Below, piece after piece: positions 1 through 64,000 of a stretch of DNA of 64,000 nt (the stretch's first letter is position 1; each line of letters opens with the position of its first letter). The position numbers and the translations under genes are program-made. The notes beneath the pieces are model-generated. The model worked only from the letters and a program-made list of their open reading frames with translations, had not been told where the DNA came from and did no database searches. Origin of the DNA: Blastomyces gilchristii SLH14081 (lineage: Eukaryota > Ascomycota > Eurotiomycetes > Onygenales > Ajellomycetaceae); assembly GCF_000003855.2 (NCBI RefSeq), contig NW_003101658.1, positions 527,897 to 591,896 on the forward strand. Direction: 5' to 3'.

Positions 1-3000
1 AATCACAGTGCTCTGAAATTATTAATAATAGATCAAGAATCTCTCTTTATCAGTAAATACTGATCAGCTTTTTACTATCATCTTATAATAAGATATCTTC
101 TCAGTATCACAGTTCATCTGCAGATAGATGATCAGACTGAATATCAGAATCAGATACTAGAATAGTATCTTCAAGTATTCTATTTATATTATTAGAATGA
201 TTAACTTAAACATCTTCTAATCACTGAATTCATATATAATAATGTAAAGAATGTAATCTTAAAGATATTTTCTTTCTATACTTATTATAAATATAATTCT
301 TTATTACTCAGTGATATTATGAATAATATTTTAAAGAAGAGAATAGACAGTCAGAATATTAGATAGATACAGAGAATAAAGTATCTCTCAGTATCAGAAG
401 TAAAAGTGAGATTAAAACTTTTGAATAAAATTTATAAGAAGATAGTGAAAAGCATTCATCATACTTAGAAGTAGTAGATGAAATACTATAATTGAAAACA
501 TCTTTCAATGAAGTTCTTGATAGAGAATTAAGTACTACTTTCAGCAAAGAATATCAAGATAATGAGACTGTGTAAGAAGCTTAGTAAGTAGTAACTAGAA
601 TCTTTTTCAGTAATAAGAGTAATAAGTAAGCAGATATATAAGTTGAAATTATTTATAAAATTAAAATCAATTCATTCTATTTTTCATATTTTCTATTTAA
701 AGCTCTATAAGCAATGTCTCAGAGTAGAGCTGTCTTGACTGAATAATATTAAGATTGAGAGTGATACTGAATATCTTGTGAAGAAAATATTGAATAAATG
801 AATGTATTACAGTAAGCTTTAATATCTCATTAAATGAGAAAATTATTTATTATCAGAGAATTCATAAGAACTGCTTGAGTATTTGAAAAATACTGAGAAA
901 GAGATTGTAAGCTATGAGATAGTTAGTAGAGATTACTCTGTTACATATCAGAGATATTGAGTAAGAAATGCTACTTAAAACTTCTCATTTTTTTTAAAGA
1001 ATTTTTTAGAGATAATCTCATAGTAATAAGCTGATATCTTATAAACTCTATAGCACTCTTCTTCTATTTTCTCTTAAAGAATTTTTTAGAAGTTTAATGA
1101 GACTATACAAGTATAAAATTTCTGAAGCAGTTAGAGAAAAGAGATATTGAAAATTAATAAAAAGATTAATATTATTGATCTGCAGATCACTGCTATTCTA
1201 ATAGAATTACAGCCTGCTGAAAAAGTAAAAAGAGAGATCAGAGTCTACTTACTAATAATCATATTCTTATCAAACTCATTCTTCACTGTTGAAGTCTCTG
1301 ACACTGATATCTTTATCTACTGAGAAGTTAGTGCTGTGACACTGCAGAAGAGTATAAGAAATATATAAAAATATCAACTTATTAACTTATAAAGCATCTC
1401 AGTTATCTACTTCAATTGAAGTGAGATTCTCTTTAATCAGTGATTAATCTTTACAGTACTTTTAATAATAACACTAACTAATCTCTTCTTAAGATCAGTC
1501 ATTCTGAGATGTTTTTTTATCTCAGAGATTCATGCTTTCATCTTCTTTTACAGATGAGTAAGAGAGATCTTCTCAGTCTTGATAAAATCTGTCAATACTT
1601 GAAGCTCTGAGATTCTTACTCTGCACTGCTTGAGTATTTAGACTTCTTATCAGAGTTGATACAATGTCTTTCTGTGAAATAATACTTACAGAGAGATAGA
1701 AGTTATTGTTACAGATGTAATAAAAATAACAGAAGTAAGAGAAGAGATAGATATATAAAATTCCTCTCTTCTTCAGTTACTTGATACAGTGTAGATAAGT
1801 AGCAGTACTGATCAGAGACTGCACTGAAGTCTTTTCACAGAGAGAAGATAAAGAAACTGCAGAATTCTGCAAACTCAACTCAGCAGTATTTCAAGCAGAA
1901 CTCAAGTGTGCTGTGAGAGAGAAACTACAGATTGAGCTTCTCAGAGTCACTGTCTCTGAAATCAAGCTCTTTTCAGATTTCTCTCTGAATGATCACACAG
2001 GGTCATACATCACTGTATTGACTGAGAAGAGAGGCAGTGTCACAACAGTGATGAGAGAGGCAGGGAATGAACTGAGTGCAGACACATCAGCCAGCAGAAG
2101 AAATAATATCTCACTGCAAGACACAGTAACTATCACTGCAGCTGCAAGAGAAGTAGAAGAAGATGTAGCAATGAGAGCAGTGCTTTCACAGTCTGTTGAT
2201 ACTACTATCTCTGCCTTTAACCTGGCTTTCTTAACAGTCACAGAGGCTGCAGCTGCATCATGAAGACATTTATTATTCACTAGAAAATATTAGAATAAGT
2301 TCTTTATTATTCTTTAAGAATAATACTCTCATACACTCACTGTTACAATTGAGAAAGAGAGAAGAAAAATGTTTCACAGAAGAGAAGAATTTTTTTAAAA
2401 AATTCTGTTACTACTGTTAGCTTTGTCTCTAAAAATACATCACTTTTGCAGAGAATTTTATATATAGAATAGAATATATTAAGAGATCTGTAAGTCACTT
2501 ATTAACTATATTTTTCACATTTCAAATTAATATATAAGAAACTCACTTATCACATGTTTGATTTGAATGAAGATGAAAAAAGAAAGATTTATACAGTTAA
2601 CAGAAAAACTCATCTATTTCTTTGTATCATGCATAGTATATATACTGTCAATTAATTAATAACTGTTACTATATAACAAAGATAATTTCTAATCTGATAA
2701 TCTTAAGAGTATCAGAACTATACTCTTAAAGAGAAGAATATTATCACACTCTCAGTAGTACTAAGACTCTGCTATAGTTTCACACAGCTCATCACTTTCA
2801 TATGAATAATTTCATCTCATTTGAACTGGTTTTTAACTACTCTATAACATTATTCAGATATATCATAGAAAGATCTGATTGATGAATATAAGAATCTCAC
2901 TTCTATATAAAATTAACAGATTACTCTTTCTTGATAATAAGGTATCACTGAGATATCACTCTGACTATTGTCACTTATGAAATAGAAGAAGAGTATTCAC

Positions 3001-3199
3001 TCATTATCTATATAGAATAGCTAGATACTGACTTCTCATTAAAGAAGCAGTGATTCATTTTTCTTCTACTGAAATATATATAAGAGTTACTGCATATCTC
3101 ATACAATCTTCTTAGTATACTAAGTACTACATCTGTGATATTCTTGTAATAACTCTGTGATCTATGAGCTCACTATTTAAGCAAGATAGTTAAGCTCAC
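1..3199. other. AT-rich, RIP-like degraded repeat DNA (unresolved)
   Basis: This stretch is extremely AT-rich, is full of stop codons in all frames and almost lacks CpG, CpC and GpG dinucleotides, while CpA, TpG and CpT remain common. It matches the interior of the recognisable retrotransposons further along, so I infer that it is mutated transposon DNA continuing off the left edge. A less AT-rich patch at about 1,860-2,280 is open on both strands but its translations match nothing I know. I could not assign reverse transcriptase, integrase or LTR ends here. Confidence 0.6.
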
Positions 3200-3308
3200 T
3201 TATATAGCTTCTTAAACAACTATCTCTATATAACACTGCTGACTAGTCACCGCTTCAGTTCTGTCATGTTACAATTACATATATACAACACAACAATGTT
3301 ATTCTTCA
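3200..3308 (+). repeat. Putative 5' LTR of the left copia element
   Basis: The last ~40 bases (ending ATTCTTCA at 3,308) match the end of the right-hand copy at 8,409 with a few substitutions, and the primer-site-like sequence follows directly. The outer part aligns poorly with the other copy and the start could not be fixed, so the left boundary is a guess based on the 109-bp length of the other copy. Confidence 0.4.
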
Positions 3309-6300
3309 AGAGGTTATGAAGCTCTTCACAAGTAATAAATAACTGCAACAATGTGCTAAATTGACATCTTCACACATCATTATAAGCATGCCTAGATAAT
3401 TTATTAAGTGATTGAATTCATGATTAATCTAAGATCTGAGAGAATGTCTGACTTAACAAAAGAATATATATCTTCAAGACAGAGAAATGAGAAAATGTCA
3501 GAGTAGTAAATGTAAGATCACAGATCACTGTTAATATTAATAATGAATCAGAAAACAGCTTCTGAGACATTTAAGTCAGATAATACAATTATGAAAGAAC
3601 AATCTGATGAGTTCAATATATACAAAGACTCAGTTAAAGATATCAGTGAGATGTCAGATAATGTAGAAGACTTAAGTGATTAAAATAATAATAGCTCAGT
3701 AAGTAAGAAGACTTATATAAGACTTGAAATTGCAAGACTTCAGTATGAGATTGAGTGTATAAAGATTAGTAGAGATGAGATTCTTATAAGTAATAAGATA
3801 AGAGCAGATCTGATAGAATATCTTTAATGAAAAGAGAAGATATCTATTATCTATTATAATAAAAGTTCTCAAAGAATTCAGAAGCTAAGTAAGACTTATC
3901 AAAAGATTAATAGTTCTCACTGAATTCATTAACTACTTGATATAAAGACAGGAAATTCTTTTGACTGCAGAGCAGTCTGAAATTAATAATATTCTTAAAG
4001 ATAATAATCTTGATAAGAATATCACTATGAATATACAACATTTCTGAAAAGAATGCAATCTTTAATTATATAATTATATATAGTCTGTAATTACTCTACA
4101 GATCAAGACTCATTTCACTATACTTAAGAAGTTCAAATTATCAGCTTATACTCTATGAACTATTATAGAGAATAACTTTTCTGAGAGATCTACTATATAC
4201 AGAACTTATTTATTTAAAGAGCTTATTAAAATAATCTTTAAAAGTAAAGAATCTGATAGAGCTTTTATTAAATATCTGATTATTATAAGAACTGATTATA
4301 TTCATCTAAAATATAAGATTCTGAATGTTGTGTTTTTCAACAGACTGCTTACAGAAGTTAACAGAGATTGAGTCTCATTTATAAGAAATTAAATAAATCA
4401 AATTGACAAAGATAATACTCAACTCTTAAAGAATAATTTTATAAGCCTGTACTATGATATTCTTTTACAGCTCTCTACTGTAAATAAAGTAAATACTGAT
4501 ATATCTTGAAATTCTATCAATAACATATAAGATAAGAATAAGAAAGATAAGAATAAAGAGAAAGATAATAATAAGAATAAGAACACTGAATTCAAATCTG
4601 AATGTAGAGATAATAATACAAGAATCTGCTATCATTATTAAAAGATTGATTATATTCAGACTAACTGTTGAAAGAAATACTCTGAGAAACATTCTTTAAA
4701 TTTGAATTCTAACATCAATAGAAATAAGAATAAAGACAAGAATGCAGAGAATACAGATGCTACTTCTGTTTATAATATTATAAAGTAAGTATTTTATATC
4801 AAAGAAAAGACCTATGTGAGTAATCAGATAGAAAAAGATATCTGAATTCTAGACTCTGAATCAGACACTTATATTATATCTCACAAAGATCTTATCATGA
4901 CAAAATCTCAGAAGATGAAAGTAATGTTGAAAATAGTAGATAGAACAGTGATCTCTGCTATAGCTATAGAAGATACAAAGATTTCAGTGAAAGAAACAGA
5001 TATACTGTTAAATAATGTCTACTATATTCTGAAGTTAGAAGTGAACCTCATGAGTATGAGTAAGCTTATACATTAGAATTATACCTATAAGCAGTTAATA
5101 TATGAGAATAATCATACTATGTTGATTATGTCTTCTAACTGTATATTCTCATTTACAGCAAGATTAAATAAGAATAATATCTATGAGATGAAAAGACTGA
5201 TTATATACAGAGACTTAATTCAGTTTACTATACTTAATGATGATTTTGAATCTGTGAATATATTACAGATGAAAGATGACATAATATTAACACTATCTAA
5301 AAGAAATGATACAAAGATTATAGAACTTATAATAATGCAATAACATTAAAAGCTAGAACATCTAAATCTCATAGATATTATAAAAATGATAGCAGATTCA
5401 TATTTAAAGATGAGAATTATTGATTAACAAGCTTTATCATTCTGTAAAGTCTGTGTTCAGATAAAAATAATATATTCAATCTTCATATCTATGACATAAG
5501 CTGTTAAATCAGTAATGAGATTCTTCATTAATCTAATAGAGAGTGAAAAAACACTTTTCAACAGAAATGATACTCTCACTAGAAAGAGTGTAAGCTACTG
5601 ATTAAGTATAATAGACAATACAATCTGTTATAGATAAGTAATTCTTATAATAAGAAAGAAAGAATCTACTGCAAGATTAATAAACTTTATTATAAGTATT
5701 GAGATAACTATATAATATCAAGTTGAAACTCTACACTGAGATGATGAAGAAGAGTTCAAAAGTCAAGAACTTAAGATCTACTGTCAGAGTAAAGAAATAA
5801 TGTATGAAATGACTACATCTAATACATTACAATTAAATAACTCAGTGAAATACATAAATTAAATAGTTACAGAAAAGACATGAAGTCTACTATTTAATAG
5901 TGAATTAGAAAGAGAACTTTGAGATGAAGTAATACAAGCTGTGATTATGATAATCATTACATCTTTAACATTAACAAAGATATTTGAATGTAAAAAAGAA
6001 ACATTACTTATATCTTTTGAAGTGTGAACTGAGATGCAATCTTCTGTTTATTGAATATGAAGATAAAGATACAAGGTCTACAAGAAGAATTTGAAAGTAT
6101 TGAATAAGCTTATGAATAGAACTGACAGCAGGAAATAACAGCTGATTGAATATCAAGAATTATATTAATATTATATGTGAAATTCTGTTGTATGTCATCT
6201 TGAGATTGCATAAGATATTATATTTGATGAAGCTCTTAACATAAGTGTAAATACATCTGTAAATATAGTGAGAGAATTCAATGAATTGTCTGATGAATTG

Positions 6301-8300
6301 AATATTCTGAATATTAGAGAGAAATGACAGCACTGCTTACTATAACATCTAGTGAAGAAAAAGTCAGATATTTTAAAGATAATTATAAATAAGAACTTAG
6401 AGAGTGTAATTGATTCAATCTATCTTCTAGATAATAAGATATAGTTTATTATGAATGAAGAGTCTGAAGACTCTGTTAATGAGAATAATTCTGTTCTAAG
6501 TATTCTGACAGACTGATTAACTACACTGACAGAAGTTAAGAGAAGCTCAGACTGAGACTATTAACATAAGATAATAAAAAAGAAGGTTAAGATATTTGAA
6601 CAGAAGAAGATATATATTATCATTGAGAAGGCTCTGAAAATGAATATTCTTACAGATAAATGAGTATATGATTAGAAATTTAATAATAAGAGAGAAATTA
6701 TTCACTTTAGAGCTCACTGAGTGATTAGAGAGTTCTTGTAACAGCAGAATATTTATTATATAAGATTATATACTGCAGTGATATCAGAGTCTACATCACA
6801 CAGTCTATTCACTATATCAACTATCAAAGAATGAAAGATCAAATCAATTGACTATGTATTCATGTTTTTTAAATGATATACTATCACAGAATGAGATAAT
6901 CTATATATAACTACTCACAGATATTAAGCATAGCAGAGAGAGCTTAATGAGACTACTCTGTCAGAGTCTATATGAAATGAAGCAAGCTGCAAGAGTATGA
7001 TATTTTCTAGTAATAAAACATCTCATCACATTAAGATTCAAGATATCACCTTATGATGATGAATTTCTATATTATTCTGTTCACAAGATCTATCTGACAT
7101 TGTATATTAATAATTGTTAAGTGATAGAATCTCAAGAACAGCAATTAGACTGAGTATTGAGAAAGATTATAAAGAGATTTAAGATAAAGAATGTCAAAGA
7201 GATCAAGTTATATCTTGAAATGAAGATCAAATGTCAGAGAAATGATAATCTAGCAGTTACACAGAGTTATTATATTGAGAAGATTCTTGAAGATTTTGAT
7301 ATAAATAAGATAAATTCAGCTGACACTCTGATGATAGCTGATATATAACTGAAATTCTTATCTGATAAGAGAGAGGAATTGAATGATGACTTTACAGCTA
7401 TAAGATATTATCAAGAATTGAAATTATTGCAATATTTAATCTCAAGCAGTCAGTCAGATCTGGCATTCACAGTTAACTATCTCTCATATTTTAACTTGCA
7501 TCTGCACAAGGCATGTTGAGCAGTGTTGAAGCATGTTCTACATTATATCAAGAAGACAAAAAACCATGATATATTGTATAAGAAGAAGATAGAAGATGGC
7601 CTGAGTTCTGTGATATACTGCAATTCAGACTGAGTGAGGGTGAATTCTCAATACAAATCAACTACTAGCTATATTATATTGATTAACAGATCACTGATCT
7701 CATGATAATTGTAGAAACAGACATCTATTATCAAATTAATTACAGAAGCTGAATATATTGCAGCTAGTAAGACAGCTTGTAAGATAATCTGATTGAATGA
7801 TATGTTATATAATACTGAGTTAATAAATGATGAAAAAGCAAAAATATGCTCACATCTATAAGTTGATAATAAGAGAGCAATTAATCTAGTAAAGAAGGAA
7901 TTCTTAATGTGAAGATCATACTATATTGAGATTAGATATCATATTCTCTGTGATTTAATTGAAAAAGAGGAAATCATGATGAAACATGTTAATTCTACAG
8001 TGAATATAGCTGACAGACTCATCAAGTCACTGATGAAGCCTGCATTTGAAGATTTTATCAAAAGAATTGATTTGAAAGAGATCAGAAAGAAATGATTGAA
8101 TGATAATAATAATACAGTAAATCAATGAATTTTGCATGTATTTCTTGATTTTTACAGTTATTGCTGTACAGACATCTTTTCTAATGAGAAAATCAGAGTC
8201 TGATTCATGTAATTAATTATTATTGCATTTTTGAAAGATTTGAGAATGAGAAAGGTCTCAGATGACAGCTTATTATAGGCTATGATGTAGTAAGAGAGAG

Positions 8301-8409
8301 TGTTGATGATTACTACATCTACTCTAGTCATGTGCCACTTCAACCTATTCATTTAGTGTAACTCGCGTAGATAGATTACACATATATAACATAACAATGT
8401 TATTCTTCA
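8301..8409 (+). repeat. Putative 3' LTR of the left copia element
   Basis: A purine run (GTAAGAGAGAG) ends at 8,300 and is followed by TGTTGATG, as expected for a polypurine tract next to an LTR start. The unit ends ATTCTTCA at 8,409 and keeps CpGs (ACTCGCG near 8,361) that are missing from the element interior. No target duplication could be confirmed. Confidence 0.5.
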
Positions 8410-8589
8410 AGACATAATACAGTAATAATCAGTTGATAATTGACTTTCAATCTTTCAATTCACTCATTTATTCAGCTTATCAATCAATCAAAGCATGTAT
8501 AGCTGATTCATAATTAATTAAATAAACAGATAAATTCATATAGAATATAAAGAGATATTTTACAGAATTTTAAAATATATTAAGATAAA

Positions 8590-8995
8590 AATATTTAATA
8601 ATTAATTTTAAATTAATTTTAAATTAATTCTGAATTGATTCTGAATTAATTATAGTAATAAAAATAGATTTAATCTATATATTTAAGTAATTAATAATTG
8701 ATTGAAAATCAGTTGATAATCAATTCAGTATTATTATTAAATTCAAGAATAATTTCAGTATTAAATTGATTTTGAATTGATTTTGAATTGATTCTGAATT
8801 AATTATTAATTAATTATAGTAATAAAATAAATTTAATCTGTATATTTAAGTAATTAATAATTGATTGAAAATCAGTTAATAATCAATTCAGTGTAAATTA
8901 TATAAACACTTACTTTATTATTAAATTCAAGAATAATTTCAGTATTAAATTGATTTTAAATTGATTTTGAATTGATTGTAGAATTGATGATAAAT
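8590..8995. repeat. AT-rich tandem duplication of a ~165-185 bp unit
   Basis: Two similar units follow each other. The landmark TATAGTAATAAAA occurs at 8,651 and 8,815, and the landmark AATAATTTCAGTATTAAATTG recurs with a larger offset because the second unit has an insertion of about 20 bp. Short AATTGATTTTGAATTGATT-type repeats fill the joins. It borders the abrupt return to GC-normal DNA at about 9,005-9,045. No coding potential is visible. Confidence 0.7.
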
Positions 8996-9040
8996 AATTA
9001 AGAAAGAAAGAGTGGTTTCAAATTACAAGAAAAGATGTAT

Positions 9041-12000
9041 TGAGTGAGGTCAGGTAGTGGCACGGGCCACATTTGCGAGGTCAGCTTACATAACGAGGTC
9101 AAGTGGCGCACTTAGCGAGGTCAAGTTTTCTGCTTCCTGTTCCCTTCCTTCTCACTTAGCTCTCAAAAATCATGGCGGATTGAAGCTGATAAATCCTGGT
9201 CCCGGGACAGACCGAACCTCATGGAGATTACGGACTACGGAGTAATGGCATCTCAGCTTTCCAGCATCCAGTTGTTATGCAGGCGTAGTACAGTACAGTA
9301 CATCATGACGTCTAGTCATTACAAGAGCCAATCCCCAACGATTGTTGACTCCCATAAACCCCACACCAAGCCGTTGGTGAACGGACAAGAACGGAAATAA
9401 TCTCCCTCCTAAGGATTTCGATTGTCTTCGAGCGTGGCACCTCATTCGTAAATTTCAATACCGCCTGGGAAATGGAACCGATAGAGTGGTCCGGACGGGA
9501 TAATTTTCAGTTGCCGCAGGAATTGGAACTGGTCTCGCAAGTTGACCGTGGAACGAAAAGGCAAAGTAAAATAGTCAAAAAAAAAAAAAGAGGATTAGAG
9601 GCACGAACAATACAGATATATCCTGCTCGGACACCAAAGCTACTTGCTGGGTAGCACTACACAGGTAGCTACTCACCCCAGTCAATTTGATCAGATAATA
9701 TAACAAGGCCAGCATCAAAAATCCTCTGACGAGGACCAGAATTTTTTTTTTTTTCTTTTTTCTTTTTCCCACACCTCAACAAAGTGTGGCGTTGCTTGAC
9801 GTGGCAGAATATCCCGGCAGTCTGGAAACGAGTACGGGAAGGGCGGGAAGATATTGGTGGGGGCTTGAGAATGCATGTTGACATTATTATTATTCTCACC
9901 TTGAGACGGGTCAGAACAATAACTAGCCTAGTGATACTAAGAATAATAAGCCGGAGCCAGAAGGCCATCAAGATCGTCTTAACTAATCGACGCTTAGACT
10001 CAGTCTGCATAGGCCCGGCTTCATGGACGCATGGGCGCGTTTCAGCTTCGGCATCTCTGATCAAGCCTGCCGTTCAAACAAGGCTCCAATCGCCACATGC
10101 CCGCGGCTAATGAACAGTAGTGAGAGAAACATTAACTGCCGAGACATGCACACCAGCTGTCCAAATGTCGCGTGAGAGCCAGTCCACATTCAGCCTGGTT
10201 AGCTAGGAATTCATAAGCCTTCGTGAAAATACGAGATCAACGAATTGGGTTAGTTACCTTCCGCTGCTCCAGTTGAGCTAGTTTCATTCACAGCAAGGGG
10301 GCCCATCTGGTCGGGTTTTGCATTTCCACTCCTGGTATTTAGGCATATTATATGGCTATACAGAGTAGAAGTGTAGAAGTGTAGAAGTGAACAGTTGATG
10401 GTCATGCCCATAACCAGACAGTTAGGGCTCAGGGTTAGGGCAAAGGTCGACCCTTTCAGGAAACGCAGTGCAGACATCGCCGCATCCCACTACGGAGTTA
10501 TCCCACTCGTCCACCACCACCACTTGCCAAGCTGCCATTCGCCGAAACAAGGGCCACCGACTGGCACCGAGCGACCCTAGAAGACCCAGGTCGGATTTTG
10601 TCCAGGAAGCTGGGCGTGAGATCTTCAAGCTGGTTCTTCGCTTCAGGTAATTAATTGGTCAAGAAGCTAATTTGAAACCTCACGATCCGATCCTCCCTCC
10701 CGTCCGCCTCCGGAAGCGGTCCAAAAATGGCCCGTCTATGCAGTGCTTCTTTTGGGGCTTCCCTGTCCCACCGACCCGGGCCTGCGTGCCATGGTTGTGA
10801 TAGTCGAACAACGACATTATTATCTACTCAAGCAAGCTGTGCTGACCCTCTTCCCGGAGCGAGAAACAGCATGTGGCAGGCCCGATTAATATCATAGAAA
10901 TAAAACACCAAACCTCGTTGCAAGATTACATCTCACTTACTAAGAAGGACAGTTACAAAAAACATAAATTACCGGGGTCTGCATTGGTGGATTTAATAAA
11001 TGAAGCGCGAACCATTCCCAAACTCTCTACTTCCCAAGTGCCCAGCTCCCGCTTCCGCGCTGCAGGGAGGCAGTTTAGTGGGGACTTAGACGTGTTGGTC
11101 ACCCTGGGCTGCATTCTTAGGCCAGTCCGAGATGAAATTGAATGCCACGACACGAACAAGCCTAGAACAGGTTCCTGCATGCCCGTTCCCTACAACTTAC
11201 AAGAATCCAAATAATAATGAATAATGACGGAAGGAAGAGCGTGAACTTCGTTAACCAAGCCCCTCAGGACCGAGCTGTTGATGGATAGCCCAATGATAAT
11301 GTGCAGGCCAGGTCATAAGCAATTAGTTATCCAGACAGTCGCTCCAGGCAGATTTGCAGACGAAACTGGGTCTCCGACGCGCGTTGGGGGGGAAAATAGT
11401 GAACCAGGTCCATGGGATGGATATCATAGAGTGTGTGGGAATGGGGGTTGTGTGTATCAGGTTCGAGCAGTGATTCTGTCCCAAGGTTACGCAGACAGTT
11501 TCGACTTTTCAGTATAGTTATTTTCCCCCTCAATTCACACCCATGATAATTGGCTAGATGAAAAATGTCTCATGCAACTGCCGATAAACGCCTTCTCCAG
11601 CGTCTGAATGTTGCTTGTTTTTCCTGTCGGCTGGACTTGAGTTTCTCCATGGACTAATGTACTGCTTGCTAGTGACCGGACCGGGGGTGGGATTGGAATG
11701 GTCAAGGATTCCCCCTCTCCACTTGCACGGCCGAGCCAGTGGACGCGGACAGGCCATGGTCTTGGGTGTGTGGAGAAACGGAGAGGAAGCAAAAAATCAG
11801 CCAAAGAGGCGGAAAAAACAAAGAAGGGCAAGACGAAAAAACAAATATGAAGTAAAACGTTTTTGTGAGGGGAAATCATTTAACAAGAAGTATTCGCCCC
11901 AAGTTTTCGGGGGATCTCACAGTATCATTTTCCCTCACCACCTCTCTCTTTGGCTTCCTTGAAATCTAAAACCACTGTTATCCAATTTCACGCCAAACAA

Positions 12001-13079
12001 AACTATTCTCGGTAGTATCCAAGCTCACAGATTTGGCAGGGGAGTTCCGCGCTAATAATCGATTCAGCTCCACTGCCTCAGTCCCATCTTCCCGCAGTGA
12101 AGCGGACGCACCCAAACAAGCAACGAACTTTTAACATCCATCACGAATCCGCAGCGAGTGTAGCGAGCAGTAGCTATACAAAGGAGCCGACTCAACGGCA
12201 CAACGCGACGCAGTGCCACCAAGAAACTGGGAAATAAAACTCCTCTCCGGTTAAATAACACAGGTGAATCATCCCTCAAGCCCCTATTGGGAACTCGCCA
12301 TTGGGCCCCAAGCAACTTCATGCACGGATACCTTGATCAGATCCCAGGGTTTCCCGTCGCACGCCTAAAAATACCCAATTGACTAACTTACATAGCTAAC
12401 ATCGGCGATTAGATAAGGGAGACCCTTCCCGTGCCAGCTTAATTTGTATATATATTGCCCAGGTGGCCTGCTTCTTCGCCTCGGAAGCCCCCGCACCCGG
12501 ATTGCTGGATTGTTGCAACAATTGAGAAAGAAGGGCGGGTTGCGAGGGTGCATCATATAAACAATTTCTGACTTAATTACAGAGGTATGTTTTAACTACT
12601 ATCTACTCTATTCTAACTTTAACCTTTCGTATCGTTATTTTCCTTGCGCTGTTCTTATTGTATCTCCTACGCAATGGGAACGAGTGAGAGAATAGATACA
12701 TCTCATCCGCTCCAAACCTCATTCTTCTATCGTACTTCGTCCAAATTTCGGGACCCAGGTTACGTGTCCCTAAAAGTGCAAGCTCCTATACGCATACAAC
12801 ATGTGGAAACAGAAATAAAATAAGCAGTACAACTACATTGGCTATTATTTCGTTTATTTCCTGTCCCCTATTTTCTACTCAATATTCCTTGTCTCAGCAT
12901 CAGTTCCCACTAATAAAAACATATCTGTCGGCCAGCCTGCACGTAGTAATGATATTAATCAGTGGTTTCAAAAGTTATAGATGCCCTCCTTCTCTGACTT
13001 CCGCAATACGTCCGCATAATTCCGGAGGATTCTTCCCATTCCATACTTCCTTCTAGGCGCGTGTCTAGAGAGTCATGTC
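9041..13079. other. GC-normal region without a supportable gene
   Basis: About 4 kb of ordinary base composition with only short open frames that match no family and have no convincing splice structure. It starts with four GAGGTCA copies (9,046, 9,077, 9,095, 9,117). It also holds a TACGGAGTA motif (9,236-9,244) and two TTAGGG hexamers (10,422 and 10,435). The last few hundred bases must include the promoter and 5' UTR of the methyltransferase gene that follows. Confidence 0.5.
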
Positions 13080-14343
13080 ATGGTTGAAGCAGGCTCATAT
13101 TTAAAAATTAAACCATCCTTGGAGGCCAATATGGAGGTGGATATAGGAAATACAGAGACATATTTGGCAGAGAACGAGCCAACGTCACAAAACTACGTTC
13201 CCGAACCGGAACCACAAAATGGCACCACGAATGCTATAGCAATAGGGTCGGATACGGGTCACTCACATTCATTATCGTTCGTCCTGCCTCCCTATATATT
13301 CCTCTTCTCAGGAACACATTCGTCCTATCTTACGTCTTACTTTTCTCTCCGGTTTACAATCCGCAAAACAAATCGCGTCACAGCGCCATCCCCACTCACA
13401 CAGCAAACACTTGTATAGATCCTCCAAATCCCTTTCCGAACACATAATCGAAGACATACTCGAGAATGAACGCCGCTACTGCAACGAAACCTACTTCATG
13501 CCAAACGACGAAGCCGAACAAACCCGTTTATCAATCGAGCACCAAATCTTCCTAATAATCTATGACGGCCGACTCGCCAAAACCAAGCTACCCCCGACAG
13601 TCTCCCGTATCCTAGACGTCGGCACCGGGGCCGGTGACTGGGCACTCGGCATGGGCGAAATGTACCCAGACGCCGAGATCCTCGCCATCGACATCTCCGT
13701 CTTCGACTCAGACCCCATCTCCATCGCGCCGCCCAATGTCTTCTTCCAAATCGACGACGCCGAGTGCGGCGAATGGAACTACCACCACCCCTTCGATTTC
13801 ATCCACATCCGCGGCCTCTCGGGCGCCATCGCAGACTGGCCATCCCTGTATAGCCAGGCCTTCAAGAACCTGGAACCAGATGGCCACATCGAAGTCGCCG
13901 ATGTAGATTACACCTCCGGCCTGCTGAACGCCCGCAACGCGCCGGCCAACTCGTATCTGAGCATATTTTTATCCGCCATCCGCTCAGCGGCTGATGTGGC
14001 GGGGTACCCGCGCGACCTGTCACATCTGCGCATGACTGCGTTGGTGGCTGCGGGGTTTGAGCAGGTCCGGACATATGATATTCGGGTACCGATTGGGACA
14101 TGGTGCAATGATGATGCGAGGGGGAATACGCTGGGGAAAATGGTGTTGATTGTGTTGTTGGAAGGGCTGGAGGCAGCGAGTATGCGCTCATTGACCAAAT
14201 ATGTTGGATGGACGCCAGAGCAGGTGAGAGATTTATGTGATAAGGTGAAGATGGAGATTGTTATGGGAGCGGCGGAGGGGGCGGTGGGGGTTGTGAAGGT
14301 GGTTACGGGGAGAAAACCGGGTATCGACTCGGCGCTTGACTAA
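13080..14343 (+). CDS. LaeA-like SAM-dependent methyltransferase
   Basis: Class I methyltransferase of the LaeA/UMTA-like family. Such proteins use S-adenosylmethionine, and several act as nuclear regulators of secondary metabolism or modify small molecules; the substrate here is unknown. I read two exons: 13,080-13,276 and 13,419-14,343. The intron runs GTTCGT...TATAG, 142 bp, and the join restores a serine-rich stretch and gives 373 residues. The N-terminus is low complexity. The family's NERRYCNETYFMPNDEAE segment precedes the SAM-binding motif I ILDVGTGAGDWA near residues 129-140. An acidic motif II (ILAID) and motif IV (FDFIHIRGL) follow. The large second exon has no ATG near its start, so an upstream exon is needed; a second in-frame ATG at 13,131 could also be used. 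The donor choice is the least certain part. It converges on the oxygenase at 14,874. Confidence 0.8.
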
Positions 14344-14873
14344 TGAGAATGATTTCATGATTAAACACTACGATTTTCTCTTCATCCATCTTAGCTTTTT
14401 CGCCCGCGCATATATCTACTTTCCCTGAACATTTGGCGGGGCAGCACTTCGTGACTATGCTTTCTTTCTTGTATTTCATTTCCTGCATGGCCTTCAGCCG
14501 GGGCGGAGGGCTGAAGAAGACGCGGATGCTTCCAATTACTTTTACAGGTTTTTCTGTTATTCATTCTGGAGACAAAGAGGGGGGGGTTAATTATATTTCT
14601 AGGCCCTGGTGTACCCCCTTTACCTCTTCTTGATATAGAAGAATATATGCTATACTCAGCGTGTGTGCTCAGCGATAGTTTAAATACTTTATGACCCACC
14701 ACCATCGATCATATGGATAATATTTACAAGCTTATTCCTTCATTGGTACATTGTCATTGCAATCATCGATGGATCATCCTTTCATAGGGAAGAAGCGAAG
14801 CATCCATCGGTCAAGGCATTTGCCCCTATAATAATCATAATCATAACAATCTCAACTCCAATCACCCCCTGAC
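14344..14873. other. Convergent intergenic region
   Basis: These 530 bases lie between two converging 3' ends and should hold both 3' UTRs. It contains AT-rich and pyrimidine-rich stretches, and I see no gene or RNA in it. Confidence 0.6.
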
Positions 14874-15917
14874 CTACCCTTCAAGAGCATACCCAACCCC
14901 CTCCCCACTCCCCATTTCAATAAGCCTCTTCCGCATCCTCTCCGCTCTCTCCTTCACCTCCCCTTCTAGCCCGCTAAAAGCCGCATCCTCCCTATTAATC
15001 CAAAACCCAACCCCATGCTGCAACACAACCTGAGCCCTAACATTTTCCTTGGGCGTCTTCATATCCGCCGCTTCCCCTCCAACATCCCCATCATTATCAA
15101 CCGCCAACCCCACACTCCCATGCACCGTCAACCTCAACCCCTTTGGCAGGCCATCCTCGCCCTTAACCTCCGGATCCATCGCCCCATATACCCCTCTGTG
15201 CCAAATATTGCTATCATAGAACACCGCATCGCCCGCCGCCAGCTTCACAACCAACTGGCCAGGAAGATTATCCTCGTACGGATCCGCTTCGCGCTCTGTC
15301 TGCGTGCGCGCCCGCCGATGTGAACCCGGTACAACAATCAGCGACGCATCGTCGTACAGGGGGATATTGTACTGGGCATGGGACTGCGGGCGGCCGGGCG
15401 GGGACTTCAGCTTCAGGGCCGCCAGCTCGTCTTCCGGGCCCAGCGACGGCGGGGTGGGGATGTCGTCGCGGTGCCAGCGCAGGGCGAAGGGGACGTGCGT
15501 GGGCGCCACGAGCAGGTTGAGGAGCTCCATCGTTAGCGGCTCCTTCTCATCGCTGCCTCTGCTGTTCGCTGACGACGGTGGGGGAACGCCGACGAGTTCC
15601 TCGACGATCGCGAGCACGCGCGGGGAGAAGTAGAGCTTGGCGAATTCGTCGCGGCCCGGCATTTCGGGGTGCATGAGGTGCTGCACGCCCCAGATTCCGC
15701 CCTCTGAGGCCGGCGGCGGGGTGGAGGGCCATGGGGGGAATTGCTTCGGGACTGTACGGATGTGTGGCCATTTGCCCGTACGGCCGAGGTCGGAGGCGTG
15801 TGAGGCGGCGGCGCGTAGGGCGGTCAGTTGGGAGGGTGAGAGAAGGTTTGGGATCACGACGTAGCCATCGCGTTGGAGGGCTGTGAGATGAGGAGTGGGA
15901 TTTGGTGGTGAGATCAT
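14874..15917 (-). CDS. Phytanoyl-CoA dioxygenase (PhyH) family oxygenase
   Basis: Single-exon protein of 347 residues belonging to the Fe(II)/2-oxoglutarate-dependent PhyH family, which hydroxylates acyl-CoAs or natural-product intermediates. The N-terminus has the usual FxxDGYVVIPNLLSxxQ-type opening (here QRDGYVVIPNLL, residues 15-26). The iron ligands fit H149 and D151 in RWHRDD and H240 in NIWHRG. R262 in LRLTVHGS fits the 2-oxoglutarate-binding arginine. There is no signal peptide, transmembrane segment or obvious C-terminal peroxisomal SKL. Its 3' end faces the LaeA-like methyltransferase 530 bp away, so the two could belong to a small metabolic module, but nothing else in the neighbourhood looks biosynthetic. 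The substrate cannot be told from sequence. Confidence 0.85.
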   Translation of the reverse strand: MISPPNPTPHLTALQRDGYVVIPNLLSPSQLTALRAAASHASDLGRTGKWPHIRTVPKQFPPWPSTPPPASEGGIWGVQHLMHPEMPGRDEFAKLYFSPRVLAIVEELVGVPPPSSANSRGSDEKEPLTMELLNLLVAPTHVPFALRWHRDDIPTPPSLGPEDELAALKLKSPPGRPQSHAQYNIPLYDDASLIVVPGSHRRARTQTEREADPYEDNLPGQLVVKLAAGDAVFYDSNIWHRGVYGAMDPEVKGEDGLPKGLRLTVHGSVGLAVDNDGDVGGEAADMKTPKENVRAQVVLQHGVGFWINREDAAFSGLEGEVKERAERMRKRLIEMGSGEGVGYALEG

Positions 15918-17564
15918 TTTAACCTGGTTTTATATATAGCTGTTCTGGTGGTATTGAAAGGGCGTGCGTTGCCTTAAAAAAAAAAAAATTCATATAATCG
16001 GGGCATATATAGTAAGTATATCAAGAATAGGGTCTGGTCTTAGACGCCGGGGATCCATGCAGGGGATATAGAGGTGTTTGTATGCAGTTCCTTGACTTCA
16101 GAAGGGTCGCGGGGATGTAACTTTTGGTCGTTTGGTATTCGGCATCCCAACTTCCCAAGCGCAGCGCTGCCGCCCCGCAATGCACACGGCTAGCTTGCCC
16201 CCTATATATAGCACCCCACATTCTCAAGCTCCCGAACCCATTCCACTGGCAGCCGGTTATCTTAACAAGTTCGGCCCAAGAGATAGGGTTGTATCCAGGC
16301 TGCGATTCTGGGTCCGCATTTTTCCCGAAGCCCATGGTACGTTTCACTGGGCTGTGATAGTTGCAAATCTAACTTTCTTAATTCAATGGATTTAGTGTAC
16401 GATGTTACAATTCAAAGAGGATTCTGGAGCGGGGAAGGCAGTTTTTGGTGTAAAAATGAAGTGGAAGAATATCCTCTCAGACATCTATCTGTATTGTTCT
16501 GAAGTCAATATCACAAGGAATAAAACTAAGGACCGCTCCCGGCTCAAGGGATGCCATATATTTATTATATTCTCTTCCTCAGCTCTTATTCTGGAATCAT
16601 CCCATTGTGTCGCAATTTGGAACAATGTCGCACTTCAACGTCGTTTCTTGCCAGAATATACGGGCAAACCAAGGTAGCCGTTCAAACGACCTTGCATACT
16701 CGAATCGCATTTCCGTCCACCACTGCTGAGCTCGTCAAATACGTCTCTCCATGGCTATCGTAGATCTCGGTCGTGGTCCATATCTTGTTCCTTTTTTATA
16801 AACCAGCAGCGTGCGAAATAAGAGGCGTCCAAGGTTGGGGAATGGGTCATTCCTTTTGTCAACTGGGATGTAGGTTGCTGCGCTCAGGCCGGCAGACTGA
16901 TGTCTGTAGAGTGCGCGGATGCGCGGATAGTGGTATTATTATCAGGGATTGGAGTAAACAAGCAACAAATATCAAATCGAGGTGAATAGAGTCGGAACAG
17001 TTAATACGCAACTTAGAATTCCGGCAGACACACCAGCGGGCAACAAGGCAGCATTCGCCACATAACATAGACAGCCAGGTATGCTCCCAAGTAGGCAAAA
17101 TGGCACATAGGCCGCCGAATCCGAATGGAAATGACGTGGTCGAAGGATTTCATTGCTTCTGAGGAATGTGGAGAAAAGGCGTTGATATTCGGGCCTTGCA
17201 AGTGCAGTATCGATGAAAGCTGGGGAAGGGCCACAGATAATTTTAAAATTTAGAAATATTGCGAGCGTAAGGTGATAGATATGTCAAGACAAGATGTATG
17301 AATAACTCCTTTCTAATTTCTGGAACAAGTAGCTAAGAGTGAGTACTTAGGATGGAAGAGACGACAATGGGAAATGAGAGATAGCGCAAAGCCAAAAAGA
17401 AACTCGGGATATATTTCTATATTCATTAGAATCGTCAAGAAATGCACTAGGAAATTAGAAAGAAAACGCTGAATATAAAGGGAAGCCAGAGGACGACATA
17501 AAATTAGAAAAGAAAGAAAAGAATGGGGAAAAAAAAGAAAGGGCGCATATACTGGCAGGATAGA
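15918..17564. other. Intergenic region, no gene supported
   Basis: About 1.65 kb between the divergent oxygenase start and the RPF1 3' end. A TATATATA stretch lies just upstream of the oxygenase start (15,930-15,939), and an A run at 15,975-15,987. The open frames are short, overlapping and unrecognisable. Confidence 0.5.
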
Positions 17565-18869
17565 CTACAGCTGGAATTTCGTCCGCTGCTTCTCCATTCC
17601 ACCCTTCCACTCCCACTCCTGTCCACTGGCCCGTTGTATACCCTTATCAACCCTCCTTAGCTTGAGTGTAAACCGTGGCCCTAACTCTTGTAAGCCGGTT
17701 CTGATTCCTTCCACCCCCTTTATCTCCTTCCCATCAGCCCCGACTACACTCTTCTCCGTCTCGCGCTTCTCGCGAAACACGTATCTGTGCCTTCTTACAA
17801 AAATGTAATCCCGTTGATTATGTAGAGTCACCACTTGCCTCCCTTCTAGCTCGGGCTGTGGAGGGAAAAGCGTCCGAAACAAATGTGCGGAGAGCATTCC
17901 AAGCGGGGTACGGAAATTATTCAAGATCAACTCGGGCCAGTGGCCTGTGGAGTTTCCGTGTCCTGGCAGTTTCTTACCCTCGATCCAGTTGCTGACGCTG
18001 AAGTGGAACGTTGGGCCTACGGGCAGGTGAACAATCGTCATCCCCGAGACGCGCTTTTGGTCTTCTTCCACAACCACCACCGCTGTGAAGTTTCGGTTTG
18101 AGGCAAATTTAGATATTTCTCTCACGGAGTACTTGTGGGCATATTTATGGGCGGAGCGGCGGATATAAACGCTATTAGGAAATAGGTCGGTGAGGAGATG
18201 TGCTTGCTCGTGCAAGGTAGAGTTGATAGAGGTGGTGATCAAAATTTTCGGCGTCGGAGGGGGTTCTTTGGTAAATAGGGTGGGAAATTTGGCTGCGAGG
18301 GCGTCAGGTGCGAGATCAAGATTCGTGCTTCTGGTGGATTGTGTAGGACTTGTTGCGCGCTCTGTTGCAGATGGTAGTTTTGATTTCCGTGTGCGCGAGG
18401 ACTTATAGCCTTGGTCCTTCTCATCTGCGTCCTCGTCCTCGTCGCTATCGGAGGCGATCATGCTGTCTATCTCATCGTCTTCATTTCCGTCTTCGTCTTC
18501 GTTATCCTGCTCTTTAGTGCCACTTGCGGCATTCATTTTGTCAATGTTCTCTTGCCGTGCCTCCTCCTCCATTTTTTGTCTTTTAACCCGCTCCACATCA
18601 AAGCTCACTCCCAGTCCGTCCTCAACATCGCTCCCAACATCATCCCACACTCGTTTCCTTTCAAGCGTAAGAGGTATATTCCGTCGTAGCCGCTCAGCCT
18701 TGAGCTTTGGGTTCTTAGCCTCTTCCTTCTTCCTTGCGAATCGTTCCGCACGGGACTGCGAATCTTTGGCCTTCTTCCGTTTGATGTGTAGAATTTGTCT
18801 TTTCTGCTTGTTGCCCGGCTTATATTCCATCCCGCCGGAGGGGAGAAGCTTCGACCTTTTCGAAGGCAT
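17565..18869 (-). CDS. rpf1: Ribosome production factor 1, Brix-domain protein
   Basis: Nucleolar assembly factor for the 60S ribosomal subunit, needed for 27S pre-rRNA processing in the known family. It is a single exon of 434 residues. A lysine/arginine-rich N-terminus (residues 20-75) carries the family's KNPKLKAERLRRNIPLTLE motif. An acidic, low-complexity linker follows at about 118-150, and a Brix domain runs from ILITTS at about 209 to the end. The C-terminus shows the characteristic ELGPRFTLKLR segment. I chose the ATG giving MPSKRSKLLPSG because the longer in-frame extension to 19,040 looks like untranslated sequence and would leave little room for the divergent GRS1 promoter. It is divergently paired with glycyl-tRNA synthetase, with 317 bp between the start codons. 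Confidence 0.93.
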   Translation of the reverse strand: MPSKRSKLLPSGGMEYKPGNKQKRQILHIKRKKAKDSQSRAERFARKKEEAKNPKLKAERLRRNIPLTLERKRVWDDVGSDVEDGLGVSFDVERVKRQKMEEEARQENIDKMNAASGTKEQDNEDEDGNEDDEIDSMIASDSDEDEDADEKDQGYKSSRTRKSKLPSATERATSPTQSTRSTNLDLAPDALAAKFPTLFTKEPPPTPKILITTSINSTLHEQAHLLTDLFPNSVYIRRSAHKYAHKYSVREISKFASNRNFTAVVVVEEDQKRVSGMTIVHLPVGPTFHFSVSNWIEGKKLPGHGNSTGHWPELILNNFRTPLGMLSAHLFRTLFPPQPELEGRQVVTLHNQRDYIFVRRHRYVFREKRETEKSVVGADGKEIKGVEGIRTGLQELGPRFTLKLRRVDKGIQRASGQEWEWKGGMEKQRTKFQL

Positions 18870-19186
18870 TTTGCGAACTCCGGGGCTGATTCTGATTCTC
18901 CCAATTGCTTCTAGATATAAGTTTGCGATGTTGTTTCTCAGCTTTTTTTGTTCAATAAATTTCCATACCGGAGAAATATTTTGCCGGGCTAAAATTATTA
19001 TGAGTCGAAACTCAACCTCAAAAATACAACAAACATTCAAGCGTCATTCAGTGAAGTACCAGCTCATCGTTGTCCTTCTTCTACACCCTCTACTATTTGC
19101 TTCTTCTCCCTTTCGTTCTCTCGTCCTGATCGCCTTTCGTTTTTTCCCCTTTGCCCTCTGTTACTCTTCTATAAGCGCAATTGTGT
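18870..19186. promoter_or_regulatory. Shared divergent promoter of rpf1 and grs1
   Basis: Only 317 bp separate the two start codons, so both promoters and 5' UTRs must lie here. The + strand side is strongly pyrimidine-rich (19,070-19,170), as is common upstream of highly expressed fungal genes. Confidence 0.75.
19061..19070 (-). promoter_or_regulatory. PAC-like motif upstream of rpf1
   Basis: On the minus strand this reads ACGATGAGCT, which matches nine of ten positions of the PAC element (GCGATGAGCT) known from yeast ribosome-biogenesis promoters. It lies about 190 bp upstream of the RPF1 start in the expected gene class. Function is inferred from motif and context only. Confidence 0.5.
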
Positions 19187-21364
19187 ATGCGTCAATCCCT
19201 TGTTCAACTCTTTTCACGAGCGTTACGACCCCTCACTACCCAAGCAAGACAATTCTCCTGCACACCACCGCCGCTGAGGTTCCACGTCGTAGCCAACCCA
19301 AATAAGGCCAAAATGGCTACCAGTACTACTAAAACTGGGCAACCACTTGACCGCCCTACCTTAGATTCCCTCCTCCGTCGACGGCTGTTTTACACGCCCT
19401 CCTTTGAAATCTATGGCGGGGTATCTGGCCTTTATGACTATGGCCCCCCTGGTTGCGCCCTCCAAGCCAATGTTGTCGACATTTGGCGAAAACACTTCGT
19501 CTTGGAAGAAGATATGCTGGAAGTCGACTGCACAATGTTAACTCCGCATGAAGTGCTTAAAACATCTGGGCACGTGGACAAATTCGCCGACTGGATGTGC
19601 AAAGACCCCAAGACCGGTGAGATCTTTCGGGCAGACCATTTGGTAGAGGAGGTGCTTGAGGCGCGACTGAAAGGCGACAAGGAGGCGCGTGGCCAAAAGG
19701 TAGAGGTTGAGGAAGAGAAGGACGCCAAACGGAAGAAGAAGGCCAAGGAGACCAAGGCTGTCAAGCTTGATGACGCTCTGGTCGCCGAATACGAGGAAAT
19801 CCTGGCCAAGATTGATAACTACGATGGCGAGGAGCTCGGGCAGCTTATCGTCAGATATGATATCAAGAATCCCACTACTGGAGGAGATGTCTTGCCCCCA
19901 GTCTCGTTCAACCTTATGTTCCAGACTTCAATTGGCCCGAGCGGCGGCATGCGTGGATACCTCAGACCCGAAACTGCCCAGGGACAATTCCTTACGTTCC
20001 AAAAGCTTTTGGAGTTCAACCAGCAGTCAATGCCGTTTGCGTCTGCCTCGATTGGAAAATCATTCCGGAATGAGATTTCACCGCGCTCTGGACTTCTACG
20101 AGTACGAGAATTTTTGATGGCCGAGATCGAGCATTTTGTAGATCCAGAGGGCGGCAAGAAACATCCCCGTTTCCATGAGGTGCAAGATATGGAGTTGTCA
20201 TTCCTGAACCGGGAGGTCCAGCTCTCTGGCAGCACCAAATTGGAGAGAATGACCATTGGCAAAGCTGTTGCCGACAAGATTGTTGATAATGAGACCTTGG
20301 GCTACTTCCTAGCTCGCATTCAACTATTCCTCTTGAAAATCGGCATCGATGAGTCCAAAATCCGGATGCGCCAACATATGATGAATGAAATGGCTCACTA
20401 TGCCCAAGACTGCTGGGATGCAGAGCTGTTTACCTCCTATGGCTGGATCGAGTGCGTTGGCTGCGCGGATCGCAGTGCTTATGATTTGACAGTACACAAA
20501 AACAAGACCGGCGCTCCTCTCTTCGTACGGGAAACTCGCGCTGAACCACTTCGGATTGAAGAGTGGCAGATTGACTTGGACAAGAAGAAGTTTGGCCCTC
20601 GCTTTAAGAAGGATGGCAAGCTTGTCGAGGCTGCCGTCAACGCTCTGACTCAAGATCTCCGGGAGAAACTATCGCTAGACCTTAAACAAAATGGTAAGAT
20701 TGAGATAGATGTAGAAGGCGTTGGCTCTGGCAAGGTCGAACTCGAGAAAGACATAATCAATATTGAGAAGCGGACGCGAGTTGAGAATATCCGGGAATAT
20801 ACCCCCAATGTGATTGAACCATCTTTTGGAATTGGCAGAATTCTTGCGTGTTTGATGGAGCACGTATATTGGTCAAGGCCGGACGACGAGGCTCGTGGTG
20901 TAAGTCCCCCCTTTCTTTGTTCATTCAAGAAGTAACTCGAGCTCAAGTTATATATAACATAAATCTAACATAATTAATAGGTGCTCTCGTTCCCACCAAT
21001 CGTCGCTCCAACGAAAGTCCTCCTAGTCCCACTCTCCAACCACCCGTCATTCCAACCCCTTGTCCATCGCCTCACGCTGAAACTCCGTCGCCTTGGAGTG
21101 TCTAACCGAGTCGATGATTCGTCCGCGAGTATCGGCAAGCGATATGCTCGCAATGACGAGCTTGGAACCCCCTTTGGTATCACAGTTGACTTCCAGTCGG
21201 TGAAAGACAACACCTTCACACTGCGAGAACGCGATACCACGAAACAAGTTCGTGCCAGCGAGGAAGAGATTTGCAAAGCTGTCAAGTCATTGGTAGAAGG
21301 AGAGGAGACGTGGGAGGATATCAAAAATCGACTCCCTGAGTTTGTTTCGCAGGATGTGGAGTAA
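19187..21364 (+). CDS. grs1: Glycyl-tRNA synthetase, dual-targeted
   Basis: Class II aminoacyl-tRNA synthetase charging tRNA-Gly. Exon 1 is 19,187-20,899 and exon 2 is 20,981-21,364; the intron is 81 bp, GTAAGT...AATAG, phase 0. The product is 698 residues. Catalytic motifs are visible: GYLRPETAQGQF, motif 2 around SFRNEISPRSGLLRVREF, and motif 3 in EPSFGIGRILACLMEH. The anticodon-binding domain starts in exon 2 at VLSFPPIVAPTKV. A Lys/Glu-rich insertion lies after the DWMCKDPKTGE segment. The first ATG adds 42 residues rich in Arg, Ser and Leu with no acidic residue, typical of a mitochondrial presequence. It has T at -3, a weak context, while the second ATG at 19,313 (AAAATGGCT) is strong. 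Leaky scanning would therefore give mitochondrial and cytosolic enzymes from one gene. The upstream frame extends only to a TTG. Confidence 0.96.
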
Positions 21365-21807
21365 GGAAAGGGAATACAATACAACCTAGAATTGCTCTTT
21401 TTAAAAAAATAAATAAATAAAAAATACCTGATATATGGAAGGGCTATGTGATGGGACATGCTACTCTTCTAAAGACAATCAAAATAATCTTTTAAATGAG
21501 CTACAATTCTCTCCCTTTATCTCTTCCAAAATTCTCTCTCCGGAAGACTCAACTTCACGTGATAACATCCCAGTCCCGTGATCTGACGACGTCAGTTAAA
21601 CCCAAAAGCAAAAGCAAGGAATCAACAACGAACAACTGGTCATATTCATCTCTGCTGCTTGACCGGACTATATACATTATTTTTTGCACATATTATGGAC
21701 CAATTTCCTTTTTCCAGCCATAACTTTTGACTTGCCCTTTTGTGCATACCATCAAGACACAATAAACCAGCTGGATTCTTAGCCTCCCGAGCTCCAGTAA
21801 ACAGAAC
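21365..21807 (+). promoter_or_regulatory. grs1 3' UTR and sec12 promoter region
   Basis: This 443-bp tandem intergenic region opens with an A/T-rich stretch (21,403-21,423) suitable for 3'-end formation. About 250 bp upstream of the SEC12 start it holds a perfect palindrome TCACGTGA (21,555-21,562, an E-box of the Cbf1/bHLH type) and GACGTC (21,588-21,593), a bZIP/CRE-like core. These are candidate sites only; SEC12 is often stress-regulated, but no unfolded-protein-response element is certain. Confidence 0.4.
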
Positions 21808-23987
21808 ATGGCTCCAGATATCCCATCCGCCAAAATCACCCTTTCATGTCCACTCTTCGGCGCGGATTTTGACCCTCGGAATAATAATTTCCTTCTTGTA
21901 GGCGGCGGCGGAGGTGAGGGGCGCAGCGGAGTTGGAAATAAAATTGCAAGTAACCTCCGAACGATCACCGCAATCTCCGCGCAAGAACTGAATATCTGGC
22001 TAATACTATCTGCCGTCGACCTTGACTCTATCCTATATAGACCTTGCTAAATACCTCCCGACGCAAAGAGATATCTGAAATCGTCGATATTGAATTATCT
22101 CGAGATGAAGATTCTGTGACCTCACTGGCCGTATCGAAGTCGAATGACAGGTCAATCATAGCTTTGGCCGGCATCAACAGCTCCCTTGCGGAGCAGCAAC
22201 AGGACAATAATGAGCATCTCAGATCTTTTCGGCTAGATTACCCGCCCAGACAGGTGCCAATCGACTCCAACACCTCACCGGCAAAATCTGAAAAGGGAGG
22301 GAAGAAGCACGATGCTCAGCCTGCCCGGCCGACATCAACCCCTTTGTCGCGCGCGTCGCTGTTTGAGCCGAAGTATAAACCTAAGGAGAAGCGGGAAACA
22401 TACCAGAGATTACTGCGGCTTTCGCCATGGAAGGGAGAGGAGGCCCCTCGTATTGGCGCGGTAGCTACCGGTTTGGCTCCGGAGGGGGAAATGGTCGTGT
22501 TCAATGCGACGTCTTCAACGCCTGGGGAGTCCGATATCCTAGGTCGGATCCGGCTGGAGGGCAAAGATGAAGTTGAGGATGTGGACATGCTACCAGGCAG
22601 TGAAGGCGGGGATGGGAAGTTCAAGGTGGCATTTACGGACGGGACGTCTATTTACACATTTAAAGTTTCTGCTTCGACGAAGTCGAATGCGAGTCCGAAA
22701 ACTAAGGCAGCCTACACCCTGCCATTTCCCGATTATTTTGCAGGGACTAAGAAGAGAAGCAAAATCCGTGCTCTCAGATTCCTTTCCCCAACATCCTTTC
22801 TCGTCCTACTTAATCACCCAGACCGAGCGGGTTGCGAACTAGCAATAATCTCCCTCGGCCTCGCACAAGAAGGCACCGTCGTCCGACGAACCAGGCTCCC
22901 ACGCGCTATGAAAATTGGCCTAGGCCTGGACGTGTGCCCGCTCTCCGAATCGGCCATGGGCACCAGACAATTCATAATTGCAGTATCCGGCAACGATAAT
23001 TCAATCCAGATCCTCACTCTCGAATACACACGCAAAAGCAAAAACCCCTTCGGCAAATTCCGCCCCTATGCCACCTTGCGCAATGTGCACCCTTTCTCTA
23101 TGACGCGCCTTGTCTTCTCAACGTTTACCCCACCCACTCAACCTGTGTCCGCCGACGTACGGCCGCAGGATGTCAAACTCGCCTCAATAAGTGTCGGCAA
23201 TACAGTCGTCGTGCATACTCTCCCCGTGACCCCTTCTCCCCCCAAATCCCGAAATCCACGCCACGTTCTCGCCCAACCGGTGGCCTCAGAGCTTCTACAG
23301 CCACTGTTCAGCGGATTCATGGCGTTGATAGTCGTGGCACTAGGCGCATTCTTCCTACAAGCCTTCACGGAGATACGAGGTGGTGTACCGCCAACGCTTG
23401 GAGCTCAAGAATGGCTGAGTCCCAAGATCAGCTCAATGATTGCGCGTCCGTATCTTTTTGAAAACGGTCTGTCGTCACAATATCAGAAATGGCGATCACC
23501 CGCAGCGACAGATACGGCTACAGCTACAACATCCCCATCGGTATCGATCTCCGTAACGACGATGACGGTAACAAGCACAACTAACATCCCAGTCGTGCAA
23601 ACAAACCCAACACCGAACCTCCGCGATTTACTTTCCTCTCTTTCCCGCGCGGTGCCAGAAGCCACCCCGACCTCAGAGACTCCCGAAGAATCCGCGCCGG
23701 GATCTATCAAGATCGTTGTCCATGAACACCCAGATGACCCATCACTAGTCACCGTTATAGCCGTCCCCCACGCATCTGGCGACGGAGATAGCGATAGGGA
23801 CGGAGAAAAGGCACACCAAACACGCAAATGGGAGGATCTACATGAGCACGAGCGTGAGGCGTGGAAGGAGAAACTTAGAGCCGCAGGTCATTGGGCTGTG
23901 GAGGAAGGGGAGGCGATTTTGAGAGGTTTGTTTTTTGGGCAGGTCGCAGGAGGCATGGCGGGTGCGGTTGTGGGGGATATGGTTTGA
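21808..23987 (+). CDS. sec12: Sec12-like guanine nucleotide exchange factor for Sar1
   Basis: ER membrane protein that loads GTP on Sar1 to start COPII vesicle formation. Exon 1 is 21,808-21,945 and exon 2 is 22,041-23,987, giving 694 residues. The cytosolic part is a degenerate WD40 propeller opening with PSAKITLSCPLFGADFDP and the conserved VGGGGGEGRSGVGNKI, a loop likely to be part of the Sar1/ion-binding K-loop region. One transmembrane helix lies around residues 466-488 (23,300-23,370: FSGFMALIVVALGAFFLQAF). A Ser/Thr/Pro-rich luminal tail follows. The only splice that keeps phase and the conserved NKI-TLLNTSRR junction uses a GC donor (GCAAGT at 21,946) and TATAG at 22,040. The nearby GTAACC (21,950) gives the wrong phase with that acceptor. 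It converges on CLA4. Confidence 0.9.
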
Positions 23988-26345
23988 CTGGGGTTTGGTC
24001 GTGTGAGGCGTTAAAGTTTTTTCTTTTTTTTTTTTCCTTTTCCTTTTCCTTTTCCTTTTTGGGTTATGAGTCTATGAACTAGTTTTGTTGATATGGATTT
24101 GTTCGGGGCGGAAAATTGATCGGGATGGTCGCGTTTTGGGCGGGACATACACAACAACATACACTGCTCCATGGCCAAACTGACACAAGTAGGCTCTTGG
24201 AAGAAGAGCCTGAGGGAAAATGCCCTTTTTTCCTCCTCTGCTTCCTTCCCTGTTTATGTTTCTTGGAGCTTGATCATTGTACATGTACATGTACCTACGT
24301 TCTTCGTCTAATATACCTCCAACCTATCTTATCATGTTAATAACTACTTAGCCTCTCACATGTCTCAAGTTATTATTATCTCCTTTGCCAAAAAGCACTC
24401 ACCGTCTTTCTGCTGTAGCATATCCAGACACTGCCGTCCCTTATTCTACGCAATGTACACTACCTACATAATGGACTCAATTGATTGATCTTACGTTAAT
24501 TAGTAACTATTAACTGGCCACCACTCTTCTCCCCTACATTACTACTCTATGCCGGCAAAATAAATTTGACTCACACCTCTCGCCGTCTCCGAAATCGATG
24601 ATTCGGAATGTGAAGATATGTATGTACAAACATGAAAAGCGAGCCTACGAATCCAACCAAGATATCATTTCCTGAATACAATTACTGTGGAAATATAAAC
24701 TTGATGTTCGAAACATGTAGCACAGAGGAGGGGGGGGGGAAGACACAAGACAAACAAGCTATACACACAAGATTCTTATTAGTTAACTACCTACTAGAAG
24801 CAAAAAGACGGAAGAAAAGGGAAAATGACTGTTATTCATTTTAAAATCAACCCCGTCAATTCAGCTCATACATGAAAAAAACACAACGGGACAAGAGTGT
24901 AACTGTAACTCAGATGACGATGAAAACAAACAGAAATGAAGCAAAGAGCACAGCAATTATCAATCATGGGATAGAATGGGATGACGTTGGGCCGAGAATA
25001 CCTAATGAGAAAGATAACCTGGCTAACTACTAGACAAGGCAGGATCAGAGGACACATAGAATATGAGAGGGGAAAATTCAAAAAAGAAAAGAAAAAGAAA
25101 AGAAAAAGAAAAAGTATATATAAAGAAACAAGAAATGGGAAAAAAAAGAATCTTTCTCATCTTTCTCATCCCAAGCTTCTGCTAACTAGAGGAAAATTGG
25201 CCTGAATTAGAGAGGCAGATGGGGATGGAGGTTGGGGGGGAGGAAGAGAGAGAAGAGAGGCTGTATGCCATAGAATAGGTGAACAGCGGGGAGTCTGCGC
25301 GGGTATGAGAAAAGGGTGAAGCGCTGGAGTGGGAGTGGGAAGAGAAAGAAAGAGGAAAGAAATTGCGGCAAGAGAATACGGGCGAGATCAAACGATTTAT
25401 CTATTGAGGGTATATTTTTGCCTTGCTTATTATTCTGATACTGATGGGTCGTCGTCGGGCTTTTGTAGAGAAGAAGAGGTGGAAGGTGAGAGAGGGGAGG
25501 GAGCACGTCACATTAACCTTTATGAATTGAACAAACGCGATCCTGATAAGCTAGGGGCGGTGGGGAGGGGATTGAGAAAGGGCGATAAAAAGGCGCGGAA
25601 GAAAAATGGGATATAACTCCGAATTAAACGCAATCAGTCAAGTATCTGTACGTAAATCAGGACACACTGGAGGAAAAAGGATGAGAATATTAGGGCAGGC
25701 GAAAGAAGAGAGGAAAGAAGCAACAAAAACGGACAAATAGAATATGCGAGGCAAAATAAAATATAAAATAGAAGATATAAAAAAATAAAATAGAAAAAAA
25801 ATAAAAAAAAACAATGGAAAAGTTGCTATGCAGGGTTGTAAAATTTCCATCCGAAACTATCCATCAATTTCTGAATTTTATTTCAACTGGCCCTGTAGAA
25901 AGAAATTCCGCCCACATGCTCCGTTTAAAAAGGAAAAGGGTAAGAAAGGAAAAAAGGAACACAGAGAGCAAGAAAGAAGATATCCCTGGCAAAAGAGGTC
26001 GTGGCAGATCGTGTTTTGATTGTGGTAGATTTATGGCAAATATTTTTCCGAGGGCGTGTTCGTGCGATGGGTTGGGGTATATTGTTATTGCTTGGTTGCC
26101 CTGCGTTTTTCAAAAGAAACATATATTGTCTTCTTTTGTTCGTAGAATCTCGTTGTGAGAGGGGGTAGGGAGAGAGGTTATCCCAATTGCGCGAGTGTTC
26201 TTCCCTCTTCTTGAATTTAGAAGGGTCTAAGAAACCGGAAGAGCAAGGAGAGAAAAGAAAGAAAAGGAGAATAGAAAGACAAAAAGAATGAAACAAAAAA
26301 CACACAACAGTGCAGCATTTCCTTTTCCCTTCCACTTGAATTATC
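23988..26345. other. Convergent intergenic region between sec12 and cla4
   Basis: About 2.36 kb between two 3' ends. It contains a pyrimidine run (24,017-24,060), purine-rich stretches at 25,080-25,130 and 25,200-25,400, and A-rich DNA at 25,760-25,812. No open frame resembles a protein and I found no RNA gene. Confidence 0.5.
24017..24060. repeat. Pyrimidine tract with (CCTTTT)n
   Basis: A T run is followed by four to five CCTTTT units just after the SEC12 stop codon, probably inside its 3' UTR. Confidence 0.9.
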
Positions 26346-29305
26346 TTACTGGCCCGGATTCTTCTTGAATCGAAGCAGCTCGGCAAGGCTAGCTAGGCTA
26401 CAGCCAGACCGCAGGAATTCATGAGACAAGAGCTCCTCGGAGGTGGCACGGCTCTGTACATTGACGCAGAGACACACGCTGAGGAAGGATTTCAGCTCCT
26501 TGCTAAGCTTCTCGGGCTTTTTCAAGGATGGGGTTCCGTTCGTGGCAATGAGGTATAGAGCTTTCAGTGGCTCTTCGTTGAGGTATGGAGGCTCTGATTC
26601 AATCATCTCGATTGCCATGATGCCCAGTGACCAAATGTCAACCTGTGGGCCGTATGCCTTTTGCTTCACAACTTCTGGTGCCATCCAATACGGCGTGCCG
26701 ACCATGGTAGCTCGCTTACTCTTTGATTCGGTAAGTTTAGCGCAGAAGCCAAAATCAGCTAGATTCACTGTTAGTTTCGGTTGTATTCATGTATGGTGTG
26801 CTGATAGGAAGAAATACGTACTAATCTTCACGTTCCCAGCACGATCCAACAGCACGTTGTCACTTTTGATATCACGATGTATGATCGACTGACTATGGAG
26901 ATGTGCCAAGCCTTTGCATGTCTAGAGAAGAGGGAAATAAATATTAGAACCTTTTCCGCGGCGAAGAATGGTTGAAACGGATGATGAGCTCACCTCGTAA
27001 CAAATAGTAGCGATCTGGTCTTCCTGTATAGACGGATTATGGTCAATGACATCCGTAAGAGCTCCACCTTCCATAAACTCCATGACAACCCATAACTCGT
27101 TGTCCTGTTCCTGAAGGAAAGACTCCAGGTAGTTGACAATGTTCGGATGTGAGCTGCCTTTCATCACGATGATCTCGTTCACAATAAGTTCTTTTCGAGG
27201 TTGACTTCTCAGGTCCATCTGTTTAATGGCAACCTGGCTACGCGGGCCATTTTTCTGGTAGACCTCTTGGGCAACGTAGGATGGCGCCTTGTCATTAACG
27301 CGAGCCACATACACAGATCCAGACGCTCCCTGTCCAATTTTGCGATACTTGTGATATGATTCTTTAGGGTTAGTTCTAGATACGATCTGCTTGAGTCTCT
27401 CCATCACTTCACTTTCGGTCATGGTCGACATTCGCACATCCTTATGCCGAGACTCCGCGGGTTTCTTCGTCAAAGCAGCTTCGGCCTGGCGGACCCCATC
27501 GGGAACGGCAGCTTTGTTCGTACTGGTAGCTGTTTGTTTATTAGCAATGTTAAGAGGTTTCACTGTCTGGACAGGAGCCGGGAGGCGACTCGGAGCAGGA
27601 CCTTGAGGACTAGCGCCATTGTTTTGCGTTGGCCGTTTAACTGAAGTCTGGTGACGCGCCTCTCCACCATTGTAACGACTGGTGTTCGAAGACTGTTGTG
27701 GTCGAGATCCATCTTGGCGTGGAGCAGCACGTAGAGACCCTTGCTGGCCGGTTTCGTCTGGCCTCTGTGAAGATGGTTGAGAGCCATTTTGTTGAGCAGT
27801 AGGTGGTGGAGGAGCAGGACGCTGCGCAGTCATCTGTCTCAATGAACCGGGGGTCTGTTGTCGAGTGCGATCAGCACCAGGAACCTTGGGTGGTGCCCTC
27901 GAAGGGTTATATCGATCTGGATCTGAATAGCCACCCAGTTCCTGTTGCGCAATTGGGACGCGATTCTTGGGAAGCGAAGCATTATATGCTTCTTGTTCGC
28001 GGCGATTTTGCTCCTCTTCACGCTGACGTTGAACTTCTCGGATGCGACGAGCCTCTTCGTCCATACGACGTCGCTGCTCTGTATCGGGCATTTCTTTCGA
28101 CCGGTCGTCGTATGGGCGCTCTGGATCTGACGCCTTGCGTTGGGACTGTGCAGGTGAAGAGCTCTGGGAGAGATCTCCAGCACTTTGTTGGCTATCGAGG
28201 CGTTGCAGTCCTCCCTGCTGGTTTGGCCTGGGCCCAGTGATAGAATTTCCGATTGCCATCGTATTAGCACCCTTAATACCATGCGTGACATCGTAATAGT
28301 CCTGGTTCTCACGCATTTTGCTGTCGTAAAATTCCAGGGCTTCAATCACAGCCTGTGGGTTATTCTTGTAGTCCTCCTTAGTGATTGCTGATGTAGATAA
28401 GAGTTTCTCCCACTCTGCCGGAAGTCCTGTAAAGGCACCTGTCCGCGGGTCAAAACCGACATGCACGCGATGGTTGAAGTTGGTTGGGTTGGACACGCCG
28501 CCCATTCCAGGACATCGCTCGTAAATTTTGTCGATCCATTCGTAGATTTCATCGTCGTTCTTGACCTCACAGGTTATGGATTTAGTAGCCAGTTCTCGGT
28601 TAACAGAAGGGTTGCGATTGTTTGCATCCTTGGGGTTCGCTATCCGGATGATTTCGAAGGCCATTTTGCAGTCTTCCGATCGTGAAACCCTAATGACATG
28701 GCTCAGCTGGATAGATAACACCACCTTCCCTGTTTCATTCTTCAGAAAGTCCAGTCTGAATTCGCGAAGGATAAGGTAGCGCTGGTTCCAGCTCGCCAGG
28801 AATTTGTCCTCCTTGCAGCGGACATAGCCTTCCTTGATGACACTGACGCCGCCCATGCTGCTCAGATGTGTTTTGGTCTGGCTCAATGAAAGCTGGCTGG
28901 AGTTTGGGAAGACGGAGAGGGTGGGCGTAGTGGTGGACGGGGAGTTTAGAGACATTTGGGCAAAACTCGTAGCAACAGAGGAATTGGTAGATCCGCCTGT
29001 GTTGACGCGGGGGCGATCGACTGGTGGGCGCGGGGCAGGCCCTGGATTCATGAACTGGTCCCGGCCATAAACACTGACCTATTGTGTTAGCAGTGAACAC
29101 GGTGTTGACATCAATTCCTGGCAGTGGTGAAGGCTGGAGTGTCGATTTCACTTTCTTATTATTGCTGGTTATTGTGTCGAGGTGGCATTGTTGGGCTGAT
29201 TCACTCGTGGTAGGATTGTCCATCACAACAGCCAGCCACTTGCAGCGATGACGATCGAACAACAGGACAGATACGGGGGGGGACTTACTTGGATTGAGAC
29301 GCCAT
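26346..29305 (-). CDS. cla4: PAK-family kinase Cla4 (PH + CRIB + kinase)
   Basis: Cdc42/Rac effector kinase controlling polarity, septation and hyphal growth. Four exons: 29,305-29,289, 29,073-26,994, 26,921-26,822 and 26,758-26,346, giving 869 residues. The first exon is only 17 nt (GTAAGT donor) and joins to give [20 protein letters not shown] domain spans about 86-193 and a CRIB motif ([17 protein letters not shown]) about 199-215; together they mark Cla4 rather than Ste20. A long Pro/Gln/Ser-rich linker follows. The kinase starts near 582: glycine loop GQGASGSV, lysine K623 in VAIKQ, HRD with D716, DFG with D734, and the PAK signature [11 protein letters not shown]. For the last intron the TCTAG acceptor at 26,759 is preferred over an upstream AG, because it restores KITDFGFC. 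A 15-residue insert precedes VAIKQ. Confidence 0.95.
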
Positions 29306-30338
29306 TTCTGGATCACGGCAGAAAGGCACACATAGGGGAATTCACACAAGTATTATTGACGGCAGACAGAGAGAGCGAATAGGCTTATTTATTGATGGAG
29401 ATGGAGGGGCGTTCCACACTTCAGTAAATAACCGCTATTTAACTTAAATAGCTATTTAAATATGATTCCAAGCGCAGAGTTGAGGGGTCAGCCAACGAAA
29501 CCATCACCACACAGAGAGACAAAAACGTATAAAAATGCCGCAGCAGAAGATATTCCAAAGGGGGGATAGTCTGCGTTGGGGCATAGACGAGCAGAGTAAA
29601 TAAGGTGGAGGGAACGATGTCAAATGCTCGCGTGGGTTGGGTTGTGGGAAGAGTGAAGCCAAAGAGGGGTGAGTCCTCTTAGTAGGCAGGGAGAGAGTCA
29701 CTTACTGACATGTAACCGGGTCGACAGAGGAGGGGTTGGTGGAAAAAGGAGGCGAGAAAGAGGGAGCCAGGCAGAGGTGTCTCGCTGACAGCCTTTATCT
29801 GCCAGCGGGGTGGGGTGGAGGAGAAATGAAGAGGCGGGGGGTGCGGTGTGTCGTGTGTCGTGTGCACAGTGGTTGTTGGATGAAGTTGGATGAAGTTTGG
29901 AGGAGGAGGAGGAGGAAGCGGAGGAAAGAGGAGGAGGTTGGTGAGAGGCAAAAAGAAAGAAAGACAACTTGGACAAGACAACCACCATTTAGTGATAAAA
30001 TATTTATTTAATACAGCGTAGAACAGGCTAGTTAAATAAAATAAATACAGGCCAAACACCAGCTCGAAAGATCTGATCAGGAATCATCAAATGATCAAAT
30101 GAATCTCCTTGCTCTCTAAGCATCTTGCAGCTATGATGCTATCTATATCCTTCATCCCCACCAATTATTTAAATATGTCATTTAAATATGTCGTGGCTCT
30201 GGTTACTTGCAGGTTATTTTAACTTAAATACCTTTCCATAACTAATAAATATCCCCGTGTCTCTCGAGTTCTCTGACAAGGAATTAATAATGAAAGGAGT
30301 CCAACAAATACCCCCTCAAATTCCCCTTTAACATCCAT

Positions 30339-30362
30339 ATTTATTTATTTATTTATTTATTT
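30339..30362. repeat. (TTTA)n microsatellite
   Basis: Six consecutive TTTA units in the gap between CLA4 and the NAD kinase gene. Confidence 0.9.
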
Positions 30363-30785
30363 ACTCATCAATTAAATAGTTCGAAAAAAGGGGGAGAAAT
30401 TTTAAATATTCTCTTTCCCTGGTTTGCCGTCAAACCCTAGACTTGTCTAACTCAAACCATATCCAGCAAAAAAAAAAACTAGTACTAAGTATAGTATAGG
30501 TATGGTGAACCCTATATCTATCTATCTAGTCTCAAATAATTCAACTTCAACTTGTAAGGATAGGGTTTTCCTCTTACACCTCACTATTCTCACTATTCTC
30601 CATGCCATCCGTCGCTATAATCTCCATCTATATATCTACTTACTTAGATCCCTCCTCGCTTAAGATCTAAATAAAACAGATAAGCGCTGGCCCACGGCAT
30701 TTAGTGATCATAACCATCGTATCCAAAATCGCATGCAGGAAGACGGAAAAATAAACATCCCTACTACACTCCTAGCATGGGGGTG

Positions 30786-30814
30786 TTTTTTTTTTTTTTT
30801 TTTTTTTTTTTTTT
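30786..30814. repeat. Poly-T run of 29 bases
   Basis: An uninterrupted run of 29 T in the intergenic region; its exact length is likely to vary with sequencing. Confidence 0.95.
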
Positions 30815-31096
30815 GTTCCATAGCTCAGTTTCCTTCCGGCACAGGCGCCATCCACCCCCGCACCGCCAGCCTACAGTCAGTTGTCATGACGTTCAATATA
30901 TAAAACATATCAAAATCAACTAAATATTAGACAGATCAAGCAATACCCAAAGAACCGAACTCGCCTTACGGTTCCACATTTTCCATATACCTATTCTCTA
31001 TTCAAAAGATACGAGTGGGCTTGCTTCTCATAGAACCCGCCCCAACGTTATGATGAAGCGGAGGTTTATGCCATTGATGTAATTGCAATTTGCTGG

Positions 31097-31143
31097 GGTA
31101 TGTATGTATGTATGTATGTATGTAGGTAGGTAGGTAGGTAGGC
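31097..31143. repeat. (GTAT)n followed by (GTAG)n microsatellite
   Basis: About six GTAT units switch directly to about five GTAG units, a compound microsatellite in the NAD kinase downstream region. Confidence 0.95.
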
Positions 31144-31523
31144 AGAGCTATGTAAATTAGCCCGCAGGTATATACATATAAACATATATACGATATTCGT
31201 AGAATAAATAAGCGGGGAGACGGATTGGGCTGTGGGAAAAAGGGGTGGGAGTGTGTAGTGAGTCTTAAGAGTAGGAAAAGGGTAAACAGATTCAGTCCAT
31301 GTAGGTATAATAGACACGCGAGATGGGAAGGGAGGATGTAGAATGACGAGGTTACCGAATGCGTGACAGGGCAGTACAGTGAACTAAATCAATCAGCCGT
31401 TAAAAAGGAGAAAGATAAATAAATGGGGACTTCACGGGGCGTTCATCACATCACAAACTGTCGAACCAACCTTATACCACGAATAAAAAATAGAGAGGAG
31501 CAATCTCTCCTGGCCTGTTCATC

Positions 31524-33092
31524 TCATACCTCCGACCCAAACGGATAATTAAACTTCAACAACCCATTCAAACCCCCCACCCACCCATCTGCCGCATCAC
31601 CTCCACCACCATTCCCACCATTCCCATCTCCCAGCGTCTTCCTCATCACACACGGAATCCCCCCTTTCCACTCCCCGTTACTCTTTTGAATCTCCTCTCC
31701 CCACACCCTCACCTCCATCCCAACCCTCAACCCCTGCGCCATCATCACCCCGTCAATACTAACTTCAACCTCACGCCCGCGATTCTTCTCGCTAAGTCTT
31801 AGCGTCACAGGCGTGCTAGACGGGATGACAAGAGGGCGGAAGCTAAGACTACGTGGACAGATGGGCGTGACCAGCAAGGACGGCACGAGCGGGTGGATGA
31901 TGCTCCCGCCGCTGCTGAGGCTGTATGCTGTGCTGCCCGTGGGTGTGGAGATGATCATGCCATCCGCGACTGCTTCGGTGAGGAAGCGCCCGCCCACGTA
32001 GACCTCGACGATGGCAAGGTGTGGTTGTTTGCCGCGGTGGATGACCACTTCGTTCATGGCGTGAACGCCGCCGTCGTCGTCCGAGGGGGAGGCCATCGTT
32101 GCACCGTCGCGGTGCACCGGGCGCCCGTCTGGAGTGTATACTCCCACCCGTAGGCGGCTGCGAACGAGGATCTTTGCGGGTCTTGATGCTCCCATGGACT
32201 TTCCGCGAACTAAATCCCAGCCCTGTGCTGATGAGGGTGGCGTCGTCGACGCCGATAGGGTGTCGACTGGACTCGCACTTTCCACACACCGCTCTAATAG
32301 AGATGCGTGGTTCCCTGGTCCGGCTCCGGACATATATACTTCCCTAAAGGCACCTTTGTATTCTGAAAACTTCCATTCTCCGAGAAACCCTAGCGTTCCC
32401 ATGCTGAAAGCCAGAATTGGCGGGACTATTATGGATGTTGCAAAGAAGGAAGATGCGCGTAGGATGGTTCCGTCACCGCCCATTGTGACTGTGAGATCGA
32501 TTTTCTCTGGCGGTAGTTTTTCCGAGTCCAGGTTAGTATATACAGGGAATGGCAGCACATCGTGAACTTCCGCAGCGGTTTCGCGCTCCAATATAACAGA
32601 AATAGGGGAATAGGTCGACTTTATGTGACTGGTAGAAAAGGAAGAAAAGCCGTGTTAGTAAATCAAAAAGGTATGAGGGCACATGGAGACGTACTTTGCG
32701 AATTCAATGAGTGACTGGGTCACATGTGGTGCCCCTTTCTTTCTAACGAGGAGGACATTCTGTGGTGGTTTTGGCCACCGGAGAGCTAGGAGATCACTAC
32801 CCCGCGATTCTGTTTAACAGATGTTCACACGTAAGTATGCGCACGGCCTAACGAACTGACTAGACTGAGCCGCAAGTCAAGAACAAAATAAAGCGAAAAA
32901 TCGACGCACACCTTCATACCGTGGGAAAACGGAATCCGGCAGACGGCCAATATCTTCGACCTTGCGGAGATGCGCAACTGCGGAAAAGGCACGCCGCCAT
33001 CCATCCCTGGCCACAGATTTCCGTCCCCAAGCAGGAAAAGAAACAGAAACAAGAACCCGCCCAAGGCCTCTTCTTCTCACGGCCAGTTCCAT
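31524..33092 (-). CDS. pos5: NAD(H) kinase, mitochondrial type
   Basis: ATP-NAD kinase family; makes NADP(H) from NAD(H). Three exons: 33,092-32,912, 32,809-32,695 and 32,628-31,524, total 466 residues; introns are 102 and 66 bp. The splices fuse SRGSDLLALRWPKPPQNVLLVRKK and EFANHIKSTYSPISVILE, both conserved in fungal homologues. Kinase motifs are complete: GGDGT at 149-153, NEVVIHRG at 291-298, and DGMIISTPTGSTAYSLSSGG from 321. A Gly/Asn-rich insert lies near the C-terminus. The N-terminus (MELAVRRRGLGRVLVSVSF) is Arg-rich, and the first 24 residues contain a single acidic residue, so I infer a mitochondrial presequence and a POS5-type enzyme; the paralogue assignment is from this and not from a tree. 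The first donor, GTGTGC, is weak but phase-consistent. Its promoter side faces the retrotransposon block 560 bp away. Confidence 0.88.
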
Positions 33093-33652
33093 TATATCTT
33101 GTATTCCGTCAGAGTCGAAAGCGGGTTTGGTAACACAACGCGCGGGAAATCAAGGGTCTAAATAGCCACATACAAAAGTAAGTAAAAAAGGTTATGAGAT
33201 AGGTTCCTCTCTGGCCCGAATGTGGAAGAGCCTTCTAACTTACAGTGAAATAGGGCCATAGTCATTAGGAAATCAGGCAGTCTCTTCTCCCTTTTCCCCC
33301 GCTCTGTTCCTTTTTTCAACTTTGCCTTGACCCTTTGTTTACTCCCTCCCACCAGCGTGCAAACACCCAAGGAAAGAGTATGAATAAATAGGTTATGACA
33401 ATCCTGTTGCTTCAAGGAGCCAAGTGCGGAGGTATCATTAACATCATTATTGGATACATCAAAGAGGCAGGCAAGAGTTCATGGATCCATAGGAGTTACT
33501 GAAGCGTTAGCTAGTGATTGGGCCAGCGGCGGGGGGTGTCAAGGAGTATCGTATCGTTACTTGGTAGTATTTAATATGATTTGCGAGGGACCCACAGTGA
33601 GATTAGTGCAGCAAAGGACAGTAACTTATAGTATATCCAAGTAATTAACTTG
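33093..33652 (-). promoter_or_regulatory. NAD kinase upstream region up to the transposon
   Basis: 560 bp of GC-normal DNA holding the kinase promoter and 5' UTR, ending exactly at the copia LTR. The last five bases, ACTTG, are the left copy of the element's target duplication. No specific transcription-factor site is convincing. Confidence 0.55.
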
Positions 33653-33764
33653 TGTTGGCCCTTACGGCCGTTGCGGTTAGCGATCCCACTAGATCATGTG
33701 ACCCACCACTATATTATGTTCTTGTAGATAGATCTATCAATACACAACCTTCAACTATTCTACA
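33653..33764 (+). repeat. 5' LTR of the copia element (112 bp)
   Basis: It differs from the right LTR at three of 112 positions, all C/T or G/A transitions, and keeps several CpGs although the adjoining interior has lost nearly all of them. Confidence 0.95.
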
Positions 33765-36700
33765 GGTTATAGCCTGGATGACACATTTTTCTTTTTAGAA
33801 CATTGCACCAACATTTTTGACATGAATAGTTCATCTTTTTTGAAAAGACTCTTACTCTTTATTAGAGATATTTCATTTTTTCTGAATCTGCTAGTCAGCA
33901 GATTTATATACTTTATTTTTTTAAAAAAGTATATTCTTCATTGTGAAGAATATCACTTTTTTATTTTTTTTTTTACATATCTAGAAGAAGCAGAGTTACC
34001 TTGATATAAGTGATATATCTGTTACTTCAGAGTTCAGCTCAAGACTCAGAATTACATGCTTCACTAGATAACTCATTAATAGAATAATCACTTATTATAA
34101 GAAGACTTCTGACTTATAAGATAAGACTGAGATCAGTTTTCACCAGAGTATGAAATTTAATGATGAGATAACAGAGAAACTTCAGAATAAAAAAAAGCAG
34201 AGTTAATATTCATCTATAGAATCTGTTCATTTCAACTTATTAAATTCTTTACTATTTCTCACTCTCAGAATGCTGACTTTTAATAATAATTTAAATCAAT
34301 CTATCTATTACACTGCAGGCAATCTTATAAATCTTATATAGATAATACTATGAAATCAAATAACTGCAGCTGAAATTACTTAACATCTTACTATATCTAT
34401 CTCTGTATAAAGAGATACTATAAGAGATAAGTTACAGAAATATCAGAAGAAGATTAAATATATATTAAATATTAAATCAGTGACTACATTTAATAACTTT
34501 AATTATAAAGTCTGATATATTGATATATTAACTGATATGAAAGTTATTAATAAAACTAATATTCTATTAAGAATTCAATGAGAATTTTCTTTTATATATT
34601 ATATTAATTCTGAGAAGTGAAGAATTCATTTTAAGTCTCTATATAGATATATACTATCAAGTCTTGTTAAAAACATTCAAATTACTATTAAAATCTTGAA
34701 AGCTGATAATACTGCAGCTCTATAAGATAAGATTAATATTGAATATATAATATCACTGATAGAAGAATGAGTTAATATCTTTAAGAAATTAATAAAATTA
34801 TAAGTTAAGAAGAATGATTATCTTACTTTTCAGAGATATTTTTACTATCTTATTATCTATTATAAAGAGCTCTGTCAGAGTACTAAAAATATATATTATA
34901 ATCTTTTTCTCAACAATCTATAAGATTATCAAAGACTGTTTATTAAGATACATTTGAATGAGTTTTTCTTCACTAATCAGAGACTCATTATTAATATTGA
35001 TATTAATAATTTAATGAAGTAACTGATTAATTGTATATTTAAGAAGATTATTACTGAATGAAAAAAGCAGTCTCAGACTGATTCTGTAACTGTAAAAAAG
35101 AATAAGAATAAAGATAAGAATAAAAGCACATCTGTATGAAAGTACACTCACTATAGAAGATATAAATATACTATTGACAGATGTTTCATTCTACACTCTG
35201 ATAAAAAGAAAAAGAAGAATGATAAGAAGAATGATAAGAAGAAAGAGAAGAAGAATAACTTGATAAGTTCTTAATTAGCAGTAAATACAGTAATTATAAA
35301 GATTGAGTTCTATTTCTCTTTCACAGTCACTGGAAAATCATTCTCTAGATCTTGATATTTGAACACATGTACAAGTCTAAATATAATAAGTGAGCTTTAT
35401 TCTTTCTCAAATATTAAATCTTTCAATGATAATATCTCTGTCAATTCTGTAACTGAGAAAACTGAGTTTGTCAAGAAGATTGAGACTGTTATCTTAAAGA
35501 TTAAGAGTGATAATATTAACTTGCAGAATATTCACTATATTTCTAATATTATAGTTAATCTGCTCTCATTTATAAAGCTTGAAGATCAGAGATTCTGATT
35601 TATATTATCTTTTACTATTTTCTCATTTTTCATTTACAGAGCTCTAAATGATGTTATTTTTCATATAGTTCAGACTGCTCAGAACAATATATATAAGATT
35701 AATAAACAGAAGTTCAATGAGAATCTTAATTATCTGAATAAGACAGTCAAGTATATTACAATATTATATGAGTATAATTTTAACTGAAAAGTTAATCTTT
35801 CTGTGACTGCTGTTACTACTATTAATAACATTGATTCTACAGTTCTGAATACAGGTCTTAAGAATATAAGAATATCAAAGACTCTTTTGAACTGACACTG
35901 TGATTTCAGTCACATTTACACTGATACTATAATTACTATGATCAAGAATTCTTATACTGAAGTCATAATTAAAGATTCTAAGACTAAGTTCTTTTATATG
36001 AAATGTATTAAGACAGATATAATACAAGATTATTCAAAAACATCAATGCCTAGATCTATTTAACTTATTGAGAAGATTTATATTGATTTTATAGATAATA
36101 AATATACATTGAAAGATCTCTCTAATTATCTCTTAGAGTTCTGCTAGAAGATTAAATACTGAATACTTATCATCTGTAATGTGACTTACTACTGTTAAGT
36201 ATATTTTTTAAAGTTCAAGAATGAGACTATTCAATACTTTGAGTTATGGCTCAGATTCATGAGTAATCTCAGATATACAGTCTCTGCTTTTCTACAGACT
36301 GATATTAATAATGTTTTTCAATTCACATGTATACACACAGTTATGAATTCATATGATATTAAATGAGAATTAACAGTATCACATTTATCACATCAGAATG
36401 ATATTTTCAAACATGAGATCTGCACTATTATAAGACAGATTAAAGCTGCTCTTTTAAAAGATAATCTCTCTAAGAAGTTCTGAGCAGATATTCTAGAGAC
36501 AGTGATTATAATAATTAATAATACTCTCACATCTACAGTTCTTTATAACTTGAAATTTTAGTCCTCTACTGCAGAGACTTCTGTGATTTCAAGTTTATAT
36601 AAGATTTCTTAGTATGCACTTATGAATATCTCACTGAATGTGAGACATTTTCACTGATTAAGTACAGAGGTTTTTATTCACTTGCATGAATCTCAGTAAT

Positions 36701-38573
36701 CTGTGAATAAGCTTTCTTCACATACTGATTTCTATTATATCATTGAATTCAGTGACACATTAATATATTATCTATGACATCTCAAATCTGATAAGATTAT
36801 TATTAGTAGTGATATGAGATTTCTGATCACTGAAAAACCAGTTATTATATCTGTGAAACTTATTAATTATGTTATTGAACTGAAACCTGATATTCATCTG
36901 ATTGATAATAAAGATGTCTCTGATATTAATAATCTGAATTCTACATGATTGCAGTCTGTGAAATCACTGACTACATATACTCTGAGTCTTATTACAGATA
37001 ATCTTCTGAAGTTCTACAAGAATGTCATATCTCAGTTAGAGAGAGTAGAAGATTATTAAAAAAAGTTCATATAATATGAGATTACTGATCTGAAGAGACA
37101 CAATATATGAAGTTTAATCTCTAGATCAGATATTCTGAGAGATGAACTGATTACTTCAGACTGTTAAGTATTTCTTAAGAAAGATAGATCTGCAGATCTG
37201 AATATCAATTCTGATAATATTCTTAGAAAATTATATTGAGTGATTTATAATAACTGACTTAAGAAGAGTTCTAGAGAAGAGATCTATACTTCTATCATCA
37301 CTGATACTGTTAATTGTATTCTTTTTATAATAGCAGCACTTCATGATTGAATACTTCATTAAGTAAATATAGTAATAATATATCTGTATGAGTATCTTAC
37401 TAAGAAGATCTATATAAGATAACTCACTGAATTTAAGACAGATTCACTGAAAACACTTATCTGTATAATTGAGAGTAGTCTATATAATCTGAACTCTATG
37501 ACAAAGATCTGATACAATTACTTAACAGTTCTATTAAGTGATCTTGAATTTACAGTTAGTACTTATAATTCAGTACTTTAATATTATATATTCAGATGTC
37601 ATCTCTATATAATAATCTATATTGATAATCTCAACATTATATCTGAAGCTTCTGAGAATGCTGATTAACTAGTAAGTATACTTAGTGAGAAATTGAAAGT
37701 CAAGAATCTACACTAGTTAATCAAGTATTTAAGTATGAAGATCAATTATTTAAATAAGAGAATTAATTTAATATATTATCAATATATTAAATGTCTTGTT
37801 AAAGATTTCTATCTTAATAATACAGCTATTATCAGAATATCAATAAAGAATGAATTCTGTATTAATAATTTCTCTATATCTGAGAAAGAGACTGATTTCA
37901 CAATTCAGTAATATTAATATAATATGAGTTACTTGTAATATCTTGTAGTTAAAACATGTTCTGATATCACTCACACTGCCTTGCTACTTACTCAATGAAA
38001 TGTTAATTTAATATCTCAATATTAAAAGGCTCTATTATATGTTATACATTATTTAAAAGAGATTATAAATCTGAGTATTTTCTACAGATATAATCTGTAT
38101 AAGAAATCTGTTTCTTCTACTTCTATTAATCTTTTCATTTCTATCAATCTTTTTATTATCTCTGATTTTCTCAATGATTTCTATCTACTCTTCAGCTACT
38201 CAGATTCTGATTGAGCTGATCTCTTAAATAATGATAGAAAATTAACATTCAGCTATATTTTTAAGCTCACAGACAGCTTAATTTCATAATATTCAGTAAA
38301 ACAATCTTGTATATCTCTAAGTTTTAATAAGACTGAATATATAGCTCTTAGTGAGATGATCTGTGAGATAATATGAATTTGAAATCTCATAATTGAGCTT
38401 GACTTTATTACTACATCTCTGATACAGATTCTTACTGATAATAAGAATGTCATAGATCTTATAAAGATGACAGTCATTACAGTCTGAAGCAAGCATATTG
38501 ACACATGTTTTCATTTTTCATGTTAGCAGTTGAATCAGAGAGTTATTGATTTAGAATACATTCTCACTGCTTA

Positions 38574-38830
38574 TGTAAGAATAAGTGCTCGCAGGCGATT
38601 ATTCGGGTGTTTGCAGCTTGGCGTGATATGTACTGTTAACTACTAGAAGTGTTCATGGTAGAAAGATAAATGTAGAGATCAAATATATCATAGTATTTAA
38701 GCTGAGTTGTGAATAGTATTCGCGAATTCCAGTCTATATAGTTGTGTGTAGCCAAGGGCTGCTAGCTCTATTAATTATATGAGAGATAGAAATAGAGATA
38801 AAGAATCTGTGAGAAGTGAGATTTCTTACA
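38574..38830 (-). repeat. 3' LTR of the nested gypsy element (257 bp)
   Basis: Paired with 45,562-45,818. Its left, outer part keeps CpGs (for example GCTCGCAGGCG near 38,587 and ATTCGCGAATT near 38,718). Its right, interior-facing part has lost them relative to the other copy. Confidence 0.95.
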
Positions 38831-41800
38831 TATTTCTCTCTCTCTAAGGCTTTGTCTGCAAAGCCTTTCACTGAGTGACTTCATAGTCAGCTCAGCACTG
38901 CAGTGATACTCACTAAAAACTCTTTACATCTATAAAAAACCTCAGTGAGAAAAAATCCCTTGTTACTGTGAAGAGAAAAGAGTCTGTCACTCAGTTTCTT
39001 ATTCTGTAAGATTCTTTATAATCTACAGATTCTTCTCTGACTATCACACAGATTCATCTCACATCTTTCATATAGAAGAGTTTCAGTTGACTCTCAATTA
39101 TTTTCATAAGATTCTTGTATAATCATCACACAGATTCATCTCACAGATGAATCACTCTCTGTGAGATTATTCTTATTAAAGAGAAACATTTATGAGTTAA
39201 TCTTTTATTCATTCTCACAAATCATTGCTCTTTGACACTGTAGAATTGTGAGGAATTTTTCATTCTTTCATCAACTCTGTAGAATTATAGAATCAAGATA
39301 TCTGCAGTCTGCAATCACTCTTTGTAGTTATATAGAAAGATTCAGATCTGTGATTCATAATCACTCTTATTTACTAGAGTGATCTGACTGTTTCACAGAA
39401 TCACTCACAGTGTAAGTAAACCTCTCTAGAGTAGTATAAATATCTCAGATCTGTCTGCAGAATCTCATCTTCTTTTCTCTTTTTCTGTAACAGCTCTTAT
39501 CTTTATAAACTGTGAGTATTCTTATTCATCTGTGAAGTGTTTTCACTCAGATAATAGAGAGAGAGTGTTCCTGACAATATCTGTATATTAATTCAAGAAC
39601 TTCTCAAGAATAAAAATTTTTTCAATTTCAATATCTTTGTAAACAATGTCTAGTCATCACTGAGCTTCTTGTAAGTGTCTCTGTGACTTCTCTGATTGCT
39701 TTTTATCAGCTGATGAAGCAGAGATGCTGCTGCTCACAATCATGTCTTCATTCTTCTCAGTCTTATCACTGCACTCAATCTTCAGATCAGTGACTTATCT
39801 CATTTCTTTCTCAGATCAGTCTCTGGCTTCAAGCAGTGTAGTTCTCTTCTTTACTATAAGTCTTCTCATAAGTAATTTCTTACAGACTCTAGCTAACAGT
39901 TCTTGCAAAGCTCTCAGTGTTATCAGTGTCTTCTATGACTCTACAGGCCTATAATCACTCTCTCTCTGTCTGCACAATCTCTGACCAGGTATATATGAAT
40001 ATGCCTAGATTTTCTATCAATGATTCTTACGCTGTGATGCATTTTCACAATCTCATTATCAATGAGAGATGAGTTTCTGAGTATCTGCAAAATCTGAGTA
40101 ATTAAGGTAATATGAATATCATGAATTTGTGATAAGAGTTGATCTGAGCAGATAAGCTTTCTCTTCATATCTTCATTATTTTCAGGCTGAATACTCCAGC
40201 ACAACTGAGAGAGTGAACACAGCTTTATAAGAGATATCTGATCACACATACAGATAATCAGTCTTCAAGACTCTGTCACAACTGTATATACTCTGATGTT
40301 CAGCTTCTCTAAAGTCTGTATATTTCTGACAATCTTCATATCAAATATAACAATTGTCTGTATCACAGGCATGATACTCTCTGCTTTTTTGAAGAGAGAA
40401 ATTAATAGTTATGAGAAGATTAAGTATCACAGATATTGATAATATAAGTATAAGTTTTCTTTGTTTTTTCTTTATTAATCTCTAAATTGTATTTACAGCC
40501 CTGTTTATTTTCTTGTTTTTTAGCTTTAATGAGAACATGTTTTCTTCTTTCCTTGTATATATCACAGACTGTTCATCTCAGTAGAAACCTATTATCTTAT
40601 AGACTAGAATTTGTAAATAACAGTATTAATATCTTTATCACAATCAGATTCTTAGTGAAGACTGTGTTATTCTGACTTATCAGAATTCACAGTATAAAAG
40701 TCATGTCTCAGCTTCTGCAGATGTCTTATCTGCTCAGATGATTTTCAAGTGAACTCATTCATCTTATCAAAATATTTTTATCACTGAATCTTGAATCAGA
40801 GCTTGTAATCTTGCTTCTCTGAGTTAATAATTCCTTTGACCTGATATTCTCTTTCACTCTCTAGTACTTTGTGAATAGAATGATGAGTTACAGAGTTCTC
40901 TTCTAAGAATTTCTTATATTTATAAAGTAAAGAGATATGAAAAATATTATACATCTGCAACTCAGATAATAGTTTCAATCTGTAGAACTGTGAGCTAACT
41001 TTCTTTATAATCTTATAAGATTCTGTCTGTAAGAGATTCAGCTTCTTACTAGATCTTTATATAATAATGTTTTCTAGACTCAGTCAGACTCTATCATCTT
41101 TCTTGAAACTCTTTATAATATGCTTAAAGTCATAGTATCTCTTCTGATACTCTTGAGTCTTTCTCAAGAATTCATAAGCTTTCTTCTGAATCTTCTGAAT
41201 TCTCTCAGCCTGTTCATGAGTATTATCATACTCTATAGTGTACTCTCACAGGTTCATCAAGATCATTCACAGATAAGTCTCAGTGAGCATCTCAAAGAGG
41301 GTTTTATCTGTACTGACATGCTTTGAGTTATTATATATGAACTCTGTGAGTAGTAATTAATACACTCAGTTATTCTGATTATAATTGATAAAGTATTACA
41401 GATACTGTTCTAATATACTCATCAGATATTCTATCTAATTATCTGTCTGTTAATAAAAAGCTGTACTTAGATCTTGTGAGATCTTCAGTATAGTTATCAG
41501 ATTAGATCAGAACTCTTCTACAAAGATTAATTCTCTATCTGAGATAATATTTATAGATAATTCATACAATCAGATCACATTGCAGACAAAGATATAAGTC
41601 AAATTCTTTGACTTTAAGTTCTTATAAGTGAGTATAAAGTGTGTCATCTTGATAAAGTAATTCACTATTATCAGCACACTGTTAAAGCAGACATTATATA
41701 TGTTCTTGCTTTCAGAGAGACTTATAAGAGTATTCATTTCTAACTATTCTCAAGGTTTCTGTAGAATGAGTAGAGAAGTGAGTTCTTCATATAATCTGAA

Positions 41801-44800
41801 CTGCACTATCTGTGAATTCTGATAAATAGTATAAGAATTCACTATCTTCTTCACAAGTTCTCACATCTTCAGTCAGAAGTATTTTCTTATGAGTAACTCA
41901 TAAGTTCTAGTATCTGTAAAATGATCTGCTAGAGAAGAGTCATGATGCCTTTTAATAAGTTCTATATATAGAAACTCATTCATAGGTATATAAATCCAGC
42001 TCTCTCTTTATAAAAGATCATTTAAGTCTCTTCAATTCTTTATTTCTGCAGGGTTGATCTCTGCTGTAAGCAGTTTTCAAATATACTGAGTATATTTATT
42101 CTTCAGTTACAGTTCAGACAATCTGAATAGAAGATCTTATAAAGACTTATACTCTGTTTCTTCTTATATCAGATCTTCTACAGTGCTTCTCAAAGTCTGT
42201 AAACTCTTCAGATTATAGATACTCTCTTCAAGAATTCTCATGAAGATTCTCAGAGTGTTAACTCTCAGTGTTATAGAGAGTAGTTATATAGACTTCTTCT
42301 CTTTCTTTTCTCTCTTCTCTTATAAGGAATTGAGAGACTCTTCAGTTAATCTCTTTGTAACACTCAGTCTGAGTATTCTGTGAAGCTTTTCTGTCTTCTC
42401 TAGTCTCTCTGTATCTGTCACTCTGATCTTCTTAATATAGTCTGATCTGTGAGAGAGTCTGTCTGCTGAGTTCTTAGTTCTCTTGATATATTCTATCTTG
42501 AATCAGAACTCACTCAGTCTCTGAGCTCAGTGAATCTGCTGCTATAAGAGTTTCTTAATTAAAGTAAACTATTATAAGCTATCATGATCAGTTCTAATAG
42601 TAATCACTGTTACAAGGCTCTTGAAGTAGTGACATTAGTGATGAAAGAATTTCACTATTATAAGAAGCTTCTGATTATAAATATCATAGTTGATCTTCAC
42701 AGATTGTATCTTTCATAAGAAAAAGATCACTGAAACTCAGTTCTTATTTAACTGTAGTTATGAGACTATTTCTGAAATTATAAAGAAGAAGATATCTATC
42801 TTCAATCTGATTAAGAGTAAGAGATTAAAGTGAAACAGTATCACTGTGTCTGTGAATATCTGTTTCAATCTTACAAAGACTCTGTAAGCTTCTGAGATAA
42901 GAAAGTTCTTACAGTTCTCTCTTCTTAATAATCTTTTCATTCTCTGTTTACAGAATAACTTCTTCTTATTTTCACTCTTCAGTATGTCTGTAAGAGTCAA
43001 GAAGATTCTTATAAATACAAAGATAAACTGTCTATAGAAATTCATAAAGCTCAGAAAGATCTGAATCTCATGAATACTAGTTAGCTCTGATTATAATAGA
43101 ATAGTCTCAATCTGTGAAGATTTTATCTGAATATTATTCACAGTGATTACATATTCTAGGAAATTAATCTGATAAGTACTGAAGTTACACTTTATAAGCT
43201 TAATATACAGTTCTGTCTCATCTAAGATCTTCAACATACTTTACACATGCTCAGTGTGTTCTTTCTTCTTCATAAAGTACATCATCACATCATTCAGATA
43301 TATTATTATAAAGATATTCAGATATATATAAAGTATTTTATTAATAAAAGACTGAAATGCTGTGAGAATATTAGTCAGATTAAAAGATATTACTAGATAT
43401 TCAAATAATCTCAGTGCAGTTCTAAAGACAGTCTTTTATTTATCTTCAGACTGTATTTACAGCTGTGTATATATATTGATTACATTCAGTTATGTGAATA
43501 TGACAGCTCTTATGAGATAATTAATCACATTCTTAATCAGAGACAGAGAGTAGTGACTCTTTATTATCTTAGAGTTCAGATTATAATAGTTTATATATAA
43601 TCTAAGATCTTCATTCTTCTTCTTTATAAATATCACAGAGGCTTCTGTGAAGATCTGTGAAGATTGAATAAAGTTATTCTTCAGATTCTTCTTTACATAG
43701 ATCTGCAAGATCTCTGTCTTATGATAAGAGAGCTTATAGATTGATTCTTAGAAGAATTTCTGTTCTTCTATCAAATCTATTATCAGATTCTTCTTATAGT
43801 GAGAAGAAAGCTCAGCTGTCTTAGCTGAGCTAAATATCTCTGTGAGATCTCAGTATTTCTCTGATATCTGAAGCTCAGTTTTCATGACTGTAAGATTCTC
43901 AGACACTTGTAAAGTCATTACATAGATAGACTTATCTTCTTTAATTAACTCTGCAGCATTAACTGCTTCTATCTCTGTAAGTAAGTCTATCAACACTGAT
44001 TGAAAGTATAAACCTGACTCACAGACAGCTATGTGCAGATTATGTCTTTGAAGTTATATAAGTCTTAAATACATGTTATCTGTGATATCTGTAATAATCA
44101 CAGTTTTTACAAATCTTCTTCAGATTTCAGAGAGATCTTGTAATTCAAAAATAATTCTTATAAGTCTCTCAGCTCTCAGGTCTGAGTTCTCATACTCTAC
44201 TTATTATAAGAGCAGATTCTCAGTCTTTATCTTTCAGCTCATTCACTTTACAAGCTTTAGAAACATTATAGTGATCTGAGATTCTAAGTTCATTAATACT
44301 TCTCATACTTATGAGACAGCAGTACTGCAGTACAGTCTCTCTCTGTAAGTAAGTATTTTCATTGAAGAAGTAACAGATTCAGATATCAGCTTTAAGACTC
44401 TTAAGAAGACTGTTACTGACTCTGTCTGTGACTTCTCAAATTTCTATTTTAATTTATCTGAACAGTTTGCACAGAGATATTCTGATTTAGAATAGATAAA
44501 GTAAAGTCTCTTTTTCTTAATCTCTCTATTATATACTCTGTTCACAGAAGCTTGTGAAACTCTCTCTCTCTGCTCAGTAGTCAGATATAAATCTCTCTAT
44601 ATTTTATCATCTTTTTCTGACAAATCTGTTCTCTGTTATTCTAACTCTTATAAGACTGATCAATAATTCACTCTCTGTAAGTCTGTGACTCTCACAGTGA
44701 TTCATAAGTGATAAATAAGAGTCATCAGTTTCTTCAGAGTCAAGAGCTTAGAGCCTTGCTCAATAAGCTTATTCTATATATCTTTATTCAGTCTCTTCAT

Positions 44801-45561
44801 GAATATCATTATTCAGGTCTTATTTCAGAGCCCTATTTTCACAGATCTTAATTCATATCATAATTTTATAAAGTACTGTGAGTAGTCTTCATCAGATTTC
44901 TTATCTCTTTTTCTAATATTGATAATTACAGCTCAGATATTCTCTATCTGACTCACAGAGTTTCTTAACTTATTCTTTAGATAGGTCTTGAGAACAGATT
45001 ATCAGAATCTCTCATAATTATTCTCTAGATAATTCAGTCAGTTCTTAGCTTCAGTGTAATAGAGATCTGTTATTATATAGATGATAGCTTCTTTATCTTT
45101 CATATCACACAGCTGAGCTTGTAAGTTAATTTCAAATACAAACTTATAAAAGCTTTTATAGATTGTAATTTGATAGATAATTTTAAGTAATTATGACTTG
45201 AGAAAGTTTCTTTTCAGTTCACAGATATCTCTGAAGATCATGTCTAGAGACTCAGTTTAAGAGTGTTTACAGATAGTAAGCATTTCTTATAGAAAAATAG
45301 CTTGATTCTGCAGAAGATGCTCAAGAATGTTCTTCACTGAGATTGATTTATTCATGAATTTGAAGAATTTCTCTATCACAGATGTAGAGAATGATGTTCT
45401 GTGAGTAATTGATAAGTTCTCTAAGACTTCTTTTACAGAGATTATTCATGATTTAGATGACTGCTTCTGAGTGTCTGCAGTAGAGTTTGCAGAGATTGAA
45501 GTATATGAGTTTCTAGTTCTTTCAGTTATAATAAGCAGTTACTGACTGACTGAGCTTGAAA

Positions 45562-45818
45562 TGTAAGAATAAGTACTTACAGGTGATTATTCAGGTATTT
45601 GCAGCTTGACATGATATATACTGTTAATTACTAGAAGTGTTCATGATAGAAAGATAAATATAGAGATTAAATGTATCATAGCATTCAAGCTGAGTTATGA
45701 ATAGTATTCACAAATTCCAGTCTATATAGTTGTGTGTAGCCAAGGGCCGCTAGCCCTATTGGTTACGCGAGAGATAGGAATAGAAGTAAAGGATCCGCGA
45801 GGAGCGGGATTTCTTACA
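45562..45818 (-). repeat. 5' LTR of the nested gypsy element (257 bp)
   Basis: The right, outer part keeps GC-rich sequence (GGTTACGCGAG and GGATCCGCGAGGAGCGGG). The left, interior-facing part is mutated relative to the copy at 38,574. The same length and ends as the partner show an intact insertion. Confidence 0.95.
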
Positions 45819-46006
45819 GCTTAGATAGCAGTGAATGAACTCACTAAATCTCTAAACACTGTGATATTTACACAATTCATGATTTTGCTAGATCTTACAG
45901 ATATAAAAGTTGAGAATGTTTAATTTTACATTTGTATTTGATTTTGACAGACTATCTTGGTAGTTTGGGTGTTTTTGTATGTGATTCTTGTTATCTCAAG
46001 GGGGGG

Positions 46007-46118
46007 TGTTGGCCCTTACAGCCGTTGCGGTTAGCGATCCCACTAGATCACGTGACCCACCACTATATTATGTTCTTGTAGATAGATCTATCAATACACA
46101 ACCTTCAACTATCCTACA
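46007..46118 (+). repeat. 3' LTR of the copia element (112 bp)
   Basis: Same length as the left LTR. It follows a G-run polypurine tract and is followed by the target duplication ACTTG and GC-normal host DNA. Confidence 0.95.
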
Positions 46119-46123
46119 ACTTG

Positions 46124-46686
46124 TAAGCATGGTTCAGTCCACCGGCCGGATCCTTAGTCAGTCCTTATGTAACTCATGCCTCAATCGAGCTGTTGGAGCT
46201 AGCTCAGGCTGTACATCCGGGTACATCCATCCAACTGTCCCCAGCATGTAGCATAATAATACTCTTTATTATTCTTCAAAAATCATGGTTTTGCAGTCTC
46301 ATGTTCCACCGTGTCTTGTTCGCTGCTCCTCCGCCTTTGGGCTCTCCAAGTTGTGACCTTGCTTTCGTCGGGCCTCGAGATCAGAAAGTTGGTCCTCCCC
46401 CACCTATATCGAGCTATATCAAGCAGCTCTCACCGACAATCTTGAGCTGGCAAGCCTCGTTTTCCAAGGCATCTAACCCCTCAGCTCTTTCTTAAGGCAA
46501 GCTCGTGGTGGCCCAGGCTATTTCTTCTCGCTACCAACCCGTTTTACCCCAACCATAGCAACAGCAGATCTATATTTAACATTAACAATAATACACTTTT
46601 AACAAACTTCCTCCCAGAAAAATACTCAAGAGTTTGCAAAGAACGACTTGCTCCTAGCTCTTAGTTTCCGGCGCCTAGCAGACAGC
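46124..46686 (+). promoter_or_regulatory. Acyltransferase upstream region next to the transposon
   Basis: 563 bp of GC-normal DNA between the copia target duplication and the acyltransferase start, so it must hold that gene's promoter. An AT-rich stretch with TATATTTAAC lies at 46,570-46,579. No specific regulatory site is assigned. Confidence 0.5.
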
Positions 46687-47981
46687 ATGGATGGCGTCTC
46701 TGGGAAAGTGCTGGGCCACGTCCACCAACGCCCAGCGGCAAATTATGGCCTGACCATTCAAATTCTCCGCAGCCTAGCTCTCCTGACCTGGTTCAACTGC
46801 TGCTGCGTCTGCATTGTCGCTACCCAGCTCGTGGGTGCCCCTCTCTATTTTATCCACCGCCAGTACTTCAACTCCTACATGGCCATGACGAAACGCTCCT
46901 TTGGCATCGCCATCACCGCTCTGACGGAATGGGGTTGCCCGACGCCTATCCGGGTCAGTGGGGACAAGAGTGTGCAAGGCCAGTTCTCCCTGACAAAGGA
47001 TGGTAATGTGGAAACCTCGTTTCCCGAACGAATGGTTCTGATTGCCAACCATCAGGTCTACACCGATTGGCTGTACCTGTGGTGGTTCTCCTACACCTCT
47101 CAGATGCACGGCCATATATACATCATACTCAAAGAGTCGCTGAAATATATTCCCCTGATTGGCCAAGGGATGATGTTCTACGGCTTCATTTTCATGGCGA
47201 GAAAGTGGATTTCGGATAAACCTCGGTTGCAGCATCGCCTCGAGAAACTGAAAACGGTCCATGAGGAGGGTAGATCTGGTTCACGGGTTCTGGACCCGAT
47301 GTGGCTCCTGATATTTCCTGAGGGTACGAATCTGTCACGGAATACGAAACGGATCAGTGACGCATACGGTGCGAAGCAAGGGATCCCGCCGTTGCGTCAC
47401 CAGATTCTGCCACGTTCAACAGGCTTGTTTTTCTGTTTGCAACAGCTCAAGGGGACTATTTATTGGGTGTATGATTGTACAGTTGGCTATGAGGGACCAC
47501 CGTAAGACTCATTAACATATTGATAGTCAAAAAATGGTACGCAGCTAATATAAATTCGTATGATCCTAGAAAGGGCAGCTATCCAGACGCCTACTTCACC
47601 ATTCGCTCGACTTATCTAAAAGGCCGCCCTCCTAAAGTTGTAAACTTCTACTGGAGACGTTTTGCCGTTGCCGCGATTCCCTTGGATGACCAAAAGGAGT
47701 TCGAGGCATGGATACACGAGCGCTGGCTCGAGAAAGACGACCTCCTTGAACGGTTTTACGAAACGGGCCGGTTCCCGCCCTGCGAGTGGGAACCTTCCTC
47801 GAACGGTGATTTACAGAAACAAAACGAAGATGGCGCTAGTGTAAAGCCCAACAACCCAAGCTATTATGAGTCTGCAGTCAAGCTAACGTGGTGGGGGGAG
47901 TCGCTCCAGATTTTTGCTGTTCTAGTTGGTCTTGGCGCTTTCTTTTGTCTATTCCCTAGGTTTTGGAGAGTTGGGACTTGA
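46687..47981 (+). CDS. Lysophospholipid acyltransferase (LPLAT/PlsC family, Psi1/Cst26-like)
   Basis: Membrane-bound glycerolipid acyltransferase that moves an acyl group from acyl-CoA to a lysophospholipid. Exon 1 is 46,687-47,501 and exon 2 is 47,570-47,981; the intron is 68 bp, GTAAGA...CCTAG, and the product is 408 residues. The join restores YEGPPKGSYPDAYFTIRSTY. A transmembrane helix lies at about 27-56. Motif I is NHQVYTDW (121-128), a form of NHxxxxD, and motif III is FPEGTNLS (210-217). A second hydrophobic segment lies near the C-terminus (LQIFAVLVGLGAFFCLF). The fungal relatives with N-H-x4-D-W and the C-terminal helix are the Cst26/Psi1 enzymes that remodel phosphatidylinositol, so that role is inferred. 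The open frame upstream of the ATG has only a TTG. The gene is on the promoter side of the retrotransposon block. Confidence 0.88.
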
Positions 47982-48746
47982 TCTGTTTGTCTCTCTCATT
48001 TCTTTATTCTTTTGAATTTTCTCATGACGTGGTGTGCTGGTGGAATATACCCTTGTTGAACGGAGCTGTTTCTTTTTGGAAAGGATATCTACTTTTCTTC
48101 CGGTTTTTGGGCTCTCTCTCGTTTTTTCCCCTCTCTAATAGAGCGGTAATGATTTAAGCGGGTTAACTTGAAGCATATTTTGGGACACTCTCGTCTTATG
48201 ATTTATACCAAATGACGCTTCATACCTCACATTTGAGCACTCTTCACTCGGGTTTTTTTAAGAAGCCATGGGCAGCGGAACAGCGAACCAGTTTTGGTCG
48301 TTGGTTTAAATAATTGTCTATTTAATAAGAATCAATCAATACAATCCAACGATGTTACTATCTATGTTAATTTGGCTGCTAATAGTATTCCTCCTCATGT
48401 GTCAGGTCACGGGATCTGCAAATGTGGCGCAGGATATGCGTGGCTGGTGTCATAACGAGCCCAGCCACAGATCTAACTTCTAACAAATTCAGTGTCCAAA
48501 GAGACATGAAGCTCTCCGCATTCGACACATTCACCACCGCAGACATACTCCTATTGTTTATGGCATGCAGGGTATCCCGGTGGGACTATTTCATTTGCCT
48601 GCATTGCAACTCTTTCTTTCTAAGAGCCGTTTGCCATTGATAATGATATAGACCTTTCCGAAGCCGGCCCTTTGACATCGCGCCTCTGTCGCCCTCTTTA
48701 GATACCTCATACCTCCCGTCCCCGAGCGGGACCTACGTCTTCAACC
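47982..48746. other. Intergenic region upstream of ctr9
   Basis: 765 bp with the acyltransferase 3' UTR and the CTR9 promoter. Some T-rich stretches occur near 48,000-48,140. No gene or RNA is visible. Confidence 0.5.
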
Positions 48747-51700
48747 ATGGCGCCTCTCCAAAATGGGTACACCAACGGTGCACTCACGGAGCAGAGCATG
48801 CTAACAAACTACCGCTTCTCTGATATTCCCTCCGCCATCGACATCCCCGCCTCCACCTTCGATAGTGAAGTCGAAATCAGTCTTGAAGAGCTTCCCGACG
48901 ATCCCACCGAGCTCTGCACCCTCCTCGACAACGAAAAGGCCGCAAAGAACTTCTGGGTCATTATCGCGCTCGCATACGCGAAACAAAACCAAATCGATCA
49001 TGCCATCGACATTCTCAATCGCGGCCTCTCGTCCCTCGCGCAGGGCGTGACGAAGGAGAAGCTGGGCCTCCTGGGATGGATATGTTGGCTATACATGCTA
49101 AAGAGCAGAGAGGCTCCCCGTGTCGCTCCGGAGGGTCAACTGGTGTCTGAGGCGAAAACCAAAGATTACTATCTCCAGGCTGCTACATCTACTCTAAACG
49201 AGGCATCGCGGTTAAATCCCGCATTCCCTCCTCTTTTCCTCGCACGGGGCGTTTTGTCGATATTGCGCGCTTCGTTACAACCTCCCGCAAAAACTCTAAG
49301 ACCCGGGACAGTCGATACTTCGGAACGAGTAGAGTCCTTGCGCCAGGCCCTTAAATGCTTCGATGAGTCGGCAAAATCGTTCGGTAACCGGAATATCATG
49401 GCCATTCTTGGGCGGGCGAGGGCGCAATATATGCTAGGTAGATATGCGGAGGCACTGGAAGGTTATCAGGAAGTTCTGATAAAAATGCCGAATATGAGAG
49501 ATCCTGATCCCCGGATCGGGATTGGGTGTTGTCTATGGCAACTAGACTTCAAGGAGCAGGCCAAGACGGCTTGGAGTCGTGCTTTAGCTCTGGTGCGTTA
49601 CCTTTTCCATTTAATTTTATCCAATGAAGCTATGTCATGGGAATTCTGCTAACAAACGTGTCCGATAACGCAGAATCCGGAATCAAAAGTTGCCAATATC
49701 CTTCTGGGAGCTTACTATCTCTATGACAGTTCTCGACACGCAACCAACGACCCCGCTTTCGGCTCGTTGTACAAAATCGCAATGACGCAGTATACACAGA
49801 AAGCATTTAAGCTGGACAAGGAAGACCCCATGACCTGCGCCATGTTTGGCGGCTACTTCCTGCTCCGCAAACATTTCCCAACCGTCGAAGCGCTAGCCCG
49901 CAAAGCGATCGAACTTACTGATGTTAACGCGATTGCTAGTGACGGATGGTATTTACTTGCACGAAAGGAGCATTTTGAGGGCAACGCAGCAAGAGCCAAC
50001 GAGTATTACAACAGGTCAGACCAGGCGAGAGGGGGTAGCGATAAGGGATATCTGCCCGCGAAATTTGGCGCTGTACAAATGCAGGTGAAGACCGGTGACT
50101 ATGACGGCGCCAAATTTCGTCTAGAAAAGATCATTCAGCAGACGAAGAATCCAGAGTCAATGACGCTGTTAGGCGCGCTCTTTGCCGAGGAAGTTTTTGC
50201 AGCACAGTCTAGCCAGCTTAAGGAGGATAAGTCGGCTGAAGTGAAGAAAGCCACCAGCCTCCTCGAGTCAGTACGTGCGTCGTGGAAAGATGAGAAGAAA
50301 AAGCTTTCCCCTGATGAGTCTGTTCTGCTTTATCTTGCGCGGCTATACGAGAGCGGTTCACCGGATAAGAGCATGCAATGCCTGCAGCAAGTCGAGCAGA
50401 TGCAACTGGCTCAGATCCCGGACACTGAGCGGCCTGAAGATATCGATGACGAAGAGACCGTAAAGAACATGCTTCGGGAAAATTTGGCTCCTCAGCTGCT
50501 GAACAATATGGGCTGCTTTTTGTATCATTCTGAGAAGATTGAACTTGCACGGAACATGTTTCAAACCGCCCTCAATGCTTGCGTAAAGTCTCGTGATAGA
50601 GATGATTCTACCGATACAGATGCACTTGTGACTACGATTAGTTATAACCTCGCCAGAACTTATGAAGCCGCAGCTATGCCGGAGGAAGCGAAAAAGGTCT
50701 ACGAAGGTCTACTCGAAAGGCATAGTGATTACACGGAAGCCAATGCCCGATTGACGTATATTGCTCTCCGCCAAAGCCCAACAGATGAAGGGCCGAAGAA
50801 AATGGCCAAATTATATGAGCTGGAATCCACAAATCTGGAAGTCCGCGCTCTGTTCGGCTGGTACCTAAGCAAATCGAAAAGAAAGGTGGCAAATATCGCC
50901 GAAGACCATGAACAACGTCACTACAAGCATACCCTTCAGGGCTACGATAAACATGATAGGTACTCGCTTACAGGAATGGGCAACATCTACCTCCTTGCCG
51001 CTCGAGACATGAGACGTGATACGGAGCAGGATAAAGAGAAACGAAGGAAGGTGTACGAGAAGGCTGTGGAGTTTTTCGACAAGGCGCTACAGCTTGATCC
51101 GAAGAATGCTTATGCGGCGCAGGGAATTGCTGTTGCGCTAGTGGATGATAGAAAGGATTACACGACTGCGGTACAGATATTCTCGCGCATTCGAGACACT
51201 TTGCGTGACGCTAGCGTCTACCTTAATCTTGGGCATGTATATGCCGAGCTTCGGCAATTTTCTAGATCCATTGAGAACGTAAGTGATTTGACTTCCTTTC
51301 AAGGAAAAGGTTGCCGTGATTTGATGATTTAACTAACATAATACTAGTATGAGGCCGCTCTATCTAAGGATAGACAACGCGATACCCAGATCCTCGCATG
51401 TCTCGGCCGTGTCTGGCTGTTGAAAGGGATGCAAGAAAACAACCTGGCGGCAATGAATACCGCCTTGGATTGTACACAACGCGCTCGCGCCATTGCTCCC
51501 GAACAAATTCACTTAGAATTCAACGTCGCTTTCGTCCAAAACCAGATCGCCCTACTTGTCATTTCTCTCCCGGAATCCCAGCGGACACTCCAAGACGTCC
51601 AAGCCGCCTCCGACGGTCTCGACGAGGCGATCAATACCTTCATCCAAATCGCTAAAGCCAAGCATCCACCTTATCCCCGTAGTTCCTTGGAGCAGCGCGC

Positions 51701-52637
51701 GAACATGGGCAAGAATACCATCCGCAAAAAACTCGAGCGGACGCTACAGAGCCAGAAGGAGTACGAGGAGAAGAACGCGACGAAATTACAGCAGGCGCGA
51801 GAGGCGCGGGAGGCTGAGTTGCGGAGACGCGAAGAGGAGAAGCGGAAGAAGGAGGAGGCTGAGTTGAAGCGGAAGAGGCAGATTGCTGAAGACAGGCAGC
51901 GGTTGATTGAGGAGGCGCAGCGCGTTGCTGCGATACGTGCGGAAGAAGAGAGGGCTAGGGAAGAGGCAGAGTATACCACCGACTCTGAGACGGGGGATAA
52001 GGTGAAGAGGAAGAAGAAGGCGGCTGCTAGTAAGCGGAAGAAGAAGGATGGGGAGGATAGTGGCGCCGGGAGGAAGTCGAAGGATCGGAGCACGGGCCCG
52101 GAGAGTGGGGTGGATTCTGACGCGGAGGATCAACCTGCGCCACGGAAGCGTAGACGCCTTGAGAGACGGTCTACTGCTAGGTCTAGTAAGTACAAGAGTA
52201 GTGAGATCGTGGTTGAGTCGGAGAGTGAGGAGGGTGGAGAAGGTGCAGAGGTCGAGGCCGGGGGAGCGAATGGGGCTAGTCATGACGTTGGGTCCCCCGT
52301 CTCGGATCGCGATGAGGATGAGGATATGCGTGGTTCTGCCGCTGCTAGACGAGATTCCGAGGATGAGGATGAGGATGCCGTTGTTCAACGGCGGCGGAAG
52401 AAGGTAACTCTTCGCATTGAGGATGATGAGGATGAAGAGGAGGGAAGTGAGGAGGAGAGTGGGGCGAATAGGGCGAGCTCTGCCTCACCCGCTGAGGAGG
52501 CTATTGACGAGGATGATCTTTTTGGAGATAGGAGCGGAGATGAGGCTGTGGACAGGGCTGGTAGTGATAAGGAAGGGGATGGAGGTAAAGATACGGAGAT
52601 GAAGGATCGCGCCTATGAGGATGATGATGAAGAGTAG
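48747..52637 (+). CDS. ctr9: Ctr9, TPR subunit of the Paf1 complex
   Basis: Scaffold of the Paf1 complex, which travels with RNA polymerase II and promotes H2B ubiquitylation and H3K4/K36 methylation. Three exons: 48,747-49,592, 49,674-51,278 and 51,348-52,637, all phase 0; introns are 81 and 69 bp, and the product is 1,246 residues. Tetratricopeptide-like repeats cover roughly residues 50-900. Diagnostic parts include EISLEELPDDPTELCTLLDNEKA near the N-terminus, the QAKTAWSRAL/NPESKVANILLGAYYL helices spanning intron 1, and FSRIRDTLRDASVYLNLGHVY before intron 2. A basic/acidic coiled coil at about 941-1,015 is followed by a Ser/Glu/Asp-rich tail with basic clusters, as in other Ctr9 proteins. 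Length and order match filamentous fungal Ctr9. No oddities beyond the very charged, repetitive tail. Confidence 0.95.
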
Positions 52638-53572
52638 GTTATCTGTTTGAACCAGTCTCATTTCCATCCCTGGGCGGTATGAGTAGCGAAGCGGAAGGAT
52701 TATACATTCCTACCCCCTATCTCACTGGGCCTCAATATGAGCGCTCTGAATCTGAAAATGTGAAATTATTCACAATGCTTCTCTCGACCTCCCACCCGGA
52801 TCACTATATATACCTAGAGCTTCTCATTCTCCTCCATCGCCCCTTTTTTCCCATCTCATAATCGCTCTTTACGTTGTTTCCATGCCCATCCTCCGCTGGA
52901 TTTATCTATTTCTTCATTATAAACATGGCCCGGCGTATTTTAGTGGTGCTGTCGGTGCGGTTAAATTTGCTAGTTATCAGTTGGTTTGAATTCCCATTCC
53001 CATTTCCATTCATACTTTTTGTCTTTAGTATTATATTATCCCTCCTTCATGCTTCCTCTCTTTTTTCCGGATTTTCAAGGTATACTCTGCCCAGCATCTC
53101 GCTTTATTTACTCTACATTATCACTATTTCTAGGTAGTTAGCAATGAATGGAGATTGATTCAATTCATTTTATTATTGCCCCCTATCACACTGAATTCAA
53201 AAACACTTGTGCCCCCATCAAATCCTAAAAGCTCTCTCTAGCGGCTGTCGCTCCCGTATGCATGGCCCAATGCCAATATCAACACTAACCCTGCTTGCTC
53301 CATTCCTATGGCCGGGATCTTCGGGCCGCCAGCTTAAAGCAACAATCACTAGATTGGATGCCTTGTCTATCAACCGTCACAGGAAGAAAGAAGTGCTTGA
53401 AGATCTCTGTTAGAGGCGGGGAAGCGGGTTGACATTGCTGGTAGCTTTCGTTCGGATCCAACTCTCCTTGTGACATGACATCCATGGATCTTTGATTGCT
53501 AAGGATATAGAACTATTGCTGACGTACTCTCTAATTGACTACTACTCTTTGAAGGCTATATAAACCGTAACA
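52638..53572. other. Intergenic region after ctr9
   Basis: 935 bp containing the CTR9 3' UTR and the upstream region of the SMP-30-like gene. It contains pyrimidine-rich stretches, and TATATAAA lies only 9 bp before the next start codon, too close to act as its TATA box. No gene is supported. Confidence 0.5.
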
Positions 53573-54712
53573 ATGGCAGACAGGCGCCCTGCGCCCATCA
53601 CCACCATCACCAAGGTCGCCTATTTCGACACCAAGCGGGCTGCCACCGACATCCCGTACGCGCGGTCATTCAGTTCCTCCCCCTCCTTTGTCGTTTATTC
53701 GGAAAAATTCATTCAAGACGTTATCGGCGACAATCCGCTACTATCTCTCGTCTCGTCCCGCAAGGATACAAAGGACCAATTCGCTCACGAAGCCGGCGTA
53801 TACATCCGCAGCACAAACAGCATCTACTTCACCTCAAACTACCAGACCAGCGACCCCAGAATCGACCTCTACGCCATAACCGCCGATACCTGGCAAATTG
53901 AGAAACTCACCTCTAAACCAGGCTTTGACATCGTAAGCCAGCCCAATGGCGCCTGCAATTACCAGGACAAAGTCCTCTACTGCGCGCAGGGCGATATTCA
54001 TAGGGGAAAGAATGGGGGTGGCAGCAGCCAACCATCCGCCCTCACCCTCGTCGACCCCGTCTCCGGCACCGCAGAGACGCTCCTGAACAACTTCTACGGC
54101 CGCGAGTTCTCCTCGCTAAACGACGTGGTCGTCCACCACGGCACGGGCGACATCTGGTTCACGGACCCGACATACGGGTATGAGCAGGCATTCCGCCCGC
54201 CACCCGTACTGCCCAAACAGGTCTACCGCTTCCGTCCCTCAACGGGCCAATGCTGGGCCGTCGCGGATGGGTTCGATATGTGCAATGGCCTCTGTTTCAG
54301 CCCAGACTACACCCTCATGTATATTACGGATACAGGCTCGATACAGAGTCATGGAGATATACGGGATGGACATAATTTCTCAGTCCGGGGGACATTGCCG
54401 GCTTCCATTTACGTTTATGATGTGGTTGAGTCGGGGACGCGATTGGCGAATCGGCGACTGTTTGCCTTTTGTGACAATGGGGTGCCGGATGGGATTAAGT
54501 GTGATGAAAAGGGGTATGTATATTCCGGGTGTGGCGATGGTGTGCATGTGTGGGACACTGAGGGGAGTTTGGTGGGGAAGATCGTTGTTGGGGGAACTAC
54601 GGCGAATTTTTGCTTTGATGAGGAAGGGATCTGGATGTTTGCAGAGGAGGAGCTGTGGTTTTGTAAGCTGAAAGCTCGAGGGGCGTTGCTGGGGGTAAAT
54701 TGGAATGGGTGA
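53573..54712 (+). CDS. SMP-30/gluconolactonase-like (lactonohydrolase) protein
   Basis: Intronless 379-residue six-bladed beta-propeller of the SMP-30/lactonase superfamily; these enzymes hydrolyse sugar or aromatic lactones using one divalent metal. Candidate metal ligands are E73 (AHEAGVY), N183 (SLNDVVVHHGTGDIWFTDP) and D253 (LMYITDTG), in the usual spacing, and the closing blades carry DGIKCDEKGYVYSG. There is no signal peptide or transmembrane segment, so the enzyme is probably intracellular. The N-terminus (MADRRPAPIT) is short and the ATG has an A at -3. It stands alone between CTR9 and the Zn2Cys6 gene, which is transcribed towards it. The substrate is unknown. Confidence 0.85.
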   Translation: MADRRPAPITTITKVAYFDTKRAATDIPYARSFSSSPSFVVYSEKFIQDVIGDNPLLSLVSSRKDTKDQFAHEAGVYIRSTNSIYFTSNYQTSDPRIDLYAITADTWQIEKLTSKPGFDIVSQPNGACNYQDKVLYCAQGDIHRGKNGGGSSQPSALTLVDPVSGTAETLLNNFYGREFSSLNDVVVHHGTGDIWFTDPTYGYEQAFRPPPVLPKQVYRFRPSTGQCWAVADGFDMCNGLCFSPDYTLMYITDTGSIQSHGDIRDGHNFSVRGTLPASIYVYDVVESGTRLANRRLFAFCDNGVPDGIKCDEKGYVYSGCGDGVHVWDTEGSLVGKIVVGGTTANFCFDEEGIWMFAEEELWFCKLKARGALLGVNWNG

Positions 54713-55146
54713 GTGAAATACTCAAAGAGAAGAGAGAAGGGAAGTGGGCTTTTATGGTCATTAGCTATTTAGTTTGAACAACCCCCGTATTACGGACATT
54801 TTCAGCTCAGACAAGACGTTTTTTAACCACCCATCGCTTACAGATTGTAGGTACATTCCATTGACAATGTGACCTAGAATCGTCCTCTTGAAACTATTAC
54901 TAGCCCAAACCATTCCGATGCCACAGAGTTAAACCGAATTCAGAAGCTAGAACTAGACAATTACTTTCTAGAAATTTCAGGGTCAATCATTGTAGGTTTC
55001 TGTGAAAGTATATGATTGTAATATATGCCCGGGTATCGAACTAAATTACTGCGGACTAGGGTACATTAGACTACCTGGATGCGCGAAAGGATCTTCTTAA
55101 CTTGCCCCTAAAGTAATTCCCATCACAGCCAGTACCTGACGCTGTT
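54713..55146. other. Convergent intergenic region
   Basis: 434 bp between two 3' ends; AT-biased with no gene or RNA visible. Confidence 0.5.
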
Positions 55147-56686
55147 TCAGGGGAGATAAACGAGGTTGTCACTATCTTGCACGATCATCTCTTTGAGAAC
55201 ATGATCCAAAACATATCCGCATTTCTCCGCAGGATATTGGAGCAAGTTCACAATTCGAGGGTCTTCGTTGTGTTCGAGGAACATGCAAATTGCGAAACAT
55301 TCCGAAGAAACCCTGTGATATATCCACCATTGATCCTCCTCGCACATTTTCCCAAGCCAATGGCTTAGTATGAGGAGTGCTCTGGGGTCCTTCTCCTGTA
55401 GGAGCTTGGTGTAGACGGGTTCGAGTCTTCCAATGAAGGTTATTAGCTTCCCAAAATTGTTTCTGTCGGCTTTGAGAGGCAACATGGGGCTGAGCATTCG
55501 AAGGGGCCAGTGATATGGGTTGGATTCTTCCGTGGTCGTTTCGTCGATCTCACATAGATCTGCAAGTTCTGGATGCAATCCCTCCCGGCCGGGAGAGTTA
55601 TTGTTAAAGCTGTGATTCTCATCATCGGATTCCATGAAGGCTTCGAACCAAATGCTTTGTTGCAATTGCTGTATGGAGATGGCTTCGAGGATATATCGAA
55701 GCCCAGATTGGCCTAACAGCCAGGAGAGTCTCGTAGGGTCCGATGAAAATATCCAAGAATTAGCAGGTTTACACTCCTCTGACCTGAAAATAATGGTACC
55801 CAATAACATGCAAGTTGACATAAGAGGGTCCATATTGTGCTCGTCGATCGGCTTTGAAATTTCCTTGCGGTACAATTTTAACGCATTCTCCCAATGGATT
55901 GCTGCGGCTATATCAAATGATTTGTCATGAGGCAGCAAATGGCGGAGGTGTGTTACTGCGACACCAAAAACGGCGTGCATGAGGTATGGGTTCTAATATG
56001 AAACAAGTTTTAGTAGCCTGCACGGGAAACGGACGAAACAGGAGATCGATCGCAAAGTACCTGAAAAGCCAATTGCATCATTTTACCGCTCATGACTACC
56101 CGATGAGCATCTGACAAGGAAGATGCATGCGCGGCCATAGTTATAAAATGATGAAAAAACTCTACGGTTCTATGGCTTATTGACTTCATCACCGGGAGAA
56201 AGGCCTTATCAGTGGACGTATCCAGTTGCAGGACCCGATTGATTTTATCAGCTAAGTCGTCCACAGACATCGAGAACTGCACCGATGAAGGCGGAATATA
56301 GGTGCCAGCGGCCATTTGATAAGATTCCCCGTGCGTTATCGGTTGATGCCGCTGGACTGCTAATGCGGAGTAATCACAGCTTACCCCATACATCACACAT
56401 CTTTGACAATTTGGTTTCGTCTCATCACACTTGAAGCTAGTATCAGCATCTTTTCCATGTGCAAAAGAGCTCAGTGGAACGGATGCATTGGGCTACTCCT
56501 GAGCTAATGATGCCAACGAGACATTGAACATACCTTGACTCTCCTTTTCTTGCAATTCAAACATCCAGTTCGAGACTTGCGATGAGGCCGACGGGCATGA
56601 TAGACGGTTTCCTTAGGTTGTCGAGAAGGTCTATATGGTTCTTTAAAGCGGAAAATTAGCTGGTTTTTGACGAGGCGACTCTCCAT
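55147..56686 (-). CDS. Zn2Cys6 transcription factor, Upc2-like architecture
   Basis: Fungal-specific DNA-binding regulator. Three exons: 56,686-56,534, 56,429-56,061 and 55,992-55,147, giving 455 residues; introns are 104 and 68 bp, both phase 0. The binuclear zinc cluster has all six cysteines (C42, C45, C52, C59, C62, C69) in the spacing C-x2-C-x6-C-x6-C-x2-C-x6-C; intron 1 falls between K51 and C52. It is preceded by HARRPHRKSRTGCLNCKKRRV, the form seen in the sterol-uptake (Upc2-like) group. The rest resembles the helical fungal_trans_2 regulatory domain (NPYLMHAVFGVAVTHLRHL, then WENALKLYRKEIS). Target genes are unknown. The broken carboxylesterase lies on its upstream side, so a former regulator-enzyme pair is possible but unproven. 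Confidence 0.87.
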
Positions 56687-57599
56687 TATAGGATGATGTT
56701 GGTCACTTCAAGTCCTCAAAAGGGAGTTCTGGCAAACGAGAAGCGATTACAAAGGATGGGAGCAATCAAGGCACCAGATGAAGCGCTCATATCAACTTCC
56801 AATATAGGCAGCTAAGAAGTAGTGTTCTGACTCCTGCAAAATGGGTCAAGTACCTTTTCAATGTTCAGAAAGGGGCTATGCTGTGCGCCACTGATACTCT
56901 TCTCGTCTTCCTGTCCAAATGTCACCAAAAAGCTGTTGATATCTGTCATAGCCCTCTGTAGTATAATCTGCCTTGCGAGAAACTGGGCCGAATCATGAGC
57001 CTGAGTGGAAGCCGGCAGCCTCGCCATTGTAACTGACCCGATGAGCTTCTAGACGCAATCACTCTCACATATCTCGGCCACACGGCCACTAAACTCGTAT
57101 TCAGTGTGTTTCTTGTCCAGCTTTTGAAAAATAACAACAACACAGGAGGCTGAGCCTTTAACTGTAATTTTGTACTAATACGAAAAGGGAAAGGGCTCAC
57201 TTTTGGGCAAAATAGTTTAAATTGACGTTTCTTGCAAATCTGCCCCTCAGGCGGGATTGTAGTTCATACCAGACAGAAAACAATTCGTATACATGGTTTA
57301 AAAAGGTTACGTTGCACTCAGCCTCATCCAGAGCTATTTTTTACCTATCTAATTGCTGTTATATATATATATATATTTTAGCATGGAGGGCCCTGCAAGG
57401 CGAACACATAACCCTAAGCATTTTGCTCGCCTACACTTGTTGAAATTTAGATTCTGCAGGGTATCATGACGGACTAAAAGCACCCCTAGGGGTCAAGATA
57501 TGGCTCTCAAAGCCGCATGACGTTGCCTCACGGAATTTACCTGATGCTAGAAATGCTTTTGACTCGTACTGTTGAAGGCGCAAGCACCTGGGACTAGTT
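56687..57599. other. Upstream region of the Zn2Cys6 gene
   Basis: About 0.9 kb. A 71-codon open frame on the minus strand (57,027-56,812) starts with ATG but matches no family and is not annotated. A (TA)8 run lies at 57,360-57,376. The rest probably includes the regulator's promoter. Confidence 0.4.
57360..57376. repeat. (TA)8 microsatellite
   Basis: Uninterrupted TA dinucleotides upstream of the Zn2Cys6 gene. Confidence 0.9.
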
Positions 57600-59160
57600 T
57601 AAGGTACCCCGGCGACGATTTCCGCCGGCAAGGCACGGCTTCTAAGTGGAAGTCCGCCCAACTGAAATGAACTTCTTACAGTCGCGGGTTGGATGATAAC
57701 TAACCATCGGAGACAATGGTCTCGCCATGTATGCCTTGCCAGATTGTGTTAGCAGTAAACGTGCACACGACATTCTCCCCGGAATCAGGGAACAGGCCTA
57801 GGGAAGTGAAGATTGCTTATTTCTATCTGAACGTACGTGTCCTTTATGGCACGAAGCGGCGAGATAAATTTCTGGTACTTCATTTTATACATGGGGGTTT
57901 TGCTATATGTTTGGAAGTAAAGGCTTGCGCCATACAGAGCTGGACTTCATTGGATTATTTAATGGTGGCACAACTAATGCAAATGAATGCCTAATCCTCG
58001 TATCCCATAACTACCAGTATGATTTTTATCATACTACGTATGCTCCTCTATTTTTATTGTCACTGTCAACTGTGCGGCTAATCTGGACCATTAGGCTGGG
58101 GATGTGCGGCAGGGCTTTACGAACGCAAACATTCGCATTAATGATTATCTTGCTTCTCTCTAGTGACTACGATATACATTGGCTTATATGGAGGTGACCC
58201 AACGCTTATTACTGCGGTTGGATATGACGCAGGAGCTAGCATTATCACCACGATGCTTACGAGTAATGGCGGACGTGACAAGCTGCCATTTTCGAAGGTA
58301 AATCTTCCCCTCCTTCATGTCCACCCTTATCACTTCTAGTAGAAGCATGTTACGTTAATGCGAACTTCTAGGGCGATTTTATCTTCTCCCAATATCATAC
58401 CACATCGCGGGGTGATTGTCTGCTGCAAGCAAATCTATGAAGATATACTTGAAGTTACAAATTGCGAATTCGATTTCTCTTCTTAAGGATTTTCCTGCGG
58501 ACAAGCTCGTTTCAGCTGTCAACCATGAACTTATCGCTTAAGGGCATAATATCTGCCGTGGCAGGTTAGTCAGGTCAGTCCCAGATAGAGGCTTTGGGCT
58601 AATTATTGACGGCGCCTATATTCCCGATACATCCTAGATCTTATATACGCAGGGCCCGTTTTCACCAAGCTATCGCGGTGGAATCTTCAAACACACCCCA
58701 AGGAAGCCCATGGGATATCTTCGGACTCTGGGTTCCCAGAGAGGTTTCCTGCACGTGCCGAGTGATGTTTCCGGATGCAAGTGACGCCACATTCAAGCGA
58801 ATTCACGATCTATTCCCCGTGCCATTGAACCAACCGGTGGAGACTCTAGCACGGGACCGGGTCACATCTGCGCTAGCAAATTTGCTAATTGCAGTATGAG
58901 CAGGCCTTCTGCATGTAAACCAAAGAACCACACCGACTAAAGATGAGGACGTCGCCCTTCAATTCCAATCGTACATTCGGAGATTCGTTACTGGAACTGG
59001 TGCTGAATTACCTATATATCTGGGCTCGTCTGGCTGGCCTCCCGACAAGCGGCTGATATTATAATCGTGAAGGCGGAAGCATTGGAACTTACCCGCGACT
59101 CGTGGAATGCTCATGGAATCAATGAAACATTGATAGATACTGCCTCTAGACTTTGAGAGT
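57600..59160 (+). pseudogene. Type-B carboxylesterase/lipase pseudogene
   Basis: Pieces of one alpha/beta-hydrolase are recognisable in order but in different frames. EDCLFL (57,808-57,825) is followed after one extra base by LNVRVLYGTK and the oxyanion-hole motif IHGG (57,887-57,898). GSKG and a degenerate LNYR-like part come next. GGDP then runs into GYDAG (58,220-58,234), the position of the nucleophile elbow GESAG, so the catalytic serine is replaced by Asp. Further on are FPADKLVSAVNHELI, FGLIIDGAYIPD (58,593-58,628) and, across an in-frame TGA at 58,897-58,899, VALQFQSYIRRFVTGTG. Frameshifts, stops and the lost serine all indicate decay. Introns may hide among the breaks, and both ends are approximate. 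The base changes are not the AT-drift seen in the retrotransposons. Confidence 0.8.
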
Positions 59161-59434
59161 GGAGCGTGAGACGGTGGAGCTGTATCTGCCTCGTGTGCAT
59201 GAAATTACGAGTGGCGAATATTACCGAAGACAGACCGAGACAACAATGACATTGAATGCTAATTATAGCGTTAATTTCTATATTATCATATCATTTCCGT
59301 CGACATTCGAGTGAGCGACATTCACCCAAAAAAAAAGGGGGGGAGTTGGTGGTCGAAAAAGGGGGTGGCGCGAACCATGACACTTTCTTAGTTATTATTT
59401 GTGTCTCAAGGTATGCCCAGAGTACTGCAAACAC
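59161..59434. other. Short spacer before the tRNA gene
   Basis: 274 bp with a poly-A/poly-G run (59,330-59,345). No gene or RNA is visible. Confidence 0.5.
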
Positions 59435-59557
59435 GGCACAGTGGTAGAGTGGTTAATACGTGAGACTCGAATTCTCCAAATGTGGTTAGTTCGCATTTGG
59501 TAAGCTTTAGACCATCTCATGCCTTCGGGCGCGTAGGTTCGAATCCTGCCTGTGTCG
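59435..59557 (+). tRNA. tRNA-Ser (anticodon CGA) with intron
   Basis: The cloverleaf folds by eye. The acceptor stem GGCACAG pairs with CTGTGTC, with discriminator G at 59,557. The D stem is GTA/TAC around GAGTGGTTAA, and the anticodon stem is TGAGA/TCTCA. The loop carries CGA at 59,468-59,470. A long variable arm (GCCTTCGGGC) marks a class II tRNA, and the T arm is GTAGG-TTCGAAT-CCTGC. An intron of about 42 nt (59,472-59,513) sits one base 3' of the anticodon, the canonical place. A pol III T-run terminator follows. It converges on a 5S rRNA gene 238 bp away. Confidence 0.93.
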
Positions 59558-59561
59558 ATTC

Positions 59562-59573
59562 TTTTTTTTTTTT
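59562..59573 (+). terminator. Pol III T-run terminator of the tRNA gene
   Basis: Twelve consecutive T starting five bases after the tRNA discriminator base, on the coding strand. Confidence 0.85.
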
Positions 59574-59789
59574 CTGCATGATGTGTTTTCCTTGTTGACT
59601 CTGAACCTACTTTCATCTCTACTACTATATTGCTAGAATCAAATCAAAGATGAAGGAAGAAACAGTCAATTAATCAGATATTGAACAAAGCTCAGAAGAA
59701 AACAGTAAAAATTAAAAATTAAAGTTAAATAAATAGTCTTCAATTATTAATAATATAGAATTTTACAAATTCAATTCTAGAAGAGCATC

Positions 59790-59796
59790 AAAAAAA
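59790..59796 (-). terminator. Pol III T-run terminator of the 5S gene
   Basis: Seven T on the minus strand directly at the 3' end of the 5S sequence. Confidence 0.8.
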
Positions 59797-59914
59797 CATA
59801 CAACAGCCGGGATTCGCTGGTGGTCACCCACCCAACTACTAACCGGCCGGCGAGTGGCTTAAGTACGGCTGAGCGGACGGGAAGCCCTGCTTTCCACTCC
59901 CTATGGTCGTATGT
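59796..59914 (-). rRNA. 5S ribosomal RNA (dispersed gene)
   Basis: On the minus strand it begins ACATACGACCATAGG and ends CTGTTGTATGT, 119 nt long. It has the conserved fungal 5S interior (CCGTCCGCTCAGCCGTACTT and GGGTGGGTGACCACC, the internal control region), and its two ends pair to form helix I. A single 5S copy away from the rDNA repeat is normal for filamentous ascomycetes. A T run on the coding strand follows as terminator. Confidence 0.95.
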
Positions 59915-61996
59915 GTTTATCCACCAAATGATTACCCTATTTATATCATAATGGATCTTTTGAAGAATGAAAATTTTTACACCTATTTTTCTATTTATAT
60001 ATGAAATATATAAAGATAACTAAGTACTCCGTATATTAGATATTACGGACGGACTCAGGTTTATTCTTTTTCTTTTATTTACCAATACGGATCTCAGTAT
60101 TTTGTCAATATTTTTAATTTAGTTTGCGCTGAGCCCAGCCCGTTTCCTGAACATTTATTTTGTCCAATATGAGGTATCAAGGATGAGTATTGACATTTGA
60201 GGCATTTATCAGAGAATGGCATATCTACAAATCATGAATTCCCCCAGGTTATCAAAGTATTGTGACCCTGTCAAGCTCTGATAGATCCATCAGTCAGTGT
60301 CTTCATAAAGGGGGCTGGGGAAAGAAATTAGCTGTTTAGTGGCTAGCCTTCTTCAGACTTTTCAACAAATCTTAATTCTAACCCATTCATTGCTCCATAC
60401 CTAGCGACTTTGTCTGCCAGACATGAAAAAACCAAATACATCATCTCACTACCTCCACGGAATTGATATACAAAAATTGTACCCATAACACCTGGGCAGC
60501 ATTATCGGGAAGCGCTCTTCTACTCCGTTCCATGTCTGTAAAATGCGGCTGCATGAGAGCTTCTAGCACCAGAGGCAAGGTTGGCGGGTCTTGCGTAGGC
60601 AGGCCATTGTCTCTCGCCGGGACGCTTATACCTACGTCTATCGCCATTGCATCGTGATCTTGGAAGCGCTCCGGAACCTAGGAAATGGAGCACCATTGTG
60701 CGCACCCACAAAGGGTGGTGTAGTTGGACCAAATGCGTTTCGAGTCTGAATACGGGTCCTGCAGGATGTGTCTGCTCGTAGCGGTCCCCTCTACCAGGAT
60801 GATATGCTACGTTACTTGAAGTAATACCGGGGGAGGGAAGCGAGCGGATAGAGACGATAGGATTGAACATGAGGTTGGTATGCGAAGAGACATTAGGCTT
60901 TTACGAGGTGCGTCTTTCCTCGCTTTCTAGATGCTTCACCGAGGCCTGCGTTGTGGAAATGCGGGGGATGCTCAGGTTCGCCTTGATTAATTCCAGGCTT
61001 CAAGGCTTGAAGAGTTCTAACGTGACGAAGGCCACACAGCTCGTGTGAAGACTCACTCCCATGGAACGCACAATGGGAACGGTAGCATCATTTCATCATC
61101 CCAATTCTCTTGAGCACACACATCCGCCAAACCCTTCGAGCTCTTCGCCATCCGAACCACCCGCATCCACAGCCGTCAGTGAAACAGTGCGCCAGAATCC
61201 TGAGAAAAAGGAAAGGACCAACAGGATCAGAGCGGAAAAATCACTGTCAAACTCTAATTACGAGGTTGCCAGCCGAATGCCAAAAACCCACGAGGATTAC
61301 ATTTGCAGGGTGCAATTAATAGTGGCCCATGTCTCATTAGCTCATCCTCTACATTCAACCCCCGCTACCAATTCTTCAGGCGGTTCCAGGTCGTGCTCGG
61401 GGGAACAAAGGCACTAAAAGCTCCATGGGTCGCGGTGCAATACCCCTCCTCAAAATGGAAAATACATGGGGAAAAAAAATGAAAAAAAATAGCATGAAGC
61501 GAAAAGGAAAAATGCACTGGCTGTGATTTAATTATTGGGACAAATGCCACGCTTCTCCTTTTTGTTGGGCTTTTCTTTCTGCGGATTAATTAAAGGTAAG
61601 GGCGAATACCCCTCGAGACTCTTTGTTTCAGCGACATGCTCATGCACAACAACACCCTGCATTTCCGTTCATATGAAAAGATGCATGGAAGCGGTGACAC
61701 CCGATGATTTGCAACTATAATGCATTCCATTGGGGCTACCTATGCGCGACTTAAAAGGAATGGAAATGAGGAAATTTTACGTTAAATTGGATTCTTAGGC
61801 ACATCAAATGGCTGCTCATTGATTCATCAACCGGCAATAATGAAGCAACAAAGTGGGACAGATAAATACATCAAACCGGGGCACAGGATCCATGCCAGAG
61901 TCGAACGGGCAAACTATGAAAAGTGAGCGTGCAGCATATTCGCCGCTGAATATAAAAAAAACCCCACTGCTCCCACTAGAAAGAAAGCGTTATGCT
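59915..61996. other. Intergenic region, no gene supported
   Basis: About 2.1 kb. TACTCCGTA (60,025-60,033) is the reverse complement of a motif found elsewhere in the window. Open frames around 60,441-60,870 and 61,061-61,417 are short, low complexity and unrecognised. The right end should contain the 3' UTR of the CBM9-like gene. Confidence 0.5.
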
Positions 61997-62729
61997 CTAG
62001 ACGAAAATCACATGGCCAAAGAAGGGAGTCATATGGAAGTTTGGCTGATCAGGCGGGCTCCAAGCACCCAGTTTTTGATCCGGGAATGTCTCCGGGGAGG
62101 TGATGGTGCGGAAGAAATTCATCCGCCAGCACGTGCCTTGAAGACCTCTCTCGGGCACGTTAAAGAGCGCAAGCGGGATCTGGACTTCAGACTTCCAGGT
62201 CTTCGCTCTGCGATTGAGTGTGGGTTTCGGCAAACATCTCGTTCCCGAAGGGATCAGAAATGAAGGCATGATCCAGGGGGGTGTTTGGTGCGCGCACACG
62301 CGAGGGATTGTAAATGAACGACTGGTAGGTGACGTTATTCGGGTTTACTTCGAATTCGAGGTATGTCTGCGGTGCGTCGTCGCCGCGCTGTATGAACGCC
62401 TCCATCACTGAATACTTCCAGATGTCGTCGTTGGTGCCCTGTTTGGGGTCGAAATGGAAATCCTTCTCATCGTATGCCGTGAAGGTCAGATGGAGCATGG
62501 GGGAGATTTTGGAGGTTTCACTGCTATAGCAGAGGTCGACTTGAGTCTTCGGGAATTTCAATCCCTCGGGGACTGACTTGTCGAAGACGACCTTGCCTTT
62601 CCTCGGACATTCGGGAACCGTGACAGATGGAAGTTTTTGATCGCGACCGTGATCGCTCAGGACTTCTGCGTCTACAGAAACGGTCATTGCCGCCCCTAGG
62701 GCGCAGAGGAGGAGGGAGTTGAGGAGCAT
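61997..62729 (-). CDS. Secreted CBM9-like protein, frameshifted
   Basis: Secreted carbohydrate-binding-module-9-like protein of unknown function. It opens at 62,729 with a signal peptide (about residues 1-21, MLLNSLLLCALGAAMTVSVDA). The conserved TNDDIWKYSVMEAFI and TYLEFEVNPNNVTYQSFIYNP segments follow at about 99-141. At about residue 169 the frame runs out 13 residues later, but the family C-terminus (KTWKSEVQIPLALFNV, then RMNFFRTITSPETFPDQ and LGAWSPPD) continues in another frame and ends at 61,997. Removing one C from the CCC at 62,222-62,224 would join both parts into 243 residues, the usual family length. No intron can explain this, since no residues are missing. It is either a one-base sequencing error, a recent null allele or, less likely, translational frameshifting. 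An in-frame extension upstream of 62,729 is untranslated-looking. Confidence 0.82.
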
Positions 62730-62849
62730 TATTGTAGCTGAGTGGATATATGTAACCAGAGTGATGGATTCTGGAAGGTGCTGAAGTGACAGGAGGCCGA
62801 TGAGATGAAAAAAAAAAGAACTTGCTTTCAGTTCCCGGACGGGCTGTCT

Positions 62850-62859
62850 CATATATATA
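62850..62859 (-). promoter_or_regulatory. TATA-like box of the CBM9-like gene
   Basis: CTATATATAT on the minus strand about 125 bp upstream of the start codon, in an otherwise GC-balanced region; a sensible core-promoter position. Confidence 0.55.
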
Positions 62860-63675
62860 GCGCCAGGTAACGAGCTCTTATTGCATGCTGATCCCAAAAG
62901 CAAGCGTGGAATATTAAATCCGGGCCTCTCCTTTGTCAACGTTACAGGGTTCTGTAGTGTAGTGCGGCAAGACACAAGGTGCATACATACAGAGCGATTG
63001 CATGTAGCATAGAGCAACGCGGATTTCGACTCAAGGCATAACTGTCTGATAGCCTTCCGCAGCATGGCACTATATCCCGCCACAGCCGGGACAAACGGTT
63101 GTGGAGCCGTTCGTGGCTTGAGGTGTTGTCTTGACTGTGTTTTTATACGGGGTAAAGTAGCATCCATATCCATCTCGGCCAGCTCCAACTTATACCTCTG
63201 GAGCCTGCGGCGCTGCCAATGGATGCTATGTTCCGCGTTGAATGTAACTTCAACAAACGTGAGAGAGGGAGTTCTCCCCAGTGGTCTAGTGTCTACTTTT
63301 GTCGGGCAATGGCTCTCCTTGTCTTTCCCTCCTTCTCTCTCTCTGTATATCCGCCAGGGAAGAACTTCATAACATTCAAGATTCCGGTTCTGGCTCCAGT
63401 AAAGCAGCATATAGACAGTTAAGGGTTTCTGCGGGTATGTTATATTGAATTGACATACAGTAAATGATCATGGAAACAAAATCTTGATTTCACCTGAATG
63501 CAATGTGCATACGGAGTACAGAGTACATGACACACAGTATTATGCAAAATGTAATTAGCACATTCATCTCAAGATAAACTAACTATATGATGAGCCAGGG
63601 TCAATTGTTAATGGCTCAGCGAGGCAAATTCCTCAGCTCCTGTATTCAGACTGCATATCTAGAGCATCCTCTCTG

Positions 63676-63695
63676 CATACATACATACATACATA
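63676..63695. repeat. (CATA)5 microsatellite
   Basis: Five CATA units upstream of the CBM9-like gene. Confidence 0.9.
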
Positions 63696-64000
63696 GTTAT
63701 GTGATCTGAAAATTTATCCAATATGATAGGTAATTTTCTCATTATTGGCTAGAATAGTGTTTGCACATCCAGCTAGTGTTGATCACATCTTCTCTTCTGA
63801 ATTCTAGTATGGCTCTAATGTATGAAGTTACTTCGCAGCATTCCTCGTACATCTTCATGATACTGATAATACTGCCTGCTTGGTCACTTTTTCGCTTTTT
63901 CCCTTTTACAAGATGTAGTTCAAAAAATGGTAAAGGATTATCAAAATAAATACTCTACAGGATCAATTTGTGTAGAACAAAAAAAAAAGAACTCGGAAAG

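Follow-up and report, generated by a model that had tools for sequence, protein, structure and literature searches.

The two LTRs of one retrotransposon are copied from a single template at insertion, and a locus in the genome of Blastomyces gilchristii SLH14081 raises the question of how such copies could come to be mutated in complementary parts. The window analysed here is a stretch of 64,000 nucleotides of contig NW_003101658.1 (positions 527,897 to 591,896). It holds a gypsy element whose left LTR (38574..38830), interior (38831..45561, almost without CpG) and right LTR (45562..45818) lie on the minus strand, each LTR being near-intact on its outer side and damaged on its inner side. Both LTR copies start with TGTAAGAA and end with TTCTTACA, and the element is bracketed by the 5-bp target-site duplication GCTTA (38569..38573 on the left, 45819..45823 on the right), so that the TG...CA LTRs and the 5-bp duplication of a Ty3/gypsy element are both present. 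Among its coding fragments (2 of the 4 scanned had no domain match) are a Tf2-1-like SH3 domain fragment (PF24626, 40799..41056, minus strand, E 2.7e-9) and a weak reverse-transcriptase fragment (PF00078, 43244..43435, minus strand, E 0.028, under the curated cut-off). Since the coding fragments are on the minus strand, the right LTR in the window is the 5' LTR of the element, and the left one is its 3' LTR. The gypsy element is nested within a single copia element on the plus strand with 112-bp LTRs (33653..33764 and 46007..46118), each retaining 4 CpGs; ACTTG precedes the left copia LTR, and the right one has a G-rich tract before it and ACTTG after it (LTR ends and ACTTG being read by eye). 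The copia interior is divided into a long arm (33765..38573, plus strand, almost without CpG), the host DNA of the gypsy insertion, and a short arm (45819..46006, plus strand, zero CpG by eye), the right flank of the gypsy element being thus also copia.

A gapless alignment of the two gypsy LTRs over 257 bp yielded exactly 35 differences, transitions only, where the sequence-only reading of this DNA had estimated about 35. Taking the C or G state as the older one, the right copy has the A/T state at 17 of these positions and the left copy at 18. A single best breakpoint places 31 of the 35 changes on the inward side, a fit equalled in 3 out of 100,000 label shuffles. This bears out the reciprocal damage described in the sequence-only reading (right copy mutated in the first part, left copy in the last). 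The further claim that the damaged part is the LTR half facing the interior was correct as to the inward bias; in place of a boundary within the LTR, a ramp extending over hundreds of bp describes the data better.

For the family as a whole, we searched the 74.8-Mb assembly (75 contigs) with an LTR motif that is tolerant only at C/G positions of the window LTRs and literal elsewhere, and therefore favours young copies. The search returned 50 matches, namely 23 pairs (46 LTRs) and 4 unpaired LTRs (2 left, 2 right), the latter being kept outside the pair counts and inside the site counts. LTRs within the pairs are ~6,988 bp apart, and the 5-bp insertion duplication is exact in 22 of 23 cases (the remaining one is off by a single C/T). 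All 557 of the 557 within-pair LTR differences are transitions, in keeping with the restriction to C-to-T / G-to-A changes that marks RIP, the C-to-T change in repeated DNA known from Neurospora crassa; transversion-type cells over all 50 LTRs number 4. Changes in the inner direction account for 457 of the 557 differences, and an inner-side excess is present in every one of the 23 pairs. By halves, the right copy has 207 changes against 49 for the left in the first part of the LTR, and the left copy 250 against 51 for the right in the second. The multi-copy alignment proposed in the sequence-only reading thus revealed neither uniform damage nor a pattern free of orientation, and RIP-like damage fading toward the element edge recurred in 23/23 gypsy pairs, in 8/11 copia pairs and at the end of a third repeat family (see below).

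Choosing copies by their resemblance to one or the other window LTR (40 scored of ~1,550-1,590 candidates per query) was dropped, as it returns mostly same-side copies: 8/8 loci from one query were left LTRs and 30/30 from the other were right LTRs. A first tally (60 LTRs: 20 left, 40 right) included such loci; the final counts come from the motif search only. No truncated copies were returned by a two-letter BLAST. Block identity across 69 LTR loci flagged two, of which L064 has a single local indel-like block and L036 is an LTR adjoining foreign DNA, and the latter led to the third repeat family.

The 25 left LTR sequences are all distinct, as are the 25 right ones. In the 23 pairs, a left LTR differs from its own right LTR at 24.2 positions on average and from other left LTRs at 18.0, the own right LTR being more distant than other lefts in 20 of 23 pairs. 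In other words, position predicts gypsy LTR sequence better than shared history does. This has a bearing on the suggestion that the outer ends, where integration signals generally reside, owe their preservation to gene conversion or to selection favouring copies that can still mobilise. Because the LTRs of one element share a single template, their differences arose after insertion, and this, combined with the distinctness of all sequences on either side, 23 different insertion sites and a smooth gradient, makes such preservation very improbable. Inner-half changes are also clustered within copies, with a variance of 19.1 vs 6.7 under shuffling for left LTRs and 13.3 vs 6.3 for right LTRs. Within an element, the total number of changes in one LTR correlates with that in the other (rho 0.43, p 0.04); for the inner halves there is no such correlation (rho 0.13, p 0.55). 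As correlated totals are what element age would give, the clustering is not clean evidence for mutation in tract-wise bouts, and both bouts and age are possible sources of it.

The shape of the gradient was assessed by likelihood. A model with a free rate per column (log likelihood -1581.0) is improved to -1367.9 by a distance-from-edge factor, a gain of 213. The best step model (-1388.2) captures 193 of these 213 log units, the best smooth ramp being better by 20; relative to the saturated model (-1313.4), the ramp leaves 54 log units unexplained. The position effect is strong and a ramp fits it better than a step, with residual variation among sites. The same is seen in CpG survival, scored at the 12 LTR columns where CpG occurs in at least 5 of the 50 copies. 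In left LTRs, CpG survives in 24/25 copies at 17 bp from the edge, 22/25 at 23 and 31 bp, 16/25 at 49 bp, 8/25 at 148 bp, 10/25 at 150 bp, 19/25 at 187 bp (counter to the trend), 0/25 at 205 and 207 bp and 2-3/25 at 235-244 bp. In right LTRs, the respective values are 24/25 at 14 bp, 20/25 at 21 bp, 25/25 at 23 bp, 17/25 at 51 bp, 16/25 at 53 bp, 25/25 at 71 bp, 12/25 at 108 bp, 9/25 at 110 bp, 0/25 at 209, 227 and 235 bp and 5/25 at 241 bp. Overall, the site at 187 bp in left LTRs apart, survival declines from 80-100% at 14-31 bp to ~65% near 50 bp, to 32-48% between 108 and 150 bp and to 0-20% beyond 205 bp. In the slowly mutating contexts (CpA, CpT) the mutated share is still climbing past the LTR into the gypsy interior. 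A linear-plateau fit to these contexts over 1,257 bp levels off at 600 bp (bootstrap 400-900), or at 700 bp for the left and 550 bp for the right side alone; this distance is approximate, as a site that has changed in all copies escapes notice.

These data also allow one to weigh the possibility that mutation follows the transcribed unit (R-U5, interior, U3-R) and spares the untranscribed outer U3 and U5. The spared parts do correspond to what would be the outer U3 in the 5' LTR and the outer U5 in the 3' LTR, the LTR middle (columns 148-150) has a similar mutation load in either copy, and the step expected of such a boundary recovers most of the likelihood gain (the 193 log units above). On the other hand, that step is 20 log units worse than the ramp, survival drops within the first 50 bp and does so similarly at both ends, the slow sites continue to rise beyond the LTR, and a similar zone occurs at the third-family terminus, where no LTR is recognised (albeit in a biased sample). 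We consider a transcription-guided process unlikely.

The preserved ends stand between two depleted zones. The gypsy flanks are ~30% GC. Within 100 bp of the edge their CpG density is 0.08-0.24 per 50 bp, compared with 3.36 in the terminal 50 bp of the left LTR, 2.76 in that of the right LTR and almost none in the deep interior. This alternation argues against a neighbourhood-wide decay. The location of the outer left LTR half next to mutated copia DNA, which had been pointed out for the window, proved to be general: in 17 of the 23 pairs neither 300-bp flank contains a CpG, yet the outer LTR ends of these copies retain CpGs; in copy C26 the left flank has 10. This points to target DNA that was AT-rich and presumably mutated by the time the element arrived. 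CpG is near its expected density in GC-rich flanks: ten such copia flanks have 4-15 CpG per 150 bp, with a mean of 8.1 compared with the 7.8 predicted from the GC-rich DNA of the window at 9501-33000, and four such gypsy flanks have 10, 4, 9 and 0. The near-normal values for copia indicate no visible outward leakage of mutation. The changes are thus confined to repeats, as in RIP, with 10 copia flanks and 3/4 gypsy flanks near-normal and the interiors CpG-poor in what is a small sample.

With respect to sequence context, changes in the window LTR pair affect 14/24 CpG, 9/20 CpC, 10/29 CpA and 2/37 CpT sites. The mutation thus has a dinucleotide bias, another feature of RIP, with CpG preferred, unlike the CpA bias of N. 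crassa. The genome has three cytosine methyltransferase genes (L118, L119 and L120). One of them combines BAH and methylase domains, and we take it to be DIM-2-like; the gene in L119, which may represent the RID-type methyltransferase expected for RIP, matches the DmtA protein of B. dermatitidis at 99% identity over a query of 489 aa; the third has two in-frame stops within the match, perhaps introns, and is by our assumption possibly DNMT5-like. The DmtA-like and DIM-2-like methyltransferases could be candidate agents of the mutation.

A CpG target (14/24) together with a DIM-2-like gene would also fit a passive decay of methylated CpG in heterochromatin, the methylation starting from within the element and thinning out towards its ends. 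This scenario, which we regard as improbable, is difficult to reconcile with outer LTR ends that retain CpGs between two CpG-poor zones and with the mutation of CpC and CpA in addition to CpG. In fact, there are 0 transversions in 5,909 within-pair sites and yet the inner CpGs are nearly all lost, so that the rate looks far above that of passive decay.

The copia family was represented by 11 pairs, the window's own and 10 of 12 others (two with odd spacing were left out), obtained with a motif (73 matches) that contains literal Cs inside the LTR and thus favours intact LTRs. The 22 LTRs have 2-6 CpGs each and the 400-bp interiors 0-3, except for the right arm in the window, where this stretch enters the gypsy LTR. 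By direction, 8 of the 11 pairs are biased inward, 2 are ties (one being the window's own) and 1 is opposite, and 47 of 68 transitions are in the inner direction. The reference used for this count was offset by one base and extended two bases beyond the LTR, and the 4 transversions recorded are perhaps partly outside it. CpG survival in left vs right LTRs (of 11) is 7 v 2 at column 12, 9 v 4 at column 16 and 10 v 4 at column 28, with 11 v 10 at column 21, 8 v 10 at column 44 and 2 v 2 at column 7. Elsewhere in the window (approximately 3225-8415) there is an apparent second copia-like element with short LTRs, having a 71-bp direct repeat (73%) at 3274 and 8375 and CpGs retained near 8363 amid CpG-poor DNA.

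The third repeat interrupts one gypsy copy and occurs in at least 40 places in the genome. It was sampled as the query and the best 20 matches of 40 scored (2,891 candidates), the query covering the edge zone and hence favouring copies with the same edge. No LTR was recognised at its end, which in our view resembles that of a TA-duplicating DNA transposon. Its CpGs, present only in the last ~100 bp, survive in 21/21 copies at 12 bp from the end, 18/21 at 15 bp, 2/21 at 32 bp, 10/21 at 71 bp and 13/21 at 80 bp; the zone of 200-400 bp has one CpG in total among 20 copies. The loss of most CpGs at 32 bp here and the retention of CpG at column 187 in gypsy reveal a strong effect of site context. 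Overall, the same sheltered zone at the ends of copia and of the third family is supported by samples that are biased to intact ends, which makes its generality less firm than the result from gypsy pairs.

An edge of a different kind is provided by two LINE copies (L124 and L125) that have the same internal break point (near position 600) beside other repeated DNA. No clear edge protection was seen at these two breaks, with zero CpG in the first 100 bp. The C/G counts of this segment (40 and 42) are only slightly above those of three full LINE copies (36, 37 and 38). If the breaks predate the mutation, this pair (n=2) is weak evidence against an effect of the homology edge. The two copies have different repeated flanks, and a common shortened LINE form is possible. 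At another locus (L122), a stop-free endonuclease-domain frame lies in DNA rich in both GC and CpG, which sets it apart from the mutated LINE copies; the GC content then declines gradually across ~800 bp until the sequence is AT-rich.

Our preferred explanation of the reciprocal LTR damage, to which we assign a probability of roughly two in three, is a RIP-like, homology-dependent mutagenesis that ramps inward from the element edge. The element would insert with identical LTRs, and each copy would then be subject to RIP-type C-to-T mutation of both strands, with an intensity near zero at the outer edge, an approximately linear rise inward and a plateau after a few hundred bp. The outer LTR parts would remain near-intact and the inner parts decay, so that the two LTRs would appear reciprocally damaged. 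A mutagenic tract several hundred bp long may have to fit inside the homologous stretch; as few possible tracts would cover sites near the edge, a linear ramp would result. The decisive edge may be the end of shared homology rather than that of the element. A ramp from the element edge is what the gypsy family displays. That the machinery reads homology length does not follow from these data, as element and homology ends coincide in the gypsy, copia and third families and the LINE pair has no clear protection. That every repeat edge is sheltered, with the shape of the zone reporting a recognition length of several hundred bp and transposon termini systematically spared, is accordingly a more tentative proposition, for which we would give somewhat less than even odds.

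Comparison with known systems shows both likeness and difference. RIP in N. crassa is reported to prefer CpA (PMC10787394), as opposed to CpG in the Blastomyces gypsy LTRs, and to leak into flanks (PMC7296669), while here the GC-rich flanks look normal and the damage recedes inward; it is described as requiring at least 400 bp (PMC2621366, PMC3017866). A RIP-like, CpG-preferring change affects class I and II elements of Mycosphaerella fijiensis (PMC3562529), although the portion of that report available to us does not give the positional profile along elements obtained here. For the crapaud element of Podospora anserina, LTRs of full copies are described as RIPed and solo or fragment LTRs as mostly spared, which was attributed to small size (PMC10787394); an inner/outer contrast such as that in the gypsy LTRs is not mentioned in the accessible part of the account. 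In the RIPCAL study of Stagonospora nodorum, long non-tandem rDNA repeats are stated to be RIPed most notably in their central parts (PMC2621366). No inner/outer LTR asymmetry under RIP was found in the available parts of the open literature on the subject, to which (subscription literature being outside our scope) the comparison applies.

The pattern has consequences for LTR dating. The mean LTR divergence of the 23 gypsy pairs (0.094) translates into a naive age of 48 My at 1.05e-9 (27-72 My for individual pairs), to be compared with divergence-based median LTR ages of 38 My in B. dermatitidis and 45 My in B. gilchristii, published with a warning that RIP may inflate such ages (PMC11540331, 2024, as far as available). 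By contrast, 0 transversions in the 5,909 LTR sites give, at the rate of that study, a 95% bound of 0.36-0.73 My, the value varying with the share of transversions; over the 1,257 bp inward from each edge, in 25 left and 25 right sequences, 22 transversion-type cells were counted in 60,139, 17 of them in two sequences. This bound is under the point estimate of 1.9 My given for the species split in the accessible text of the same study, and its upper value overlaps the interval of 0.5-4.4 My (PMC11540331). For the sampled gypsy copies, the naive ages would reflect the mutation process and not elapsed time; as the sample favours young copies, a young age is not extended to all elements.

LTRs that are identical at birth provide a built-in control, in which a given base escapes mutation near the edge and is hit farther in, and natural copies could be used to measure how far inside repeats the RIP machinery begins to act. 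If the tentative proposition of generally sheltered edges is true, LTR ends and terminal inverted repeats escape this genome defence. The ramp would mean that transposon ends outlast the genome defence and that LTR dating is distorted.
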